From positions 2,232,001 through 2,296,000 of the forward strand of contig NZ_CP056122.1 of assembly GCF_018219455.1 (NCBI RefSeq): a stretch of DNA of 64,000 nucleotides. Reading direction: 5' to 3'. Both the position numbers and the translations under genes were made by a program. The stretch is from Moritella sp. 5. GTDB taxonomy: Bacteria > Pseudomonadota > Gammaproteobacteria > Enterobacterales > Moritellaceae. This document shows, in pieces, positions 1-64,000 of this stretch. The notes under the pieces were generated by a model that was given only the letters and a program-made list of their open reading frames with translations, was not told the DNA's origin and searched no databases. Each line of letters begins with the position of its first letter. Within the stretch, counting starts at the first letter, position 1.

Positions 1-10
1 AGTATATGCA

Positions 11-850
11 ATGACATTAGCAGCAATTGATTACCGCGCAGAGAACAGCGCTGAAGCGTTTGTAAAATCGCTTCGTGAAACAGGTTTTGGTGTATTAACT
101 AATCACCCGATTAATCCGGAATTAGTTCGAACTATTTATACTGAATGGCAAGCGTTTTTCGAAACAGAAGAAAAACATGATTTCTTATTTAAACCTGAAA
201 CGCAAGATGGTTTTTTCCCTGCAACTGTTTCTGAAACAGCAAAAGGCCACAGTGTTAAAGATATTAAAGAATATTTCCATGTATATACTTGGGGCCGTAT
301 TCCTGAGTCATTAAAAGAGAATATTCTAGCGTATTACGAGCAAGCAAATGCACTTGCCGCTGAGCTACTTGATTGGGTTGAAGAATTTTCACCTGCCGAT
401 GTGTCTGCTACATACAGCATGCCATTGTCAAAAATGGTTGAAGAAAGCTCGCTTACGCTACTACGCGTATTACATTACCCACCAATGACGGGCGATGAAG
501 AAATGGGTGCTATTCGAGCAGCGGCACATGAAGATATTAACATGTTAACAGTGTTACCTGCTGCTAATGAGCCAGGTTTACAAGTACAGAAACAAGATGG
601 TAGCTGGTTAGATGTACCAAGTGATTTTGGTAACATCATTATTAACATTGGTGACATGCTGCAAGAAGCATCGGGTGGTTATTTTCCATCGACAACGCAC
701 CGAGTGATAAACCCTGAAGGTGCTGATATGACTAAAGCGCGTGTTTCGCTACCGCTATTTTTACACCCTAATTCAGAGGTTGTATTATCAGAGCGTTATA
801 CCGCAGGTGAATATTTAACAGAAAGACTGCGTGAGCTAGGTGTTCTTTAA
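11..850 (+). CDS. 2-oxoglutarate/Fe(II)-dependent oxygenase, isopenicillin N synthase-like
   Basis: The 279-residue product has the layout of the isopenicillin N synthase/2OG-Fe(II) oxygenase superfamily: an N-terminal DIOX_N-like part (about 5-110) and a C-terminal double-stranded beta-helix. The Fe(II) ligands are visible as HED in AAHEDINMLTVL and the later His in STTHRVINP. The RVSLPLF segment supplies the Arg-x-Ser that binds 2-oxoglutarate in this family. The substrate cannot be told from sequence; relatives hydroxylate or desaturate small molecules. The reading frame is open to the left edge of the window, so the true start could lie upstream; no ribosome site can be assessed. It is convergent with cdd. 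Confidence 0.85.
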   Translation: MTLAAIDYRAENSAEAFVKSLRETGFGVLTNHPINPELVRTIYTEWQAFFETEEKHDFLFKPETQDGFFPATVSETAKGHSVKDIKEYFHVYTWGRIPESLKENILAYYEQANALAAELLDWVEEFSPADVSATYSMPLSKMVEESSLTLLRVLHYPPMTGDEEMGAIRAAAHEDINMLTVLPAANEPGLQVQKQDGSWLDVPSDFGNIIINIGDMLQEASGGYFPSTTHRVINPEGADMTKARVSLPLFLHPNSEVVLSERYTAGEYLTERLRELGVL

Positions 851-923
851 CATTCTAGACTAAAAGTATTTAATAACGAAAACATCAAGTATTGCTCGGA
901 TAGTTGATGTTTTCGTTTATTGT

Positions 924-1838
924 TTAACTTGCTAATAAGTATTGATAATTCACAACGCCTATTTCAGATACCAATACTTGTGTTGCTTGTGCATGACTCA
1001 TCTTCGTTTCTGCTTTTTCAACCAAGATCATCGCCTCAATATCGGCCAATTCAAATCCCGCTAAATTCAAATTAATTAACACGGATTGCAGTGGTGATAG
1101 CGATGGATTAAATGCCGCATTCTCAATGTAACGACCTGTAATTACAGTACCTGATGTTGTTCTTAACGCGATGCCAGCATGGCAATGGCTGTAGGGTGCA
1201 TAGCTTGTATTTACTGCTTGAAGTGCGACCTCAGTAAGTGTTGAATTATGACCACTAATTGCGGATGCTGAGTCGCTACTAAGTGTCAACGATACCGCTT
1301 CTGCAGTAAGAAGGGGAGAGGTTACACCTAAGTCACTTGGGCCAAATGAATCGGGTAATAGGGCTGACAGTGGTTTGCTACCGCTGGCTTCAAGGTTCAC
1401 AATTAATTCGTTGGCACAGCTTAATTCATTCATAAACTGGCGGCAGTGACCACAGGGGCTTGCGGTAATTGTAATATCTAAAATTTCAGTTTCATGGTGA
1501 CTAAATACATTATTGATAGCGGCTTGTTCAGCATGAACACTGTTGAATAATGCTTGATTCGAAAATTCATAGTTAGCACCGAAATACAGATTACCAGATC
1601 CTGCTCGTGCAATTGCGCCGACATTAAATTCAGAGATCGGTGCAACAGAATAGGCAGCAGCGAGGGGTAACAAACTGAATAATAATTCAGGTGTTTCAAG
1701 TGCTGAATGCAGTTGTAATAAATCGACATCGGCAGCGCTAATGACACCTTTAAAATCAGGTTTAGAGATTATAGGTAGAACATGGCTTTGAAGTGATGTC
1801 GGTAAACTGGAAAGTGCTGTTTGAAGATTTTTTTTCAT
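924..1838 (-). CDS. cdd: Cytidine deaminase
   Basis: This 304-residue protein matches the long, two-domain enterobacterial-type cytidine deaminase (about 294 residues in E. coli). It deaminates cytidine and deoxycytidine to uridine and deoxyuridine in pyrimidine salvage. The zinc site is clear: HAEQAAINN gives the His and catalytic Glu, and SPCGHCRQF gives the two Cys ligands. The C-terminal half is the degenerate, non-catalytic copy expected of this subclass. The start follows an AAGG site 9 bases away. A strong hairpin with a U-rich tail ends just upstream of that site, so expression may be controlled by attenuation or come from a promoter inside the hairpin. Confidence 0.95.
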   Translation of the reverse strand: MKKNLQTALSSLPTSLQSHVLPIISKPDFKGVISAADVDLLQLHSALETPELLFSLLPLAAAYSVAPISEFNVGAIARAGSGNLYFGANYEFSNQALFNSVHAEQAAINNVFSHHETEILDITITASPCGHCRQFMNELSCANELIVNLEASGSKPLSALLPDSFGPSDLGVTSPLLTAEAVSLTLSSDSASAISGHNSTLTEVALQAVNTSYAPYSHCHAGIALRTTSGTVITGRYIENAAFNPSLSPLQSVLINLNLAGFELADIEAMILVEKAETKMSHAQATQVLVSEIGVVNYQYLLAS

Positions 1839-1853
1839 AAAAATTGGCCTTAT

Positions 1854-1902
1854 TAAAAAGTGGCACTGAATAGAGAATTAAATTCTATCTGAGTGCCACT
1901 TT
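1854..1902 (-). terminator. Hairpin with U-tract between rlmI and cdd
   Basis: Read on the minus strand, AAAGTGGCACT pairs perfectly with AGTGCCACTTT, and the 24-base interior can extend the stem. A run of five T follows. It would end the rlmI transcript. It sits about 15 bases before the cdd start, immediately ahead of the cdd ribosome site, so it may also act as a leader attenuator for cdd. Confidence 0.75.
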
Positions 1903-1941
1903 GCAACTAAATCCAATTTATTACAAGATCAAAGCTCTAAA

Positions 1942-3132
1942 TTATAAAACTTTTAGTACTAAACCGTTTAGATAATAACCTTCTGGATAGAAGCTAGCCG
2001 TTGGGTGATCACCTGCTTGTGATAAACGTTCAACGATATAAGCATCACGACCAGCATCCAGTGCTGCATCCGCAACAATTTTCTGGAATAAACCATCTTC
2101 CATAAGGCCTGAACATGAGAATGTTAACAGTGTGCCGCCTGGCTTAAGTACTTGCATTGCCACAAAGTTGATGTCTTTATAACCACGACAAGCACCTTTC
2201 ATTTGCGCTTTGTTTTCTGCAAATTTAGGTGGGTCAAGAATGATCGTATCAAATGTACGACCTTCTTCACGGTATTTACGTAGTAGTTTGAATACGTCAG
2301 CACGTTCGAATTCTGCTTTTGAAATGTCTAATTCGTTGTGTTCCATATTACGCTTTGCAATGTCTAGCGCAGGTTGTGATAAATCAACATTAGTGATTGA
2401 TTTTGCGCCAGCTTGTAGTGCGTAAACACCAAAACCACCCGTGTAAGAGAAGCAGTTAAGCACGTCTTTGCCTTTTGCATATTTTGCAGCTGCTTTACGG
2501 TTATCACGTTGATCAAGGTAGAAACCAGTTTTGTGGCCACCTTTAATATCAACTTCAATTTTAACGCCATTTTCTTCAATGATAACTACTTCTGGTGGCT
2601 CTTCACCTTTAAGAACACCTTGTACTAGCTCTAGGCCTTCTTTTTTACGTACGGCTACATCTGAACGTTCGTAGATACTGCACTCTGGGTAAAGAACGCT
2701 TAATGCTGCAACAAGTGTTTCACGGTGAAAGTCTGCACCCGCTGATAATAACTGACATACTAAGAAATCGTTGTAACGATCGATTGTGATACCTGGAAGG
2801 CTATCAGATTCAGCTGCGATTAAACGGTAGCCAGTTAGGCCTTTTTCTTCGATTAACTCATCACGTAATGATTGCGCTTGTTTGATGCGCTTTTCAAAGA
2901 ATGCTTGATCGATTTCTACGCCACGGTCGTAATGCCACACTCGTACACGAATTTGAGATTCTGGAGAGTAGCTACCAGATGCTAGCCATTCACCGCCGGC
3001 ACTCATGATATCAACTGTGTCACCAGCTGTTGCTTCGCCTTTCACTTTTGAAACTGCGCCAGAGAAGATCCACGGGTGTCTACGTTTAAGTGCTTTTTCT
3101 TTGCCTTTAGCAAGGATAATTTGAGCTGTCAT
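1942..3132 (-). CDS. rlmI: 23S rRNA m5C1962 methyltransferase RlmI
   Basis: The 396-residue product has the RlmI architecture: an N-terminal PUA RNA-binding domain (about 1-85, with [19 protein letters not shown]), a central RlmI-like domain and a C-terminal Rossmann SAM-dependent methyltransferase. The SAM-binding motif is [15 protein letters not shown], and the ILDPPKFAE motif lies in the substrate/catalytic site. E. coli RlmI (396 residues) methylates C1962 of 23S rRNA. The gene stands alone, with metG terminated just upstream and its own terminator before cdd. Confidence 0.93.
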
Positions 3133-3161
3133 TTAAATCTCTTATTCTTCTATAGTAGATA

Positions 3162-3191
3162 GATAAAAAGGGACTCAGTGTGAGTCCCTTT
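3162..3191 (-). terminator. Rho-independent terminator of metG
   Basis: On the minus strand AAAGGGACTCA, a three-base loop and TGAGTCCCTTT form a perfect stem followed by more T. It lies downstream of the metG stop and upstream of the rlmI start. Confidence 0.85.
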
Positions 3192-3243
3192 AAAGTTAGT
3201 GATAATAATAGCGATGAAACACTATTTTTATGACTAAACCGTC

Positions 3244-5310
3244 TTACATTACGCGCATGCCAGGTTCAGAACCTTCATCCGGGTTTAGTACGAAAATATC
3301 GCTGCCGCCAGGGCCTGCAGCAAGTACCATACCTTCTGACATACCAAACTTCATCTTACGTGGTGCTAAGTTAGCAACCATAACCGTTAAGCGACCTTCA
3401 AGTTGCTCTGGTTCGTAAGCTGATTTGATACCAGCAAATACTTGACGCGTTTCGCCGCCTACATCTAAGGTTAGCTTAAGTAATTTCTTAGCGCCTTCAA
3501 CATGTTCAGCTTTTACAATTTTAGCAATACGTAAGTCAACTTTTGCAAAATCATCAAATGCGATCATTTCACCAATTGGCTCATCTTTAAGGTGCTTATC
3601 AGAAGCAAGATCAAGCGGTGTTTCTTCAACAACAACTTCTTCTTTCTCTTCTTCAGCAACTACTAAGTTTTGTTTAGATGCTTCAACCATCGTTTCAACT
3701 TTGTCCATGTCAACACGTTGCATTAACGGTTTGAACTTGTTGATCTCGTGGTCTGTTAATGCTGTTTTGTAGCTATCCCAATTGAAATCATCGTTTAAGA
3801 ATTTTTCAACTTCAGCAACCATTTCTGGTAATACTGGCTTCAAGTAAACTGATAGGATACGGAATAAGTTGATACCCATTGTACAAACAAGGTGCGCTTC
3901 GGCTTCACAGCCTTCTTGCTTAACAAGTTGCCACGGTGCTTTGTCTGCAATGTATGCATTTGCTTTATCAGCAAGTGCCATGATTTCTTTAATCGCTTTG
4001 CTAAAATCACGTGTTTCGTAATATTGAGCAATAGTATCACCAGCAGCAACGAATTCAGCTAATAATTCAGGTTCTGAGATTTCGCTTGCTAGTTTTGCAT
4101 CAAAACGTTTGTAGATGAAGCCAGCAGTACGACTTGCAAGATTCACTACTTTACCAACAACGTCAGAGTTTACGCGTTGTGCAAAATCTTCTAGATTTAA
4201 ATCTAGATCAACAATCTTGTTACTGAGTTTTGCTGCGTAGTAATAACGTAGGTATTCTGGGTTTAGGTTGTCTAGGTAAGTACGCGCCATAATAAATGTA
4301 CCGCGTGATTTAGACATTTTCTTACCGTTTACAGTAACAAAACCGTGTGCAAATACAGCTGTTGGCTTACGGAAACCCGTGCCTTCAAGCATTGCTGGCC
4401 AGAATAGGCTGTGGAAGTTAACGATGTCTTTACCAATGAAGTGATAAAGTTCAGTCGTTGAATCCTTTTTGAAGTACTCGTCAAAATCAAGATCGTCACG
4501 ACGATCACAAAGGTTTTTGAAACTACCCATGTAACCGATTGGCGCGTCTAACCAAACGTAGAAGAATTTACCTGGCGCATCAGGGATTTCGAAACCAAAG
4601 TAAGGTGCATCACGGCTGATATCCCACTGTTGCAGGCCAGCTTCAAACCATTCAGCAAGTTTATTCGCGATTTCGTCTTGTAATGTACCTGAGCGTGTCC
4701 ATGCTTGTAACATGTCAGCAAATGCAGGTAGATCAAAGAAGTAATGCTCTGAATCTTTAAGAATTGGTTCTGCGCCTGAAACAACTGATTTTGGAGAGAT
4801 TAAATCAGTTGGAGAATACGTTGCGCCACAGTTGTCGCAGTTATCACCATTTTGATCTTCACTCTTACATTCTGGGCAGATACCTTTAACAAAACGATCT
4901 GGTAAGAACATTTGTTTTTCAGGATCGAATAGCTGTGAAATTACACGTGTTTTGATATGACCATTGTCGCGTAGACGCGTGTAGATCATGCTTGCAAGTT
5001 CACGGTTTTCATCACTGTGCGTTGAATGATAGTTATCAAAACCAACATTGAAATCAGCAAAATCAGCCATATGCTCAATTTTAGTCTGCGCGATCATTGC
5101 TTCCGGCGTAATACCGCGCTCTTGCGCTTTAAGCATGATAGGCGTGCCGTGGGCGTCATCTGCACATACATATGTACATGTGTGGCCACGTTGCTTTTGG
5201 AAACGAACCCAGATGTCAGTCTGGATATACTCAAGCATATGACCTAAGTGAATAGGGCCATTGGCATAGGGTAATGCGCTTGTTACTAAGATTTTGCGTT
5301 CTGATGTCAT
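3244..5310 (-). CDS. metG: Methionyl-tRNA synthetase
   Basis: The enzyme charges tRNA-Met with methionine. Visible class I signatures are the HLGH version of HIGH near the N terminus and KMSKS in the middle. A knuckle [17 protein letters not shown] provides the zinc ligands. A C-terminal EMAP/Trbp111-type tRNA-binding domain ([14 protein letters not shown] onward) promotes dimerisation in the family. The open frame extends 44 codons further upstream to 5442, but E. coli MetG begins in the same place as [18 protein letters not shown], so 5310 is chosen (688 residues; E. coli 677). Another ATG at 5325 is possible; neither has a strong ribosome site. It is divergent from apbC. Confidence 0.96.
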
Positions 5311-5513
5311 AAAAATCTGATTCATCTTGTGGTGAAAAATAAAGTTATCCGATGTTACCTGATACGACTTATAAAGCATAGATGTTAGGCTAAAAACCCT
5401 GCGTTTTTTAGCGTATTTATTTGTGATTCTTTGCTTTATCATTGATATAGTAGATTAATAAAGTATAAATGCTTAAAAGCTAAACACTTACAAGCTTAAA
5501 TTAAGAGGCGGTT

Positions 5514-6590
5514 ATGGATATAGCAAAGATCACTCAGCTCGTTGGTATTTTTCAACCTAAAAATTGGTTGAAAAATATTGCTGACAGTAATGTATTAGAA
5601 ACAATTAGCAACAAGGATGGTTGTGTTGAGATCCAGATACGGTTACCGTTTCCATCGTTGGATTTTGAAAGCGAAGTTAAAACCAAGTTAGAACCAAAAG
5701 TAGCACTCATGAAGGGCGTGGAAAGCGTTCAGTGGATGATAACATTAGATATTGCGACCTTAGCCCGTTGTAACGATGCGCCAGCTATTCACGGTGTGAA
5801 AAATGTGATTGCGGTTGCCTCAGGTAAAGGTGGAGTGGGTAAGTCAACTACAACTGTTAATACAGCGCTCGCATTGGCTAAAATGGGGGCGAAAGTCGGT
5901 ATCATGGACGCGGATATCTATGGCCCTTCAATTCCCCTCATGCTTGGTGTAAGCGAATCTCGCCCTGAAGCATACGATGGTAATACCATGACTGCGATCA
6001 AGGCCCATGGTTTAGCGGTTAATAGTATTGGTTTTATTGCACTAAATGATCAAGCGATGATTTGGCGTGGTCCAATGGCAAGTAAAGCTTTAATGCAGTT
6101 ACTCGGTGAAACACATTGGGGTGAACTTGATTATCTATTTATTGATATGCCACCGGGTACGGGTGATATTCAATTAACCTTGAGTCAAAATATTCCAGTA
6201 ACGGGTGCATTGATCGTATCAACACCACAAGATGTTGCGCTTGCTGATGCTGCCAAAGGTATTAGCATGTTCAGACAAGTGAAAGTACCTGTATTGGGTG
6301 TTGTCGAAAACATGAGTACGCATATCTGTAGTAACTGCGGGCACGAAGAAGCAATTTTTGGCACGGGTGGTGTGGTTAAAATGGCCGCACGTTTTGACAC
6401 AGAATGTGTGGCTCAACTACCGTTACATATTGACTTGCGTGCGGATATAGATGCGGGTACACCAACCGTTGCTGCACGACCTGACTCTGAGTTTGCAGCT
6501 GTCTATACGCAACTAGCAAATGACATTGTGAGTAAAATGTTTTTTCAAACGCACACAATATCAACAGAGATACCGATTAAGCTAACGTAA
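5514..6590 (+). CDS. apbC: Iron-sulfur cluster carrier ATPase, Mrp/ApbC family
   Basis: The 358-residue protein belongs to the Mrp/NBP35 P-loop family that carries Fe-S clusters to target apoproteins. It begins with a MIP18-like domain (about 1-85). The ATPase follows, with the deviant Walker A GKGGVGKST, then the MDADIYGPSIP and DMPPGTGD segments. The cluster-binding CxxC is present as HICSNCG. AGAGG before the ATG supports the start. Its divergence from metG is the same order as in many gammaproteobacteria, including E. coli. Confidence 0.94.
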   Translation: MDIAKITQLVGIFQPKNWLKNIADSNVLETISNKDGCVEIQIRLPFPSLDFESEVKTKLEPKVALMKGVESVQWMITLDIATLARCNDAPAIHGVKNVIAVASGKGGVGKSTTTVNTALALAKMGAKVGIMDADIYGPSIPLMLGVSESRPEAYDGNTMTAIKAHGLAVNSIGFIALNDQAMIWRGPMASKALMQLLGETHWGELDYLFIDMPPGTGDIQLTLSQNIPVTGALIVSTPQDVALADAAKGISMFRQVKVPVLGVVENMSTHICSNCGHEEAIFGTGGVVKMAARFDTECVAQLPLHIDLRADIDAGTPTVAARPDSEFAAVYTQLANDIVSKMFFQTHTISTEIPIKLT

Positions 6591-6625
6591 TGTAGGTACT
6601 TTTGTATCTTACTATTGCTATTTTT

Positions 6626-6666
6626 TAACTTATTATAGGTATTTACTAACTTATTGTAGGTATTTT
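6626..6666. repeat. Two tandem 21-bp repeats upstream of udk
   Basis: TAACTTATTRTAGGTATTT occurs twice head to tail with a 21-bp period in the apbC-udk spacer. An earlier degenerate piece (TGTAGGTACTTTTG, about 6591) resembles its end. Function is unknown; the two-helical-turn spacing would suit a repeated protein-binding site. Confidence 0.6.
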
Positions 6667-6741
6667 TCGGTTTACTCTAGAATGACAGACTATAAATTTC
6701 TATAATAACGGGGTCTTAAGCCCTAACGGATCATTTTATAA

Positions 6742-7386
6742 ATGAATAATAAATCTAACTCTTGTGTGATCATCGCGATCGCAGGTGCTTCTGCATCTGG
6801 AAAAAGCCTACTTTCTTCAACAATCTACAACGAACTTGTTGCAGAGTTTGGCGAGTCACAAATTGCAGTCATTACTGAAGATTGTTATTACCGTGATCAA
6901 AGTCACCTCGAGATGGAAGACCGAGTTAAAACAAATTATGACCATCCACAAGCGATGGATCATAAATTATTGTGCAGTCATTTACAGGGTTTGAGTGACG
7001 GTAAAGCAGTTGAAATTCCAACGTACAGCTATACAGAACATACGCGTATGGCTGAGACGACTAAGTTGACACCCAAAAAAGTGATCATTTTAGAAGGTAT
7101 TTTGTTACTGACAGATCCAGCTATCCGTAACATTATTCACGCAAGTGTATTTATGGATACACCGTTAGACATCTGTTTTGTACGTCGTTTACAGCGTGAT
7201 GTTGCTGAACGTGGCAGAACAATGGAATCGGTAATTGAGCAATACAATGACACGGTTCGTCCAATGTTCTTACAGTTTATTGAGCCATCAAAACAATATG
7301 CGGATCTTATTGTTCCGCGCGGTGGTAAAAACCGTTTCGCGATTGATACATTAAAAGCAAAAATTTGTCAGTTATTGAACGACTAA
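6742..7386 (+). CDS. udk: Uridine/cytidine kinase
   Basis: This 214-residue P-loop kinase (E. coli Udk 213) phosphorylates uridine and cytidine to UMP and CMP in salvage. It shows Walker A GASASGKS near residue 15, the ITEDCYYRD nucleoside-binding segment, DHPQAMD, and the [14 protein letters not shown] lid region. It is followed 29 bases later by dcd in the same direction, making a probable pyrimidine operon, possibly with apbC upstream. Confidence 0.95.
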
Positions 7387-7415
7387 TAACGTAGCACCTA
7401 TTAAAGAGAGAAAAC

Positions 7416-8018
7416 ATGCGCCTGTGCGATACAGATATTGAAAAATACTTAGATGATGGTCGAATTGCGATAGAACCAAGGCCTGAACAAAGTAAAATTA
7501 GTGGCGTAAGCGTTGATGTTACTTTAGGTCATGAATTCCGAGTATTCCAAGCACATAACGCGCCTTACATTGATTTGAGTGGTCCAAAAGAAGAAGTGGC
7601 TACTCAACTTGATAAAGTAATGAGTGATGAAATTGTAGTGCCTGACGGTGAAGCCTTTATTTTACATCCAGGTGAATTTGCTTTATCTGTGACGTTTGAA
7701 AAAGTAACGTTACCAGCAGATATCGTTGGTTGGTTAGATGGACGGTCATCATTAGCACGTCTTGGTCTTATGGTACATGTAACAGCACACCGTATTGATC
7801 CAGGCTGGTCTGGTCGTATCGTACTTGAATTTTATAACAGTGGTAAGTTGCCGCTAGCACTACGTCCGAAAATGACTATTGCAGCGTTAAACTTTGAAAC
7901 ACTGACCGCGCCTGCTGCACGTCCTTACAATCAACGTAAAGATGCCAAGTATAAAAACCAGCATGGTGCTGATTCAAGTCGTATTAATCAAGATGATAAT
8001 GACAATCAAAGTGCATAA
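7416..8018 (+). CDS. dcd: dCTP deaminase
   Basis: The 200-residue product matches the trimeric dCTP deaminase (E. coli 193) that converts dCTP to dUTP as the main route to dTMP in enterics. The family signature [14 protein letters not shown] is present, as is [15 protein letters not shown], which contains the catalytic Glu region. The C-terminal tail after the conserved [14 protein letters not shown] is a polar, slightly longer extension. A GAGAG ribosome site precedes the ATG. A terminator follows. Confidence 0.96.
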
Positions 8019-8090
8019 TGGTTACTCAGTAATATAATGAGTAGCAATTGGTATAGCAGTTAATATATCACTTAATTAAAATACAAAAAT

Positions 8091-8123
8091 GCCCATCACC
8101 GTTAAAGTGATGGGCATTTTTTT
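8091..8123. terminator. Bidirectional terminator between dcd and the yjiH-like gene
   Basis: GCCCATCAC and GTGATGGGC form a perfect 9-bp stem with a 7-base loop. It is followed by seven T on the plus strand and preceded by five A, so it can serve both converging genes. Confidence 0.9.
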
Positions 8124-8158
8124 GTCTAGGTTTACTTCGTTTTCTTAGCTAATCGTAA

Positions 8159-9568
8159 TTAGAAGATTAGATGTGCAACACCAGTGATAATCGGTAGTGT
8201 TATGATTGTACGTAGTACGAAGATAATAAACAAATCAACGATATTAACCGGGATTTTACTGCCTAACAGTAATGCACCGACTTCTGACATGTAGATAAGT
8301 TGCGACACTGATACACCCGCAATAATGAAGCGAGTCATGTCATTATCGAGAGACGTAGCAAGAATACTTGGTACAAACATATCGGCAAAACCAACCACTA
8401 ACGATTCAGATGCTTGTGCAGCTTCTGGTACGTTCATGAATTGAAGGTAATACATAAATGGTTTACCAAGAATCGCAAATAGCGAGGTGTATTCTGCGAT
8501 TAACAAACCAATTGTACCTATTGCCATCACTACCGGTAAAATACCAAACACCATATGCGCCGCGTTTTTTAGACCTTCGATAAACACTGCTTGGTATGAG
8601 GTTACTTTTGATGCGCGGTCAATTGCTTGGTTAATGCCCCATGAAAAGACATTGTGACCAGCAGGAATCGATTCTAAATCATGGGCCTTTTCTGTGCCAT
8701 CTATATAGATATCTTTCTTCCAGCATAATGGCGGTAATTTAGGTACTATGATTGCAGCTACAATGCCTGATAATGTAATTGCTAAGTAATAAGGTAAGAA
8801 GTATTGCTCTAAATTCACTTGTGCGATAACAACAAGGCTGAATGTAATCGATACAGCCGAGAATGTGGTGCCAATAACGGCTGCTTCACGCTGAGTATAG
8901 AATTTTTCTTGATACTGTTTATCGGTCAGTAAGATACCTACGCTGCCATCACCTAACCAAGAGGCGATGCAGTCAACCGCTGAACGTCCTGGTAGATTGA
9001 AAATTGGACGCATAATCTTTGTACATAGCGAACCACACAGCTCCAGCAACCCAAAGTTAAGCAATAAAGGCAGTAGTAGACCTGCAAAGATGAATACTGC
9101 AAATAGAGTCGGCAGTAAGTCATTGAGCACAAGGCCACCGGTATTTTCATTCCAGATATATTCTGGACCAATCTGAAATACAGTCGCGATAGTAAACGCA
9201 CAACTGATAATTCGAATGGTTAGCCAAAGCGGTGTCGGTATGAATAACTCATGAAGGAATTTACTCTGAGTAATAAACTTAGGCTTAAGTAAAACCGCTA
9301 ATGTCGATGCCACCGCCATAAATGAAATGATGACGGTAATGATATGAAGCAAATAACCGTCTAGTGCAGCCATTAATACTTTTGCTAACAACGCGACGGG
9401 GATCGTCATGTCACCTTCATAGGTTACCGGGGTCATAAATAAAAATAAACCGATTAGTGAAGGCAGTAAAAATCGTAATACTGATTTATTACCTGTGTGT
9501 GTCTGAGCATCTGTGTTTGTTTTGTTTAGATTACGCGGTGATTCCGCGTAAATATTATTATCTTTCAT
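8159..9568 (-). CDS. YjiH-like nucleoside-recognition (Gate domain) inner membrane protein
   Basis: The 469-residue protein has a short polar N terminus (about 1-28) followed by roughly ten hydrophobic segments. The sequence around PIFNLPGRSAVDCIASWLGDGSVGILLTDKQYQ is typical of the Gate/nucleoside-recognition domain seen in YjiH, SpoIIM-like and concentrative transporter relatives. Family members are thought to move or sense small molecules, but the substrate is not known. It is alone on the minus strand, convergent with dcd and divergent from the AsmA gene across a 600-bp spacer. Family placement is reasonably firm; function is not. Confidence 0.8.
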   Translation of the reverse strand: MKDNNIYAESPRNLNKTNTDAQTHTGNKSVLRFLLPSLIGLFLFMTPVTYEGDMTIPVALLAKVLMAALDGYLLHIITVIISFMAVASTLAVLLKPKFITQSKFLHELFIPTPLWLTIRIISCAFTIATVFQIGPEYIWNENTGGLVLNDLLPTLFAVFIFAGLLLPLLLNFGLLELCGSLCTKIMRPIFNLPGRSAVDCIASWLGDGSVGILLTDKQYQEKFYTQREAAVIGTTFSAVSITFSLVVIAQVNLEQYFLPYYLAITLSGIVAAIIVPKLPPLCWKKDIYIDGTEKAHDLESIPAGHNVFSWGINQAIDRASKVTSYQAVFIEGLKNAAHMVFGILPVVMAIGTIGLLIAEYTSLFAILGKPFMYYLQFMNVPEAAQASESLVVGFADMFVPSILATSLDNDMTRFIIAGVSVSQLIYMSEVGALLLGSKIPVNIVDLFIIFVLRTIITLPIITGVAHLIF

Positions 9569-10174
9569 TTAATTGTTCCCTTTTATAGGACTAATTACTG
9601 GTTACCAGTTCGGTATAACAGTATTGTCACTAAGTATTCGATCTTCCATTTTATTTAAGGTTAGGTGTTTTTAATTGCCGTAAACTTAATTGCTGGAGAT
9701 AGTAACTGCGAATATACATGTGAGAAACATATTATTAACACCATGTGTCAGCTGTCATGAAAATAAAATTTTTTATGTTGCTTTAGGTGTTTAATGTCAC
9801 ATAAATAGGTTTTAATGTAGGCTGATTGTATTGATTAGTGTGATTTCTCTAGTCTTATATATCGGTAATTAATAGATATGCAGTAAACGTGATTATATTT
9901 TCGGGTTTTGTCTGTATTTGTGAATAATGTGTAAATAACTAAATTGATTTTATGTTCCTTTTTTAAGCTAGTTTTTTCGCATCGCTGAATATAATGAGTT
10001 CTATTCTATAATCTAAATGTACTTTGCTTAGCTTTTATCTAGGTTAGGTGTTTTATTGTTTATCTTTCTGCCTTTCTGGTAATTACATGATATTCTTAGA
10101 GTCGATAGTGTAAACATAATCTTCTATGTGTTGTCTTAGCGGATTAAGATATATTTCTATAAGGTGGTTTCAGG
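9569..10174. other. Divergent AT-rich intergenic region
   Basis: No credible gene was seen in these 606 bases. They must hold the promoters of the YjiH-like and AsmA-family genes. The motif TTAGGTGTTT occurs three times (about 9661, 9784 and 10045), all in the same orientation. No convincing FNR, CRP or PurR box was recognised. Confidence 0.6.
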
Positions 10175-12112
10175 ATGAAAAAAATACTCCTTGGTATTAG
10201 TGGGCTCATTGCGATTATTATCGTCGTGGGACTTATTGCAATTAAGTTTTTAGTTAATGAGGAGTTAATTAAAGATAATCTCATTACACAAGCAAAGCAG
10301 TTCACTAAACAAGACGTCACAATTGAAGGTAATTTAAATCTAACTTTCTATCCACAAATGGGTTTTGAGCTAGGAAAAGTAACCTTATTCAATAAGCATG
10401 AATATGCGGACTCAAAACAAGTTGAAGTTAAAAGTGTACAGGTCGCTGTCGAATTGATGTCACTCTTTACCAAAACGATAGTGGTAACAAATGTGGAAGT
10501 GGATGGTCTAACCGTTAATGTCGAAACATTAGCCGATGGCCGTAATAACATGGATGAATTACTTGCCACATTGTCACCACCAGAAAAGGCATTATCAAAC
10601 GAAGATATTCAAGCGGTTAAAGTCACACCAGAAGGTGACATTTCGAAGAGCGAATATAAGTTTGTGATTAAAGCGGTGAATATAACCAACGCACAATTAT
10701 CATTGAATAACCTTCAAGATGGTACCTACCATAAATTGTCTGATAGTAGCTTAACCGTCGGTGAGTTTGCCTTTGCTAAACCTGTTGCGATTACGTTAGC
10801 TGCAAATTACCGAACCAATGAGTTAACGGCTAAACTAAAAACAAGCATGATATTAACGATTGACGAGCAATTTAATGAAATAAAATTATCGCAGCTTGAT
10901 AATAAACTAGCGTTAACGGGCAAGTTATTACCGCGACCAGAAATGAATATTTCATTGCAAGGTGACATGACATACGATAATGCTTACAAAAAAATGAAAT
11001 TGGCAGGACTTAAATTAGACGTTGATGAACTTAGTATTACCGGCGATCTGTCTGTTGATGTATTTTCAAAACCGAGTCTTGAATACAACTTAGCCATGAA
11101 TACACTTGTTGTTGATGATTGGTTACCTAAAACTGAGCCCGTAGATAAAAAGAATGCATCGAAAGCGACTGGCACAAGTAAAAAAGTGACTCAAACCTCG
11201 ACAGATAACCAGGGTAAAAAAGCCTCTTCAGACGTAGAGCCTGACTTGAGTGCATTATCAAGTGTGAATCAAAAAGGGTCATTGACGATTACTAAAATTA
11301 AACAAGGCGAGTATGTCTTGGATAATGTTAAGGTTCAGAGTGAGTTAAAAGACGGCGTATTCCAGTTAACCAAATTATCTTCAGATCTTTATGAAGGGAA
11401 GTTAATGGTTAAAGCGTTATTAGACAGTAACAAGAAACCCGCTACATTTAATTTGAATAGTGCGTTAGAGAAAGTACAGTCAGAACAATTGCTCACGATC
11501 GCCGCAGGTAAAAAATTGTTAACGGGTTTGGTTGATGTTGACGTGCGTTTAAGTGGTAAAGGCTTAGCGATGACTAAACTTAAGTCTGCGACGAGAGGGA
11601 CGATTAATACAACCTTTTCTGACGGTGCGCTGTTAGGGGTTAATGTAGCAAAAGAAGTGCGTAAAGCGATTGCTATGCTTGGTAAGAAATCTGCTGATAA
11701 TACGGATCAAAGTGAACAGACTGATTTCAGCGCGATGGTTGTAAACTTTAAACTCGCTGACGGTAAGTTAACATCGACGAAAATCGATTTGGCTTCACCT
11801 GCAATCAAGGTCGATGGTAAGGGCTATGCAGATCTGATGCGTGAAAAGCTTGATTTTACTTTTGGTGCTTCACTTGCTGAAAACATTGGTGGTCAATCAA
11901 GTTCAACGATGAAGGCTGTACGTGATTTACGTCTTCCTATTGAGGTGAAAGGCAGCTTTGTCGCGCCACGTATCAAGTTTGATTTTAGTGATATTACTAA
12001 ACAAGTGATCGAGCTTGAAAAAGATAAACTGATTGATAAGTATCTTGGTTCAGATGAAGACAAGAACAAGATTAAAAATGAAATATTTAGAGGTTTGAAA
12101 AAGCTATTCTAA
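10175..12112 (+). CDS. AsmA family envelope protein
   Basis: The 645-residue product begins with one hydrophobic anchor (about 5-27). It continues as a long beta-rich periplasmic region typical of AsmA/YhdP-type proteins, which are linked to phospholipid transport and outer-membrane homeostasis. The AsmA C-terminal block (about 480-620), with GTINTTFSDGALLGVNVAK and LTSTKIDLASPAIKVDGKG, is recognisable. A low-complexity Lys/Ser/Thr linker lies near residues 325-355. The family's usual length is 600-700. AGG lies upstream of the ATG. A perfect bidirectional hairpin separates it from sbcB. Confidence 0.88.
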   Translation: MKKILLGISGLIAIIIVVGLIAIKFLVNEELIKDNLITQAKQFTKQDVTIEGNLNLTFYPQMGFELGKVTLFNKHEYADSKQVEVKSVQVAVELMSLFTKTIVVTNVEVDGLTVNVETLADGRNNMDELLATLSPPEKALSNEDIQAVKVTPEGDISKSEYKFVIKAVNITNAQLSLNNLQDGTYHKLSDSSLTVGEFAFAKPVAITLAANYRTNELTAKLKTSMILTIDEQFNEIKLSQLDNKLALTGKLLPRPEMNISLQGDMTYDNAYKKMKLAGLKLDVDELSITGDLSVDVFSKPSLEYNLAMNTLVVDDWLPKTEPVDKKNASKATGTSKKVTQTSTDNQGKKASSDVEPDLSALSSVNQKGSLTITKIKQGEYVLDNVKVQSELKDGVFQLTKLSSDLYEGKLMVKALLDSNKKPATFNLNSALEKVQSEQLLTIAAGKKLLTGLVDVDVRLSGKGLAMTKLKSATRGTINTTFSDGALLGVNVAKEVRKAIAMLGKKSADNTDQSEQTDFSAMVVNFKLADGKLTSTKIDLASPAIKVDGKGYADLMREKLDFTFGASLAENIGGQSSSTMKAVRDLRLPIEVKGSFVAPRIKFDFSDITKQVIELEKDKLIDKYLGSDEDKNKIKNEIFRGLKKLF

Positions 12113-12156
12113 TCTGAGATTTAAGATCAGTAGTTTAAGTTTGGTTAGTTCAGCGT

Positions 12157-12190
12157 AAAAGCCTGTTAGTGAGATCACTAACAGGCTTTT
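12157..12190. terminator. Bidirectional terminator, AsmA gene/sbcB
   Basis: AAAAGCCTGTTAGTGA pairs perfectly with TCACTAACAGGCTTTT around a two-base loop. It is flanked by A on one side and T on the other, between two converging genes. Confidence 0.92.
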
Positions 12191-12215
12191 TAATACGTTA
12201 ATTTTAATTTTTTAC

Positions 12216-13658
12216 TTAGCCGCCAATGATCTGCTGACCATAAAGATATAATTGTTGTAGTAGTTTCATTTTTCGCTCGTCATGGCTGTTTTCGATTGCT
12301 AATGCATCTAAACGTGCAAAATAGGCTGGCGCACTGTCTTCTAGTACTGTGCGACAATGATCAAGCCATTTTTGTTGCTCTGGCATTGATAATAAATGCG
12401 GGAAGTTACGTGCTCGATAGCGGAAGAACAATTCATTAAAACGCGCATCACCGACTTTTAGTTGCAGTCCTGCAAGTTGCTCTGGTGCTGTTTCGCGTAG
12501 TATCTCAAAGTTTGCTTTATCACCAGCACTAAAGAAACCATCGTAGATCATCGCATCCACATTGGTTGATTTTGGATATTCACGTTCTACTTGATAAACA
12601 CCCACAACATTCTCACGCAGTGTTGCACTTTCTTTTAAACGTTTTAGGTTTGCAAGGCAGGCGTTACGATCAATCCCTAAACGCTCTGCATTTTCAGGTA
12701 ATAAAGTTTTAGCCGGTGCTAGTACTGGACACTTATTGATATGAATAAGTTTTAGCGGGATAGGGGCTAAGTCACCGAGATCTTTCTTTGGTGTATATAA
12801 ACGTTCACGTAGTTCGTCCGGGCTTAACTCTAATAACGGCGTAATGTCTTGGGCTAAATCAACCACGATAACCGCGTTGTTGTTGCTTGGGTGCCAAGCC
12901 AGTGGCACAACCCAGCTAGTGAACCCGCGATCTGCACCAAACATACCGCTTACATGCACTAATGGTGTCATGTTGATAATATCAATCAGCGATTCTACTT
13001 TGCGCTTACTACGTAGGTTAAATAAGAAATCAAATAATTTAGGTTGTTTTTCTTTAACCAATTTAGCCATAGCAATCGTTGCGTATACATCCGATGTCGC
13101 ATCATGGGCATTCGCGTGTTCAATACCATTAGCTTTAGTTAATAGCTCAAGGCGCATACTTGGCAGGCCGTCGTCATTTTCTGGCCAAATAATACCTTCT
13201 GGACGCAGCGCATAACAAGCGCGCATCAAGTCGATAATATCCCAACGAGAGTTACCATCTTTCCAGGTGTGTGCGTATGGGTCGTAGAAATTTCGGTAAA
13301 AGATATTACGTGTTACTTCATCATCGAAACGAATGTTGTTATAACCAATGATACACGTATTTTTGTGGCTGAACTGCGCTTCAATACGTTTACTAAATTC
13401 TGCTTCAGTTACACCTTCTGCTTGGGTCTTTTGAGGTGTGATCCCTGTGATCATGGCAGCTTCTGGCGAAGGAAGGTAATCATCTGATTGACGGCAGTAA
13501 AACATATCTGGTTCGCCGATTACGTTAAAGTCCATGTCGGTGCGAATACCAGCAAATTGAGAAGGACGATCCAGTGACGGACTTAATCCGAAAGTCTCAT
13601 AGTCATGCCAGTAAAAAGTCGGCTGATCTGTTGCTGTTTTGTTCGAATTATTATCCAT
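12216..13658 (-). CDS. sbcB: Exodeoxyribonuclease I
   Basis: This 480-residue protein matches E. coli ExoI (475), the 3'-5' single-strand DNA exonuclease used in recombination and mismatch repair. The DEDDh catalytic motifs are visible: HDYETFG near residue 19, IGYNNIRFDDEVTRN, and ANAHDATSDVYATIAMAKL. The ExoI-specific SH3-like and C-terminal helical domains follow (FFRYRARNFPHLL). It is monocistronic. Confidence 0.96.
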   Translation of the reverse strand: MDNNSNKTATDQPTFYWHDYETFGLSPSLDRPSQFAGIRTDMDFNVIGEPDMFYCRQSDDYLPSPEAAMITGITPQKTQAEGVTEAEFSKRIEAQFSHKNTCIIGYNNIRFDDEVTRNIFYRNFYDPYAHTWKDGNSRWDIIDLMRACYALRPEGIIWPENDDGLPSMRLELLTKANGIEHANAHDATSDVYATIAMAKLVKEKQPKLFDFLFNLRSKRKVESLIDIINMTPLVHVSGMFGADRGFTSWVVPLAWHPSNNNAVIVVDLAQDITPLLELSPDELRERLYTPKKDLGDLAPIPLKLIHINKCPVLAPAKTLLPENAERLGIDRNACLANLKRLKESATLRENVVGVYQVEREYPKSTNVDAMIYDGFFSAGDKANFEILRETAPEQLAGLQLKVGDARFNELFFRYRARNFPHLLSMPEQQKWLDHCRTVLEDSAPAYFARLDALAIENSHDERKMKLLQQLYLYGQQIIGG

Positions 13659-14212
13659 ACTACGCCTTGTACTTATTCATTTTTATCTAATTTAGATGTT
13701 AATTTTTATTGTTATGCTGAGTTGGTTCAGAAACTTGCATTACAATTTACATCACGTTTAATTTTCGTTTCTAGTGATTTTAGAATGTCGCTAGGATGAT
13801 ATCCAGAGATTAAGCTAAGCGAAGCGTGAGAGCAAGTTATTAAGCGTCGTAAATCTATGTTTGATGGTAATGATCCGCAATCTTATTCAGAATAATCATC
13901 AATACTAAATGTTTGGTTGTGAGATGTAATATATAGGATGGAAGGTTGGATGAATATTCTAATTTATTGGCCTAGTGTTGATGTGGCCAAGTGTTGAACG
14001 AGGGTACGAGTAACAAGCCGACGAAGAAAAGGTTCAGATTTGAAATTCCTGAGCAGTTAATGGGTAAATCTAAGGTGTATTGATAGCCAAAACTTTGAAG
14101 TACTTCGGGTGTGATTGCGAGTGTCTTTATTGTAGGTAGGTGAGAACCTACCTTAAATGTCGAATATTAAATATTCATAAAATGACTTATTTTCCAAGGT
14201 TGGAGGTTTACC
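13659..14212. other. Intergenic region with a stable hairpin and a possible gene vestige
   Basis: No intact gene was seen. At 14134-14153, AGGTAGGT and ACCTACCT form a perfect 8-bp stem closed by a GAGA (GNRA-type) tetraloop, 60 bases before the next start and without a U-tract. At about 13800-13894 a short plus-strand frame with one internal stop reads like the end of a protein (VIKRRKSMFDGNDPQSYSE then stop), but it matches nothing I recognise. Confidence 0.5.
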
Positions 14213-15664
14213 ATGTCTGCTGAAAAAAAATTCGATTACCCTGAATCCGTGACAACAGAAGAACCTATAATATCGGGTCAAGATGACTCACGCATTATTG
14301 AGCTTCCTGAGCAGGACGCTAAATTACTTTCTGCGAGGGATATTAATAGCAAAATGGGTGATTTCGAAATCCATTTTGACACGTTAACCAAAGATTTCTC
14401 TGAAGCTCAGGACGATTTGGGCGCCACTATTCGTTCATTACGAAGTCGCAACGCCAAACTTGATAAGAAGATTGAAAGTGTAGGTTCAAATTTAAGTCAA
14501 TCTACCTTGGAACAAGTTAAGTTATCGGATGATCTAGAGCAGCGTATACAGGCTAAACTGAATGCGTTAACGGGCGGTTTTGAGGATGCGAATGAATCCA
14601 TTATTGAGCAGGGTGATCAGCTCAAGCGTTTGTTCATGGTTCAAACTGCTTTTGAAGAAATGCAAAAGCGACTTGAAAAAAATGCCGATGATACCGACGA
14701 GGTCCTGCAAGCTCACACACGGGAATCCTATCAAAGAATTGAGGCGAACAAAGCCCACATAGAAGGGTTGAAAGCGCAGCATCAAGATCAGAAAAAATCA
14801 CTTGTCATATTATCCGAAGAACATGAATCACTGAAAGACCAGGTTAACGAGCTGGCTGATAAAGTCTATAGCATTGAGTTGAATACTAGCAGCTTGAAGC
14901 GCTACACGCGTAAAGGGTTTAAAGTTGTTGCGGGTGTAGGTACTGGGGTGACTATTGCTCTGGCATCTGCGATAACCTTGCTTGAACTGAATCCTACCGT
15001 TGTCCCTGAGTTTGTAAAAACTGAATTGTCTGAATTGACATCATCGCTATCGACGCTTAATAGTTCAGTGACCGAGATTAAAACTGAAACGGCACTGCAG
15101 TCAGAAATTCGTACCGAATTAATAGGTGATGTTGCAGATGTGAAGACAAAACTTACTGAACTCGAAGCCAAGGCTGAAACCATCGATGAACGACGTAATG
15201 CAGAGCGTTTAGCATTACAGTCCCAGATAGAAAAGAGCACTTCTCAGCTAGGTCATCTCACAGCGACGCTCACATCGGTTAAAACGGGTATGGATGACTT
15301 GAAGTTTCAGGTCGAAGGCCCAGGAAATAAAAATGGAGCAGTAACTCAATCGTTAGTACCACTCAATGATGTCGGCTGGATAGCCCAGCGTAATCCTGCT
15401 CATTATACGATTCAGCTGATGGGTGCTTATGACGAAAGCTACTTAGTTTCTTATGTGAATCAAAATGAAATAGGGCTGAGTGGGAAATTGCTTTCTTTTA
15501 ATAAGAGCCTGCATATTCAGCGTGATTGGTATAATTTGTACTACGGTGACTTTGCCAGTTTTACTGAGGCGCAGGTTGCAATGAGTATTTTACCACTGCG
15601 CCTGAAAACGAACTACCCATGGATCCGTAATTTTGATTCGATTTTGAAAAGTGCTATTAAGTAA
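14213..15664 (+). CDS. Coiled-coil membrane protein with C-terminal SPOR-like domain
   Basis: This 483-residue protein has a polar N-terminal half predicted to be coiled coil (about 50-235, repeated E/K/L/Q heptads). One membrane segment follows (about 240-262, VVAGVGTGVTIALASAITLLE), then a second coiled coil (265-365). A roughly 95-residue tail resembles the SPOR domain of DamX, with HYTIQLMGAYDE, YYGDFASFTEAQVAMSILP and PWIRNFDSI. SPOR domains bind denuded septal peptidoglycan, so the inferred topology is cytoplasmic N terminus and periplasmic SPOR, as in a division protein. A GGAGG site lies 8 bases before the ATG. The overall layout is not one I can name. Confidence 0.75.
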   Translation: MSAEKKFDYPESVTTEEPIISGQDDSRIIELPEQDAKLLSARDINSKMGDFEIHFDTLTKDFSEAQDDLGATIRSLRSRNAKLDKKIESVGSNLSQSTLEQVKLSDDLEQRIQAKLNALTGGFEDANESIIEQGDQLKRLFMVQTAFEEMQKRLEKNADDTDEVLQAHTRESYQRIEANKAHIEGLKAQHQDQKKSLVILSEEHESLKDQVNELADKVYSIELNTSSLKRYTRKGFKVVAGVGTGVTIALASAITLLELNPTVVPEFVKTELSELTSSLSTLNSSVTEIKTETALQSEIRTELIGDVADVKTKLTELEAKAETIDERRNAERLALQSQIEKSTSQLGHLTATLTSVKTGMDDLKFQVEGPGNKNGAVTQSLVPLNDVGWIAQRNPAHYTIQLMGAYDESYLVSYVNQNEIGLSGKLLSFNKSLHIQRDWYNLYYGDFASFTEAQVAMSILPLRLKTNYPWIRNFDSILKSAIK

Positions 15665-15766
15665 AATTACGTGGCACGGAAGTACAGCAAGATCTTAATC
15701 CATGTTTGAGTTAAGCACAGGTAGATGGCGAGTTATAATACTGTCTACCTTGCTTCTCTATATTGG

Positions 15767-16483
15767 TTAAGGATGATCGAGTAATCTAAAGTTCCAATTT
15801 TCGACGGTATTGGTTTCTAAGCGTTTGCTTGCGGCCTCACCCCATATAGGTGTCAGCGCTGGCATTTCTATCAATCGAATCAGGTTAGCTTTGTTTAATG
15901 GCTCGCTAAAGAATAATTCACATACTTGTTTAACTGTGGTTGCAGATTCAAGTCGTTTAATGAGGTGTAGTTCATCACTTTGACCGATCATACCCGGTTT
16001 GATAACACGATATAACCAGCCACAACGGCTTAATGTTTGCATCTGAACTGAAATGTCGGAGACATTCCAACGGCTATTTAATTTAAAACAAGGCAGGCGA
16101 GGTTGACTCACTTCGATAATAGCTTCGCCCCATTGATATTGATCTCCAATACAAACATTTTCTTCTGTCATCCCTATTGCACTAATATTTTCACCCATGC
16201 CCGGCGCTTCAAATCGTGGTTGCTTATTATTGCGTGGTGAAAATACTTGTTGCCAGAATGAATAATGCTCGGCAGGGTACTGATGCAAAGCACGCTCAAG
16301 ACCACCGTGGTATTTTTTATCGGCAGTTGTGTCGTTTGCGAGTCCAAGCTCAGAAAGATAAATGCAGGTATTGACCGTTTCTTTATCAATTGCAGAATCA
16401 AAACCGTAGTGATGCTTAACCTGACCGATATAAATTTGAACCTTGTGTGTTTGAGGGCTGATTTGTAATAAAGAGTCAGGCAT
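15767..16483 (-). CDS. yiiM: MOSC domain protein YiiM
   Basis: The product resembles E. coli YiiM, a MOSC-domain molybdoenzyme that detoxifies N-hydroxylated bases such as 6-hydroxylaminopurine. Visible features are KYHGGLERALHQYPAEHY, the GENISAIGM block and the conserved cysteine in SQPRLPCFKLN, thought to ligate molybdenum cofactor. A GTG at 16489 opens the frame, but AAAGGA lies 9 bases before the ATG at 16483, which is the better start (238 residues). Confidence 0.9.
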   Translation of the reverse strand: MPDSLLQISPQTHKVQIYIGQVKHHYGFDSAIDKETVNTCIYLSELGLANDTTADKKYHGGLERALHQYPAEHYSFWQQVFSPRNNKQPRFEAPGMGENISAIGMTEENVCIGDQYQWGEAIIEVSQPRLPCFKLNSRWNVSDISVQMQTLSRCGWLYRVIKPGMIGQSDELHLIKRLESATTVKQVCELFFSEPLNKANLIRLIEMPALTPIWGEAASKRLETNTVENWNFRLLDHP

Positions 16484-16826
16484 TCTCACATTTCCTTTAA
16501 TAAATAAAATTTAGTTTGATCATTCTCACAGAGGCAACTCGAAACCTCAAGGATAATCAGAAACATCTGATATAATCGCTTCTAGAATTTTTATCGGCAC
16601 TCATTTGGTTAAAAAATTATGTTATTATTTTTAGCTTTTTCGAACACTAAAAAATTAATTTAGTCTAGTCTAAATGGAGCTGAAACTGCACATTTATGAG
16701 TTATCACATTATTTTTAAGTTTTTTTCGTAAATATGCTTTTAATCACAGCGACAAAGGTATAGAATCCGCCTCCTAATTTTTCGAGAAAGCTACTAAAAT
16801 GTAGCTGGTTATCTGCAAGGTAGACA
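16484..16826. other. AT-rich divergent promoter region
   Basis: These 343 bases separate the divergent yiiM and the 194-residue gene. They are AT-rich with homopolymeric A/T runs and hold no recognisable gene, repeat or RNA. Confidence 0.5.
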
Positions 16827-17411
16827 ATGAGTCATTACACAGTATTAGGTTTATCAACATGGTTCGAACTAGTCGAACGCATCGGCTCAGAAGCAGAAGC
16901 CAAGACGTATTTTTCAGAAACGAAACTAGTTGAGTATAACAACCGAACTTGCCTAGAGTTAATTGAAGCAGGTATGTTAATGCATTTGAAGAATTGGTTA
17001 GCAGTACAATACCAAGAATTCAAATCAACGGGTGAACGTTTACGTCGTGAGCAAGTCTCACAGTCTACAAACTCTATCTCAAGTAAACTTTACTCGATAG
17101 AAGTGATTAGAACACGTCCACAAGTGAGTGGGCAACAAGCACAACAACAAAGACAACACGTTGCATCGTCACAATTTGCGACAAGTCAGGTTCGTCCTGT
17201 ACATGCAACTGCAACACCTGCTGCAATTAAGCCGGAAGTTGCAAAACCTGTTGTTGCGGCTGCACCAGTAACGCCACCGAAACCACGCGTAATTACGTCA
17301 AAAATGCCAGCACCAGAAAAGAAACCTGCTGCTGCATCGATGGCTAACTTCTTTATGCGTCAGGTTCGTGCGACTAAATCTGAATTGGAAGATCGTAAGC
17401 ACCATAATTAA
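16827..17411 (+). CDS. Uncharacterised protein with Gln/Ala/Pro-rich linker
   Basis: I do not recognise this 194-residue protein. An ordered N-terminal part (about 1-85, mixed helix, no signal peptide or membrane segment) is followed by a disordered Gln-, Ala- and Pro-rich stretch (about 100-165). The C-terminal helix is basic and contains FFMRQVRATKSELEDRK. AAGG lies 8 bases before the ATG, and a clear terminator follows, so it is a single-gene unit. Cytoplasmic location is inferred from the lack of export signals. Confidence 0.75.
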   Translation: MSHYTVLGLSTWFELVERIGSEAEAKTYFSETKLVEYNNRTCLELIEAGMLMHLKNWLAVQYQEFKSTGERLRREQVSQSTNSISSKLYSIEVIRTRPQVSGQQAQQQRQHVASSQFATSQVRPVHATATPAAIKPEVAKPVVAAAPVTPPKPRVITSKMPAPEKKPAAASMANFFMRQVRATKSELEDRKHHN

Positions 17412-17440
17412 GTGACGCTAAACGCGTACCTAAATATGTG

Positions 17441-17506
17441 AATGACTCAGTAGCAGGTATTATCCCACGACGGTGGAGATAGAACTTGCTACTGGGTCAT
17501 TTTTTT
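17441..17506 (+). terminator. Terminator after the 194-residue gene
   Basis: AATGACTCAGTAGCAGGT pairs with ACTTGCTACTGGGTCATT across a loop of about 24 bases, with one mismatch and a small bulge. Six or more T follow. Confidence 0.8.
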
Positions 17507-17546
17507 ATCTGCAATTTAGCAACTTATTTCTAAGTGGTATCACTTT

Positions 17547-18266
17547 ATGCGCATTCATAATGTTCATCGATTAGCGACACAGCGTTTAGCTGACAGCACT
17601 AAACCTTTTAAAGCCCGTGGCGGACGATTACGTCGTTGCGATTATTGCATGTTAGGCAAACAGTTTTGTATTTGTGAGCATCAACCACTTGTTAAGTCGA
17701 CAGCTGGTTTTATGCTGGTGATGTTTGATTATGAAATGATTAAACCAAGCAATACGGGTCGTTTGATTGCTGATGTGGTTGAAGATACGTTTGCTTATCA
17801 ATGGTCGCGCACTGAACCTAATCAAGAGATGATCGACATTATCAATACAGATTGCTGGCAACCATTCATTATCTTCCCTGAAGAGTATGTGGTTGAGCGT
17901 GAGCGGGTACAAACAGGACCATTAATAACTGAACCGGGTAAACGACCGTTATACATCTTACTCGATGGCAGTTGGCGTGAAGCTAAGAAGATGTTCAAAA
18001 AGAGCCCCTGGTTAGAACATATTCCGGTCATCTCATTTGATCCTGATGTGGTTTCCCAATATCAGATCCGTAAGGCTGCAAAAGACAATCAGCTCGCAAC
18101 GGCTGAAGTTGCGTCACTGGTTCTCGGTCATCACGGTGAAGCATTGAATGCTGACATTCTTGCTTGCTGGTTTGATGTTTTCCGTGAACGTTATCTCGCT
18201 GGTACTAAGCAAATTGACGTCGGTGTTGATGCGGCCCTTAAACGGTTGCATACACTAACAGTTTAA
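17547..18266 (+). CDS. tapT: tRNA-uridine aminocarboxypropyltransferase (DTW domain)
   Basis: The 239-residue protein aligns along its whole length with E. coli TapT/YfiP (232), which makes acp3U47 in tRNA using the aminocarboxypropyl group of SAM. Four cysteines near the N terminus (CDYCMLGKQFCIC) form the expected zinc knuckle. KPSNTGRLIADVVEDTFAYQ is nearly invariant in the family. The DTW-type motif appears as LDGSWREAKKMF, with Ser where E. coli has Thr. It is a single gene between terminators or gaps. Confidence 0.92.
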   Translation: MRIHNVHRLATQRLADSTKPFKARGGRLRRCDYCMLGKQFCICEHQPLVKSTAGFMLVMFDYEMIKPSNTGRLIADVVEDTFAYQWSRTEPNQEMIDIINTDCWQPFIIFPEEYVVERERVQTGPLITEPGKRPLYILLDGSWREAKKMFKKSPWLEHIPVISFDPDVVSQYQIRKAAKDNQLATAEVASLVLGHHGEALNADILACWFDVFRERYLAGTKQIDVGVDAALKRLHTLTV

Positions 18267-18453
18267 TTGTTATCGAACAGAACGGTTGTATGCATGTGGA
18301 AATGTGTACAGCCAATTTTGATGTTTTTTTCTTTTCTTGTTAATCCTCTTTTCTGCTTAATATTAATAGCCTATATTCTTATCTCTGAGGTATTATACTA
18401 ATCACAATAGATAGATGAGTATTCGACTCAATTTAACCTTTCGTGGATAGAAT

Positions 18454-19446
18454 ATGCAGAGTAAAAATGAAATGACATTACCGATTCGCTGGGGAATTAT
18501 CGGTTGCGGTAATGTAACGGAATTGAAAAGTGGTCCTGCATATCAAAAAGTAGCGGGATTTAAACTTTCGGCTGTAATGCGACGTAACCTTGATCTTGCC
18601 CAAGATTATGCCTTAAGACATAAGGTTGAAGCATACTCCTCAAATCCGGACGATATTATTAATAGTGATAATATTGATGCTGTTTATATCGCGACTCCTC
18701 CCGATAGTCATAAGCTTTATGCCTTGCAAGTTGCACAAGCAGGTAAACCTTGTTGTATCGAGAAACCGTTAGCACCAAATTATGCGGATAGCCTCGACAT
18801 TTATAATGCGTTTAATGATAAGAATATTCCCTTGTTTGTGGCTTATTACCGTCGTTCATTACCACGCTTTAATAAAGTGAAAGCATTACTTGAAGCCAGT
18901 GCTATTGGCCAAGTCAGAACGATTAATGCATTTTTGAATAAACCAGCCAATGCATTAGATTTATCGGGTGAGTTTAATTGGCGAACAGATAAAGACGTTG
19001 CTGCAGGGGGTTACTTTGACGATCTAGCGAGTCATGGACTCGATCTGTTTGCTTATTTGCTAGGTGAATTTGATATTGTTAAGGGGCTTGGAACCAATCA
19101 GCAAGGCTTGTATTCATCGTTAGATTCGGTATCAGCATGCTGGCAACATAAAAGTGGCGTGACAGGCGTTGGAAGCTGGAATTTTGGTGGTTGTACACGG
19201 GAAGATCGAGTTGTGATCACTGGCAGTAAAGGTGAAATCCGTTTTTCTGTTTTTGATGAAGCCGCCGTTATTCTGCAAACCCTTGCTCAACGCCAAGAAT
19301 TTATCATTGAGAATCCTGAAAATATTCAGCTCTATCATGTGCAGAATATGCGGGAGCATCTTGTTAATAATATCGACCACCCATCTAGCGGTGAAACGGC
19401 TTTACATACCAGTTGGGTAATGGAGCAAATATTAGGTGATAAATAA
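18454..19446 (+). CDS. Gfo/Idh/MocA family oxidoreductase
   Basis: This 330-residue NAD(P)-dependent dehydrogenase has the N-terminal Rossmann nucleotide site (GIIGCGNVTE near residue 14), the family motif CIEKPLAPNY with its catalytic-region Lys, and the C-terminal alpha/beta domain with GGYFDDLASHGLDL. Members oxidise or reduce sugars, inositol or biliverdin-like compounds; the substrate here is unknown. A GGA lies about 9 bases before the ATG. It has no obvious operon partner. Confidence 0.9.
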   Translation: MQSKNEMTLPIRWGIIGCGNVTELKSGPAYQKVAGFKLSAVMRRNLDLAQDYALRHKVEAYSSNPDDIINSDNIDAVYIATPPDSHKLYALQVAQAGKPCCIEKPLAPNYADSLDIYNAFNDKNIPLFVAYYRRSLPRFNKVKALLEASAIGQVRTINAFLNKPANALDLSGEFNWRTDKDVAAGGYFDDLASHGLDLFAYLLGEFDIVKGLGTNQQGLYSSLDSVSACWQHKSGVTGVGSWNFGGCTREDRVVITGSKGEIRFSVFDEAAVILQTLAQRQEFIIENPENIQLYHVQNMREHLVNNIDHPSSGETALHTSWVMEQILGDK

Positions 19447-19775
19447 CCGCGTAGAATAAGAATTACAGGGTGTCACAAAAACGTAAAAATGGAGATTGAT
19501 GGTACATTAGATTTGTATCAAGTTGTATATTAAATATCTATTATTATTTGTTATATTTTTGTATTTTTGTATTTTATTCTTGACGTAGAGACTCATTTTA
19601 TTTTAGAATTTACCACGAAACTACCTCTTTATTTCCATCTTTGTGTCATTTAGATCATATTTGTCATAAATGGCATATTTATGACATTTTATCTATGTAA
19701 TAGTCATGTCAAAATAAGACGGTGTGTTTATATTTGGTTACTCATGTCGTTTATATGGATAAATAAGGTGTCTAA
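19447..19775. other. Intergenic region with a perfect 10-bp inverted repeat
   Basis: No gene was seen in these 329 bases. At 19662-19686 TGTCATAAAT and ATTTATGACA form perfect arms around GGCAT, 90 bases upstream of the next gene. It could be an operator or, as RNA, a hairpin; only a short TTTT follows. Confidence 0.6.
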
Positions 19776-20300
19776 ATGGAATTTACCCCCAAAGAAATCA
19801 TGTTCAAATATGTGCCAACCACGCAGGAAGTGGAAACGTTATTACGACAAACCCCTGGTGCTAAAATCAATATTGCTAATACTAAGCATGCCTGTGATAT
19901 AAGCAAAATCAAGCATCTGACACATTATGGCCACTGTATTAATGGTATTAATATCGTAATAGATATGTGTGACGAATCAGAGCTAGAGCCTTTATGGTCA
20001 TTTCTTGAATTGGATTTTTTACGTATAAGCTTTGTCAGTAAAGACGTGCTAGAGGATGATTTTAAAGGTTTTTTAACTTGGCTCGAAAATGCGGATAAAT
20101 TGGAAGCGCTGTCACTCGAAACCCAACCGCTACATCATGAGAATGGACTACATTTATTGTCAATTTATTTTGCATCGTCTAAACAATTTCCAGTTTCTTT
20201 GTTTATCAAACATAAAGTGACAGCCATGGAAATCCCTGAATTACCGTCTTTACAGGTGTTCCATAGTGCCAGCGTAGAGATGAGTATGGGCACATTTTAG
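19776..20300 (+). CDS. Uncharacterised cytoplasmic protein
   Basis: I do not recognise this 174-residue protein. It has no signal peptide, membrane segment or known catalytic motif. It looks like a mixed alpha/beta fold with a hydrophobic strand (HCINGINIVIDMC) and an acidic composition. An AAGG-like site precedes the ATG. It is convergent with marR, with a hairpin between. An inverted repeat upstream may control it. Confidence 0.7.
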   Translation: MEFTPKEIMFKYVPTTQEVETLLRQTPGAKINIANTKHACDISKIKHLTHYGHCINGINIVIDMCDESELEPLWSFLELDFLRISFVSKDVLEDDFKGFLTWLENADKLEALSLETQPLHHENGLHLLSIYFASSKQFPVSLFIKHKVTAMEIPELPSLQVFHSASVEMSMGTF

Positions 20301-20317
20301 GTGGCGTAAAAATAAAG

Positions 20318-20344
20318 AGTGCAGGGTGATCGTAATCCTGCACT
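20318..20344. terminator. Hairpin between convergent genes
   Basis: AGTGCAGG and CCTGCACT form a perfect 8-bp stem around an 11-base loop, between the 174-residue gene and marR. The T-tract is poor, so its role as a terminator is only likely. Confidence 0.6.
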
Positions 20345-20353
20345 GTTATTATC

Positions 20354-20845
20354 TTACGGCTCATGCGCCTCTAAAATACGTCGCATAAACGAGTCAAGTT
20401 GTTGTTGCTCATCTGGTGATAACACACTTAATATATTTCTTTCTTTTTGATGTAATTGTGGCATTACCGTTTCAATTAATTGCTTACCTGTACTTGTCAA
20501 TTGTACCAGTTTACTGCGCTTATCTTCTGGGTTATCAACTCTTTCAATCAAATCTGCTTGGTTTAAGCGATGCAATACTTTGGTCAGTCCACCAGAGCTA
20601 AATATCATTGACTGATATAGTGCTGTGGGTGACATACAATAAGGTATTGGGCTCCGTCTTAATGTCGCTAATACACTGAATTCTGCGCGCTGTAAATTAT
20701 GGCTTTCAACAAGCGTTTCCATTTTATTGTGAAATAGATTACTGACACGGAGTAAGCGTAATAATGCGGGAGAAACCGTGTCAGCGCACTGGGGCCAGTT
20801 TTCACTCATTGCTTCAAGTATGTCGTTAATGCTATTCGTCATCAT
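20354..20845 (-). CDS. MarR family transcriptional regulator
   Basis: This 163-residue protein has the MarR winged-helix layout: LQRAEFSVLATLRRSP, the recognition-helix region GGLTKVLHRLNQADLIERV and the wing DNPEDKRSKLVQLTSTGKQL. MarR dimers repress adjacent genes and release DNA on binding phenolic or drug-like ligands. It is divergent from the MFS gene, with two similar palindromes between them, so it likely represses both. AGGG precedes the first of two ATGs. Confidence 0.92.
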   Translation of the reverse strand: MMTNSINDILEAMSENWPQCADTVSPALLRLLRVSNLFHNKMETLVESHNLQRAEFSVLATLRRSPIPYCMSPTALYQSMIFSSGGLTKVLHRLNQADLIERVDNPEDKRSKLVQLTSTGKQLIETVMPQLHQKERNILSVLSPDEQQQLDSFMRRILEAHEP

Positions 20846-20878
20846 TCAATCCCTATCTATTTAGTCGCCTCGATAATA

Positions 20879-20896
20879 TATCTTGCCAGAAAGCTA
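20879..20896. promoter_or_regulatory. Imperfect MarR-type operator copy 1
   Basis: TATCTTGCCAGAAAGCTA resembles the perfect palindrome at 20908-20927. The two centres are 30 bp apart, three helical turns, in the marR-MFS spacer. A regulator site is inferred. Confidence 0.6.
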
Positions 20897-20907
20897 AAGT
20901 CCAGTTA

Positions 20908-20927
20908 TTATCTTTCTAGAAAGATAA
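20908..20927. promoter_or_regulatory. Perfect 20-bp palindromic operator copy 2
   Basis: TTATCTTTCTAGAAAGATAA is a perfect palindrome that ends 14 bases before the MFS start and just before its GGAGG site. This is where a bound MarR dimer would block transcription. Confidence 0.75.
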
Positions 20928-20941
20928 ATTGGAGGCGTAAA

Positions 20942-22201
20942 ATGACACTGAGTAATGGTTCTTCACTTGCCACGAGTGAGATAAAAATTGATACGATAGA
21001 TAATACCGGAAAAATGAATAAGACACTGATTGTAACGCTGGCTGCAGTATTTGCATTAACCCCTTTTACTATTGACAGTTATTTGCCTGCAATGCCAACC
21101 ATTGCCAATGCAATGGGCGTTGATATTTCTTTGATGTCAGTGACGGTAAGCTTATACATTTTTGGACTGGCTATAGGGCAGTTAATCGGTGGGCCCTTGT
21201 CAGATAAGAAAGGCCGTAGTTTTGCTATGATTGCTGGTTTAGCTGTGTTTGCGATTGCGAGCATATTATTAACCACTGCAAATCAAATTGAAGCTTTGTG
21301 GTTATGGCGTGTGTTGCAAGCTATCGGTGGTGGTATGGCTGTGGTTGGTGTCCCTGCAACTATTCGGGATACGACCAGTGGTAAAGAAGCCGCTAAGTTG
21401 TTTTCGTTGATTGCGCTCATTATGATGATTGCACCTTCTATCGCGCCGACAGTGGGTACCATCATTATGTCGTTAGCTGATTGGCGTTGGATCTTTTATA
21501 CACTTGCGATCATGGCTGTGCTGGTGGCTATTCTAGTTATGTGCTTTATGCCTGAGCCAACTGAAAAGGTTATACTTGAATCCGCATCTTCAGAAATACA
21601 GCAAAAGTTCGGGTTATTATCGGTATTTAGTGAAAAACGCGCATTAGGCTTCATGGTTGCACAAGCGTTTGCTTATTCAGTGATGATGATATTTTTAACG
21701 AATGCGTCGATGATGTATATGGAAGTGTTTGGTCAAACGCCAAAACAGTTTTCAATGTTGTTCTTTGCCAATATCTGTGGTTTGGTGGTTGTTAACCGCG
21801 CGAATACATTTTTATTAGCGCGGTTTGAACCAGAAGCTTTATTAAAAGCGTTTCTCAGCTTGCAAGTGTTTGGTGGCATAATATTAGTGACAGCATCTGT
21901 GCTTGTACCTGATGCTTTATATGTGGCTGTCGTCGGCTTTGTTATTGCTATTTCGGCAAATGGTGCGGTGATCTCAAATTCGAGTGCATGTTTTATGAAG
22001 AGTTTTGGGCGTAATGCTGGCTCTGCTTCTGCGGTATTAGGAGCAACTCAGTATACAATCGGTGGGACTGTGAGTGCACTATCTGCATTTATAAGTCTGG
22101 GTTCAGTGCAACCTGTCGTTATCATGATGCTGCTTTCGTCTATGATAGCGCTTACGGGGGCCACAATTGCCGCAGCCTATTCTCGTAAAACTGTGTCATA
22201 A
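20942..22201 (+). CDS. Bcr/CflA-type multidrug MFS transporter
   Basis: The 419-residue protein has 12 hydrophobic segments after a polar tail of about 25 residues. It shows the Bcr/CflA hallmarks: FTIDSYLPAMPTIA in the first helix and the loop 2-3 motif GPLSDKKGRS. These are proton-driven drug/H+ antiporters of the inner membrane. A strong GGAGG site supports the start. It pairs with the divergent MarR regulator. After the stop a weak GC-rich hairpin (about 22209-22250) may end transcription. Confidence 0.92.
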   Translation: MTLSNGSSLATSEIKIDTIDNTGKMNKTLIVTLAAVFALTPFTIDSYLPAMPTIANAMGVDISLMSVTVSLYIFGLAIGQLIGGPLSDKKGRSFAMIAGLAVFAIASILLTTANQIEALWLWRVLQAIGGGMAVVGVPATIRDTTSGKEAAKLFSLIALIMMIAPSIAPTVGTIIMSLADWRWIFYTLAIMAVLVAILVMCFMPEPTEKVILESASSEIQQKFGLLSVFSEKRALGFMVAQAFAYSVMMIFLTNASMMYMEVFGQTPKQFSMLFFANICGLVVVNRANTFLLARFEPEALLKAFLSLQVFGGIILVTASVLVPDALYVAVVGFVIAISANGAVISNSSACFMKSFGRNAGSASAVLGATQYTIGGTVSALSAFISLGSVQPVVIMMLLSSMIALTGATIAAAYSRKTVS

Positions 22202-22271
22202 CAACATTGAGCAAGGGCTGAGAAAGGAACTACCAGCCTCCTTGCTTACAGCAGACAAATAAATTGTATTA

Positions 22272-22691
22272 TTATTCATTCAGTAATTGCGCGCATAATT
22301 TTACAAAGTCAGATGAAGTAACAATACCAATGACTTTGTTCTGATTATCGATGACCGGAAGGCAGCCAAGTTTATTACCAATAAAGTATTCAACAACAAT
22401 TTTAAGCGGTTCGTCTTCGGTTAGTTTCTGAAAGTCTGATTCCATTAAATCTTCGATTAACTGACCACGTTCTTTTCTTGCGAGTATGTCAGTGCCGTAT
22501 TTGTTCATCATTGAAATGACAGTGCTGATCATTTTTTTGTGAGTCAGAATACCAACCAGTGTGCCATCGTCTTCAGAGATAACGGGTAAATGGCGCACAC
22601 CACGAGTTTGCATGAGTTCATGCGCATCTTTTAAACTGGCCTTATGGCTAATACAAACAATATTGTCTGCCATTATATCTCTTACTTTCAT
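22272..22691 (-). CDS. CBS-domain pair protein
   Basis: The 139-residue protein consists almost entirely of two CBS domains, starting KVRDIMADNIVCISHKASL and, in the second, DEPLKIVVEYFIGNKLGCLPVID. Stand-alone CBS pairs bind adenine nucleotides and act as energy or ligand sensors; the partner here is unknown. No membrane segment or enzymatic domain is fused to it. Confidence 0.9.
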   Translation of the reverse strand: MKVRDIMADNIVCISHKASLKDAHELMQTRGVRHLPVISEDDGTLVGILTHKKMISTVISMMNKYGTDILARKERGQLIEDLMESDFQKLTEDEPLKIVVEYFIGNKLGCLPVIDNQNKVIGIVTSSDFVKLCAQLLNE

Positions 22692-23110
22692 ATATTAACT
22701 CTGTGTTATGTTGTATTGATTTATTTAGTATACCCAAATGTGAATAGAATGCGATGTTAAGATTAAAATAACTATAAATTCATTCAATTTATCAGCAAGT
22801 TAATAGCAATCGTGTTGATGATTTAAATTTTATTTTAATAAGTTCGAGTGATAATTAACCAAAAACATTAACTTTTAATTAAATATGCATATTAATAATA
22901 TAAAATAAATTTTACTGTTGTTTGCTTTGGTTTCAATAAATATAATGGCTTCCCGATCGTGCATATAAAAATGTTAACCATTGTTTGGCACTAATATTTT
23001 TTATAGTTCTTTATTGATTGCGCTTCGTAATGTAACAGTATGTCAGTTTGGTGTTATTGTTAATAATAATGTGATAATTTAACCACTTATATTTATAGAT
23101 GGAGTTAGTG
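22692..23110. other. Very AT-rich divergent intergenic region
   Basis: About 400 bases between the divergent CBS and TM2 genes. I see no gene, repeat or RNA in it beyond A/T runs. Confidence 0.5.
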
Positions 23111-23545
23111 ATGAAGGGATCGATCCTTGAATTTGATATCGGAAGTAAGAACGGCGTTATTTCTGGTGAGGATGGATGTCGTTATATATTTAATATCAAT
23201 CAGTGGATGTACCAACGACTACCTCAGATAGGTAGTCAAGTTTACTTCACTTTAAAGTCCGGTGAACTTGTTTCAGTCACAATGACAACAGTAGGGAAAT
23301 CAAAGAAAATGGGCGCGGTATTATTGGCTTTTTTCTTTGGCGCTTTAGGCTTCCATAAATTTTATTTAGGGTACCATAAACAAGGTATTTGCATGTTGGT
23401 GTTGTTTGTACTAGGTTATGTTTTTCTCGGTTTACCTTCGATGGTCATTGCGATTATTGCTTTGGTTGAGTTTGTTATCTATTTGTTTAAGTCAAATGTT
23501 GAATTTGAACAAGAATATGTATTAGAAAGCCGTCCTTGGTTCTAG
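23111..23545 (+). CDS. TM2 domain protein with N-terminal beta domain
   Basis: An N-terminal region of about 60 residues (KGSILEFDIGSKNGVISGEDG) looks like a small beta-barrel of the cold-shock/OB type. A TM2 domain with two membrane helices follows (AVLLAFFFGALGFHKFYLGYH). Such proteins are common and uncharacterised. An ATG at 23099 opens the frame, but GGAG lies 8 bases before the ATG at 23111, which is chosen (144 residues). Only 9 bases separate it from the convergent tus-like gene. Confidence 0.8.
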   Translation: MKGSILEFDIGSKNGVISGEDGCRYIFNINQWMYQRLPQIGSQVYFTLKSGELVSVTMTTVGKSKKMGAVLLAFFFGALGFHKFYLGYHKQGICMLVLFVLGYVFLGLPSMVIAIIALVEFVIYLFKSNVEFEQEYVLESRPWF

Positions 23546-23554
23546 TTATCAGGG

Positions 23555-24427
23555 TTATCGTTCAGCGGTTATTTTCTCAATAGTATGTCCAGTCAGAGTT
23601 CCTAATACTGTATTTTTACGCTTATCTGAACGTTGCTTTCGTACCTGCGATGCAACAAAATCTGCCACTTCATTTGTTTCTAATGGTTCTTTCTGCACCA
23701 CTATTATTGGTAATGGTGCCGTGACTGTTTTTAATCCGGTTACTTTTACAATATTCGCTGCTGGTTGTACTTTGACAGGTCGACGAATACGTAATGCATG
23801 TTCTGGTGTCGTGGCTATTTTTTGATAAAGTTGCGCTAGTGCCAATTGGTTATCTAGTGTCGCTCTTTCTTGTTCAATCGTGATTTGTGCTAATAACTTT
23901 ATCTTATCGGGTTGGTGTAATGAATCTTTACGCTGCCAACTAAAACGCACTGATTTAACTAACTCATCATCTACACAATGTATCTTTCGATAGAGGTGTA
24001 CAGTCATCACCCCTGGGCAATTATCGTGTATTGCGCTGAATCTCGCTTGGCGTGTGTCATTCTCGCTAACAACAGCATGTTCTATCTTCGCTTTGATCGT
24101 ATTAATGGCATTAATTTGTGTAACTATTTTCTCTGTATTGTCGTGGTCTGGGTGTAAATGAATAATACCGACATAGCGGCGGGCTGATTTTTGCGAAAAT
24201 GGGTGTTTAATGTGAATGTCTTTAAAGGCCTCTGCAGCTAACTTCATTGCCAACATATCGGTCGTTAATTCGGGAATGATTTCGTTAATTATTGCTTGTT
24301 CTTGGCCTTTTAGTACCGCTGGGATCCGGCTAACTAATGCCTGCACAGGCTGTGTGGCTCCTAGCAGTTTTTTTAATAAGTCTAAATCTGCGGTGAGTTG
24401 ATCAAATAAGCTTTTAATATCAGTCAT
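23555..24427 (-). CDS. tus: DNA replication terminus site-binding protein (Tus homologue)
   Basis: This 290-residue protein aligns with E. coli Tus (309). Blocks that match are INAINTIKAKIEH (Tus HINKLKTTFEH), ARFSAIHDNCPGVMTVHLYR (Tus [20 protein letters not shown]), VRFSWQRK and LRIRRPVKVQP (Tus LKIKRPVKVQP). Phe130 and His134 correspond to Phe140 and His144, which in E. coli Tus hold the flipped cytosine in the locked Tus-Ter complex. Tus binds Ter sites and blocks DnaB in one direction. No canonical Ter site was found just upstream, where E. coli tus carries TerB. The last 30 residues differ from E. coli. Confidence 0.92.
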   Translation of the reverse strand: MTDIKSLFDQLTADLDLLKKLLGATQPVQALVSRIPAVLKGQEQAIINEIIPELTTDMLAMKLAAEAFKDIHIKHPFSQKSARRYVGIIHLHPDHDNTEKIVTQINAINTIKAKIEHAVVSENDTRQARFSAIHDNCPGVMTVHLYRKIHCVDDELVKSVRFSWQRKDSLHQPDKIKLLAQITIEQERATLDNQLALAQLYQKIATTPEHALRIRRPVKVQPAANIVKVTGLKTVTAPLPIIVVQKEPLETNEVADFVASQVRKQRSDKRKNTVLGTLTGHTIEKITAER

Positions 24428-25012
24428 GTTTAATCCTAGTGTTAACCTTAATTATCGTTAATCACTAGCATAGTAATGAGTAGACCATCATGCAATAGCG
24501 TGACTAATTAGGTGATCGCTATGTGATCATCGCAGCTCATTCGTTGATCGATCTTGTGATGTACTGATTTTTAAAGGTTTCAGTAAGCTTGGTTTTCTAT
24601 TGCTATTTTATCCGAAGGTAACTTAGTTTTGGCGTGAAAAATATGATGTAGATTTTTATGGTAGTTATTGACTTCACAATTCTTTTATTTTTATTTATTG
24701 ACGTATTTTGGCTGTATTCGTACTCAAATATTATTGTATAACAACAAAATAGTAGCGTTTTAAGTCGGAAGTTGTACCGACACTTGGACAAGAATAGATA
24801 AAATTTAAAGAATGTTGTTAAAAATAAAGTGAATTTAAAAAAACCACCAGTGTCAGTTAGTGTCAGTTAGTGTCAGTTAGCGTTGACCACTGTAAGTTAG
24901 TGTCATCTGGTGTCGGCTAGATCGCTGTGTAGTAAGTGATTTAGCAATTTTAAATACATTTAGTTATTAGCAATGAATGACTGAATTCCACTTTTTATGC
25001 TGAGTGTGAGTA
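24428..25012. other. Divergent region between tus and the di-heme gene
   Basis: These 585 bases hold several GATC-rich boxes near 24500-24560, an inverted repeat GTCGG/CCGAC at 24764-24781 enclosing AAGTTGTA, and a run of decamer repeats (24850-24919). A Ter-like string AGAATGTTGTTAAAA at 24809 lacks the essential C of Ter. No gene is evident. Confidence 0.55.
24850..24919. repeat. Seven tandem decamers upstream of the di-heme gene
   Basis: GTGTCAGTTA occurs three times exactly, followed by four degenerate units (GCGTTGACCA, CTGTAAGTTA, GTGTCATCTG, GTGTCGGCTA), all with a 10-bp period. The array ends 93 bases before the start codon at 25013. One turn of B-DNA per unit would place every copy on the same face. 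Confidence 0.85.
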
Positions 25013-28000
25013 ATGATAAAAAATAATATAATAAAAAAAACAAATAGAATGACGGGTCGAATATTTTTCATTATGGGGATGTTAATTTTAAATGTAAATC
25101 AAGTGAGAGCTGGTGGTGAAATACCTACTGAAATAGCAGGTATCACACAGATTAACGACGACGCGGTTGAATTCCACCTTGATAGTAATGACTGGGCTGA
25201 TGTCCACTATAAGGTTAACGGCGGAAATCAAAGAAATATCCGTATGACGTTATCTGTGAATAGCAACAGATTTCAGTTAAACAATTTATCTAGCGGGGAT
25301 TCAATTAGCTATCGTTTTACTTATTGGGGAAGTGAAGGATTTGCGATTGTTACTTCCGTTCAAAATTATACACTTCAATCTGAACAAGCTAAAGATACGG
25401 ACAATGATGGTGTTATTGATAGTATTGATCAATGCCCTACAACTCGTAAAGGTGCCAGCGTTAATGAAGTCGGTTGCGAACTTGATGGTGACAACGATGG
25501 TGTGGTTGATAGCTTAGACCAGTGTCCAAATACTCAAAGTGGTCAGGCTGTTGATACAAATGGTTGTGAAGTGGCTACTGAAATGACAGGGATCGAACAG
25601 GTTGGCTCAGATACTGTTAATTTTTATGTGAATAATAATGCCTGGGCTGACGTTCATTTCAAGGTCAACGGAGGAGGGCTGCGAAATATTCGCATGCTTG
25701 GATCTGGAAATGGTAATCACTTTCAGTTAAATAACCTGTCTATTGGTGATTCGATTGTTTATAGCTTTACCTACTGGACTGGAAAGTCTGCAACTGACAC
25801 TGAAAGTAAAACTTATACGCTTGAATCTAGTTCTGTAAATGATACTGACAGCGATGGCGTCATTGATAGTATTGATTTGTGCCCTAATACTCGACCAGAT
25901 GTAGTTGTTAATGAGGTCGGTTGTGAAGTCGAGCCTGAAATTGACTCTGATGGTGATGGTATTAACGATGCAATAGATCAGTGTGGAAATACGCCAATGG
26001 GTAATCCAGTCAATGAGTTCGGTTGTCCTATCAATGACGCTGACATCACGCCTTTATTTAATGCTGACACAGTATTGGAACCAAGTGTTATTTCAGAGAC
26101 GAATAATGCTGTGATAACCCGTTTTGCAGACCGTGGTCGTGACCGTCACGCAAAAGAAGATCATTTCCAAGCATACGATCATTACCTTTCACATTATTGG
26201 ACCCACAGAACGGCTCGTTTTAAATTTGTTGATACTGTCGCTAAAGGCGGCAGTGATATTGAAATCACTTTTGTTACAGAGTGGAAACTGGGCGTTAAAG
26301 AGTTTAGGGCTTGGTATAGAGGAATTGGCACTGTAGCCGAATATCATGGGAATTATGAGAATCATGTTCAAGAAATTGCTAATGGTACTTTCGATGATAA
26401 TTTGGAGTTGGTAAGTAATGATGGAAACCAATATAAATATCGACTTACTATTGATCAATTTATCGCTCTTGATGGTACTAGAAGTGATTTAGCGTTAGGT
26501 CAGTATATGGAGATTGAAGTGAGTCAATTTCTTGATAATGCCCCAGAAGGACGTGATAACTATTACGGTACAACTTACCTCTATCAAGTTGGTGCAGGCG
26601 GTATGGTTCCTTGGAAAACAGTGGGCGACTTTGCTGACCAGTCTTCTGAACGTGAAAATTCTAAACCTATTAATGAGGCTGCTTGGTTAGGTGGTAAAAC
26701 AACGCTACCTTATCAATATAGCGCGGAGCCTGATAATCATTTTATGCAGATGGCGACGAATCTATCTAGCGTTAATGGCCAAGCTTTTGTTTTAGGCCGC
26801 CGTGTTCACCACTCGAATATGGGCAGTGGAGAGCATGATGAATCAGCAAAAAATGGGATTTTTGAGGAGCTTAAAAATAAAATTGGAACGCATTACGTTA
26901 ATAACTCATGTTCTTCTTGCCATGCTAGAAATGGTCGCGCACCTGTTGCTGACGTTGGCGAGGCATTAGACAAGTGGGTGTTTAAAGTTGCGGATAGCAA
27001 TGGAAATCCACATCCGCTTATTGGGTCCGTACTACAGCCAAACAATGTTGGAATTGCAGAGCAAGAGGGTGAAGGTGGTGTTGCTCTTGGTGCTTGGAGT
27101 GAATCTAATGGTTTACGCTCACCAAATTATGAGTTTTCTAAAAATAGACCTGCACAATTTTCTGCAAGACTTGCACCGCAACTTGTTGGTTTAGGGTTAC
27201 TTGAAGCGGTTAGTGAGGGGGTGATTTTACAACGTGAAGATCCTCAAGATACAAATCAAGATGGTATTTCAGGTCGAGCACAAAAGGTAACTGACCCCGT
27301 TACTGGCGAAACTCGTCTAGGCCGGTTTGGTTATAAAGCTGGAGCGTCTAGTTTGAAACATCAAATTGCAGGTGCTTTAAATACTGATATGGGTGTGATG
27401 ACGAGTGTGCTACCTAATCCTGATTGTGGAGCAGAGCAAAAAAATTGTAACAATAGTCAAGGGGCTGAGCTATCTGATGAGAATCTTGATAATTTAGTTA
27501 AATACATTGCTTTGTTAGGTGTTAGACCTCAGCGTGATATTGAGCAACAACAGGTCATTGTTGGTAAGCAGAAGTTCAATGCTATTGGCTGTGAAAGTTG
27601 TCACCGAGATACAATGCAAACGAGTTCATATGCACCTTTTTCTGAACTTAGAGACCAAACTATTCATCCTTATACGGATCTATTACTGCATAATATGGGG
27701 ACTGGCTTAGCTGATAATTTAGGTGAAGGTCAAGCTACTGGAGCAGAATGGCGGACTGCGCCACTTTGGGGGTTAGGTCTTTCAGCTTGTGTTACAGGCG
27801 GTGTGATTGATGTAGACCGTAATAAGCGGGGTGATGAAGTTTGTTCTCCAGATGCAAGTTATCTACATGATGGTCGTGCAAGAACAATCGACGAAGCTAT
27901 TCTGTGGCACGGCGGTGAGGCTCAACTATCTAACGAAAATTACCAAAACCTATCAACAGCTGATAAACAAGCTTTGATTGCCTTCTTACGCTCTCTATAA
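25013..28000 (+). CDS. Secreted di-heme c-type oxidoreductase (DUF1111) fused to glucan-binding-like modules
   Basis: The 995-residue protein starts with a Sec signal peptide (about 1-33). Two similar modules of about 80 residues (37-118, 187-270) carry WADVHYKVNGG, NIRM and FTYW, and look like CBM56-type beta-1,3-glucan-binding domains. They alternate with thrombospondin type 3 Ca-binding repeats (DTDNDGVIDSIDQCP, DSDGDGINDAIDQCG). A beta-rich lyase-like or unknown region spans about 350-610. The C-terminal third is a DUF1111 di-heme oxidoreductase with heme sites C633SSCH637 and C860ESCH864, a relative of MauG and MbnH. A GAG lies about 9 bases before the ATG. It would act outside the inner membrane; the substrate is unknown. 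Confidence 0.85.
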   Translation: MIKNNIIKKTNRMTGRIFFIMGMLILNVNQVRAGGEIPTEIAGITQINDDAVEFHLDSNDWADVHYKVNGGNQRNIRMTLSVNSNRFQLNNLSSGDSISYRFTYWGSEGFAIVTSVQNYTLQSEQAKDTDNDGVIDSIDQCPTTRKGASVNEVGCELDGDNDGVVDSLDQCPNTQSGQAVDTNGCEVATEMTGIEQVGSDTVNFYVNNNAWADVHFKVNGGGLRNIRMLGSGNGNHFQLNNLSIGDSIVYSFTYWTGKSATDTESKTYTLESSSVNDTDSDGVIDSIDLCPNTRPDVVVNEVGCEVEPEIDSDGDGINDAIDQCGNTPMGNPVNEFGCPINDADITPLFNADTVLEPSVISETNNAVITRFADRGRDRHAKEDHFQAYDHYLSHYWTHRTARFKFVDTVAKGGSDIEITFVTEWKLGVKEFRAWYRGIGTVAEYHGNYENHVQEIANGTFDDNLELVSNDGNQYKYRLTIDQFIALDGTRSDLALGQYMEIEVSQFLDNAPEGRDNYYGTTYLYQVGAGGMVPWKTVGDFADQSSERENSKPINEAAWLGGKTTLPYQYSAEPDNHFMQMATNLSSVNGQAFVLGRRVHHSNMGSGEHDESAKNGIFEELKNKIGTHYVNNSCSSCHARNGRAPVADVGEALDKWVFKVADSNGNPHPLIGSVLQPNNVGIAEQEGEGGVALGAWSESNGLRSPNYEFSKNRPAQFSARLAPQLVGLGLLEAVSEGVILQREDPQDTNQDGISGRAQKVTDPVTGETRLGRFGYKAGASSLKHQIAGALNTDMGVMTSVLPNPDCGAEQKNCNNSQGAELSDENLDNLVKYIALLGVRPQRDIEQQQVIVGKQKFNAIGCESCHRDTMQTSSYAPFSELRDQTIHPYTDLLLHNMGTGLADNLGEGQATGAEWRTAPLWGLGLSACVTGGVIDVDRNKRGDEVCSPDASYLHDGRARTIDEAILWHGGEAQLSNENYQNLSTADKQALIAFLRSL

Positions 28001-28016
28001 CGAGCGTTAAATAACA

Positions 28017-28053
28017 GTTCAAAGCCAGCTAATAATATTAGGTGGCTTTGAAC
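28017..28053 (+). terminator. Hairpin after the di-heme gene
   Basis: GTTCAAAGCCA and TGGCTTTGAAC flank an AT-rich inner stem (TAATA/TATTA). The stem is strong, but no U-tract follows, so termination is only probable. Confidence 0.6.
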
Positions 28054-28121
28054 TCGTTTACAGAAATTAATTCGTGTGAAGTAATTCTAAATATTTTTTT
28101 GTATTTTCTTACCAGCTAAAA

Positions 28122-28311
28122 TTAGAATTTGTATGTTGCAGCAAGGTATGCAGAAGCAATCGTTACGTTAGTATCCTTAGCCTTTTTCTGTTCAAGTTTA
28201 AAAGAATCAGCTTCATAACCAATACGGAAACTTATATCTGAAAATGTAGCGGGTGTATATTCTAAACCAGCGCCCCAATGTATAGCTTGTGCATTTTTAT
28301 CGTCGCTGGAA
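28122..28311 (-). pseudogene. 3' remnant of an outer-membrane beta-barrel protein gene
   Basis: On the minus strand a frame of about 62 codons ends in stop. It reads as beta-barrel strands (IHWGAGLEYTPATFSDISFRIGYE, here in two parts, then IASAYLAATYKF), finishing in the C-terminal Phe recognised by the Bam complex. There is no start or upstream barrel; the frame is cut off at the glgA terminator. It looks like the tail of a porin-like gene of which the rest was deleted. Confidence 0.65.
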
Positions 28312-28312
28312 A

Positions 28313-28343
28313 CAAAAAACCACCGAGCAAAGCAGGGTGGTTT
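28313..28343 (-). terminator. Rho-independent terminator of the glg operon
   Basis: On the minus strand AAACCAC and GTGGTTT form a stem followed by six T. It lies downstream of the glgA stop and ends exactly at the border of the outer-membrane protein remnant. Confidence 0.8.
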
Positions 28344-28358
28344 AGATATTTATCACTG

Positions 28359-28398
28359 TATTAGTCTATTAGTCTATTAGTCTATTAGTCTATTAGTC
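28359..28398. repeat. Five tandem octamers at the glgA stop codon
   Basis: TATTAGTC is repeated five times without a mismatch. The array runs into the glgA stop codon (28398-28400), so a change of copy number would alter only the spacer between the stop and the terminator. Confidence 0.9.
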
Positions 28399-29966
28399 TA
28401 GTCGTGTGTATAGAGCTGTTCTAGATATTGCTTTGTGCTTTCTTGCCAGCTAAAACGAGCCGACTTTGCGTTGTCTGCAATCTTTGCCCATGTTTTAGGT
28501 TTGTTTGCATGGAGTTTGATTGCTTCGTTAAAGGCATTAATCAAGTTATCACTTTGTTCTTGTAGTGATGAACCGTTAAAGCTAAAGCCATTTTCTAAAT
28601 GCTGAACAGTGTCCTTTAAACCGCCAACAGCATGAACGAGGCAAGGTTGACCATCACGCATGGCTAACATTTGGCTAATACCACAAGGCTCGAATGAACT
28701 TGGCATTAAAAACAGATCACCATGTAGATACATTTGATCGGATAATGTCTGGCCATAACCATTTAAGAATAAGAAATTATCGTGACTTGCCATTAGCTGC
28801 ATGAATTCAAATTCAATGCGAGTATCGCCAGAACCTAGAATGATCATGCGGCCATTCATGCGTGCAAGATCATCAAGTAATACAGACAATACTGTTTTAC
28901 CTTGATAAGGCTGACGTAATAACAGTGCTTTTTGATCGGTTAAACGACCAATGCTGGTTACTAAAAAATCAGTGAAAGGTGCTTGGCTATTCCAGGTATT
29001 GATCTGTTCATTCGCAAGGTAATGTACCGTTTTTAAATGTTCAGACTGTGCTAACCAGCGCTTAACTTGTTGCTGTGCAGGGGCTAAAAAGGTACTTAGT
29101 GCAGGTGGTTTAGTGCGTTTTTTATTGACTGTATCTGTGTATTCACAGCCATTTAAAATACCGACTAAACGATTTTGCTGTTTTGCGTTTGCCAGATCTT
29201 GTTCTAGTCCTTCGCCACCAAAGAAACCATTGCTAGCATCACTGGCGTATAATACTTCTTCCGCATAAGTCGGTGATACCACATGGACTTTGTTACACAG
29301 ATTGATACCAGCGCGCATTGGGTTATAGCAGTGGTTATAGCGCGGATCGCAAATGGCATTTTTATCAAAATTAAGTGTTGGGAACCAATGTAGTAAACTT
29401 GATTTATCGCCTGCAATCGGACGGATACCTTGCAAGGCAATGTTATGCACGGTGTAAACCGAGTGGATATTAGCAAGTGCTTTATATTGCGGAGCGTATT
29501 GGGCTAATACAGCTATTGTTGCACTGTGCCAGTCGTGTAAGTGTAATACATCAGGTCGGGTTAATTTTGACTCGATAAGAAGTTGGCATACAGCAAGATT
29601 AAACAAGGCGTACTTTGTTGCGTCAGTAGCAAAAGGGCGGTTGCCTTCGTCATGACTATACACATGACCGCCTTGACTAAATAAGGGATGTTGCAGTACA
29701 AACTGACGTACTTTATTTGGTGTTTCGGGTAAAAACAGTTCGAATAGGGTAACTGTTTCGGTTTGACCTGCAAACCCAACCTTTACACTTGCAAGTTTGC
29801 GTGACTCAAACTTGTTCGCGTAATGACCATAATCAGGAATCAGAACATCAACGCTTATATCATGGTTAGGTAAAGCTTTTGGTAAATCCCGAACTACGTC
29901 AGCAACGCCACCAACTTTAGCACCTGGTATCGCATCATTTTCGGCGGCTATCATTAAAACGTGCAT
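28398..29966 (-). CDS. glgA: Glycogen synthase (ADP-glucose)
   Basis: The 522-residue GT5 glycosyltransferase extends alpha-1,4-glucan chains from ADP-glucose. The N-terminal ADP-glucose site is GAKVGGVADVVRDLP near residue 15, and the C-terminal GT-B half has MPSSFEPCGISQMLAMR, with the conserved catalytic-site Glu. HDWHS marks the acceptor region. It is the last gene of the minus-strand glycogen operon, 150 bases after glgC. An octamer repeat abuts the stop. Confidence 0.95.
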   Translation of the reverse strand: MHVLMIAAENDAIPGAKVGGVADVVRDLPKALPNHDISVDVLIPDYGHYANKFESRKLASVKVGFAGQTETVTLFELFLPETPNKVRQFVLQHPLFSQGGHVYSHDEGNRPFATDATKYALFNLAVCQLLIESKLTRPDVLHLHDWHSATIAVLAQYAPQYKALANIHSVYTVHNIALQGIRPIAGDKSSLLHWFPTLNFDKNAICDPRYNHCYNPMRAGINLCNKVHVVSPTYAEEVLYASDASNGFFGGEGLEQDLANAKQQNRLVGILNGCEYTDTVNKKRTKPPALSTFLAPAQQQVKRWLAQSEHLKTVHYLANEQINTWNSQAPFTDFLVTSIGRLTDQKALLLRQPYQGKTVLSVLLDDLARMNGRMIILGSGDTRIEFEFMQLMASHDNFLFLNGYGQTLSDQMYLHGDLFLMPSSFEPCGISQMLAMRDGQPCLVHAVGGLKDTVQHLENGFSFNGSSLQEQSDNLINAFNEAIKLHANKPKTWAKIADNAKSARFSWQESTKQYLEQLYTHD

Positions 29967-30117
29967 GAATAAATTGTCCTTAAAGCAGAATATTAAAGTT
30001 GTCTTATTGAAATATAATCGTGGAATTAAAGAGACTTATTGTTATAAAACAAAAATAGCAATAAGTCACTTAGTTAAGAGACTTATTGCCTATAAAACAT
30101 TAATTTTCAGTTATCGA

Positions 30118-31434
30118 TTAAACGAGTTCTGCAGTTTGTTTAGCGGCTTTTTCTAGTGCTGCTTTAACGCCCTTTTCTGCCATTTTTTTAAGCATATCCG
30201 ATGTTACTAAGGTGATCCCTTTTGCGGATACGCGGAAACCGTTTGCTAAGTCTTGGTCTTTATCATAGCCTACGATCAATCCGGCTGGTAATACACATTT
30301 GCTGTCGATGATAGTACGGCGCAATTTACAATTTTCGCCTATATTAGCACCCGGTAATATTACCGACTCTTCAATTGTTGAGTATGAATGCACATGTACA
30401 TTTGAAAATAGCAGTGATTTACGGATTGTTGAACCTGAAATAATACAACCACCAGAAACGGTCGAATCGACAGCCATACCACGGCGTACATCGTTATCAA
30501 AAACAAATTTAGCTGGTGGTAGTTGTTCTTGGTACGTCCAAATTGGCCAGCTTGAATCATAAAGGTTAAGTTGTGGCTCAGGTGTCACTAGTTCCATGTT
30601 TGCTTCCCAGAACGAGTCAAGCGTGCCTACATCGCGCCAGTACGGCTGTTGATCACTATTTGGATCGCTGAATGGGAATGCAAATACTTGATGATCTTCA
30701 ATGATTGCGGGAATGATGTCATTACCGAAATCACGGTCAGATGTAGTTCGCGTCGCATCTTTTTCTAGTTGATCAAATAAGAACTCAGTATTAAATACAT
30801 AGTTGCCCATTGATGCTAAACACTGCCCTGGTTTACCTGGGATCTCATTTGGTTGTGCAGGTTTTTCGTCGAAACGCTTAACGCGGTTATCTTCGTCTAC
30901 TGTCATTACACCAAACTGGCCAGCCGCTTCTTCTGTTGCGACTTCGATACAGCATACCGTCATGTCAGCCCCATTTTCAACGTGCTTAGCAAGTAGATCA
31001 CCGTAATCCATGCGATATACGTGGTCACCAGACAAGATCATGACGTATTTTGGCATTTCTGAACGAATAATATCGATGTTTTGAAATACGGCATCTGCCG
31101 TACCTGAATACCAATCGTTACCGTAACGTTGTGATGCCGGTAAGATCTCGACAGACTCAGACAATTCTTTCTTGAAATGTCCCCAACCACGGTTTACGTG
31201 ACGGATTAATGAATGTGATTTGTACTGAGTTGCAATACCAACACGACGGATCCCAGAGTTAATGCAATTAGATAATGGGAAATCAATAATGCGGAATTTG
31301 CCACCGAAAAATACAGCTGGTTTTGCGCGCCAATCAGTTAACTCATGTAAACGACTACCTCTGCCGCCTGCAAGGATTAAGGCGTAAGTATCTTTAGTTA
31401 AGTTACTAATATAACGATGTGTACCTTTTGACAT
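30118..31434 (-). CDS. glgC: Glucose-1-phosphate adenylyltransferase
   Basis: This 438-residue ADP-glucose pyrophosphorylase makes the glucosyl donor for GlgA and is normally the controlled step of glycogen synthesis. Visible are the nucleotidyltransferase motif [16 protein letters not shown], the [19 protein letters not shown] segment, [12 protein letters not shown] and the C-terminal left-handed beta-helix ([20 protein letters not shown]). Its length equals the usual bacterial GlgC. It sits between glgP and glgA. Confidence 0.96.
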
Positions 31435-31564
31435 ATTACTTCTCCATAAGCTTGTGTCGAAATTCGGTTTAATTATTCACCCTTGAATTAACTATTAAAT
31501 CAATGCTTTAAGTTATTTTGTTGTGAAAGCAAGAGTAATCAAGGGCTTAATAAATAGTGTTAAA

Positions 31565-34063
31565 TCAAGCGTCCAGCTGTGTTAGCTTCCAAATATCTTG
31601 ATTGTATTCATTAATTGTTCGGTCGCTTGAAAACGTGCTACTTGCTGCGGTGTTCAGAATGCTTAATCGTGTCCATGCTGCTTTATCTTGATAGGCGAGG
31701 GCGGCTGATTGTTGCGCTTCACAGTAGCTTGCAAAATCATGGGCGACTAACCACTGATCATGCGGGTTTAAAATTGAGTCGATTAATGGTTGGAATAAAC
31801 CATTTTCAAATAAGTTGAAATGGCCACTGTTGAGTAATGTCATTACACTGTTTAGTTTGTCGTCATTGGCAATGATATTTTCAGGGTTGTAGTGAGCCCG
31901 GATATCGGTGATCTGTTCGCTGTGAGCACCAAACAAGAAGAAGTTATCTGCACCGACAGCATCACGGATCTCGATGTTTGCCCCGTCTAATGTACCGATA
32001 GTGGCAGCGCCATTCATCATGAATTTCATGTTGCCTGTACCAGACGCCTCTTTACCTGCGGTTGAGATCTGTTCTGACAAGTCCGTTGCTGCACAGATAG
32101 TTTCCATCGCTGTTACGTTGTAATTTGGTAAGAATGCAATACGTAACCAAGGCTGTGCTAGCGGATCGGCATTGATCGTTGCGGCAACGTTATTGATTAA
32201 TTTGATCGTCAACTTAGCAATGAAATAACCTGGCGCCGCTTTACCACCAATTAATACGCAGCGTGGTGTCATACCTTCGGTATCACCACGACGGATGCGA
32301 TCATAAAGATGGATAACATGCAGAATATTAAGTAACTGGCGTTTGTATTCGTGCATACGTTTAACTTGAACGTCAAACATCATGTTGGTATCGAATTCAA
32401 CCCCACATGCTTCTTTTACTAAATCCGCTAATTTTTGTTTGTTGTGTTTTTTAACGTCTTGCCACTTGGCATGGAACTTAGCGTTGTCATAATAACGACG
32501 TAGTTTACTGATTTCGCTTAAGTCACGGGTCCAGTTATGACCAATCTTGTCGCTAATCAGTTCGCTTAGTTTTGGATTACAGTGTGCTAACCAACGACGT
32601 GGCGTTACACCGTTTGTTTTGTTATTGAATTTGTTTGGTGACAGCTGATAGAAATCATTGAATAAACCTTCACTCAATAACTGGGTGTGCAATGCGGCAA
32701 CACCGTTTACCGAGAAACTCCCCACAATTGCAAGGTAAGCCATGCGGACTTGTGGATCATCGCCTTCTTCGATAATTGATAACGCACGTTGTTTATCAAC
32801 ATTACCTGGCCACTGACAAGCGACTTCCGTTAAGAATCGCGCATTGATTTCATAAATAATCTCAAGCAGGCGGGGTAATAGGTGTGAAAATAAACGTACA
32901 GACCATTTTTCTAATGCTTCTGGCAACAGGGTATGGTTGGTGTACGCCATTGTAGACGTTGTGATCTGCCACGCGAGATCCCAATCTAGATCATGCTCAT
33001 CCAGTAGTAAACGCATCAGTTCTGCAACCGCCACACTTGGGTGCGTATCATTAAGTTGGAACACGTGGTATTTAGCAAAATCAGTAAAATCACTGCCGTG
33101 TACTTTTACCCATTCAGCAATGATGTCTTGTAAGCTAGCAGACGTAAGGAAATATTGCTGACGTAAACGTAGCTCTTTACCGTTTTCACTGGCATCGTTT
33201 GGATACAGCACCATGGTAATTTGTTCAGCTAAGTTTTTACGTGCAACCGCTTCGGTGTAGCTACCAGCGTTGAATTCACCGAGATCAAATTCATCTGTTG
33301 CCGCTGACTTCCAAAGGCGAAGCGTATTAACGATACCGTTTTGATAACCAGGAACGGGTACATCATAAGGCACAGCGAGTACATCTTCAGTCCCAACCCA
33401 TTGGTGATGAGTGCGACCTTCTTTATCTTGATAGGTTTCTACATGACCAAAGAACTTAATACGGCGGTTATGCTCTGGCGCGGCAACTTCCCAAGGGTGG
33501 CCATCACGTAGCCAGTTATCTGGGTGTTCTACTTGATGACCATTTTCGATGCTTTGATTAAACATACCGTATTCATAACGGATACCGTAGCCTGTCACCG
33601 GTAATGCTAAACTTGCACAGCTATCGAGGAAACAAGCAGCTAATCGACCTAGACCACCATTGCCTAAACCGGCATCGTGTTCAGAATCTGCAATGGATTC
33701 TAATTTACAGCTGTAATGGCTCAAGCCTTTACGAACACTGTCTTCTAAATCAAGGTTTAGCACCGCATTACCTAATGCGCGACCCATTAAGAATTCTAAT
33801 GAGATATAAGCTGCACGACGTGTCGGTTGCGTTTGCTGTCGTTTTTTTGTCGCGCGTGATTTTTCCATTAAGCGATCACGGACTGTTAATGCCAGAGCAT
33901 GGTACAGATATTGTGGTGATTCACCCACTTCATCACGACCAAGGGTATAATGGAAATGACGTTTTAAATCCTCAGGCAAGGTTCTGGCATTCACCACTGG
34001 CCCATTATTTGTCTCTAACGTACAAACTTTGTTTGTTTTAGATGTATGTTTTTTTAATGACAT
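31565..34063 (-). CDS. glgP: Glycogen/maltodextrin phosphorylase
   Basis: This 832-residue GT35 phosphorylase releases glucose-1-phosphate from alpha-1,4-glucans. The pyridoxal-phosphate site EASGTGNMKFMMNGA, with the Schiff-base Lys, and the conserved NGGLGRLAACFLDS and KRMHEYKRQLLN blocks are present. It lies between glgB and glgC in the operon, so synthesis and breakdown genes are co-transcribed. Whether it prefers glycogen or maltodextrin cannot be told here. Confidence 0.95.
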   Translation of the reverse strand: MSLKKHTSKTNKVCTLETNNGPVVNARTLPEDLKRHFHYTLGRDEVGESPQYLYHALALTVRDRLMEKSRATKKRQQTQPTRRAAYISLEFLMGRALGNAVLNLDLEDSVRKGLSHYSCKLESIADSEHDAGLGNGGLGRLAACFLDSCASLALPVTGYGIRYEYGMFNQSIENGHQVEHPDNWLRDGHPWEVAAPEHNRRIKFFGHVETYQDKEGRTHHQWVGTEDVLAVPYDVPVPGYQNGIVNTLRLWKSAATDEFDLGEFNAGSYTEAVARKNLAEQITMVLYPNDASENGKELRLRQQYFLTSASLQDIIAEWVKVHGSDFTDFAKYHVFQLNDTHPSVAVAELMRLLLDEHDLDWDLAWQITTSTMAYTNHTLLPEALEKWSVRLFSHLLPRLLEIIYEINARFLTEVACQWPGNVDKQRALSIIEEGDDPQVRMAYLAIVGSFSVNGVAALHTQLLSEGLFNDFYQLSPNKFNNKTNGVTPRRWLAHCNPKLSELISDKIGHNWTRDLSEISKLRRYYDNAKFHAKWQDVKKHNKQKLADLVKEACGVEFDTNMMFDVQVKRMHEYKRQLLNILHVIHLYDRIRRGDTEGMTPRCVLIGGKAAPGYFIAKLTIKLINNVAATINADPLAQPWLRIAFLPNYNVTAMETICAATDLSEQISTAGKEASGTGNMKFMMNGAATIGTLDGANIEIRDAVGADNFFLFGAHSEQITDIRAHYNPENIIANDDKLNSVMTLLNSGHFNLFENGLFQPLIDSILNPHDQWLVAHDFASYCEAQQSAALAYQDKAAWTRLSILNTAASSTFSSDRTINEYNQDIWKLTQLDA

Positions 34064-34114
34064 ATTACTTCCTTTATTATGACATTTGGGCTAACTATTC
34101 TTTTATTACTGTGG

Positions 34115-36364
34115 TTATTTTTTGCTATTTTTTTGGGGGGCTAAGTACACCGTTGATAGCGGTGGTAGCGCTATACAAATACTTTGTGTAAATCCTTGCC
34201 ATTCAACGTATTCGGCTGTGTAACTCGCTTGGCTTGCAAAACCGCTACCGCCAAATTCAGTATCATCGGTATTAACGATAACCTCATATTCACCTAGATT
34301 TGGTACGCCAATACGGTAGCTTGAGTGGCATGCAGGTGTCATATTCGATACCACGACAACATGTTCATCTTTTGCTTTGTTATAACGTAAAAAACTAAAC
34401 ACGGATTGCTCGGCATTACTTGCGTCGATCCAATCAAAACCTTGATGTTCAGTGTCTAACTCAAATAAGGCATCTTGATGACAGTAACTGTTATTTAAGG
34501 CTTTTATGAGCGCTTGAACACCTTGATGCGCTGGTTGATCAAGTAAATGCCAGTCGAGTGACTGGTCATGATTCCATTCCGCACGTTGGCCAAATTCACA
34601 ACCCATAAACAGTAGTTTTTTACCCGGATGTGCCCACATGAAACCGTAATAGGCACGTAAATTAGCAAATTTTTGCCAATCATCTCCGGGCATCTTGTTA
34701 AGCAGTGAGCCTTTACCGTGTACAACTTCGTCATGGCTTAGCGGTAAAATAAAGTTTTCACTGAATGCATAAGCTAATGAAAAGGTCATTTCATGATGGT
34801 GATGCTGGCGATAGAGTGGGTCGCAGCTCATGTATTCTAAGCTGTCATTCATCCAGCCCATGTTCCATTTATAACCAAACCCAAGGCCACCTTGGTCAGT
34901 GAAGGCTGTCACACCTGGCCAGGCTGTTGATTCTTCGGCAACCATCATGATGCCAGGATGATTTTTATAGCAACGCTGATTAACTTGTTTTAATAATTCA
35001 ATGGCACCTAGATTTTCACGGCCCCCATACTGATTTGGGATCCACTCACCTTCTTGACGGCTGTAATCGAGATACAACATGGACGCAACAGCATCAACAC
35101 GTAGACCATCAATGGCAAAGTTATCAAACCAAGCAAGTGCATTTGAAATTAAAAAGCTTTGTACTTCGGCGCGATCATAATTAAAGATATGGGTTTGCCA
35201 ATCGGGATGGAAGCCTTGACGTTTATCCGCATGTTCAAAAAGATGTGAACCATCAAATTGTGCTAAACCATGTGCATCAGCAGGGAAGTGTCCAGGTACC
35301 CAATCGATTAATAAACCTATGTTGGCTTCGTGACAAGCGTCAACAAAAAATTGGAAATCCGCCAAGCTACCAAAACGACTGGTCGGGGCAAATAAACCAA
35401 CAGGCTGATAACCCCACGAACCATCAAACGGAAATTCACTGATTGGCATTAATTGGATATGCGTAAACCCAAGATCTTTTACATAAGGTACAAGCTGTTC
35501 GGATAATGCTTTATAACTTAAGAACTCATTATTTTCGTCTCGTTTCCATGAACCCGCATGCACTTCATAGATACTAATAGGTGCGTTAATCGCGTTTCGT
35601 TCTGCTCGTTGTGCCCATGCTTTCGCTGGGGACTGCTGCCATACACTAGAGCTTACTTTAGTGGGGACACATGATGCCGTTTGCGGTGGTAACTGCATGG
35701 ACGAGGCAAATGGATCGGCTTTTTCTAAGCGCTCACCATTTTCGGTAATGATACTGAATTTGTAATTATTGTCGGTATCAGAATCAGTAATATCGGCAAT
35801 GAATATTTCCCAGATACCTGCACTTAGGTGTTTACGCATTGGATGACGCGTTGGATTCCAATGGTTAAAATTACCGATCAAACTGACTGAGTTTGCATTT
35901 GGTGCCCATACCGTAAAACGAACGCCTTCAATATTATCGGTGATCGTCCAATGCGCACCTAAATGGCGTTGAGCTTGTTCCAACGTACCTTCGTTAAATA
36001 AGTAGACGGCTTTTGGATCTAAGGTTGATGCAAATTTATAAGGGTCTTGCTCGACTACGGTAGAAAATGGATATGCGATTGTGAGTTGATAATTAGCATT
36101 GTATTGTTTTTTTGACAAGCTAAGAACAAACAGGTCGCTGGTACCAACACGTTGATAACGTCGCTGATGGTCTTTATCTTGATAAAACACCTGTTGCGCA
36201 CCGGGAATGAAAGCGCTAAGTTCGTACTTATCACTGGTGATTTGGTGTGGACCTAAAAAAGCAAAAGGGTCATCGAGTGTACCTTGGTTTAGCGCATCGA
36301 TTTGATGACTAAAGCGTTCTTCAAAGCGCCCTGTTATTGTTGCTGTAGTCGAAATGTTACTCAT
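34115..36364 (-). CDS. glgB: 1,4-alpha-glucan branching enzyme
   Basis: The 749-residue protein introduces alpha-1,6 branches into glycogen. It has an N-terminal extra beta domain, a CBM48 module (about 125-220, GVRFTVWAPNANSVSLIGNFN), a GH13 catalytic barrel with GLRVDAVASMLYLDY (nucleophile Asp) and MMVAEESTAWPG (acid/base Glu), and LPLSHDEVVHGKGS, plus a C-terminal beta domain. It is 33 bases downstream of the CBM48 protein gene. This is the long, enterobacterial-like form. Confidence 0.96.
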   Translation of the reverse strand: MSNISTTATITGRFEERFSHQIDALNQGTLDDPFAFLGPHQITSDKYELSAFIPGAQQVFYQDKDHQRRYQRVGTSDLFVLSLSKKQYNANYQLTIAYPFSTVVEQDPYKFASTLDPKAVYLFNEGTLEQAQRHLGAHWTITDNIEGVRFTVWAPNANSVSLIGNFNHWNPTRHPMRKHLSAGIWEIFIADITDSDTDNNYKFSIITENGERLEKADPFASSMQLPPQTASCVPTKVSSSVWQQSPAKAWAQRAERNAINAPISIYEVHAGSWKRDENNEFLSYKALSEQLVPYVKDLGFTHIQLMPISEFPFDGSWGYQPVGLFAPTSRFGSLADFQFFVDACHEANIGLLIDWVPGHFPADAHGLAQFDGSHLFEHADKRQGFHPDWQTHIFNYDRAEVQSFLISNALAWFDNFAIDGLRVDAVASMLYLDYSRQEGEWIPNQYGGRENLGAIELLKQVNQRCYKNHPGIMMVAEESTAWPGVTAFTDQGGLGFGYKWNMGWMNDSLEYMSCDPLYRQHHHHEMTFSLAYAFSENFILPLSHDEVVHGKGSLLNKMPGDDWQKFANLRAYYGFMWAHPGKKLLFMGCEFGQRAEWNHDQSLDWHLLDQPAHQGVQALIKALNNSYCHQDALFELDTEHQGFDWIDASNAEQSVFSFLRYNKAKDEHVVVVSNMTPACHSSYRIGVPNLGEYEVIVNTDDTEFGGSGFASQASYTAEYVEWQGFTQSICIALPPLSTVYLAPQKNSKK

Positions 36365-36397
36365 GATCCATCCTGGATTAAACGTATTGTTAGTTAT

Positions 36398-36718
36398 CTA
36401 TTTAGTACGTAGCGTTGATACAACGCTATTATCTGTACCGTAGGTATTAGGTAAATATAAATCGGCTTTATGATCGTTATGCCATTCATTACTATTAATT
36501 AAGTAGCGAAAATGAAAATTCTGGTTTGTGGGTAAACGAACTTTAGTGCGGAAAACGTTATCTTTTTTTATGTACTTCATTGGTATTGGTTGCCAATTAT
36601 TAAAGTCAGCATGCAGTTCGACAATATCACTGTTAATTAATGATGTACTGGTATCGCAGGCGAACTCAAAAGTAACATCGGCCTCGGCTTTTGTTTTAAA
36701 AAAACGTTTTTTTAACAT
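36398..36718 (-). CDS. Stand-alone CBM48 (glycogen-binding) protein
   Basis: This small protein (106 residues from the ATG at 36718, which has AAGGA 8 bases upstream; an earlier ATG at 36742 lacks one) is a single CBM48/isoamylase-early-set domain. It has VELHADFNNWQPIPMKYI and FHFRYLINSNEWHNDHKADLY, similar to AMPK-type glycogen-binding modules. It heads the glgBPCA operon, so a role in tethering or tuning a glycogen enzyme is inferred. It has no catalytic residues. Confidence 0.85.
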   Translation of the reverse strand: MLKKRFFKTKAEADVTFEFACDTSTSLINSDIVELHADFNNWQPIPMKYIKKDNVFRTKVRLPTNQNFHFRYLINSNEWHNDHKADLYLPNTYGTDNSVVSTLRTK

Positions 36719-37227
36719 GTTATCTTCCTTGTCGTATGTCATCGGTTTAACAAATCAAAGCTGTTTCATCTACACGTTTAAATTAAGTTTATCCACCTAA
36801 TTGGGTAACTATATGTAGGTATTATCATTAAGGTTTGATGTTAGTTAAAGCTATTACTATCCATATTGTGATATATGTCACCTTTTATTGGTTTCATTCG
36901 TAACAATGCGTCATTTCTTATGCTTAATGAGGTTTTCAGTTATATTCTAATTAAAAACTAACCAATTAGTAATATTAATTATCTGGACAGATGAGTGGAT
37001 GACAGATATCAAGAATACTTAACGCAGAGCAAATTGACGATGCTGATGTTGATGTTGATGTATTACGGGCTATTTACTTAACAAGCTAAACCCTTGATTA
37101 AAATAAGTGTTTTTTTGGTATTCACTTAGTCTAAAATTAGAGCGATAAATCACTTTGTTTGTAAGATTTGTAAGGGGAAAACTTAGCAGATTTAATATTC
37201 CTCGTTAATCGTCATTTTAACGATACA
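36719..37227. other. Intergenic region with an HD-GYP gene fragment
   Basis: These roughly 500 bases lie between the divergent glg operon and the HD-GYP gene. They carry AT-rich sequence, presumably both promoters, and the remnant at 36994-37089. No other gene was seen. Confidence 0.5.
36994..37089 (+). pseudogene. C-terminal fragment of an HD-GYP paralogue
   Basis: The translation LNAEQIDDADVDVDVLRAIY, then a few residues and a stop, mirrors the C terminus of the HD-GYP protein encoded just downstream (LKPEQLDFVDVDGLRAIY). Upstream of it the same similarity (YQEYL for ADEYL) continues in another frame, so a one-base frameshift is present. It is the tail of a second, tandem copy that has otherwise been lost. 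Confidence 0.65.
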
Positions 37228-40092
37228 ATGTCATCAAAGAATATTTACAACATTATATGGATTATGAAACCTATTTCGTTTAGAACTTATATTTCTGGCA
37301 TTTTCATTTTACTCTTTAGTATATTTAGCTTAACGACGATAGTGGCAGGGGTAAGCCATATGGAGTCAGAAAAAGTGAATTTTACAAACGAGTATGTAAA
37401 GAAATATACCAGCAGTTTGCAAAGCCAAATTAAACTTATTTCGATCCCCGCGATCACTTCCCTTGATATGTTGATAGTCGTTAACTTAGTTGAAAATAAC
37501 GACAAAGATTTAGCATGGCTAGCACCTATAGCTACAACATTAATTAAAAATCCGTATATGACCTCCCTATATGCAGCGAATCAAGATGGCAAGTCGGTTT
37601 TTATTTACCGAATCACAGAAGATATGCGTAGTTCTGAGCATACGCTGCCAGCTAATGCTGTATTCAGTGTTAACTTCAATCAGGTTAGTGGGAAGCAACG
37701 TCGTGTATTTTTGAATAAGGAATTAGAAGTTGTTTCTTGGGAGTATTATGACAATGGTGGTTATGAGCCAAGAGTTCGCCCTTGGTTTAAAAACACAAAA
37801 CTTGATGGCAGTATTTTATTTTCTAAGCCGTATAAGTTTTACCCTTCTCAACATTTAGGTATTACATTTTCACGTCGTGCCTATGACGGTAAAAGTGTTG
37901 TTGGTGTCGATTTTGATTATAAGTCGTTATCACGAGTAGCTCAGGACATGAAGTACTCGAAACATGCGAAGACTTTCTTATTAACCCCATCGAAAGATGT
38001 AATTGCCAGTAACATTGATATAGATAATGACTATTTACTAGAAAGTAGTGAGCCAGGGCTAGTGAAAGCACTGGTAAATTTAGATCGTTTAGCCCCCTTT
38101 AATACGGTAATGCAATCTATTACTAATAACGGTCAAGCCTCTCGGTTATTAATAACCCCGTTGAATGTTGGAGACGAACACGTTATTTATCTTGTTAATC
38201 TGATTAAAGAACAAGAGTTTTTAGCTATGTCAGCCTATATTAGTTCTCAGTTCAATGTTAAAAACATGCTGTTTTTAACGCTGATATTTTTTATTATTAG
38301 TATTTTGTCGACTAGGCGTATCGCGAGGCCGCTTATATATTTAAATAAATCTTTAACTAATATTCAAACATTTAAGTATCGACATAAGAAATATCAACCC
38401 TCAAATATTGCGGAGATTGATCAACTTAATGAAACCATGCTATTGATGGAAAGCGTGCTCGTTGATTTCTTTAATAACCTTTACCATGTGGCCCGTTCAT
38501 CTAAGCCTGAAGAGTTATCCGCTTCGATTGTGGAACAGACAGAAGTTATTTTATCTGCAAGTAGTTGCCAGTTGTTCATCACTAACAGAACAAATAGACA
38601 AAAATTTCATCTCGCTGCCAATTCGGGTTCTATTCCTGAGTTTGAACTTCAGTCTTTCGCTAGTGACAATAAAGACGTATTTGATAAACATGTACATAAA
38701 TTATCAGGGGAAGGTGCTAAAGCTATTTTTTCTGGTGGGCCGTGTAAAACAGGCTTTATTATTCCTTTAATGAACCGTAAAGAAGAAAATATCGGTGTTT
38801 TAGTGATCGGCTTTAAAGACAAAATAGATAAAACAGCCTACGATCGAATTCGCTTGGTACGAAATTTTATTGGTTTTAACGAAATAGTGTTAGAACATTT
38901 AGAGAAAGAACAGGAACAGCAGGAATTATTCCATTCTTTTGTGATGATGACAGCGACCGCGTTAGATACAAAATCCCCTTACACTGGCGGTCATTGTCAG
39001 CGGGTACCGGAAATTACCAAATTAATCGCCGAGGCGGCTGAATCTGATACGGACCTATTTGCTGATTTTTCGCTAACTTCAAAAAGTAGGGAAGAGCTGT
39101 TAATTGCCGCCTGGTTACATGATTGCGGTAAAGTCACAACGCCTGATTATGTGATGGATAAAGCAACGAAACTTGAAACTATTTATGATCGTATTCATGA
39201 AATACGTATGCGTTATGAAGTGTTAAAACGAGATGCTGACCTTGTATATTGGCAGTCGATAGCAAAGGGAATGGATAAGTCTCGAGCCCAGCAAGTTTGC
39301 CACGAGCTAAAAGCGGAATTAGATGAAGAATTTGCATTTATAGCAAGTTGTAACCCGGGTAGTGAGTTTTTAGCACCGGAAAAACAGCAACGATTAACCG
39401 AGATATCAAAACGTACTTGGTTAAGAACATTGCCTGATGATATTGGTATCTCTCAACAAGCGTTAGCGAAAAAACCTGCGGGTTTGAATCAGCTGCCAGC
39501 CATTGAGAATGTGTTAGCGGACAAACTAGAACATTTATGTACATGGGAAGAAAAGCAAAAGCAGAATAAGCACAGTAAACGTGATTTTAAAATACTGCAA
39601 CCCGCGCACCGCTTTAACCGTGGTGAAATACATAACCTTATTGTTAAGGCCGGAACGTTAACAGAGGAAGAGCGTTACCACATTAACGATCATATAGTGC
39701 AAACATACATAATGCTAGATCAGATTATGTATCCTGAATACTTAAAGAATGTTCCGTTAATTGCTGGTAGTCATCACGAAAAAATGAATGGTGAAGGCTA
39801 TCCTTTGAAATTAAAAGGGGAAGAGATCCCGATGGGTGGTCGTATGATTGCTGTCGCTGATATTTTTGAAGCACTGACAGCATCAGACCGTCCCTATAAA
39901 GACGCTAAAAAGTTAAGCCAAGCATTAAAAATAATGGCATTTATGGTAAAAGACGAGCACCTTGATCATGATGTGTTTGATTTGTTTTTAACAAAAGGCG
40001 TCTACGAATCTTATGCAGATGAATACTTAAAACCTGAACAACTTGATTTTGTCGATGTTGATGGGCTTAGAGCTATTTATATCAAAAAATAA
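37228..40092 (+). CDS. Membrane sensor HD-GYP domain protein (putative c-di-GMP phosphodiesterase)
   Basis: The 954-residue protein has two membrane helices (about 20-40 and 345-362) enclosing a periplasmic Cache-like sensor domain. A HAMP-like/GAF region follows (about 430-560), then an HD-GYP domain. The HD pair is LHDCGK at about 630, and the signature appears as HHEKMNGEGYP at about 849, so the diagnostic GYP is intact. About 150 extra residues separate the HD helix from the rest of the domain, rich in charged helix. Hydrolysis of c-di-GMP is inferred from the family. No good ribosome site is seen; ATG 37264 is an alternative start. Confidence 0.87.
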   Translation: MSSKNIYNIIWIMKPISFRTYISGIFILLFSIFSLTTIVAGVSHMESEKVNFTNEYVKKYTSSLQSQIKLISIPAITSLDMLIVVNLVENNDKDLAWLAPIATTLIKNPYMTSLYAANQDGKSVFIYRITEDMRSSEHTLPANAVFSVNFNQVSGKQRRVFLNKELEVVSWEYYDNGGYEPRVRPWFKNTKLDGSILFSKPYKFYPSQHLGITFSRRAYDGKSVVGVDFDYKSLSRVAQDMKYSKHAKTFLLTPSKDVIASNIDIDNDYLLESSEPGLVKALVNLDRLAPFNTVMQSITNNGQASRLLITPLNVGDEHVIYLVNLIKEQEFLAMSAYISSQFNVKNMLFLTLIFFIISILSTRRIARPLIYLNKSLTNIQTFKYRHKKYQPSNIAEIDQLNETMLLMESVLVDFFNNLYHVARSSKPEELSASIVEQTEVILSASSCQLFITNRTNRQKFHLAANSGSIPEFELQSFASDNKDVFDKHVHKLSGEGAKAIFSGGPCKTGFIIPLMNRKEENIGVLVIGFKDKIDKTAYDRIRLVRNFIGFNEIVLEHLEKEQEQQELFHSFVMMTATALDTKSPYTGGHCQRVPEITKLIAEAAESDTDLFADFSLTSKSREELLIAAWLHDCGKVTTPDYVMDKATKLETIYDRIHEIRMRYEVLKRDADLVYWQSIAKGMDKSRAQQVCHELKAELDEEFAFIASCNPGSEFLAPEKQQRLTEISKRTWLRTLPDDIGISQQALAKKPAGLNQLPAIENVLADKLEHLCTWEEKQKQNKHSKRDFKILQPAHRFNRGEIHNLIVKAGTLTEEERYHINDHIVQTYIMLDQIMYPEYLKNVPLIAGSHHEKMNGEGYPLKLKGEEIPMGGRMIAVADIFEALTASDRPYKDAKKLSQALKIMAFMVKDEHLDHDVFDLFLTKGVYESYADEYLKPEQLDFVDVDGLRAIYIKK

Positions 40093-40313
40093 TCGATATA
40101 AATACACAGATTAGCGACTTGTCACATTTGTAATTAAATAACAAAATACTCATGAATACCTATTTGTGAGTATTTTTATTGGTGTTTTTGTTGTTTTTAA
40201 ATTACATTAATGGCAGTATTTATCAATTTTCAATTATTAAACGCTATATTACGTTATATAATTACGTTCCGGTTCACACTTTTGATCTCCTTCATGTTAC
40301 CTCATAATTAAAA

Positions 40314-40327
40314 TTGATCTGCATCAT
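40314..40327 (+). promoter_or_regulatory. FNR-like box upstream of nirB
   Basis: TTGATCTGCATCAT matches the FNR consensus TTGAT-N4-ATCAA in nine of ten positions. A class II arrangement would place the start of transcription near 40362, with a weak -10 (CAAAAT) at 40350. This agrees with anaerobic control of nir genes elsewhere. A second, weaker half-site lies near 40281. Confidence 0.7.
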
Positions 40328-40384
40328 TATTAACTCCTAAGTAATACCTCAAAATGCCTACATAATAAATATATAGGAATAATT

Positions 40385-42934
40385 ATGAGCAAAGTCAGAC
40401 TGGTTATTATTGGTAACGGTATGGTTGGCCACCGTTACATCGAAGACTTAGTAGAAAAAGCTGAAATCGAAAATTTTGATATAACTGTATTTTGTGAAGA
40501 ACCCCGCGTTGCCTATGATCGCGTCCATCTCTCTTCTTATTTCTCTCATCATACTGCCGATGAATTATCTCTGGTAAAAGAAGGTTTTTATGGCAAGCAT
40601 AATATCAATGTATTAATTGGTGAACGTGCTATCAATATTAACCGCTCACAGAAGATCATTTATTCAAACTCAGGCCGTGAAATAAAATACGACAAATTGA
40701 TTATGGCAACGGGCTCAACACCTTGGGTACCACCAATTAAAGGTAACGAAAGTAAAGATTGCTTTGTTTACCGTACTATTGAAGATTTGAAAACCATTGA
40801 AGCAACGGCAAAACGCAGTAAAAGCGGTGTCGTTGTAGGCGGTGGTTTATTAGGTCTAGAAGCGGCAGGCGCATTAAAAGCGCTGGGTGTCGAAACACAC
40901 GTTATCGAGTTTTCACCGGTATTAATGGCTGAGCAACTAGATCGTGAAGGTGGCGAACAGCTTCGTAAAAAAATTGAAAAACTGGGCGTACAAGTGCATA
41001 CCAGTAAGAATACATTAGAAATCGTTGCGCAAGGTGAAACGGCACGTAATACCATGAAGTTTGCTGATGGTACCGAGCTTGAAGTTGATTTTATCGTATT
41101 CTCAACCGGTATTCGTCCACAAGACAAGTTGGCTCATCAATCAGGTTTAGCAACAGGCCGCCGTGGTGGTATTACCATTACTGACCAATGTGTGACGAGC
41201 GATAACGATGTGTATGCGATCGGTGAGTGTGCATCTTGGAACGAACAATTCTTTGGATTAGTGGCACCGGGTTACAAAATGGCACAAGTTGCTGTTGACC
41301 ACTTGTTAGGTCATGAAAGTGTATTTGAAGGCGCGGACATGAGTGCAAAACTCAAACTACTTGGCGTAAAAGTAGGGAGTATCGGTGATGCAAATGGCCG
41401 TACACCGGGCTGCAAGAGCTTCGTATACCTTGATGAAACAGAGGAAGTATACAAACGTATTATTGTTTCTGAAGACGGCAAAAAATTACTGGGTGCAGTA
41501 TTAATCGGTGATACATCTGATTACGGTAATTTATTACAACTTAAATTGAATGACATGGATCTACCTGAGCATCCAGATAGTTTGATTTTACCTGCGCATG
41601 CAGGTGGCGATAAGCCTGCAATGGGTGCTGATTCATTACCAGATACTGCGGTATTGTGTTCTTGTTTTGATGTCACTAAAGGTAAAATTGCAGCCGCAGT
41701 TGCCGATGGCCACACAACAATAGGCGAAATAAAAGCAGTTACTAAAGCCGGTACAGGTTGTGGTGGTTGTTTACCACTTATTACACAGGTATTGAATTCA
41801 GAACTGGCTAAATCAGGCATTGAAGTGAAAAACCATTTATGTTGTCACTTCGAATATTCTCGCCAAGAGTTATTCCACCTTATCCGCATTGAATGTATTA
41901 AGACCTTTGACGAATTATTGACTAAATACGGTAAAGGTTACGGTTGTGAAGTGTGTAAACCAACTGTTGGTTCCATCTTAGCATCGTGTTGGGGTGAGCA
42001 TATATTAAGTCGTGATAATGTTGGCCTGCAAGATACCAATGATAACTTCTTAGGAAACATGCAAAAAGACGGTACTTATTCAGTTATTCCACGTATGGCA
42101 GGCGGTGAAGTAACACCACAAGCACTGGCTGTACTGGCTGATGTTGCTGCTGAATATAACTTGTATACCAAGATCACTGGCGCACAACGTATTGGTTTGT
42201 TCGGGGCTCATAAAGGTGATTTACCAACAATCTGGAAGAAACTGATTGCTGGAGGTTATGAAACGGGTCAAGCGTATGCAAAAGCATTACGTATGGCTAA
42301 AACCTGTGTTGGTAGTACTTGGTGTCGCTTTGGTGTGCAAGACAGTGTCGGTCTCGGTGTGTTACTTGAAAACCGATATAAAGGTATTCGTACTCCACAC
42401 AAAATGAAGTTTGGTGTATCCGGTTGTACGCGTGAATGTGCTGAAGCACAGGGTAAAGATTTAGGTCTTATTGCAACAGACTCTGGTTGGAATATGTATG
42501 TCTGTGGTAATGGCGGCATGAACCCGCGTCACGCAGATTTACTCGCATCGGATCTAGATGAAGCAACATTACTTCAATATATTGACCGTTTCTTAATGTT
42601 CTATGTTCGCACAGCAGACAAGCTACAACGTACGTCGGTATGGATGGATAACCTAGAGGGTGGTGTTGATTACCTACGTGAAGTGGTTGTTAATGACAAA
42701 CTGGGTATTAATGAACAACTAGAAACTGACATTAATAAACTGATTAATGAATTCCGATGCGAATGGTCTGAAGTAGTCGAAAGTGAAGAACAGCAAAAAC
42801 GTTTCGCTCACTTTATTAATAGCGATGAGCAAGACAGCAATGTGCGCTTTGTGAGTGCACGTGACCAACATCGTCCTGCTTCAACTGCAGAGAAAGCGGA
42901 TACTTATACAATCACAGTGGAGGAGCACGCATGA
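40385..42934 (+). CDS. nirB: NADH-dependent nitrite reductase, large subunit
   Basis: This 849-residue cytoplasmic flavo-siroheme enzyme reduces nitrite to ammonium. It shows an N-terminal FAD/NADH reductase (VIIGNGMVGHRYIEDL; second nucleotide fold VVVGGGLLGLEAAGAL), a BFD-like [2Fe-2S] domain with CSCFDVTKG and GTGCGGC, a nitrite/sulfite reductase ferredoxin-like domain, and the siroheme/4Fe-4S cysteines in GCTRECAEA and CGNGG. AGGA precedes the ATG, and an FNR-like box lies upstream. The stop overlaps the nirD start. Confidence 0.96.
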   Translation: MSKVRLVIIGNGMVGHRYIEDLVEKAEIENFDITVFCEEPRVAYDRVHLSSYFSHHTADELSLVKEGFYGKHNINVLIGERAININRSQKIIYSNSGREIKYDKLIMATGSTPWVPPIKGNESKDCFVYRTIEDLKTIEATAKRSKSGVVVGGGLLGLEAAGALKALGVETHVIEFSPVLMAEQLDREGGEQLRKKIEKLGVQVHTSKNTLEIVAQGETARNTMKFADGTELEVDFIVFSTGIRPQDKLAHQSGLATGRRGGITITDQCVTSDNDVYAIGECASWNEQFFGLVAPGYKMAQVAVDHLLGHESVFEGADMSAKLKLLGVKVGSIGDANGRTPGCKSFVYLDETEEVYKRIIVSEDGKKLLGAVLIGDTSDYGNLLQLKLNDMDLPEHPDSLILPAHAGGDKPAMGADSLPDTAVLCSCFDVTKGKIAAAVADGHTTIGEIKAVTKAGTGCGGCLPLITQVLNSELAKSGIEVKNHLCCHFEYSRQELFHLIRIECIKTFDELLTKYGKGYGCEVCKPTVGSILASCWGEHILSRDNVGLQDTNDNFLGNMQKDGTYSVIPRMAGGEVTPQALAVLADVAAEYNLYTKITGAQRIGLFGAHKGDLPTIWKKLIAGGYETGQAYAKALRMAKTCVGSTWCRFGVQDSVGLGVLLENRYKGIRTPHKMKFGVSGCTRECAEAQGKDLGLIATDSGWNMYVCGNGGMNPRHADLLASDLDEATLLQYIDRFLMFYVRTADKLQRTSVWMDNLEGGVDYLREVVVNDKLGINEQLETDINKLINEFRCEWSEVVESEEQQKRFAHFINSDEQDSNVRFVSARDQHRPASTAEKADTYTITVEEHA

Positions 42935-43257
42935 GTAAATGGATTAGCGTTTGCCAACTAAGCGATATCAACCCAAAGACAGGTGTGTGTGCACTGGTTA
43001 ATGGTAAACAAGTTGCGATTTTTCGTCCACGTGACAACGATGAGTTGTTTGCGATAGACAATATGGACCCGTTTGCTAAATCGAATGTACTTTCACGCGG
43101 TCTTATTTGCGAACATGACGAGCAGCTTTGGGTAGCAAGTCCGTTGAAGAAACAACGCTTTAATTTATCGACAGGGCAATGTTTAGAAAACGATGTAGTG
43201 TCACTTGCAACGTATAAAATTAGAGTAAACAAAGATGCTGTTGAGATTGGCGTTTAA
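42931..43257 (+). CDS. nirD: Nitrite reductase small subunit
   Basis: This 108-residue protein is the Rieske-like small subunit partnering NirB. It overlaps the nirB stop by 4 bases (ATGA), so the two are translationally coupled. As in other NirD proteins, the Rieske fold lacks the usual cluster-binding Cys/His pairs. GGAGG upstream supports the start. Confidence 0.94.
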   Translation: MSKWISVCQLSDINPKTGVCALVNGKQVAIFRPRDNDELFAIDNMDPFAKSNVLSRGLICEHDEQLWVASPLKKQRFNLSTGQCLENDVVSLATYKIRVNKDAVEIGV

Positions 43258-43294
43258 GTAGCATCAATAGAAATAATGAAACATTAGATTAATG

Positions 43295-43324
43295 AATGCC
43301 CCATTTGTTGTGGATGGGGCATTT
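43295..43324 (+). terminator. Hairpin between nirD and nirC
   Basis: ATGCCCCAT and ATGGGGCAT form a perfect stem with a 9-base loop and a short T-tract. It probably reduces read-through into nirC rather than ending the operon completely. Confidence 0.65.
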
Positions 43325-43442
43325 AAACATGGAAACTGTTACAGAGTTGCTGTTCCAATAACGAATAATCACTTACATAAATGTGAAGTCATTATTGGTG
43401 TATCAATTTCGAATTTAACAATTATAAAAAGGATATTCCTTC

Positions 43443-44270
43443 ATGTATGCAGACACAATTAAAAAATGCTCAGCCAACGCTGCCCGCATTGTAAAACTAG
43501 ACAAGACAGATCCACTTAGCTTTCTTATCAGCGGTGCTATGGCTGGTGCGTATGTGGGTCTTGGTATTATCTTGATCTTCACGTTAGGTAACATGGTTGA
43601 TCCATCAATTCGTTCATTAGTGATGGGCGCGACATTTGGTATTGCATTAACGTTAGTTATTATTGCGGGTTCTGAGCTGTTCACTGGTCATACTATGTTT
43701 TTAGCACTAGGAGCGAAAACAGGGGCTATCACTTGGGCTGATAATGTACGTATATTACCAAAAACATGGTTATATAATCTTATTGGTTCAATCGCAGTTG
43801 CAGCGTTATTTTATTATGCTGGTGGCGGAAAATTATTAGGTAACTCAGAAAGTTTAGTGCACAAAGTTGCGTTAGCGAAAACAACTGCACCAGCAATCGT
43901 TTTGTTATTCAAAGGTATCTTATGCAACTGGTTAGTCTGTCTTGCAATCTGGATGTGTCAACGTGTTGAAGGTTCAGCTAAATTTATCGCTATTTGGTGG
44001 TGTCTATTAGCATTTATCGCGTCTGGTTACGAGCATTCAATCGCTAACATGACTATCTTTGCAATGGCTTACTTCGGAGATAGCCAAGAAGCATTCAATC
44101 TGGTTGGTGTTGGTCATAACCTATTATGGGTTTCACTCGGTAATATCATTTCTGGTACTGCATTCATGGGACTAGGTTATTGGTACTCGACACCAAAAGC
44201 AGAGCGCCCTGTAGTAAACCAAGAAGTTGTAAAAGCGACAACAGTTACAGGTAAAACAGCTAAAGCTTAA
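43443..44270 (+). CDS. nirC: Formate/nitrite transporter (NirC/FocA family)
   Basis: The 275-residue protein has six membrane helices in the aquaporin-like FNT fold. Visible are GAMAGAYVGLGIIL near residue 31, ELFTGHTMFL, KGILCNWLVCLAIWM and SGYEHSIANM, which together form the pore including the conserved His. Its place after nirBD indicates nitrite uptake or export. An AAGGA ribosome site is part of a small hairpin (AAGGA-TAT-TCCTT), which could mask it. Confidence 0.92.
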   Translation: MYADTIKKCSANAARIVKLDKTDPLSFLISGAMAGAYVGLGIILIFTLGNMVDPSIRSLVMGATFGIALTLVIIAGSELFTGHTMFLALGAKTGAITWADNVRILPKTWLYNLIGSIAVAALFYYAGGGKLLGNSESLVHKVALAKTTAPAIVLLFKGILCNWLVCLAIWMCQRVEGSAKFIAIWWCLLAFIASGYEHSIANMTIFAMAYFGDSQEAFNLVGVGHNLLWVSLGNIISGTAFMGLGYWYSTPKAERPVVNQEVVKATTVTGKTAKA

Positions 44271-44335
44271 TTGACTAGTTCAATCTAGATTTCGATTGCA
44301 TATAAGTTTTAAATTTAACTAACGCTTTAAGTGAT

Positions 44336-44364
44336 AGCCAACTGTATACACGGTTGGCTTTTTT
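44336..44364 (+). terminator. Terminator of nirC
   Basis: AGCCAAC and GTTGGCT form a 7-bp stem around a 10-base loop, followed by six T. Confidence 0.9.
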
Positions 44365-44487
44365 ATATGCAGAAATTGCCCTCTACTTCTTAAAATCATT
44401 GCTTTACCGACTTTATCTGCAATCTTGTAATACTTCTGCTAAACTGCGCGGCATATCGTTTTTGTTGTTGTGTTTAGTAAGGTCATT

Positions 44488-45789
44488 ATGGGTTTTTCTG
44501 CTTTAAATCTTAATCAAAATTTAATTAATACTGTTACCAAGTTAGGCTACGAAACGCCTACACCAATTCAAGCTCAGGCTATTCCTGCAATTCTGGAAGG
44601 GCGTGACATCATGGGTGGTGCTCAAACTGGTACAGGTAAAACGGCAGCATTTGCATTGCCCATAATTCACCAGTTAATGGCCCAGCAGTTAACCGCTAAC
44701 TCAGCAGAGCCAACGGCTAAAAAACAAATTCGAGCTTTAGTATTAACGCCAACGCGTGAATTATCACAGCAAGTACACAAAAGCTTTGTTACATATAGCG
44801 AAGACAGTGAATTAACGGCTGAACTTGTTTACGGTGGCGTGAGCATTAACCCACAAGTTAAAGCGCTTGCACAAGGTGCTGACATTTTAGTTGCAACACC
44901 AGGTCGTTTATTGGATCTATTAGATCGTGAAACACTAACACTTGAGTTTGTTGAAAAAATCGTATTCGATGAAGCTGACCGTATGCTCGATATGGGCTTT
45001 ATGGAAGAAATTCGTCGTATCCTAAAACACCTACCGAAAAAACGTCAAACGATGTTGTTCTCGGCAACATTTGATGATGCAATCTTTAAGCTAAGCAAAA
45101 GCTTATTAAACGATCCACTATTAGTGGAAGTAGATACGCGTAATGCAGCGGCTGAGCAAGTTGAACAAATTGTTTATGCGGTTGATACTGATCGTAAACG
45201 TGAATTAACGTCTTACCTAATCGGTTCTCGCAACTGGCATCAAGTACTTATCTTTACCCGTACTAAGCAGGGGGCAGATAGCCTAGCAAAAGAGATGTGC
45301 AAAGATGGTATTAAAACAATTGCTGTACACGGCGACAAATCACAGGGCGCACGTGAACGCGGTCTTGAAGATTTCAAAAATGGTAAAATACGTGCATTAG
45401 TGGCGACAGATGTTGCTGCCCGTGGTCTTGATATCGAACAGCTTAAACACGTAATTAACTTTGAATTACCGTTTAAAGCAGAAGACTATATTCACCGTAT
45501 CGGTCGTACCGGTCGTGCTGGTCTATCAGGTACTGCTACGTCGTTAGTAAGTATTGGTGAAAACTGGTTATTAGAAGAAATCGAAACACTGCTTGATACC
45601 CGTTTAGTAGCACAGTGGTTGCCGGGTTATGAACCTGATCTAAGTAAACCTGTTGATGATGGCCGTGGTAAAGGCGGTAGCAAAGGTAATAATAACAGCC
45701 GTACTGCTGATAAACGCCGTGCTAAGAACCGTTCTTATGGTAAGAAAACAAATAATCGAGCGAAAAAAGACGCTAAGCCAAATAATTAA
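44488..45789 (+). CDS. DEAD-box RNA helicase, RhlE-like
   Basis: The 433-residue protein carries the DEAD-box motifs in order: Q motif (TPTPIQAQAIP), AQTGTGKT, PTRELSQQ, DEADRMLDMGF, SAT, ATDVAARGLDI and HRIGRTGRAG. A basic Gly/Asn/Lys-rich tail follows, as in RhlE/SrmB-type helicases that remodel RNA and ribosome precursors, often cold-induced. AAGG precedes the ATG at 44488; an in-frame ATG at 44470 is less likely. Confidence 0.92.
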   Translation: MGFSALNLNQNLINTVTKLGYETPTPIQAQAIPAILEGRDIMGGAQTGTGKTAAFALPIIHQLMAQQLTANSAEPTAKKQIRALVLTPTRELSQQVHKSFVTYSEDSELTAELVYGGVSINPQVKALAQGADILVATPGRLLDLLDRETLTLEFVEKIVFDEADRMLDMGFMEEIRRILKHLPKKRQTMLFSATFDDAIFKLSKSLLNDPLLVEVDTRNAAAEQVEQIVYAVDTDRKRELTSYLIGSRNWHQVLIFTRTKQGADSLAKEMCKDGIKTIAVHGDKSQGARERGLEDFKNGKIRALVATDVAARGLDIEQLKHVINFELPFKAEDYIHRIGRTGRAGLSGTATSLVSIGENWLLEEIETLLDTRLVAQWLPGYEPDLSKPVDDGRGKGGSKGNNNSRTADKRRAKNRSYGKKTNNRAKKDAKPNN

Positions 45790-45813
45790 TTTGGATACAC
45801 TTTTTAGTTCATG

Positions 45814-45846
45814 AATGGCTAAGGTTAAAGACCTTAGCCATTTTTT
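45814..45846 (+). terminator. Terminator of the RhlE-like helicase gene
   Basis: AATGGCTAAGG and CCTTAGCCATT form an 11-bp stem around a 7-base loop, with a T6 tract. Confidence 0.93.
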
Positions 45847-46223
45847 CCCTCGATTTCCAACCATAACAAGCTCTCGTTATTACTTGGTAAATGAAATACG
45901 TCGTCAATATTCCAGCATTTTTGAACCCCTCATATTGTCCTTTCGAATTAAGCTACAACCTTTATCTTTTTCAAAGAACCTGCCTATGATTTGAGACTTG
46001 GTTCTCAAATTGAAGGGATATACCGCATTTGTGGTGGATTGAGTTGAAAAAATTGGCAAAATGAAGATGTTGTACTTATGTGCGATCGCTTCTTTTTTGC
46101 TAGATAGTAAAAAGAAACTAAGTCCTGATAAGGGTCCTGATAAGGTATAGAAATAAAAATAAAAAGGATGGCAAGCATTTGGCTTTATATACCTATTGCT
46201 TTGCCTATGATAAGGAAATAAAA
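45847..46223. other. Intergenic region
   Basis: About 380 bases before the lipoprotein gene with no recognisable gene. A short direct repeat GTCCTGATAAGG lies near 46122-46146, just before the ribosome-site region. Confidence 0.5.
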
Positions 46224-47267
46224 ATGAATAAAATCATGAAACTCTCATTAATTTTAACTCTTACGGGTCTTTTGCAGGGTTGTATAGTCTCTGAACCTGT
46301 TTCGCATAAAGAGATTAAAGCAACTGAAAATAGCGCTTTTACAACAGATGGTCGCTTGTTTGTTGTGGGAGAAAATAGAGATAAAGAAAGTTGGATTTTT
46401 GAAATCATCAAAAATTCAGAAGGTTCGTATACGCATATTCCTTATGTTAAAGGAACAGTTGATGGGACTGTGTTAGGTGGTATCAATGATACCCCAGAAG
46501 GTGAAGAGTGTACCTTTACGGGGTTAACTGCGAATGGTTCGTTACTTTATGCAGCTTGCTTGCAGAAGAGTGGCCTTTCAGGATTAAGAATTGAAACTGT
46601 TTCCTTATTTCAAGTAGAAACCGCTCTAAATAGTGAACGAGTTAAAACAGGTTACATGACAGATAGCAATTTCATTCAAGGGGATGATGAAAAACCATTT
46701 GACCCATACTGGTTTATGGCAAATGGTATGGCGGTAGATAGTGCAGGGCATCTTTATATCAGTAATACCAAGGCCTTTCTCGCGCCTAACGGAGATACCA
46801 TTTCGCAAGTGACGATCACAGATAATGGTGACTCTAGCTCTTTGGAGTTTAACCATAAAACTTGGATATCAGGAAATGAAATCTTCCCTAATGGTGTGCA
46901 AATAGAAGGAAATACTCTTTATTATGCAGGTGGTTCAAATATCCTCAAAGCCAAAATAAATCCAGACTTTTCTGCGAGTGACGTAAATGTTCATTACAAT
47001 GGGTCAAAACTTGCGGGTATAGATGATTTTGCTATTCATGAAGGCTATATTGCATACTCTAAAATTTCTGTACCAGGTGCTGTTGTTATCTTGACACCAG
47101 CTGAATTTGAAGACAGAGCTAAAAAATATTCAACTATCCGTATGAAAGTGATACCGAGTAGTATTGTTTATCAGCTAAACTTGCCAGAAGGTAACCCTTT
47201 ATTTGATGAAGGAAATCTATTGGTTACGTCATTCTTTAGTGGTGGCCTCTATAGAATAGCGTTGTAA
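46224..47267 (+). CDS. Lipoprotein with SMP-30-like beta-propeller
   Basis: The 347-residue product (ATG 46224, with AAGGA upstream; a longer frame from 46179 lacks a ribosome site) has a lipoprotein signal ending in LTGLLQGC, the lipobox Cys. The remainder is repetitive beta sheet with WFMANGMAVDSAGHLYISNT and FPNGVQIEGNTLYYAGG, typical of the SMP-30/gluconolactonase propeller or NHL-like folds. Substrate and activity are unknown. It is monocistronic. Confidence 0.8.
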   Translation: MNKIMKLSLILTLTGLLQGCIVSEPVSHKEIKATENSAFTTDGRLFVVGENRDKESWIFEIIKNSEGSYTHIPYVKGTVDGTVLGGINDTPEGEECTFTGLTANGSLLYAACLQKSGLSGLRIETVSLFQVETALNSERVKTGYMTDSNFIQGDDEKPFDPYWFMANGMAVDSAGHLYISNTKAFLAPNGDTISQVTITDNGDSSSLEFNHKTWISGNEIFPNGVQIEGNTLYYAGGSNILKAKINPDFSASDVNVHYNGSKLAGIDDFAIHEGYIAYSKISVPGAVVILTPAEFEDRAKKYSTIRMKVIPSSIVYQLNLPEGNPLFDEGNLLVTSFFSGGLYRIAL

Positions 47268-47735
47268 GATACTGTACACATACGTCTATGTTTAAATCCG
47301 TATATAGCGCTAGACCAGAAGCTCGTCTGCTCATGAACGTGGGAGCTTTTGGATTAACTGCAATGTGTCAAAGAATGTAGGGGGGCTCAAGTTGGTTATA
47401 CTTTAGCCTCCCACGTTTCGAGCTAAATGTTTATGCGAAAGATAAATGATATACATACTTTGTACAGGCACCGAGATTTCATTTTCTTCAGTAACAAACC
47501 GCCAATATCGATTCTTCAAACTTGTTCCCATAATAATACAATCATATTGGGTCAAATCGTCAGGTGAAGAGATACGTAACACGCCAGCGTATTAAGCGAT
47601 TTATCCTTTCAATATGAAAACGTGCCGCATTAATCGATCTAATTTTTCTCTTGTTCAGTTTATTTAAGTTATAGTAAGCTCACTGTTTATAATAAATAAT
47701 CTTTGTTCTTCTTCCTTTAACCATGAAGTAGGTAT
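47268..47735. other. Intergenic region with a LysR remnant
   Basis: 468 bases before ycjX. They contain the LysR-type fragment at 47403-47589 and an imperfect inverted repeat (AACGTGGGAG near 47336 and its complement CTCCCACGTT near 47408), about 60 bases apart. Otherwise nothing was seen. Confidence 0.5.
47403..47589 (-). pseudogene. C-terminal remnant of a LysR-type regulator
   Basis: On the minus strand 61 codons without a stop read as part of a LysR substrate-binding domain: SSPDDLTQYDCIIMG, then YWRFVTEENEISVPVQ, a typical DL-x-x-x-x-C, W-x-F pattern. The end of the reading frame (YLSHKHLARNVGG) resembles the family tail HLA-x-x-V after an internal deletion. There is no DNA-binding domain or start codon. 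Confidence 0.6.
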
Positions 47736-49181
47736 ATGCGAGACCCAGACAAAAAGTTTTCTAAGTTAATGAATAAAGCATCGTCTCTTAAAGCTGACGG
47801 GCTGGCGAGCATTGCTAAATTACAGAACCGTTACTTTTGTGTTGGTATTACAGGCTTAAGTAAAAGTGGTAAATCAACCTTTATCACCAGCTTAATTAAC
47901 CAGCTCATGCATCACGAGAATGCGAGCCTAGCTGGATTTTCACCCGTATTAAGTGAACGTTTGTTGGGTGTAAAAATGCACCCGCTAGCAGATGCAGATA
48001 TTCCGGTATTTCCGTATGACAAGAACTACCAAAGTTTAACGCAAGCTGAAGCAAAATGGCCTGCATCAACCACTAATATTAGCGGTTGCTTACTTGAATT
48101 AAGACTATCTCGTTCGGGACGACGTTTAAATCCGTTAAAAGCAGAGCAGTTTTCTTTGTTTCTTGAAATTCGTGATTATCCGGGCGAGTGGTTACTCGAT
48201 TTACCTTTACGTGAAATGAGCTTTGCACGTTGGAGCGAACAATGCCAAGCGCAGTATCAAGTATCACCACGACGGGCGTTGATGGGGGAGTTGTTCGACG
48301 AATTAACGCAGCTAGACCCATTATCAGTCGTTGACGAAGACGTTCTAAAATCACTAAACGTTAAATTTGTACAGTTTCTTCATGACTGTAAATATAAATA
48401 CAGTAGTTTAAGTTTGATCCAACCAGGGCGTTTCTTATTACCGGGTACGGTTGAGAATACAGAACTATTGAACTTCGTGCCTTTACTTGGCTGTCAGAAA
48501 TACAGTTACGATGTGCTTAATGGTGCGGCTGACAACAGTTATTACAAGCATTGCCAACGTAATTATCAAGGCTATGTGAAGCATTTGGTTGAACCATTTT
48601 ACAAAACATTCTTTAGCCGTATTGACCGACAATTAGTGCTGGTGGATGTGGTTAATACCTTAAATTCAGGGCCTGAATATCTTGATGATATGCGTCAGGC
48701 GTTAACCAGTATTACTGAAAGCTTTTCGTATGGTCGCCAAAATCGGTTAGTGCAATTGTTTAAGCCTAAAATAGACAAGGTTGTGTTTGCTGCGACCAAG
48801 ATTGATCAGGTGTTAAGTGAAGACCATGATGCAGTGCGTCAACTACTGGGGGTAATTGTAAAACAAGCCTATAAGAGTGCGCAGCATGAAGGGGTACAAC
48901 CAATCTGTGAAGCAACGGCAGCAGTACGTTCTTCTAAAGAGATAAAGCATCAAGGCGATCGTGGTATTACTGGACGAGGAGTGAATGGTGAACCAATTGG
49001 TTACATTCATCCTACTATACCAACACGAATCCCCGAGGGGGAGCAGTGGCAGCCATTTTTAGATTGGCAAATACCCTTGTTAAATCCACCACAAGGGCTG
49101 TCGTACAGTAATCAGGATGTATTACCACATATTCGAATTGATACTATTTTAAATGAATTAATAGGGGACAAATGCCTATGA
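47736..49181 (+). CDS. ycjX: YcjX family P-loop GTPase-like protein
   Basis: This 481-residue protein belongs to the YcjX/DUF463 family, which sits with ycjF in the phage-shock neighbourhood of enterobacteria. A P-loop GLSKSGKSTF is at about residue 38, and the DYPGEW switch-like motif is also present. Its molecular role is not known, though stress at the inner membrane is implied. It overlaps ycjF by 10 bases. AGG is close before the ATG. No sigma-54 promoter was recognised upstream. Confidence 0.92.
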   Translation: MRDPDKKFSKLMNKASSLKADGLASIAKLQNRYFCVGITGLSKSGKSTFITSLINQLMHHENASLAGFSPVLSERLLGVKMHPLADADIPVFPYDKNYQSLTQAEAKWPASTTNISGCLLELRLSRSGRRLNPLKAEQFSLFLEIRDYPGEWLLDLPLREMSFARWSEQCQAQYQVSPRRALMGELFDELTQLDPLSVVDEDVLKSLNVKFVQFLHDCKYKYSSLSLIQPGRFLLPGTVENTELLNFVPLLGCQKYSYDVLNGAADNSYYKHCQRNYQGYVKHLVEPFYKTFFSRIDRQLVLVDVVNTLNSGPEYLDDMRQALTSITESFSYGRQNRLVQLFKPKIDKVVFAATKIDQVLSEDHDAVRQLLGVIVKQAYKSAQHEGVQPICEATAAVRSSKEIKHQGDRGITGRGVNGEPIGYIHPTIPTRIPEGEQWQPFLDWQIPLLNPPQGLSYSNQDVLPHIRIDTILNELIGDKCL

Positions 49182-50227
49182 CCAAGCAAGCGAATAGCAG
49201 CTCAACACGTAATCAAGGTAAAACCATCGACATGCAAGTCGAAGAGGCTGTGGTGACGGTGAGCCGTGAAGCAAAAATATTTATGCCCGATCTCGATAAT
49301 GACTTGAGTAAAGTCCCCGCATCAATTACTGCTGAAGATGTGGTTGATGATACTTACCGTGGGTTAACGCTCGAAGCATTACCAATCAAAGGGTTAAAGT
49401 CGTTTGTTATCGGTATTGCGAGTATCTTTGGTGTGATGTCGTTATGGCAAATGTATACCATATTCCAAAGTGCCTTAGCCTTACATTGGATCGCTGCTGC
49501 AGGTTTTGCAGGATTGATTATCATTGTTGCTATGTTGGCATTACGTAGCGTGTTTAGCTTTATGTCTGATAAAGAAAATATGGCGGCATTAGCAGGGTTA
49601 CAAGATAAGGCCGAACAATTAAAAATGACCAATGATGTTGGTCAAGCGAAAGGCTTCATCGCTAAGTTAACGCAATTTTATAAAGGCAAACCACAAGCGG
49701 CTCTGCTAGCTAAAAGCATTAAAACTATGCCTGATTACAGCAGTGATAAAGAAGCTATGGTACATCTTGAACAGGTGTTTTTAGCTCCATTGGATAAAGA
49801 AGCGTTACGGCGTGTATCTAAGCACAGTTTACAAACGGGTATGGTGGTAGCTGCGAGTCCGTGGGCAACTGTTGATATGTTATTAGCATTGTGGCGTAGT
49901 ATGAAAATGATTGACGAGGTAGGGCAGGTATATGGCATGCGTCCTTCGTTGGCCAACCGTTACAAGCTATTAAAGAGCGTGCTCCGTTACTTGGCATTAA
50001 TTGGTGTAAGTGAACTTGCACTTGATGAAATGTTGCAAGAATTTGGCACAACAAGTTTAGCGGGAATAACAGGTGCTCGCTTAAGCCAAGGTGTTGGTGC
50101 TGGCGTATATACTGCACGTATTGGTTTAGCAGCTGTAGCGGCATGTCGACCTATTAGTTTTTCACCAGAGAACAAACCTAAATTGAAAGATTTTATAAAA
50201 CGTATAATACAACGTATGAATGGTTAA
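49172..50227 (+). CDS. ycjF: YcjF family inner membrane protein (DUF697)
   Basis: The 351-residue protein has two membrane helices (about 70-95 and 100-120) and a C-terminal DUF697 domain containing ASPWATVDMLLALWRSMKMI and GARLSQGVGAGVYTARIGLAAV. It overlaps the end of ycjX, so translation is coupled. The pair is conserved across gammaproteobacteria; function is poorly known. Confidence 0.92.
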   Translation: MPMTKQANSSSTRNQGKTIDMQVEEAVVTVSREAKIFMPDLDNDLSKVPASITAEDVVDDTYRGLTLEALPIKGLKSFVIGIASIFGVMSLWQMYTIFQSALALHWIAAAGFAGLIIIVAMLALRSVFSFMSDKENMAALAGLQDKAEQLKMTNDVGQAKGFIAKLTQFYKGKPQAALLAKSIKTMPDYSSDKEAMVHLEQVFLAPLDKEALRRVSKHSLQTGMVVAASPWATVDMLLALWRSMKMIDEVGQVYGMRPSLANRYKLLKSVLRYLALIGVSELALDEMLQEFGTTSLAGITGARLSQGVGAGVYTARIGLAAVAACRPISFSPENKPKLKDFIKRIIQRMNG

Positions 50228-50386
50228 ATTCTCGAATATAAATGGGTTCGTTCCCCGCTAAATCCCACCGACGTAGTCTATCATTGAAGCTCTGTATACG
50301 AATTGTATTATTTTTAGAGTTAAATGATAGGCTTACTGACTCCTCACTGGCAGTAAGCAATATTTTCAACGGTCAAAGGAGTTATT

Positions 50387-50713
50387 ATGTTGGAATACGT
50401 TGCACTCGGGTTACTGGTGTTTGTTGCTATTTTGCTGTTTTATGGTGTCATCGTTATACATGATATTCCTTATGAAATTGCTGTTCATCGTAATCATCCA
50501 CACCAAGATGCCATCCATGTTGCAGGCTGGGTAAGTCTCTTCACCTTACATGTACTTTGGCCGTTTTTGTGGATCTGGGCGACGTTGTACCGAACCGATC
50601 GTGGTTGGGGTTTCTCGGATGGTCATTCAAGTAAAGAACACATCGAAAAATTAAAACTTGAATTAACCGAAGTTAAACAACGTCTTAATGCGTTAGAAGG
50701 GGATAGTGAATAA
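50387..50713 (+). CDS. yiaW: DUF3302 inner membrane protein (YiaW-like)
   Basis: The 108-residue protein has two membrane helices and the DUF3302 pattern (HDIPYEIAVHRNHPHQDAIH, WVSLFTLHVLWPFLWIWA), with a C-terminal coiled coil. E. coli yiaW lies beside yiaV in the same way. AAAGGAG is 8 bases before the ATG. The stop and the next start share bases (TAATG). Confidence 0.85.
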   Translation: MLEYVALGLLVFVAILLFYGVIVIHDIPYEIAVHRNHPHQDAIHVAGWVSLFTLHVLWPFLWIWATLYRTDRGWGFSDGHSSKEHIEKLKLELTEVKQRLNALEGDSE

Positions 50714-51672
50714 TGGATTTATTACTCATATTAACGTATACCGCCTTATGTATCGCGATATTCAAAATCTTCAAGATCCCACTAAATAAATGGAGTGTAC
50801 CAACTGCGATACTTGGTGGCATCATTCTAATTGGTGGACTGGTGTTCACCATGAATTACAATCACCCATTTTCAGAGATTAGTCGGGAGTATTATGCGAC
50901 TACGCCAATTGTGCCTGCCGTTAGCGGTACTGTGATTGAAGTACCGGTTGAACCGAATCAATTACTGCTGAAAGGGGATGTGCTATTTAAGTTAGATCCT
51001 AAGCCGTTTCAAGACAAGCTAGATTCAATTGAAGCGAATTTAGTGGTTGCAGGCGCAGACTTTAAACGTGCGGAAAAACTGTATCGTAAAGGCATTGGTA
51101 AACAACGAGATGTTGATCTGACTCGTGGCCAAGTTGATGACTTAACGGCTAAGCGAGAGTTAGCCTTGTATAACCTTGATAGTACAGTTGTTCGTGCACC
51201 AACGGACGGTTATGTCGTACAACAAGCATTACGTCCAGGGATGCGTGCAGTGAGTATACCATTGCGACCTGTGATGGTGTTTAAACATAAAGACGATAAG
51301 AATCTGGTCGGTTGGTATCGTCAAAACAGTATGCTGCGTCTTAAGAAAGGTTCGAAAGCTGAAGTGATTTTTGATGGGCTGCCGGGTAAGGTGTTTAGCG
51401 CGAGGGTGATCGGTGCTATTCCTGCGATCCCTGAAGGACAAATTCAAGCATCGGGTACATTAATTTCAGTTCAGACTGCGCGAATTCCAGGCCGTATCCC
51501 TGTATTGTTTGAAATCGATGATCCACGCTTCGAGCAATACAGTGATGTGATGATGGGGGGCGCGTATGGTCAGACAGCAATCTATTCAGAGCATTTTGAA
51601 CACGTGGCTATCATGCGTAAAATATTGTTACGTATGGCATCTTGGATGAATTACCTCTTCCCATTCCATTAA
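50713..51672 (+). CDS. yiaV: HlyD-family membrane fusion protein (YiaV-like)
   Basis: This 319-residue protein has two N-terminal membrane helices followed by the HlyD/EmrA adaptor layout: lipoyl half (VPAVSGTVIEVPVEPNQLL), helical hairpin (about 110-150), second lipoyl half (APTDGYVVQQALRPGM) and beta-barrel. It would link an inner-membrane transporter to an outer-membrane channel, but none is encoded here. Translational coupling to yiaW indicates they act together. Confidence 0.85.
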   Translation: MDLLLILTYTALCIAIFKIFKIPLNKWSVPTAILGGIILIGGLVFTMNYNHPFSEISREYYATTPIVPAVSGTVIEVPVEPNQLLLKGDVLFKLDPKPFQDKLDSIEANLVVAGADFKRAEKLYRKGIGKQRDVDLTRGQVDDLTAKRELALYNLDSTVVRAPTDGYVVQQALRPGMRAVSIPLRPVMVFKHKDDKNLVGWYRQNSMLRLKKGSKAEVIFDGLPGKVFSARVIGAIPAIPEGQIQASGTLISVQTARIPGRIPVLFEIDDPRFEQYSDVMMGGAYGQTAIYSEHFEHVAIMRKILLRMASWMNYLFPFH

Positions 51673-51695
51673 TTTTTTTGTTTTACGACTTTCCT

Positions 51696-51728
51696 AAAGG
51701 ATTATAACCACGGTTATAGTCCTTTTTT
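51696..51728 (+). terminator. Terminator of yiaWV
   Basis: AAAGGATTATAACC and GGTTATAGTCCTTT form a stem with one mismatch around AC, with a T6 tract, between convergent genes. Confidence 0.9.
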
Positions 51729-51770
51729 ATCAGGCGCTTATTACGATATCTTTACTCAGACTCGATATTC

Positions 51771-52964
51771 TCACCTTCTATTTCTTTTTTTAACCTTTTT
51801 CTTGGCTTTTTTAAGCGCTTCAGCAAACTCTTTATGGAAAGGCTGTTCTGTAACAACAGGAATGACTTGGCCTATGCTCTTTTCAATACTCTTTAATAGC
51901 GTTATATCATTTTCGACAGCAAATGAAATGGCCATTCCACTTTTCCCTGCACGTGCAGTTCGTCCTATACGGTGTATGTAGTTTCTTGGATCTTCAGGCA
52001 GGTTATAGTTAATGACTAAAGTAATATTATCAACATCAATGCCACGAGCAGCAACATCCGTTGCAACTAATACGCGTAAATTAGCGTTTTTAAAGTGCTG
52101 TAACGCTTCCTCTCTCGCTGCTTGTGTTTTACCACTGTGAAGGCTAGCGGCAGTTATGGATGCTTCTTCGAGTGTGTTAACAATGATGTCTGCGCCAGGC
52201 TTGGTTTTACAAAAGATGAGCACTTTTTTATAGTCAGATTCTTTCAGGAGATTAAGTAGCAAAGGTACTTTATTCGATTTTTCAAGATGGTATACACTTT
52301 GATTAATCAAGTCGATAGTAACCGTTTTAGCAGTAATTTGAATTTTTGTTGGATCCGTTAATATTGCTTCTGCAAGTATCTCTATTTTAGGAGGCATAGT
52401 AGCTGAAAACAATAGTGTTTGTCGGTTCTTTGGCAGTTTAGATATGATGCTTTGAACATCCTTAAAGAACCCCATATCAAGCATTGTATCTGCTTCATCT
52501 AATACAAATACTTCTAACGCCTTAAAATTTATATCGCCCGTTTTAATTAAATCCAATAACCTTCCAGGGGTGGCTACTAAAATATCAAGTCCAAGTGCGA
52601 TAGAGTCAACTTGATCTTGTCTTCCTACACCACCATAAACAACCTTAGTTTTAAGCCCTAAACCATCAGAGTAGTCATCAATGTTTTGCATTATTTGCGA
52701 GGCAAGCTCTCTCGTGGGTGTTAGTATGAGCGAACGCGTGCTCTTAGCTTTGATATCTATTTTATTCCGCCCAAAATTATTGATAATAGGCAATGAAAAA
52801 GCCGCCGTTTTTCCTGTTCCCGTTTGCGCTATACCAAGAAGATCATTCCCATTAATAAGAGCTGGGATACATTCTTTTTGGATTGGTGTGGGCTGTTTAT
52901 AGCCTTTAAGACTAACGCGGTCAATAATTGACTCTAAAAGTGAAAATTCTTTAAACTCTGACAT
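51771..52964 (-). CDS. DEAD-box RNA helicase
   Basis: The 397-residue protein has the full helicase core: TPIQKECIP, AQTGTGKT, PTRELASQ, DEADTMLDMGF, SAT, ATDVAARGIDV and HRIGRTARAG, with a short basic tail (KKAKKKVKKRNRR). It is distinct from the RhlE-like protein at 44.5 kb. ATG 52964 is chosen because family members begin near the F-x-x-x-x-L motif; a TTG at 52988 opens the frame further. Several such helicases are usual in cold-water bacteria. Confidence 0.9.
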   Translation of the reverse strand: MSEFKEFSLLESIIDRVSLKGYKQPTPIQKECIPALINGNDLLGIAQTGTGKTAAFSLPIINNFGRNKIDIKAKSTRSLILTPTRELASQIMQNIDDYSDGLGLKTKVVYGGVGRQDQVDSIALGLDILVATPGRLLDLIKTGDINFKALEVFVLDEADTMLDMGFFKDVQSIISKLPKNRQTLLFSATMPPKIEILAEAILTDPTKIQITAKTVTIDLINQSVYHLEKSNKVPLLLNLLKESDYKKVLIFCKTKPGADIIVNTLEEASITAASLHSGKTQAAREEALQHFKNANLRVLVATDVAARGIDVDNITLVINYNLPEDPRNYIHRIGRTARAGKSGMAISFAVENDITLLKSIEKSIGQVIPVVTEQPFHKEFAEALKKAKKKVKKRNRR

Positions 52965-53137
52965 GCTGGCTCGGTATTCTTTAATCAATAGCCTATTATT
53001 CTAACAGAATGCTTTAACATATTTAAGACGTATTCAAGATGACTTTTTCTGACAAATACCTACAAAATATCTCACAAAAACAGTTCAGTAATCAGTGTTC
53101 TTACCCCTGTATTTTCAGTCAACTATAGGGGGCTGAA

Positions 53138-53242
53138 ATGACTCTATATTCACCGGAAAGAAAAGAAGCTGTCTTGTGTAGGATGTTACCATTTCAATTG
53201 AGTAATACGTTCTGTAATTCGGGGGGCTGGGGGGGGATTTAG
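53138..53242 (+). pseudogene. N-terminal remnant of an IS3-type transposase OrfA
   Basis: An ATG with GGGGG upstream opens 34 codons reading MTLYSPERKEAVLCRMLPF, like the start of IS3-family OrfA proteins from marine gammaproteobacteria. The frame then degenerates through G6 and G8 runs to a stop. No helix-turn-helix or OrfB follows. Confidence 0.6.
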
Positions 53243-53289
53243 TCATTATATCCTATCAAGGTTTGTCCAAGAATGAGTTGATATTGCCA
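53238..53289 (+). repeat. Island repeat copy A (partial)
   Basis: The segment from TTTAGTCATTATATC through CTATCAAGG, TTTGTCCAAGAATGAGTTG resembles the middle of copies B-D (CTATCAAGG and TGTCCA are shared with C). It lacks the stem-loop part. An IS3-like remnant directly precedes it. Confidence 0.6.
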
Positions 53290-53835
53290 TACGAGATAAT
53301 ACCCAATAAGTGTTATTCACTACGTAAAGTTTAGTGACTCAATTCCTAGTAGCCATGGAGTTACGAAAACAGGTGGAACTTTAAAATAATAACAATATGT
53401 TACGCTCAACTTGGCCTGTTTCGTAAGAATCTCGGCAGACCTAAAGTACATCCTTTGACGATTATTTGCCTTATGGCAAGAAATAAGAGTGATTAAATAT
53501 TCCAACAGTAATAACCGTCGAAGTTATCATATTAAGGGCCCTAGGACGTAATAATATTGTGGTAACGTTGTTGGGATATATTATAATTGTTATAATGCTC
53601 ATTATTGCTCGAATTATGGTTTTTCTTATTTTGTTTAACCCCAAATAAGGTTTTTCATTCTGAAATGTCTAAAGTGATGCTGCTGTAGTTTTTTTTGTTG
53701 TTTAGTTGGATTAATATAGTTATATCATCGATTTAAAGTGATATTGGATACATAGAGATTTTAACATTAAAAGCGCTACATTCGTGAGATATTAATGTTG
53801 TACTTATTGATTAATAATTAACTAAAGGATTAGGT

Positions 53836-54039
53836 ATGTTAAAAAAACAATTATCAGCAATCGCAATTCTGTTTTCAGGATTAGCTATCACATCTGCGCA
53901 AGCTACAATTATTGAGGAAGTAAGCGTTACACTTGAAGGAAGTACTCAAGCTGTAACAGCTGAGTTACCATTAACTGTGGAATTAAAATACGGTACGCTT
54001 GAACCTTACCACCCAGATAAAACTCATGTCGGAAAGTGA
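53836..54039 (+). CDS. Small exported protein
   Basis: I do not recognise this 67-residue protein. It has a clear Sec signal peptide (about 1-24, ending AQA) and a mature part of about 43 residues with alternating hydrophobic residues (VSVTLEGSTQAVTAELPLTVELKYG), suggesting a small beta fold. AAAGGA precedes the ATG. It lies between repeat copies A and B, with no neighbour on its strand. Confidence 0.7.
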   Translation: MLKKQLSAIAILFSGLAITSAQATIIEEVSVTLEGSTQAVTAELPLTVELKYGTLEPYHPDKTHVGK

Positions 54040-54581
54040 ACTCTCAATTAACGTTATCTAAGCATTGTATTTACAATGCTTAGTCTCCTGTCAGGAATGC
54101 GATCTTGCAGAGTTAGGCTTGTGTCGTAAATTCAAATTTAATTGTTAAGAATAAAGGACATACTATCCCTCAGATAGAATTATGCTGCTGTTTCATCAAG
54201 CTTTTCACAATAAAAACCATATGATAAGAGTGATATAACTAAGTTAAACTTACAGTACTCAATAAGTGTTACACGCATAAAGTACGTTATGGTTAGTGAG
54301 AGTGAGGGAGTCTGCTAGATCCCTTCACTTCCCCTACAAAATATAATGAGTATTGCCATCCGCTAGTACAATAACTATAACAAGACTTTGTCCAGAATTG
54401 AGTTGGCTAGCCTAGCTAACTCAAAATTGCCCCATTCTGCGTTAGAGCAGTTACTCACTCACGATGTTTTCATATCGATTTGCCATACATTTTCTTATGT
54501 GAGGAATGAATGCTGTTTTTCATCGCAAGAGCAAAACAGGCCACCAATAAAGGGGGACGGTCTCACTGAGCTCACAGCCAC
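54040..54581. other. Intergenic region with repeat copy B
   Basis: These 542 bases include the 12-mer CAATAAGTGTTA at 54260 (shared with 53304), an imperfect hairpin at 54299-54332 (AGTGAGGGA/TCCCTTCACT) and repeat copy B. No credible gene is seen; a 65-codon frame at 54388 is carried by the repeat. Confidence 0.6.
54345..54433 (+). repeat. Island repeat copy B
   Basis: This copy starts AATGAGTATTGCC and ends GCCCC. It has the shared TTTGTCCAG box and a stem TTGAGTTGGCTA/TAGCTAACTCAA. It aligns over its whole 89 bases with copies C and D. Confidence 0.75.
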
Positions 54582-54992
54582 TTAAGATAAGGTAGAAAGG
54601 GGAATAAAAAATATAAAGCCGAATGCGAAACAATTTCCCCCGAACGCAGAGAGCAGACCAAGGTAAAAATAGCGACCAAATGCTTTCTTAGTGGCCTGAT
54701 GCCATGATTTAAACTCATCTTGAGTAACATGGTGCCCATAGCGAAAAAGTAAATAAGAAAACCATATATATATTGCATATGAAGCAAACACCCAAGACAT
54801 ATTCGCATTAACACCAACACTAATTCTGAATTGAAGTCGTTCTGGTACTCCTGAGATTATGCTTTCTATAATTATTTGCTTGTGGTTCCTTAATTTTATC
54901 GATAAGTAAATATTAGGTATGAGAACAGCAATAGCACCTAACACAGAAAGTATTGCTGAATATTTCATCATCTCGTGTATTAGTATATCCAT
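54582..54992 (-). CDS. Small membrane protein, candidate immunity protein
   Basis: The 136-residue protein has about four hydrophobic segments (10-30, 60-80, 75-92, 110-133) and no known motif. Its ATG overlaps the stop of the upstream LysM gene (TAATG), so the two are translationally coupled, the usual layout of a toxin and its immunity protein. That role is inferred from order and topology alone. Confidence 0.65.
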   Translation of the reverse strand: MDILIHEMMKYSAILSVLGAIAVLIPNIYLSIKLRNHKQIIIESIISGVPERLQFRISVGVNANMSWVFASYAIYIWFSYLLFRYGHHVTQDEFKSWHQATKKAFGRYFYLGLLSAFGGNCFAFGFIFFIPLSTLS

Positions 54993-56446
54993 TAGTCAAA
55001 TATAACCTCTTCAATAAATGAGCCAACTTCGTTGGATTTGTCACCGCCATACATACCCCAAGCAAGCGTACCAGCACTCACTAGTACTATTGATAATCCA
55101 CCTGTAACCGGAGCAGCCATTAAAGCTATGCCTAACACATACCCAGCCGTAACATTAAATATTCCTGACGACAAATTCCTAGCTGCCGACCTCCCACATG
55201 TTTCGCTCATTACTCCGCTAATGTTACAATCCCGATAAATATCAGCGGCGTTGCCATATAGACCTAAACCGGTGACAATCCATCCGCCAATTTTGATTTG
55301 TTTACTGAACGACATAGCTTGCTTGTATAGTGGCGTCATTCCAATTCCACCCATCGCTTTAGCGAAATCTTTGGAACGGTAAATTTGTCGCTTGTTAACG
55401 TTTAACAGGTTACCTATATTTTTCGCTTGGAGCCCTTTTATGTACTTAGGCTTACCCATCTGCCCGAGCTGTGACTTCATCTCTCCTCGGAATGCTCTTT
55501 CTCGTTTTCGCCAATCCTTATAGTCAGTATTAGAGTAGAGAGCTTGCCCTGTTAAACCTGCTGTTTTGGACGATATGTAATTAGAGTAATCCGAAAAAGC
55601 TTTTAGTCTTTTGCTAATATGGTCACCTTGCGTTCCCACACCAGCGATTACCGCGCCTGTGCTTGCTATAATGTTATTAAGGTTAATTTCAATAAGCTCA
55701 CCAGTATCAGCATTGACTTGCAAGCTATCCATCCCACCTTCTGCGGACATGGTTAAGACTTCAGTAACAACATCATGGTTATCAGCAAACCATTGTCGTT
55801 CATCTACGTTTAAAGTGAGATACTGAGTCATTAACTCTTTAGCTTGCGCAATGGTATTTTCTTCTTCATTGTGCTTTGTTTTCCAAGTAGTTACTACTAC
55901 TGGCATTCCTGATTTTATTTGCCCAAAGGAATACTTTAAATGCGGGTTAGTGTTCTTAATATGCTCAACAAAAAATAAATCATCACTGCCATAAACATCT
56001 TCAGCAAACGATTCAAGCGTTTCATCACTGTCACCAAAAAATAAATAACAATCATCAATATCTTTTATTGCTGATGTCTTAATGCCGAGGTTAAGCAAGG
56101 GCATTGCAAAAGGTAGTGTCCCTTCTTTTAACGTGTGAACCTCTGATGTCAACATTTTACCGTTAAACTGATACGTTGAATTAGGTGTGTTATTTTCAAT
56201 TTTAACCGCAGATGCAGGCAATGTATTATCAACCTCGTTACATTGAGCTTGTTTCGATTCCTCAACTTGTAATGAGTCACCAGCTGCTAAGCTGTCGGGG
56301 TCTTTGTCAAACTTCATATTAAGGTTTAATAATGCTTTAGGCGCTAATCCGTATTTAGCCGCTATGCTACTCCATGTATCTCCTATTTTTACTACGTGTG
56401 TTTGAGCTGGGGGGGGTATTGATTTCATTACTGTCATCACTACCAT
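54992..56446 (-). CDS. LysM protein with hydrophobic C-terminal domain (toxin candidate, possibly the 3' part of a frameshifted gene)
   Basis: The 484-residue frame starts in the overlap with the upstream 225-residue frame and carries a LysM domain (about 17-62, THVVKIGDTWSSIAAKYGLA) and a second LysM-like stretch (about 140-190). A mainly helical region of about 200 residues follows, then a Gly/Ala-rich hydrophobic tail (about 385-470) with possible membrane hairpins. LysM binds peptidoglycan; a membrane-active C terminus suggests a secreted toxin. The frame joins the preceding one if a C8 run at 56409-56416 is read as C7, giving about 683 residues. The ATGs at the start of this frame have only a weak ribosome site. 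Confidence 0.7.
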   Translation of the reverse strand: MVVMTVMKSIPPPAQTHVVKIGDTWSSIAAKYGLAPKALLNLNMKFDKDPDSLAAGDSLQVEESKQAQCNEVDNTLPASAVKIENNTPNSTYQFNGKMLTSEVHTLKEGTLPFAMPLLNLGIKTSAIKDIDDCYLFFGDSDETLESFAEDVYGSDDLFFVEHIKNTNPHLKYSFGQIKSGMPVVVTTWKTKHNEEENTIAQAKELMTQYLTLNVDERQWFADNHDVVTEVLTMSAEGGMDSLQVNADTGELIEINLNNIIASTGAVIAGVGTQGDHISKRLKAFSDYSNYISSKTAGLTGQALYSNTDYKDWRKRERAFRGEMKSQLGQMGKPKYIKGLQAKNIGNLLNVNKRQIYRSKDFAKAMGGIGMTPLYKQAMSFSKQIKIGGWIVTGLGLYGNAADIYRDCNISGVMSETCGRSAARNLSSGIFNVTAGYVLGIALMAAPVTGGLSIVLVSAGTLAWGMYGGDKSNEVGSFIEEVIFD

Positions 56447-57044
56447 TTACCCGTTTTAGGGGTTCTTCTAACGCTGATATTAGAGCCTTTGTATCAATAC
56501 TGACTGCATTCTTAGTAAGCCACCCATCATTAATATCAGAAAAATCGTCTTGAATTAATTTATCTTGACGATAAAAAAGGTGCTGCTTCACAGGTGCATT
56601 TTTTAACTTTGTTGGAAGTAAGACGAAGTTAAGTGAAAGGTCGATAATATCATCAGAAAGTGAGTCACTTGTAGAGTGGGTTGGACTAAAATTCCACGCT
56701 CCGGGTTTGGTATTTATTTTATATTCATGTGCAAATTTAGAATCGATAAAATGATAAATAAAGCCCTGTGTAGGTAGCCCAAGTCGGTTTTCAACCTGAA
56801 CAGCTAGATAGCAAGGTAAAAATGCATCGTGAACGGCTCCATCCACAGTGACTTCATCGATTTGATAAGCACTCATAAATGAATCACGATAGCGTAACAT
56901 TAACGTTTTTGGGGTATTATCAGCAAGCGGGTATGTGAGTCTAGTTTTAGATGGACCCATTTCTTCAGCTTTCCAATTAGCAGGTATTACATCTTTAATT
57001 TGAAAAGGGTATATTAGATTTAATGGCTTGCTTGTATGTTTCAA
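56367..57044 (-). CDS. N-terminal part of the LysM protein, or separate protein upstream of it
   Basis: This 225-residue frame begins with TTG and shows no domain I recognise. It looks globular (LIYPFQIKDVIPANWKAEEM; FLPCYLAVQVENRLGLPTQG) and soluble, with no signal peptide. It runs into the C8 run and continues as unrelated residues for about 14 codons before a stop, while the LysM frame opens on the other side. It therefore probably encodes the N-terminal delivery domain of the LysM protein. It also overlaps the 66-residue frame upstream by 50 bases. Confidence 0.6.
   Translation of the reverse strand: MKHTSKPLNLIYPFQIKDVIPANWKAEEMGPSKTRLTYPLADNTPKTLMLRYRDSFMSAYQIDEVTVDGAVHDAFLPCYLAVQVENRLGLPTQGFIYHFIDSKFAHEYKINTKPGAWNFSPTHSTSDSLSDDIIDLSLNFVLLPTKLKNAPVKQHLFYRQDKLIQDDFSDINDGWLTKNAVSIDTKALISALEEPLKRVNGSDDSNEINTPPSSNTRSKNRRYME
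56409..56416 (-). repeat. C8 homopolymer at a frame junction
   Basis: Eight G on the plus strand (C on the coding strand) lie where the 225-residue frame and the LysM frame overlap. With seven C the frames fuse as NTPPAQTHVVK. Slipped-strand change in length or ribosomal slippage could switch the product; a sequencing error could also explain it. Confidence 0.7.
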
Positions 57045-57195
57045 TACCGCAATGAATATCTAAGGCGTAATGATGCTTTAATTCTTTAACTTCATGCACG
57101 ATACGATTACTTTGGTTTTCTCTATCGCTTATCTCTTTTTGTCTACGAGTATCGTAGTCCTTTACTGCCTCACTAGGCAAACTTTCATATCGCAT
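56995..57195 (-). CDS. Small charged protein upstream of the LysM locus
   Basis: This 66-residue frame (MRYESLPSEAVKDYDTRRQ) is rich in charged residues and likely helical, with AGG 9 bases before ATG. It overlaps the next frame by 50 bases. It could be a small adaptor or chaperone for the following protein, or the true 5' end of that protein if a second frameshift exists. I do not recognise it. Confidence 0.5.
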   Translation of the reverse strand: MRYESLPSEAVKDYDTRRQKEISDRENQSNRIVHEVKELKHHYALDIHCGIETYKQAIKSNIPFSN

Positions 57196-57561
57196 ACAAT
57201 ACCTATAAATAAAACCGATTCCAAAAGGAATAATCTTATCAGTTCATAAATTTAAATTCTCACTGAAATCATAGGTAAAATAACTATTTTTCAAATAGGT
57301 ATATTTAAATTTCTCTTAATTTATGTGTAAGGGGATGTTTTACTTGCTAGGTGAACTTATGGCATTGGATATAACAAAATCTAATGAGTAGCACCACCGT
57401 CTAGTATAATTACACTATCAAGGTTCTGTCCAGCTTTGGCTTAGTGCAATTGCGCTAAGCCAAATTTTCCCCAAAATCAGTTGCGCAGATTAAAAGACAA
57501 GCAAACTGAATAAGGTTTTTGATTTAAAAAAGTTAGCGAGCTTACGGGAGCAAGCCGCTTT
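57196..57561. other. Intergenic region with repeat copy C
   Basis: About 370 bases between the LysM locus start and the ubiquitin-like gene. Repeat copy C occupies 57383-57472; the rest is AT-rich and probably includes the promoter of the LysM locus. Confidence 0.55.
57383..57472 (+). repeat. Island repeat copy C
   Basis: This 90-base copy begins AATGAGTAGC and ends TTTTCCCC. It contains CTATCAAGG, CTGTCCAGC and a 28-base near-perfect palindrome with arms TTGGCTTAGTGCAA and TTGCGCTAAGCCAA. Confidence 0.78.
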
Positions 57562-57795
57562 CTATCGAAGTACGAGATACAAAGTTGATCCTTCTTCAAC
57601 AGAATAGTCTGCAATCGTCTTACTGTCCTCAACTTGCTTCCCTAAATATATAAGACGAAACGCTTCAGGTGGTATCCCTCCTTCTTTATCTTTTATCTTC
57701 AATTTAAGTACTTTAATAGTATCCGTTAGCTCTACACCATAAGTTGAAACTCGGTTAGATCCTGCTAGCTTTTTTACATTAATTTGTATACTCAT
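57562..57795 (-). CDS. Ubiquitin-like protein
   Basis: The 77-residue product starts at ATG 57795 with AGGGA 8 bases upstream (the frame runs 19 codons further). It aligns with eukaryotic ubiquitin over almost its whole length: VKKLAG (ubiquitin VKTLTG), LKIKDKEGGIPPE (AKIQDKEGIPPD), RLIYLGKQVEDSKTIADY (RLIFAGKQLEDGRTLSDY) and STLYLVLR (STLHLVLR). It ends at the equivalent of Arg72, with no LRGG tail, so conjugation as in eukaryotes is not possible from this gene. The Leu8/Ile44/Val70 patch and Lys48 are kept; Lys63 is Glu. No E1, E2, E3 or JAB protease is visible nearby. Confidence 0.88.
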   Translation of the reverse strand: MSIQINVKKLAGSNRVSTYGVELTDTIKVLKLKIKDKEGGIPPEAFRLIYLGKQVEDSKTIADYSVEEGSTLYLVLR

Positions 57796-58392
57796 GAACA
57801 ATTCCCTGTTGTAAGTTGAAATATATATGACTACGTGGACTCTAAGCCACAAAACCGTATCAATATTTTATTATTATCAATGCTTTATCATTATCGTTAA
57901 CATTGTATTGTCAAGTCAAGTCGAATAGGACGCTTTCTGTTTAATGGCTATTTAAACTCGATGGCTACGCGGCTTATCAGCAGGCAAGCAACAAACTTGT
58001 GGGCTGCTGGCTCATGCTCGGCGTAAATTCAAAGACGCGATAGTGGCACTAAGGAAAAACAAAGCAGGAAAAATGAGTAAGGCCGATATGGCACTGAGCA
58101 TGATAGCTAAGCTGTTACGTAGAAGACAGTCGATTTAATGTAGAAATAACCGCGCAGTAAAACCTGACTTGTCGGGCGCGAAGCGAGGTGGGGGCTTCAA
58201 CTTAGCAGATGAATAATGATTATTGTGACAAACAGTTATTGATACTAAGTAATATTTCTGTGCCTGTACTATTGAATAAGCAATTACCTTATGTGATTCA
58301 TATCCCTAAAGTGTTACGTGGTGGTTTAGTTTTCTTTTAGTGTTGCTATATTTAATTGTGCTTTTAATTAAGACATTCTTTCAATATATAAA
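57796..58392. other. Intergenic region with IS66 remnant
   Basis: About 600 bases between the ubiquitin-like gene and the crystallin-like gene. The IS66-type fragment fills 57957-58138. The rest is AT-rich, with no gene or repeat recognised. Confidence 0.55.
57957..58138 (+). pseudogene. IS66-family transposase (TnpC) remnant
   Basis: The translation LDGYAAYQQASNKLVGCW is followed, after a one-base frameshift, by AHARRKFKDAIVALRKNKAG. This is the IS66 DDE transposase segment usually read as DGYAGY...GCWAHARRKF. A stop follows about 40 codons later. The rest of the element and its inverted repeats are missing. Confidence 0.8.
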
Positions 58393-59064
58393 ATGGAAAT
58401 TACACATATTATGGAAAACACTAAAATTACTGCTCGTACTGTATTATTCTTTTCAGATTTTAGTTTCGAAGGTTCTCAATATGGTCCTTATGAGGTTACT
58501 GATAAGGTGTATGACTGTGTTAAAGAAGATTTCAATGACAAAGCTTATTCAGTTAAAGTTGGATCTGCTTGCTCTCTCCACTGCTGGCAACACCAAGGCG
58601 CAGCGGGTGTTTATCGAGAGTACAAAGAAGACCAGGCTAATATAAATGAACTCCAAGGACTCTCTTGTTTTAAAATTGTTCCAGAAGAAAACCAAGTGGT
58701 TAAAATTCGTCTCATCGACCATTCAGGCTCTAATTCTAACGAATACACCTTGTTCGCTAAAATCGCAGGTAGCATTGGCGTTATGCCTGAAGTCATTACA
58801 ACGTCTAATGATAATGATTATATTGCTGTTGGGGATATGACTCCCGAGCATGATATGTACATTTCGGTACAAGTTCGTGACACTGACCTTTCATCTAGCA
58901 ATTATGGTGAATTTGTTGCTAATGGGGCGCTGTATTTTAAAACGGATGGTGTTGAAGCATCTGTTGATTGGGACGCGTCTCTTAATTATCCTAAAAATAT
59001 GGCTGTAGAGGTTAAAGGTAACAATTTATTCAATTTGATCCTTGATACGGTCAATTTTATGTAA
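58393..59064 (+). CDS. Beta/gamma-crystallin-like protein
   Basis: This 223-residue protein has no signal peptide. Its N-terminal half has the spacing and composition of a beta/gamma-crystallin domain: VLFFSDFSFEGSQYGPYEVTD, in which the Phe/Gly/Tyr pattern of the motif is seen, and DFNDKAYSVKVGSACSLHCW. Bacterial members bind calcium through (N/D)(N/D)xx(S/T)S motifs; here NDKAYS is a variant, so binding is uncertain. The C-terminal half is beta-rich and unrecognised. No strong ribosome site is present; ATG 58411 is an alternative start. Confidence 0.6.
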   Translation: MEITHIMENTKITARTVLFFSDFSFEGSQYGPYEVTDKVYDCVKEDFNDKAYSVKVGSACSLHCWQHQGAAGVYREYKEDQANINELQGLSCFKIVPEENQVVKIRLIDHSGSNSNEYTLFAKIAGSIGVMPEVITTSNDNDYIAVGDMTPEHDMYISVQVRDTDLSSSNYGEFVANGALYFKTDGVEASVDWDASLNYPKNMAVEVKGNNLFNLILDTVNFM

Positions 59065-59146
59065 ACCAACGACAAGAACCGCATTATAACCCTTTCGTCA
59101 GATTATTTTAACAATAACACGTATGGGTTGCATGTCTCACCATGTT

Positions 59147-59204
59147 AAGGCAAGTTTAAAATGTCACATTGTTGATATCTTTAATCCCGAGATAAACTTG
59201 CCTT
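59147..59204. repeat. Perfect 12-bp inverted repeat
   Basis: AAGGCAAGTTTA and TAAACTTGCCTT are perfect complements separated by 34 bases, between the convergent crystallin-like and CNNM genes. It could act as a hairpin terminator for either side, but no T-tract of note follows. Confidence 0.65.
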
Positions 59205-59270
59205 GATTTACTGCTCCAACATGACCACTGCGAATAACGATCTTATGGTTAGTGGGGATGAATAGATAAT

Positions 59271-60332
59271 CTAATCAGCTCTGGTATTGCCTGGTTTAAT
59301 GCCGAATTTTTTAGCTTTGATTTTCCATAAGCGTTTTGCTAATTTTTGCATATCAATATCTTTGTCATCTTCGTCGATAATTTCACGACCAATCAGGGTT
59401 TCCAAGATATCTTCCAGTGTTAATATTCCCCGAACAGTACCATATTCATTTACAATTAGCGCAATATGGATTTTACCAGATAATAATTCCTTCATGACAT
59501 GAGATAAAGATATAACATCCAGAAAAGTTGGCATTTTTCGGAGGTAGTTATTTAATCGGGTATCTTTATTGCCGCGAGCTTGCGCCAATAGCAGATCAGA
59601 GCGGATAACAAAACCAACAATGTCATCTGGATCTTTGTCATAAATGGGTATTCGCGTAAATCGAGTTTTCTTATATTTATGAAAAAACTCTTCTACTTTT
59701 AAATTTTGGGAAGCACAAAGTATCACTGTGCTTGGTGTCATCACATCATTGGCCTTAATTTTTTGTAATAGCAGCAGGTTTTGTAATATGGTGGCTTCTT
59801 CCTTATCGATATGACCTTCCTCGGCACTTAACTGTGCCATGACGGTAAATTCATTGCGATTAAAACCTGCTGAGTCTTCCTTACCCTGAATGTTACGGGT
59901 AATAATTTCCGACATTTTGATAAACGGATACAATACAAAAATCAGAAACTTCAGACTGTAAGCGGTGACTGGGGCCAACTCCTTCCAATACGAAGCGCCC
60001 AGTGTTTTAGGAATTATCTCTGAAAAAACGAGGATCAGTAAAGTTAATACCGCTGAAACAATACCCAGTGAAGAGTTTCCAAAAACAACTGTTGCTTGAG
60101 CACCAACTCCTGCGGCACCTGCCGTATGCGCAATTGTATTCAGAGTTAGGATCGCTGCTAACGGCTTATTAATATCCTCTTTTAATACGTGTAGAATTCC
60201 ACCTGCTTTATGCCCTTCTTTTTCCATTATGGCAATGTGTACACGAGACACACTCAACAAAACAGCTTCAGCAATAGAGCACAAGAATGAAAAAAATAAG
60301 GCAATAAATAAATATAATCCTAGAAGAAACAT
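59271..60332 (-). CDS. CNNM/CorC-type transporter (DUF21 plus CBS pair)
   Basis: This 353-residue inner membrane protein has a DUF21/CNNM domain of about four helices (1-150, with SFLCSIAEAVLLSVSR and FSEIIPKTLGASYW), then two CBS domains (about 190-320, NDVMTPSTVILCASQN; IVNEYGTVRGILTLEDILETLIG). Members move or regulate Mg2+ or Co2+, or were called hemolysin-like. The C-terminal CorC/HlyC domain is absent, so this is the shorter form. It is monocistronic. Confidence 0.9.
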   Translation of the reverse strand: MFLLGLYLFIALFFSFLCSIAEAVLLSVSRVHIAIMEKEGHKAGGILHVLKEDINKPLAAILTLNTIAHTAGAAGVGAQATVVFGNSSLGIVSAVLTLLILVFSEIIPKTLGASYWKELAPVTAYSLKFLIFVLYPFIKMSEIITRNIQGKEDSAGFNRNEFTVMAQLSAEEGHIDKEEATILQNLLLLQKIKANDVMTPSTVILCASQNLKVEEFFHKYKKTRFTRIPIYDKDPDDIVGFVIRSDLLLAQARGNKDTRLNNYLRKMPTFLDVISLSHVMKELLSGKIHIALIVNEYGTVRGILTLEDILETLIGREIIDEDDKDIDMQKLAKRLWKIKAKKFGIKPGNTRAD

Positions 60333-60740
60333 AACTTCCCCTTTTGCTACGGAATCCGCAAATTATTTATGTTAACTATGTCACTTCCGTTTTAAACGTA
60401 CAACATCACTCATATAAAACATCAATTAAAATTTTATAGTTAACAGTTGAATGTCTTCACTTATCCAACAAAAAACAATGAGTATTACTATCAGCTTGTA
60501 CAATAATTCTAACACGTTTATGTCCAACAATGGCTTAGTGCAATAATGCTAAGCATTATTGACCCCTTAATAAGTAAACTTGGTATAACTTGATTATTTT
60601 TTTCAACATATTCCATGAGAACATGACTGCACGGTTTTCCAGAAATAGATCATCGGAAACTTGGAATGTAATCTTGCAAACTTGCAACATGGACCTGAGT
60701 TATTTATCATCAAGGTAACTGAATTAAGAGTGAAAAATCC
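60333..60740. other. Intergenic region with repeat copy D
   Basis: About 400 bases; repeat copy D occupies 60477-60566, about 140 bases upstream of the start of the CNNM gene. The rest is AT-rich and without gene features. Confidence 0.55.
60477..60566 (+). repeat. Island repeat copy D
   Basis: This 90-base copy begins AATGAGTATTACTATC and ends TTGACCCC. It carries ATGTCCAAC and a stem AATGGCTTAG/CTAAGCATT. The stem differs from those of B and C on both arms, mostly keeping base pairing. Confidence 0.75.
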
Positions 60741-61088
60741 ATGACACAGAAAGTATCAACAGAAGTGCAAACTGAATCGACACGCATTGCTAACGGTATT
60801 AAAAAACCAGGTCAAAGCAGAGAGCAGACTAAATTGATCGCAGCAGGTATTGAAAAGGGAATAGCCGAATACAAAAAACAGCATAAAGCTAAAGTTCGCC
60901 AACTTGATAAACAGAAAAAACAAAAAATAAGATCTAATAACGCGGCAGTAGCAAAAGAAAATGAAGCAGATATTGAAATTGAACAAGCAAAATCAAGTTC
61001 AAGTCGATTACCTTGGGCATTATTAGCACTAAGCTGGGCTGGTTTTGCAGGTTATCTTGTACAAACTGGTGTGCTTAAAGTAGGTTAA
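60741..61088 (+). CDS. DUF2956-like small membrane protein
   Basis: The 115-residue protein opens with SRIANGIKKPGQSREQTKLIAAGIEKGIAEYKKQHK-like sequence (two blocks: IKKPGQSREQTKLIAAGIEK and the following Lys-rich helix), and ends in one membrane helix (about 93-112, LPWALLALSWAGFAGYL). This matches DUF2956 of Vibrio and Shewanella, which has no known function. It sits upstream of a bidirectional hairpin. Confidence 0.75.
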   Translation: MTQKVSTEVQTESTRIANGIKKPGQSREQTKLIAAGIEKGIAEYKKQHKAKVRQLDKQKKQKIRSNNAAVAKENEADIEIEQAKSSSSRLPWALLALSWAGFAGYLVQTGVLKVG

Positions 61089-61160
61089 TCGTTTTGCTAC
61101 CTAATCCGTGAGCTCGCGACATCGGTTACAGACAGCATTAAATCTTATATTTAGTATAAG

Positions 61161-61190
61161 AATAGGTGTCATCCAGCGACACCTATTTGT
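61161..61190. terminator. Bidirectional terminator
   Basis: AATAGGTGTC and GACACCTATT form a perfect 10-bp stem around a 7-base loop between convergent genes. The T-tract is short. Confidence 0.78.
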
Positions 61191-61215
61191 ATACATAGTG
61201 GGTGTTGTTAGCTTG

Positions 61216-61983
61216 CTATCCTGATAAATTTTGCGTATCCCAAAGTAATTCAGCATAACGTTCCATCGGAATGTTCATTTCTTCCTGCAGCCATTTACCT
61301 TTAGTCAGTAGCTCTGCTCTTTTTATTGAAGGGATGTTGTTTTTGAATGCGAGTACGATCGTATTTCCACTTTCGACTTCGAAGCTGAGTAGTCGGCCTT
61401 CAAATTCGAGTGCGAGTAATTCATCTAACTCTTGACGTGATTTAAGAGTCGTATGCCAAATATTGAGTACAAGGACACCTTGTTCGTTGAGTGCACTTTT
61501 ACAATCAGACAAGTAGGATGACTGTATTTGCTTTGGTTCCATACCTGCTGAGTTGTATAGATCTGAAAAGATAATGTCGCTTTTCATGTTGGTATTTTTC
61601 ATGTGGTTAACAGCATCGTCTATATGAATGAAGAGGCGGTCAGTGTCGGGCAAGCTAAAATATTTTTTTGCGGTCTTAGCTACTGCTTCACGGTATTCAA
61701 CCACGTGTACGTTTAAGTCGGAGAAACTACTGAGTAGGTTCTTTGCCATTGAGCCTGCACCGAGTCCCATAATCGAGACTGTTTTTAGTATAGGGATAAA
61801 CAATAAACCCGTCATCATAGCTTGTGTGTAGCCGAGTGCTAATCCATTAATGTTATTCAGTTTCATGTAACTTTGATAGATCTTCCCATCAAAGCTGAGG
61901 ATCCGGCTAGTCCTTGTTTCATAAACGTAGATAGGACCGTGTTCATCGACAGTGTGTGAAATACAGGTACCATTAATATCCAT
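61216..61983 (-). CDS. Spermidine-synthase-like methyltransferase-fold protein
   Basis: The 255-residue protein has the Rossmann nucleotide motif SIMGLGAGSMAKNL near residue 88, VVEYREAVAKTAKKYF as the second acidic ligand loop, and DIIFSDLYNSAGMEP, aligning with polyamine synthase-fold proteins. The canonical aminopropyl-acceptor residues are not obvious, and it is shorter than SpeE (about 285). Activity as spermidine synthase is therefore uncertain. Confidence 0.8.
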   Translation of the reverse strand: MDINGTCISHTVDEHGPIYVYETRTSRILSFDGKIYQSYMKLNNINGLALGYTQAMMTGLLFIPILKTVSIMGLGAGSMAKNLLSSFSDLNVHVVEYREAVAKTAKKYFSLPDTDRLFIHIDDAVNHMKNTNMKSDIIFSDLYNSAGMEPKQIQSSYLSDCKSALNEQGVLVLNIWHTTLKSRQELDELLALEFEGRLLSFEVESGNTIVLAFKNNIPSIKRAELLTKGKWLQEEMNIPMERYAELLWDTQNLSG

Positions 61984-62163
61984 CGTATTTTAACCTTTTA
62001 TATAGCCTTGTAAGCCCTAATGTCTAAGCTTAGTTCAGTGATGAGTTAATCGTATTTAGCGAGTGTATAGTGGGGGTGTTAAGCACCATGATGATAAATG
62101 ACGCGTGCCTGTGTTGCAAGTTAGCGAAATAAAATGGTGACAAAGCATTAAACGAATTGTAAC

Positions 62164-62212
62164 TTGATCTGTATCAATGGCTGGTATCAGTCTATGCGTT
62201 TATAGTTAATGT
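62164..62212 (+). promoter_or_regulatory. FNR-type class II promoter
   Basis: TTGATCTGTATCAA at 62164-62177 is a perfect FNR consensus. TATAGT at 62201-62206 is a good -10, and its predicted start near 62212 puts the FNR centre at -41.5, the standard class II position. It serves the 61-residue gene at 62257. CRP sites (TGTGA-N6-TCACA) are related but fit less well. Confidence 0.82.
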
Positions 62213-62256
62213 GAACAGTATGTAAAGTGATTCACACATGAGTAAAGGCGGTAAAG

Positions 62257-62442
62257 ATGGAATTATTACGCAACCCTAAATGTTACACGGACGTGTGTAT
62301 TGATGGTACTTGGTATCATTACGATCACTGTGGTTCGAAAGTTTACTCTCTAAGTGGTGGCGCGGCTCCCGAGTTAGACCTTGCTCGTGAACCTGCGACA
62401 GAAACAGAGCTTATTGACCTTATTCATATAGCGGTTAATTAA
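62257..62442 (+). CDS. Small cytoplasmic protein under apparent FNR control
   Basis: I do not recognise this 61-residue protein (MELLRNPKCYTDVCIDGTW). Its three cysteines (CYTDVC, then DHCGSK) and several aromatic residues suggest a compact fold, possibly metal-binding, but no known motif fits. AAAGGCGG lies about 9 bases before the ATG. A perfect FNR box and -10 precede it, and a terminator follows, so it is a real single-gene unit. Confidence 0.75.
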   Translation: MELLRNPKCYTDVCIDGTWYHYDHCGSKVYSLSGGAAPELDLAREPATETELIDLIHIAVN

Positions 62443-62497
62443 CCTTTTTTATTTTGTAGTACATACAGTGTCATCACTCAGCGACATTTGTATTTTG

Positions 62498-62535
62498 GAC
62501 CTTTAGATGTATTAAGCATTTAAAGGTCATTTTTT
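62498..62535 (+). terminator. Terminator of the 61-residue gene
   Basis: GACCTTTA and TAAAGGTC form an 8-bp stem with a 15-base loop and a T6 tract. Confidence 0.85.
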
Positions 62536-62626
62536 ATTCTTTACTCCTCTTTACAGTGTCATCTCTTTGCGTTTTCTGAATTTTGTCATATTATGTCATT
62601 CTATTTTGATTGGAGAAAACACATAT

Positions 62627-63502
62627 ATGAAACGCGTTATGCTATTCCTTGCAACCAACCTGGCCGTAATGGTGGTTTTTAGTATTGTATTAAACATTAT
62701 CTATGCAACTACCGGTATTCAATCAGGTAGCCTTTCTGGGTTGTTGGTGATGGCGGTATTGTTTGGTTTTGGTGGTTCATTAATCTCATTAATGATGTCG
62801 AAGAAAATGGCGCTACGTTCAATTGGCGGCGAGATCATCACAGAGCCTCGTAACTCGAATGAACATTGGTTATTAGAAACCGTTACTCGACAAGCAAAAC
62901 AAGCGGGTATTGGCATGCCTGATGTTGCTATTTATGATGCTGCCGAGATGAATGCATTTGCAACGGGTGCTAAACGCGATGACGCTTTAATTGCGGTATC
63001 AACGGGTCTATTAGCACAAATGACACGTGATGAAGCAGAAGCTGTTGTTGCCCACGAAATCAATCATGTTGCTAACGGTGACATGATCACAATGGCCTTG
63101 ATGCAAGGTGTTGTGAATACGTTTGTTATCTTCTTATCACGTATTATTGCTAATGCAGTAAGTGGTTTCACATCGGATGATGAAGAAGGCGAGGGTGAAG
63201 GTGGTAGCTTTATGACTTACTTCATCGTATCAATGGTGTTAGAAATGCTATTTGGTTTCTTAGCAAGCTTCTTAACAATGTGGTTCAGCCGTCAACGTGA
63301 GTTTAAGGCAGACTCTGGCGCAGCAAATCTAGTTGGTAAAGAGAAGATGATTGCTGCACTAGAACGTCTAAAAACAAGTCAAGAAACACAACTTGAAGGT
63401 TCGATGATGGCGTTTGGTATTACAGGTAAGAAGACGATGATGGAATTATTAATGAGCCATCCACCGCTTCAAAACCGTATTAACGCATTACGTAACCTTT
63501 AA
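62627..63502 (+). CDS. htpX: Membrane protease HtpX
   Basis: This 291-residue M48 metalloprotease of the inner membrane (E. coli 293) degrades misfolded membrane proteins. It has two N-terminal helices (about 5-25 and 35-55), the zinc motif AHEINH with the catalytic Glu, an acidic Gly-rich loop ([13 protein letters not shown]), two further helices and the third zinc ligand region [16 protein letters not shown] precedes ATG 62627; the frame opens earlier at 62567 but homologues start here. Confidence 0.95.
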
Positions 63503-63542
63503 TTTACGGATGTTATAAATAATCATTTCTGATGATTAAGTT

Positions 63543-63594
63543 AGCCCCATTGGTAGTCTTACTAAAAATAAGATTATACCTTTGGGGCTTTTTT
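63543..63594 (+). terminator. Terminator of htpX
   Basis: AGCCCCA and TGGGGCT form the base, with an inner complementary stretch (GGTAGTCTTA/TAAGATTATACC), and a T6 tract follows. Confidence 0.85.
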
Positions 63595-63740
63595 GTTTTC
63601 TGTAAGATCACTAACGAAAGTATCTCTTTATGGTTACCTAAATGTTTTATACGTTTAAAACGTGATAGACAAACGAATAATAAAGATCAAAAAAGTGTAT
63701 TTTATATGTTATGAATTAGTGGCTTATGAGGTTAAAGCTA

Positions 63741-64000
63741 ATGACGAACATAACTGTAGATAAAGTACCTGTGGTTGACGGTAACGGTAGCCATTTGTTA
63801 ATGATTAGATTAGTTAAACTATTAATTTCGTTTGGCATTCCGCTGTTTTTACTCTCTGTCCCAACCTCACAATTACCCTTTGATAACCTTAGTATTATAC
63901 AACATCGATTGTTAGCCATTTTTGTCCTTGCTGCCTTATTGTGGATCCTCGAACCTGTGCCTGTCTTTGCCACATCGATTTTAATTATAACGCTTGAGTT
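63741..64000 (+). CDS. DASS/SLC13 family anion transporter (partial, 5' end only)
   Basis: The first 86 codons of a gene that runs off the window. After a polar N-terminal tail, the sequence LVKLLISFGIPLFLLSVP and the LAIFVLAALLWILEPVPVFATS segment are typical of the first helices of sodium-coupled dicarboxylate/sulfate (DASS) transporters, with EPVPVFATS the conserved loop before the substrate helix. GAGG lies about 10 bases before the ATG. Substrate unknown. Confidence 0.8.
   Translation, partial: MTNITVDKVPVVDGNGSHLLMIRLVKLLISFGIPLFLLSVPTSQLPFDNLSIIQHRLLAIFVLAALLWILEPVPVFATSILIITLE

Follow-up and report, generated by a model that had tools for sequence, protein, structure and literature searches.

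A tail-less, stand-alone ubiquitin homologue in a variable genome region of marine Moritella

The window, the whole 64,000-nucleotide stretch analysed here, belongs to the genome of Moritella sp. 5, a single 5.0-Mb contig, and contains a coding sequence of the ubiquitin family on the minus strand at 57562..57795. This CDS runs from an ATG at 57795 to a TAG and encodes a 77-aa protein ending in ...STLYLVLR, at the equivalent of Arg72 of ubiquitin; plus-strand translation of 57562-57795 meets stops throughout and yields no open frame. An earlier note had placed the gene at the correct coordinates, leaving the strand unnamed, and the stop codon and ribosome site that it described are both there: the TAG, and a Shine-Dalgarno-like AGGG at 57804..57807 (minus strand), read by eye, 8 bases before the ATG and retained in the second copy of the gene, in Moritella sp. 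JT01. Further upstream lies a promoter-like site, TTGACT-18-GATAAT (57890..57919, minus strand; 10 of 12 consensus positions), partly retained in JT01 (57897-57919); such sites, defined by consensus match only, number five in the region, against a shuffle mean of 2.2 (sd 1.7). Just past the stop, a terminator-like hairpin with a T-run occupies 57535..57559 on the minus strand (-13.6 kcal/mol, z -2.98), and one of 200 shuffles was as stable; a consensus terminator scan of the region listed no terminator. No signal peptide is visible by eye at the MSIQINVKK start. In either copy, about 24 in-frame codons upstream of the ATG contain no stop, and some of them have changed conservatively. An N-terminal extension hiding a signal peptide was set aside as improbable, given that the sole plausible far start, TTG at 57852, is TTA in JT01, and that the ribosome site suits the ATG.

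The gene lies in a variable hotspot. Between ycjF (ending at 50227) and the DUF2956 gene (60741), 10.4 kb (50228-60673) have no match in the JT01 counterpart (L028:10015-12918), where 2.9 kb with one different 664-aa ORF separate the same flanking genes and are themselves flanked by two stretches, each matching window 60674-60777. A hairpin repeat (TGTCCA, a stem differing between copies, and CCCC) divides the hotspot and is present there three times: the left at 54323..54433, the middle at 57374..57472 and the right at 60455..60575, all on the plus strand, with the TGTCCA-hairpin-CCCC unit at 54389, 57427 and 60521, respectively. This arrangement, together with the different DNA in JT01, supports a variable region marked by repeats, in line with the island of the earlier note. 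Elsewhere in the genome, related repeat copies are found at four further sites (L008-L010, L012). Upstream of the ubiquitin gene, a plus-strand remnant (57955..58140) resembles, in frame translations, part of a transposase that we take, by eye, to be of the IS66 type. Next to the ubiquitin gene, also within the hotspot, the plus strand at 58393-59064 encodes a beta/gamma-crystallin domain fused to a Membrane_bind domain (PF08964, PF14564). No known RNA family reached its gathering score in 50200-61000.

Between the left and middle hairpin repeats, as a unit separate from the ubiquitin gene, lie ORFs resembling antibacterial effectors of the type VI secretion system (T6SS). A 225-aa ORF (56367..57044, minus strand) matches residues 59-257 of VPA1263-type MIX effectors (E 3.9e-32, 111.5 bits, against a whole-protein cut-off of 900), and a 484-aa LysM ORF (54992..56446, minus strand) matches positions 267-376 of the same effectors, under the cut-off (E 8.7e-17). 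Over residues 129-484, the LysM ORF shares 40% identity with a portion of a PAAR-domain protein from Vibrio, one of 18 plasmid records that matched, none of them covering 80%. Abutting it, a 136-aa ORF (54582..54992, minus strand) is, by position, a possible immunity protein and had no family match, including in Pfam, PADLOC and PHROGs. Across 54582-57195 of the minus strand, ORFs of 66, 225 and 484 aa overlap in different frames and are followed by the 136-aa ORF; because of this overlap and the 66-aa ORF ahead, the effector-like ORFs are perhaps split or broken, accompanied by an immunity gene. VPA1263-type MIX effectors are described as passing between marine bacteria on mobile elements (PMC4549250, PMC9602870). 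The neighbouring ORFs resemble these effectors, whereas the ubiquitin protein itself contains no MIX, PAAR, Rhs or other T6SS marker.

The 77-aa protein matches PF00240 over profile positions 1-70 of 72 (67.5 bits, E 8.6e-19; curated cut-off 25.4) and shares 40 of 75 identical residues (53%) and 57 of 75 similar ones with human ubiquitin in BLASTP. Among solved structures (best 60 of 353 distinct sequences), ubiquitin chains topped the matches. These matches included the structure (8hm2) of BfUbb, the ubb product of Bacteroides fragilis, at 48% identity, so that the comparison drawn earlier with BfUbb is apt. An AlphaFold model (pLDDT 88.7) lies 0.7 Å from ubiquitin over 74 residues, and the protein is accordingly modelled with the ubiquitin beta-grasp fold. 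Profile, pairwise, structural and model comparisons agree with the original reading of a ubiquitin homologue that ends at the Arg72 equivalent, and by these comparisons the gene product is a genuine ubiquitin homologue rather than another beta-grasp protein. Ubiquitin and NEDD8 share its fold, with 40 and 34 of 72 aligned residues identical, respectively; the NEDD8 letters in this alignment are those we presume to be correct. Compared with both, the Moritella protein carries three additional residues, a pair within the first hairpin and a single one ahead of the Ile36 loop, and lacks LRGG as well as any polyubiquitin or ribosomal fusion.

The C-terminal Gly-Gly is absent from both Moritella copies. 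The codons past the stop read K-A-A in each, versus the R-G-G expected of a ubiquitin tail, which indicates that the tail is absent rather than removed by a single stop, and that the common ancestor of the two copies already lacked LRGG. Without the LRGG tail, the E1 thioester cannot form. With a chain that terminates at the position of Arg72, ordinary conjugation of the Moritella protein is very unlikely. A conjugatable modifier of the kind found in Bil or in CBASS with Cap2/Cap3 would fit the fold and the retention of Lys 6, 27, 29, 33 and 48 in the Moritella sp. 5 copy. Bil and CBASS type II are likewise bacterial genes with ubiquitin-like logic, but at the Moritella locus there is neither a conjugable end nor an E1-E2-DUB operon in the neighbouring ORFs scanned, and the ubiquitin ORF had no PADLOC match; we consider such a modifier barely conceivable here. 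The earlier remark that no conjugation genes are visible nearby holds for E1, E2 and DUB families in the 8 neighbouring ORFs (Pfam); its genome-wide extension, a search with the E2 family PF00179, was empty, as it was in the control genomes, and so had no positive control. The ubiquitin ORF had no PHROGs match either. A role in a defence system was rejected, in view of the missing PADLOC match and of the generic nature of the matches of a DEAD-box helicase at 51771-52988.

Within the genus, sampled at one genome per species, PF00240 was detected in 2 of 11 genomes, Moritella sp. 5 and Moritella sp. JT01. The JT01 copy encodes a protein that is 95% identical, has the same stop and occupies an unrelated locus, where it adjoins an esterase-like ORF and a reverse-transcriptase fragment and is followed by a weaker relative of the hairpin repeat (74.5% over 51 bases, E 0.002). 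The other nine genomes contained no trace of the unit and no broken copy in a search with its 428 bases; the frame is intact in the one sister genome that has it. What the two genomes share is a minus-strand unit of about 0.4 kb (57488..57919) that extends from the promoter-like site to the terminator-like hairpin, with unrelated flanks. At the DNA level, the copies agree at 95% of positions over 57554-57879, at 90% over 57488-57535 and at 22 of 23 bases over 57897-57919. Beyond these segments, the two loci (5 kb versus 11 kb compared) have no DNA in common, and the JT01 locus had no further match to the whole window.

At synonymous sites, the two copies are less diverged than two core genes. 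For the ubiquitin gene, dS between Moritella sp. 5 and JT01 is 0.085-0.112 by three methods, versus 0.27-0.42 for ycjX and ycjF, a comparison that rests on two reference genes and one short gene; dN is similar, at 0.016-0.026 versus 0.020-0.025. The copies differ by four amino-acid and four to five synonymous changes, and by 8 of the 84 bases upstream; with 52 synonymous sites and p 0.27 (set by hand), five or fewer synonymous changes have P 0.002, and four or fewer P 0.0005. The lower dS, which favours a common source younger than the species split, suggests by sequence comparison that the gene was transferred within or into Moritella. A tree of 15 sequences over 72 columns sets the Moritella pair apart on a branch of 0.85; 11 of its 12 inner branches are unresolved, with bootstrap not settled, and for this reason no donor is named. 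The earlier proposal of an acquired gene is partly supported, by the patchy distribution and the low divergence. The evidence for selection on the protein is weak (P 0.035-0.088, according to the way in which one codon with a double change is scored). This weak signal, along with the presence in two genomes only and the mobile-element remnants around the gene, would be expected of a passenger or decaying acquisition that has no present function, but both copies preserve the open frame along with its start, ribosome site and stop, and nonsynonymous change is below synonymous change by all three methods, and we regard this explanation as decidedly improbable.

In samples wider than the genus, PF00240 was detected (E 0.001 in the order sample) in 4 of 394 genomes of the order (three over the cut-off), 5 of 369 of the class (two over the cut-off), 2 of 398 of the phylum (both over the cut-off) and 3 of 329 of the family of G342 (all over the cut-off); the wider samples include Moritella sp. 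5 itself, and the genome sets, that of the genus among them, overlap. The first scan of the genome collection detects close relatives only. Leaving aside the genomes under the cut-off (G019, G431, G640, G680), the domain is found in five other proteobacterial genomes, each time within a larger frame: 2525 residues in G342, 344 in G538, 281 in G806, 517 in G1230 and 527 in G1246. Signal-like starts are visible by eye in four of the five; in the fifth, G806, the domain stands right at the start and is followed by another domain. Among 72,556 plasmid records, one, from Ruminococcus albus 7, carries a relative (51%), in which a signal-like start, the ubiquitin domain and an extension follow one another. 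Compared with these cases over the cut-off and with R. albus, only the Moritella pair consists of the bare single domain.

Phage records (50,697) gave no match at E 0.01 or at E 10. In viral contigs, the protein alone as query matched 54 stretches, none of them a relative, and alignments as queries matched 8 and 9 loci, all other ubiquitins. The DNA of the locus was found neither in plasmid records nor in E. coli genomes. One viral-collection contig with bacterial-looking flanks (L020:2908-3234) encodes a 108-aa ORF with a signal-like start and a complete ubiquitin ending in LRGG, that is, a secreted-looking bacterial ubiquitin with its tail. Three genomes of one genus (L005, L030, L031) encode large signal-like proteins in which the ubiquitin domain comes first, followed in two of the three by autotransporter- or outer-membrane-barrel-like regions, an architecture that is recurrent and little described; in two further viral-collection contigs (L026, L027), a ubiquitin domain opens autotransporter-like proteins of about 486 aa.

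The fused bacterial domains (the R. albus 7 plasmid; L005, L030, L031 and L014; L023-L027 of IMG/VR) resemble the Moritella protein in belonging to PF00240, in their sporadic occurrence and in lacking Gly-Gly, but have signal-like N-termini (by eye) and further domains. Three of them also differ at the Ile44 patch, for which we assume the residue numbering and a nine-residue list, both applied to the alignment. The Moritella sp. 5 copy keeps 8 of the 9 residues, against 40 of 72 identical overall (hypergeometric P 0.032, uncorrected, for one of 7 residue sets, with NEDD8 scoring alike), whereas L005, L030 and L031 keep 3, 3 and 1 despite higher overall identity. As proposed previously, the equivalents of Leu8, Ile44 and Val70 are retained in this copy, and His68 is replaced by Tyr; the JT01 copy has Ile at Leu8 and Gln at Lys48, and its patch score is 6 of 9 (P 0.27). 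Of the four amino-acid differences between the copies, three, at positions 8, 36 and 48, lie on the Ile44 and Ile36 interaction surfaces. By alignment, the putative binding surface of the Moritella protein is partly kept and not frozen. The kept patch could reflect a decoy that, inside a host or grazer cell, would occupy ubiquitin receptors or enzymes while remaining unconjugated, and BfUbb is reported to inhibit ubiquitination in vitro (PMC3352274). However, the weaker JT01 patch and its changed interaction surfaces speak against this reading, and neither a delivery signal nor a host-directed neighbour was identified at the locus, making a decoy unlikely.

Free-standing ubiquitin of the eukaryotic type is, to our knowledge, very rare in bacteria, and BfUbb is the only case with a described function that we know of. 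Among the titles and abstract openings of the literature matches listed, which lie outside subscription papers, those for Moritella and ubiquitin included no bacterial ubiquitin, and no other stand-alone bacterial ubiquitin appeared. BfUbb, like the Moritella protein, is a stand-alone, tail-less ubiquitin homologue that is patchy among strains. According to the respective papers, BfUbb is a secreted protein with a signal sequence, a C-terminal Cys and 63% identity to human ubiquitin (PMC3352274); sensitive strains are inhibited by BfUbb made synthetically, and no obvious immunity gene is required by the producers (PMC5705921); and, as a citing paper reports, sensitivity is set by a tyrosine of a peptidyl-prolyl isomerase from B. 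fragilis (PMC12396204). In contrast, the Moritella protein shows no signal by eye, ends in Arg with no Cys among its 77 residues, is 53% identical to human ubiquitin and has 3 extra residues in two loops, whose insertions are SNR and GG.

Taken together, the reading that we tentatively place first, as possible though short of probable, is that Moritella acquired a member of the eukaryotic ubiquitin family, which moved within the genus as a promoter-gene-terminator unit and acts as a non-covalent binder, most likely in antagonism, as does BfUbb. The source would presumably have been a eukaryote or its virus, and the self-contained unit would then have passed between Moritella lineages. The ubiquitin fold would form, with the conjugation cascade closed by a chain that ends at the Arg72 equivalent; non-covalent binding of a partner through the beta-grasp surface is the only mode left without the tail. 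Antagonism appears the likeliest use in view of the hotspot of T6SS-effector-like genes and the strain-patchy occurrence, and the analogy with BfUbb leads us to rank it ahead of an intracellular adaptor, with a host decoy third. The T6SS-effector-like neighbours, which the earlier note does not mention, point to bacterial competition no less strongly than to a host, and the decoy, modifier of hosts or effector domain suggested there are conjectural.

Several observations weigh against this reading. A hairpin repeat separates the ubiquitin gene from the T6SS-like ORFs, and the JT01 gene has no T6SS effector beside it, but the esterase-like ORF and the reverse-transcriptase fragment. VipB genes are present in 7 of the 11 genus genomes, both carriers and 5 of the 9 genomes that lack the ubiquitin gene, so a T6SS link is not specific to it. 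The differences between the copies are few, and the selection signal is correspondingly borderline. The export route of BfUbb is missing, and any exit from the cell would need a T6SS, vesicles or lysis. The same lack of a visible signal, along with the ATG and its ribosome site, the gene's own promoter-like site and its stand-alone form, unlike the fused bacterial domains, would suit a domesticated binder that is never exported and serves in the cytosol as a ubiquitin-fold adaptor or regulator of a bacterial partner. We hold this to be doubtful, as the patchy occurrence argues against a housekeeping role and, with flanks differing in the two genomes, no partner gene is conserved.

A tail-less bacterial ubiquitin has a precedent in BfUbb, and the Moritella protein is a distinct variant of this kind, without a visible signal, ending in Arg, more divergent, and carried by a marine gammaproteobacterium in a small, probably moving unit. 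More speculatively, and with little likelihood as matters stand, the signal-less, tail-less ubiquitin cassette among marine Moritella may represent a second, independent weaponisation of ubiquitin, T6SS-associated or released by lysis, with a surface that diversifies between strains. The Moritella gene provides a second case in an unrelated marine lineage, in two species and at different loci, and lets one ask why bacteria adopt ubiquitin minus its conjugating end, as a toxin, a decoy or a binding module. The protein is small and easily expressed, and these three readings would be directly separable.
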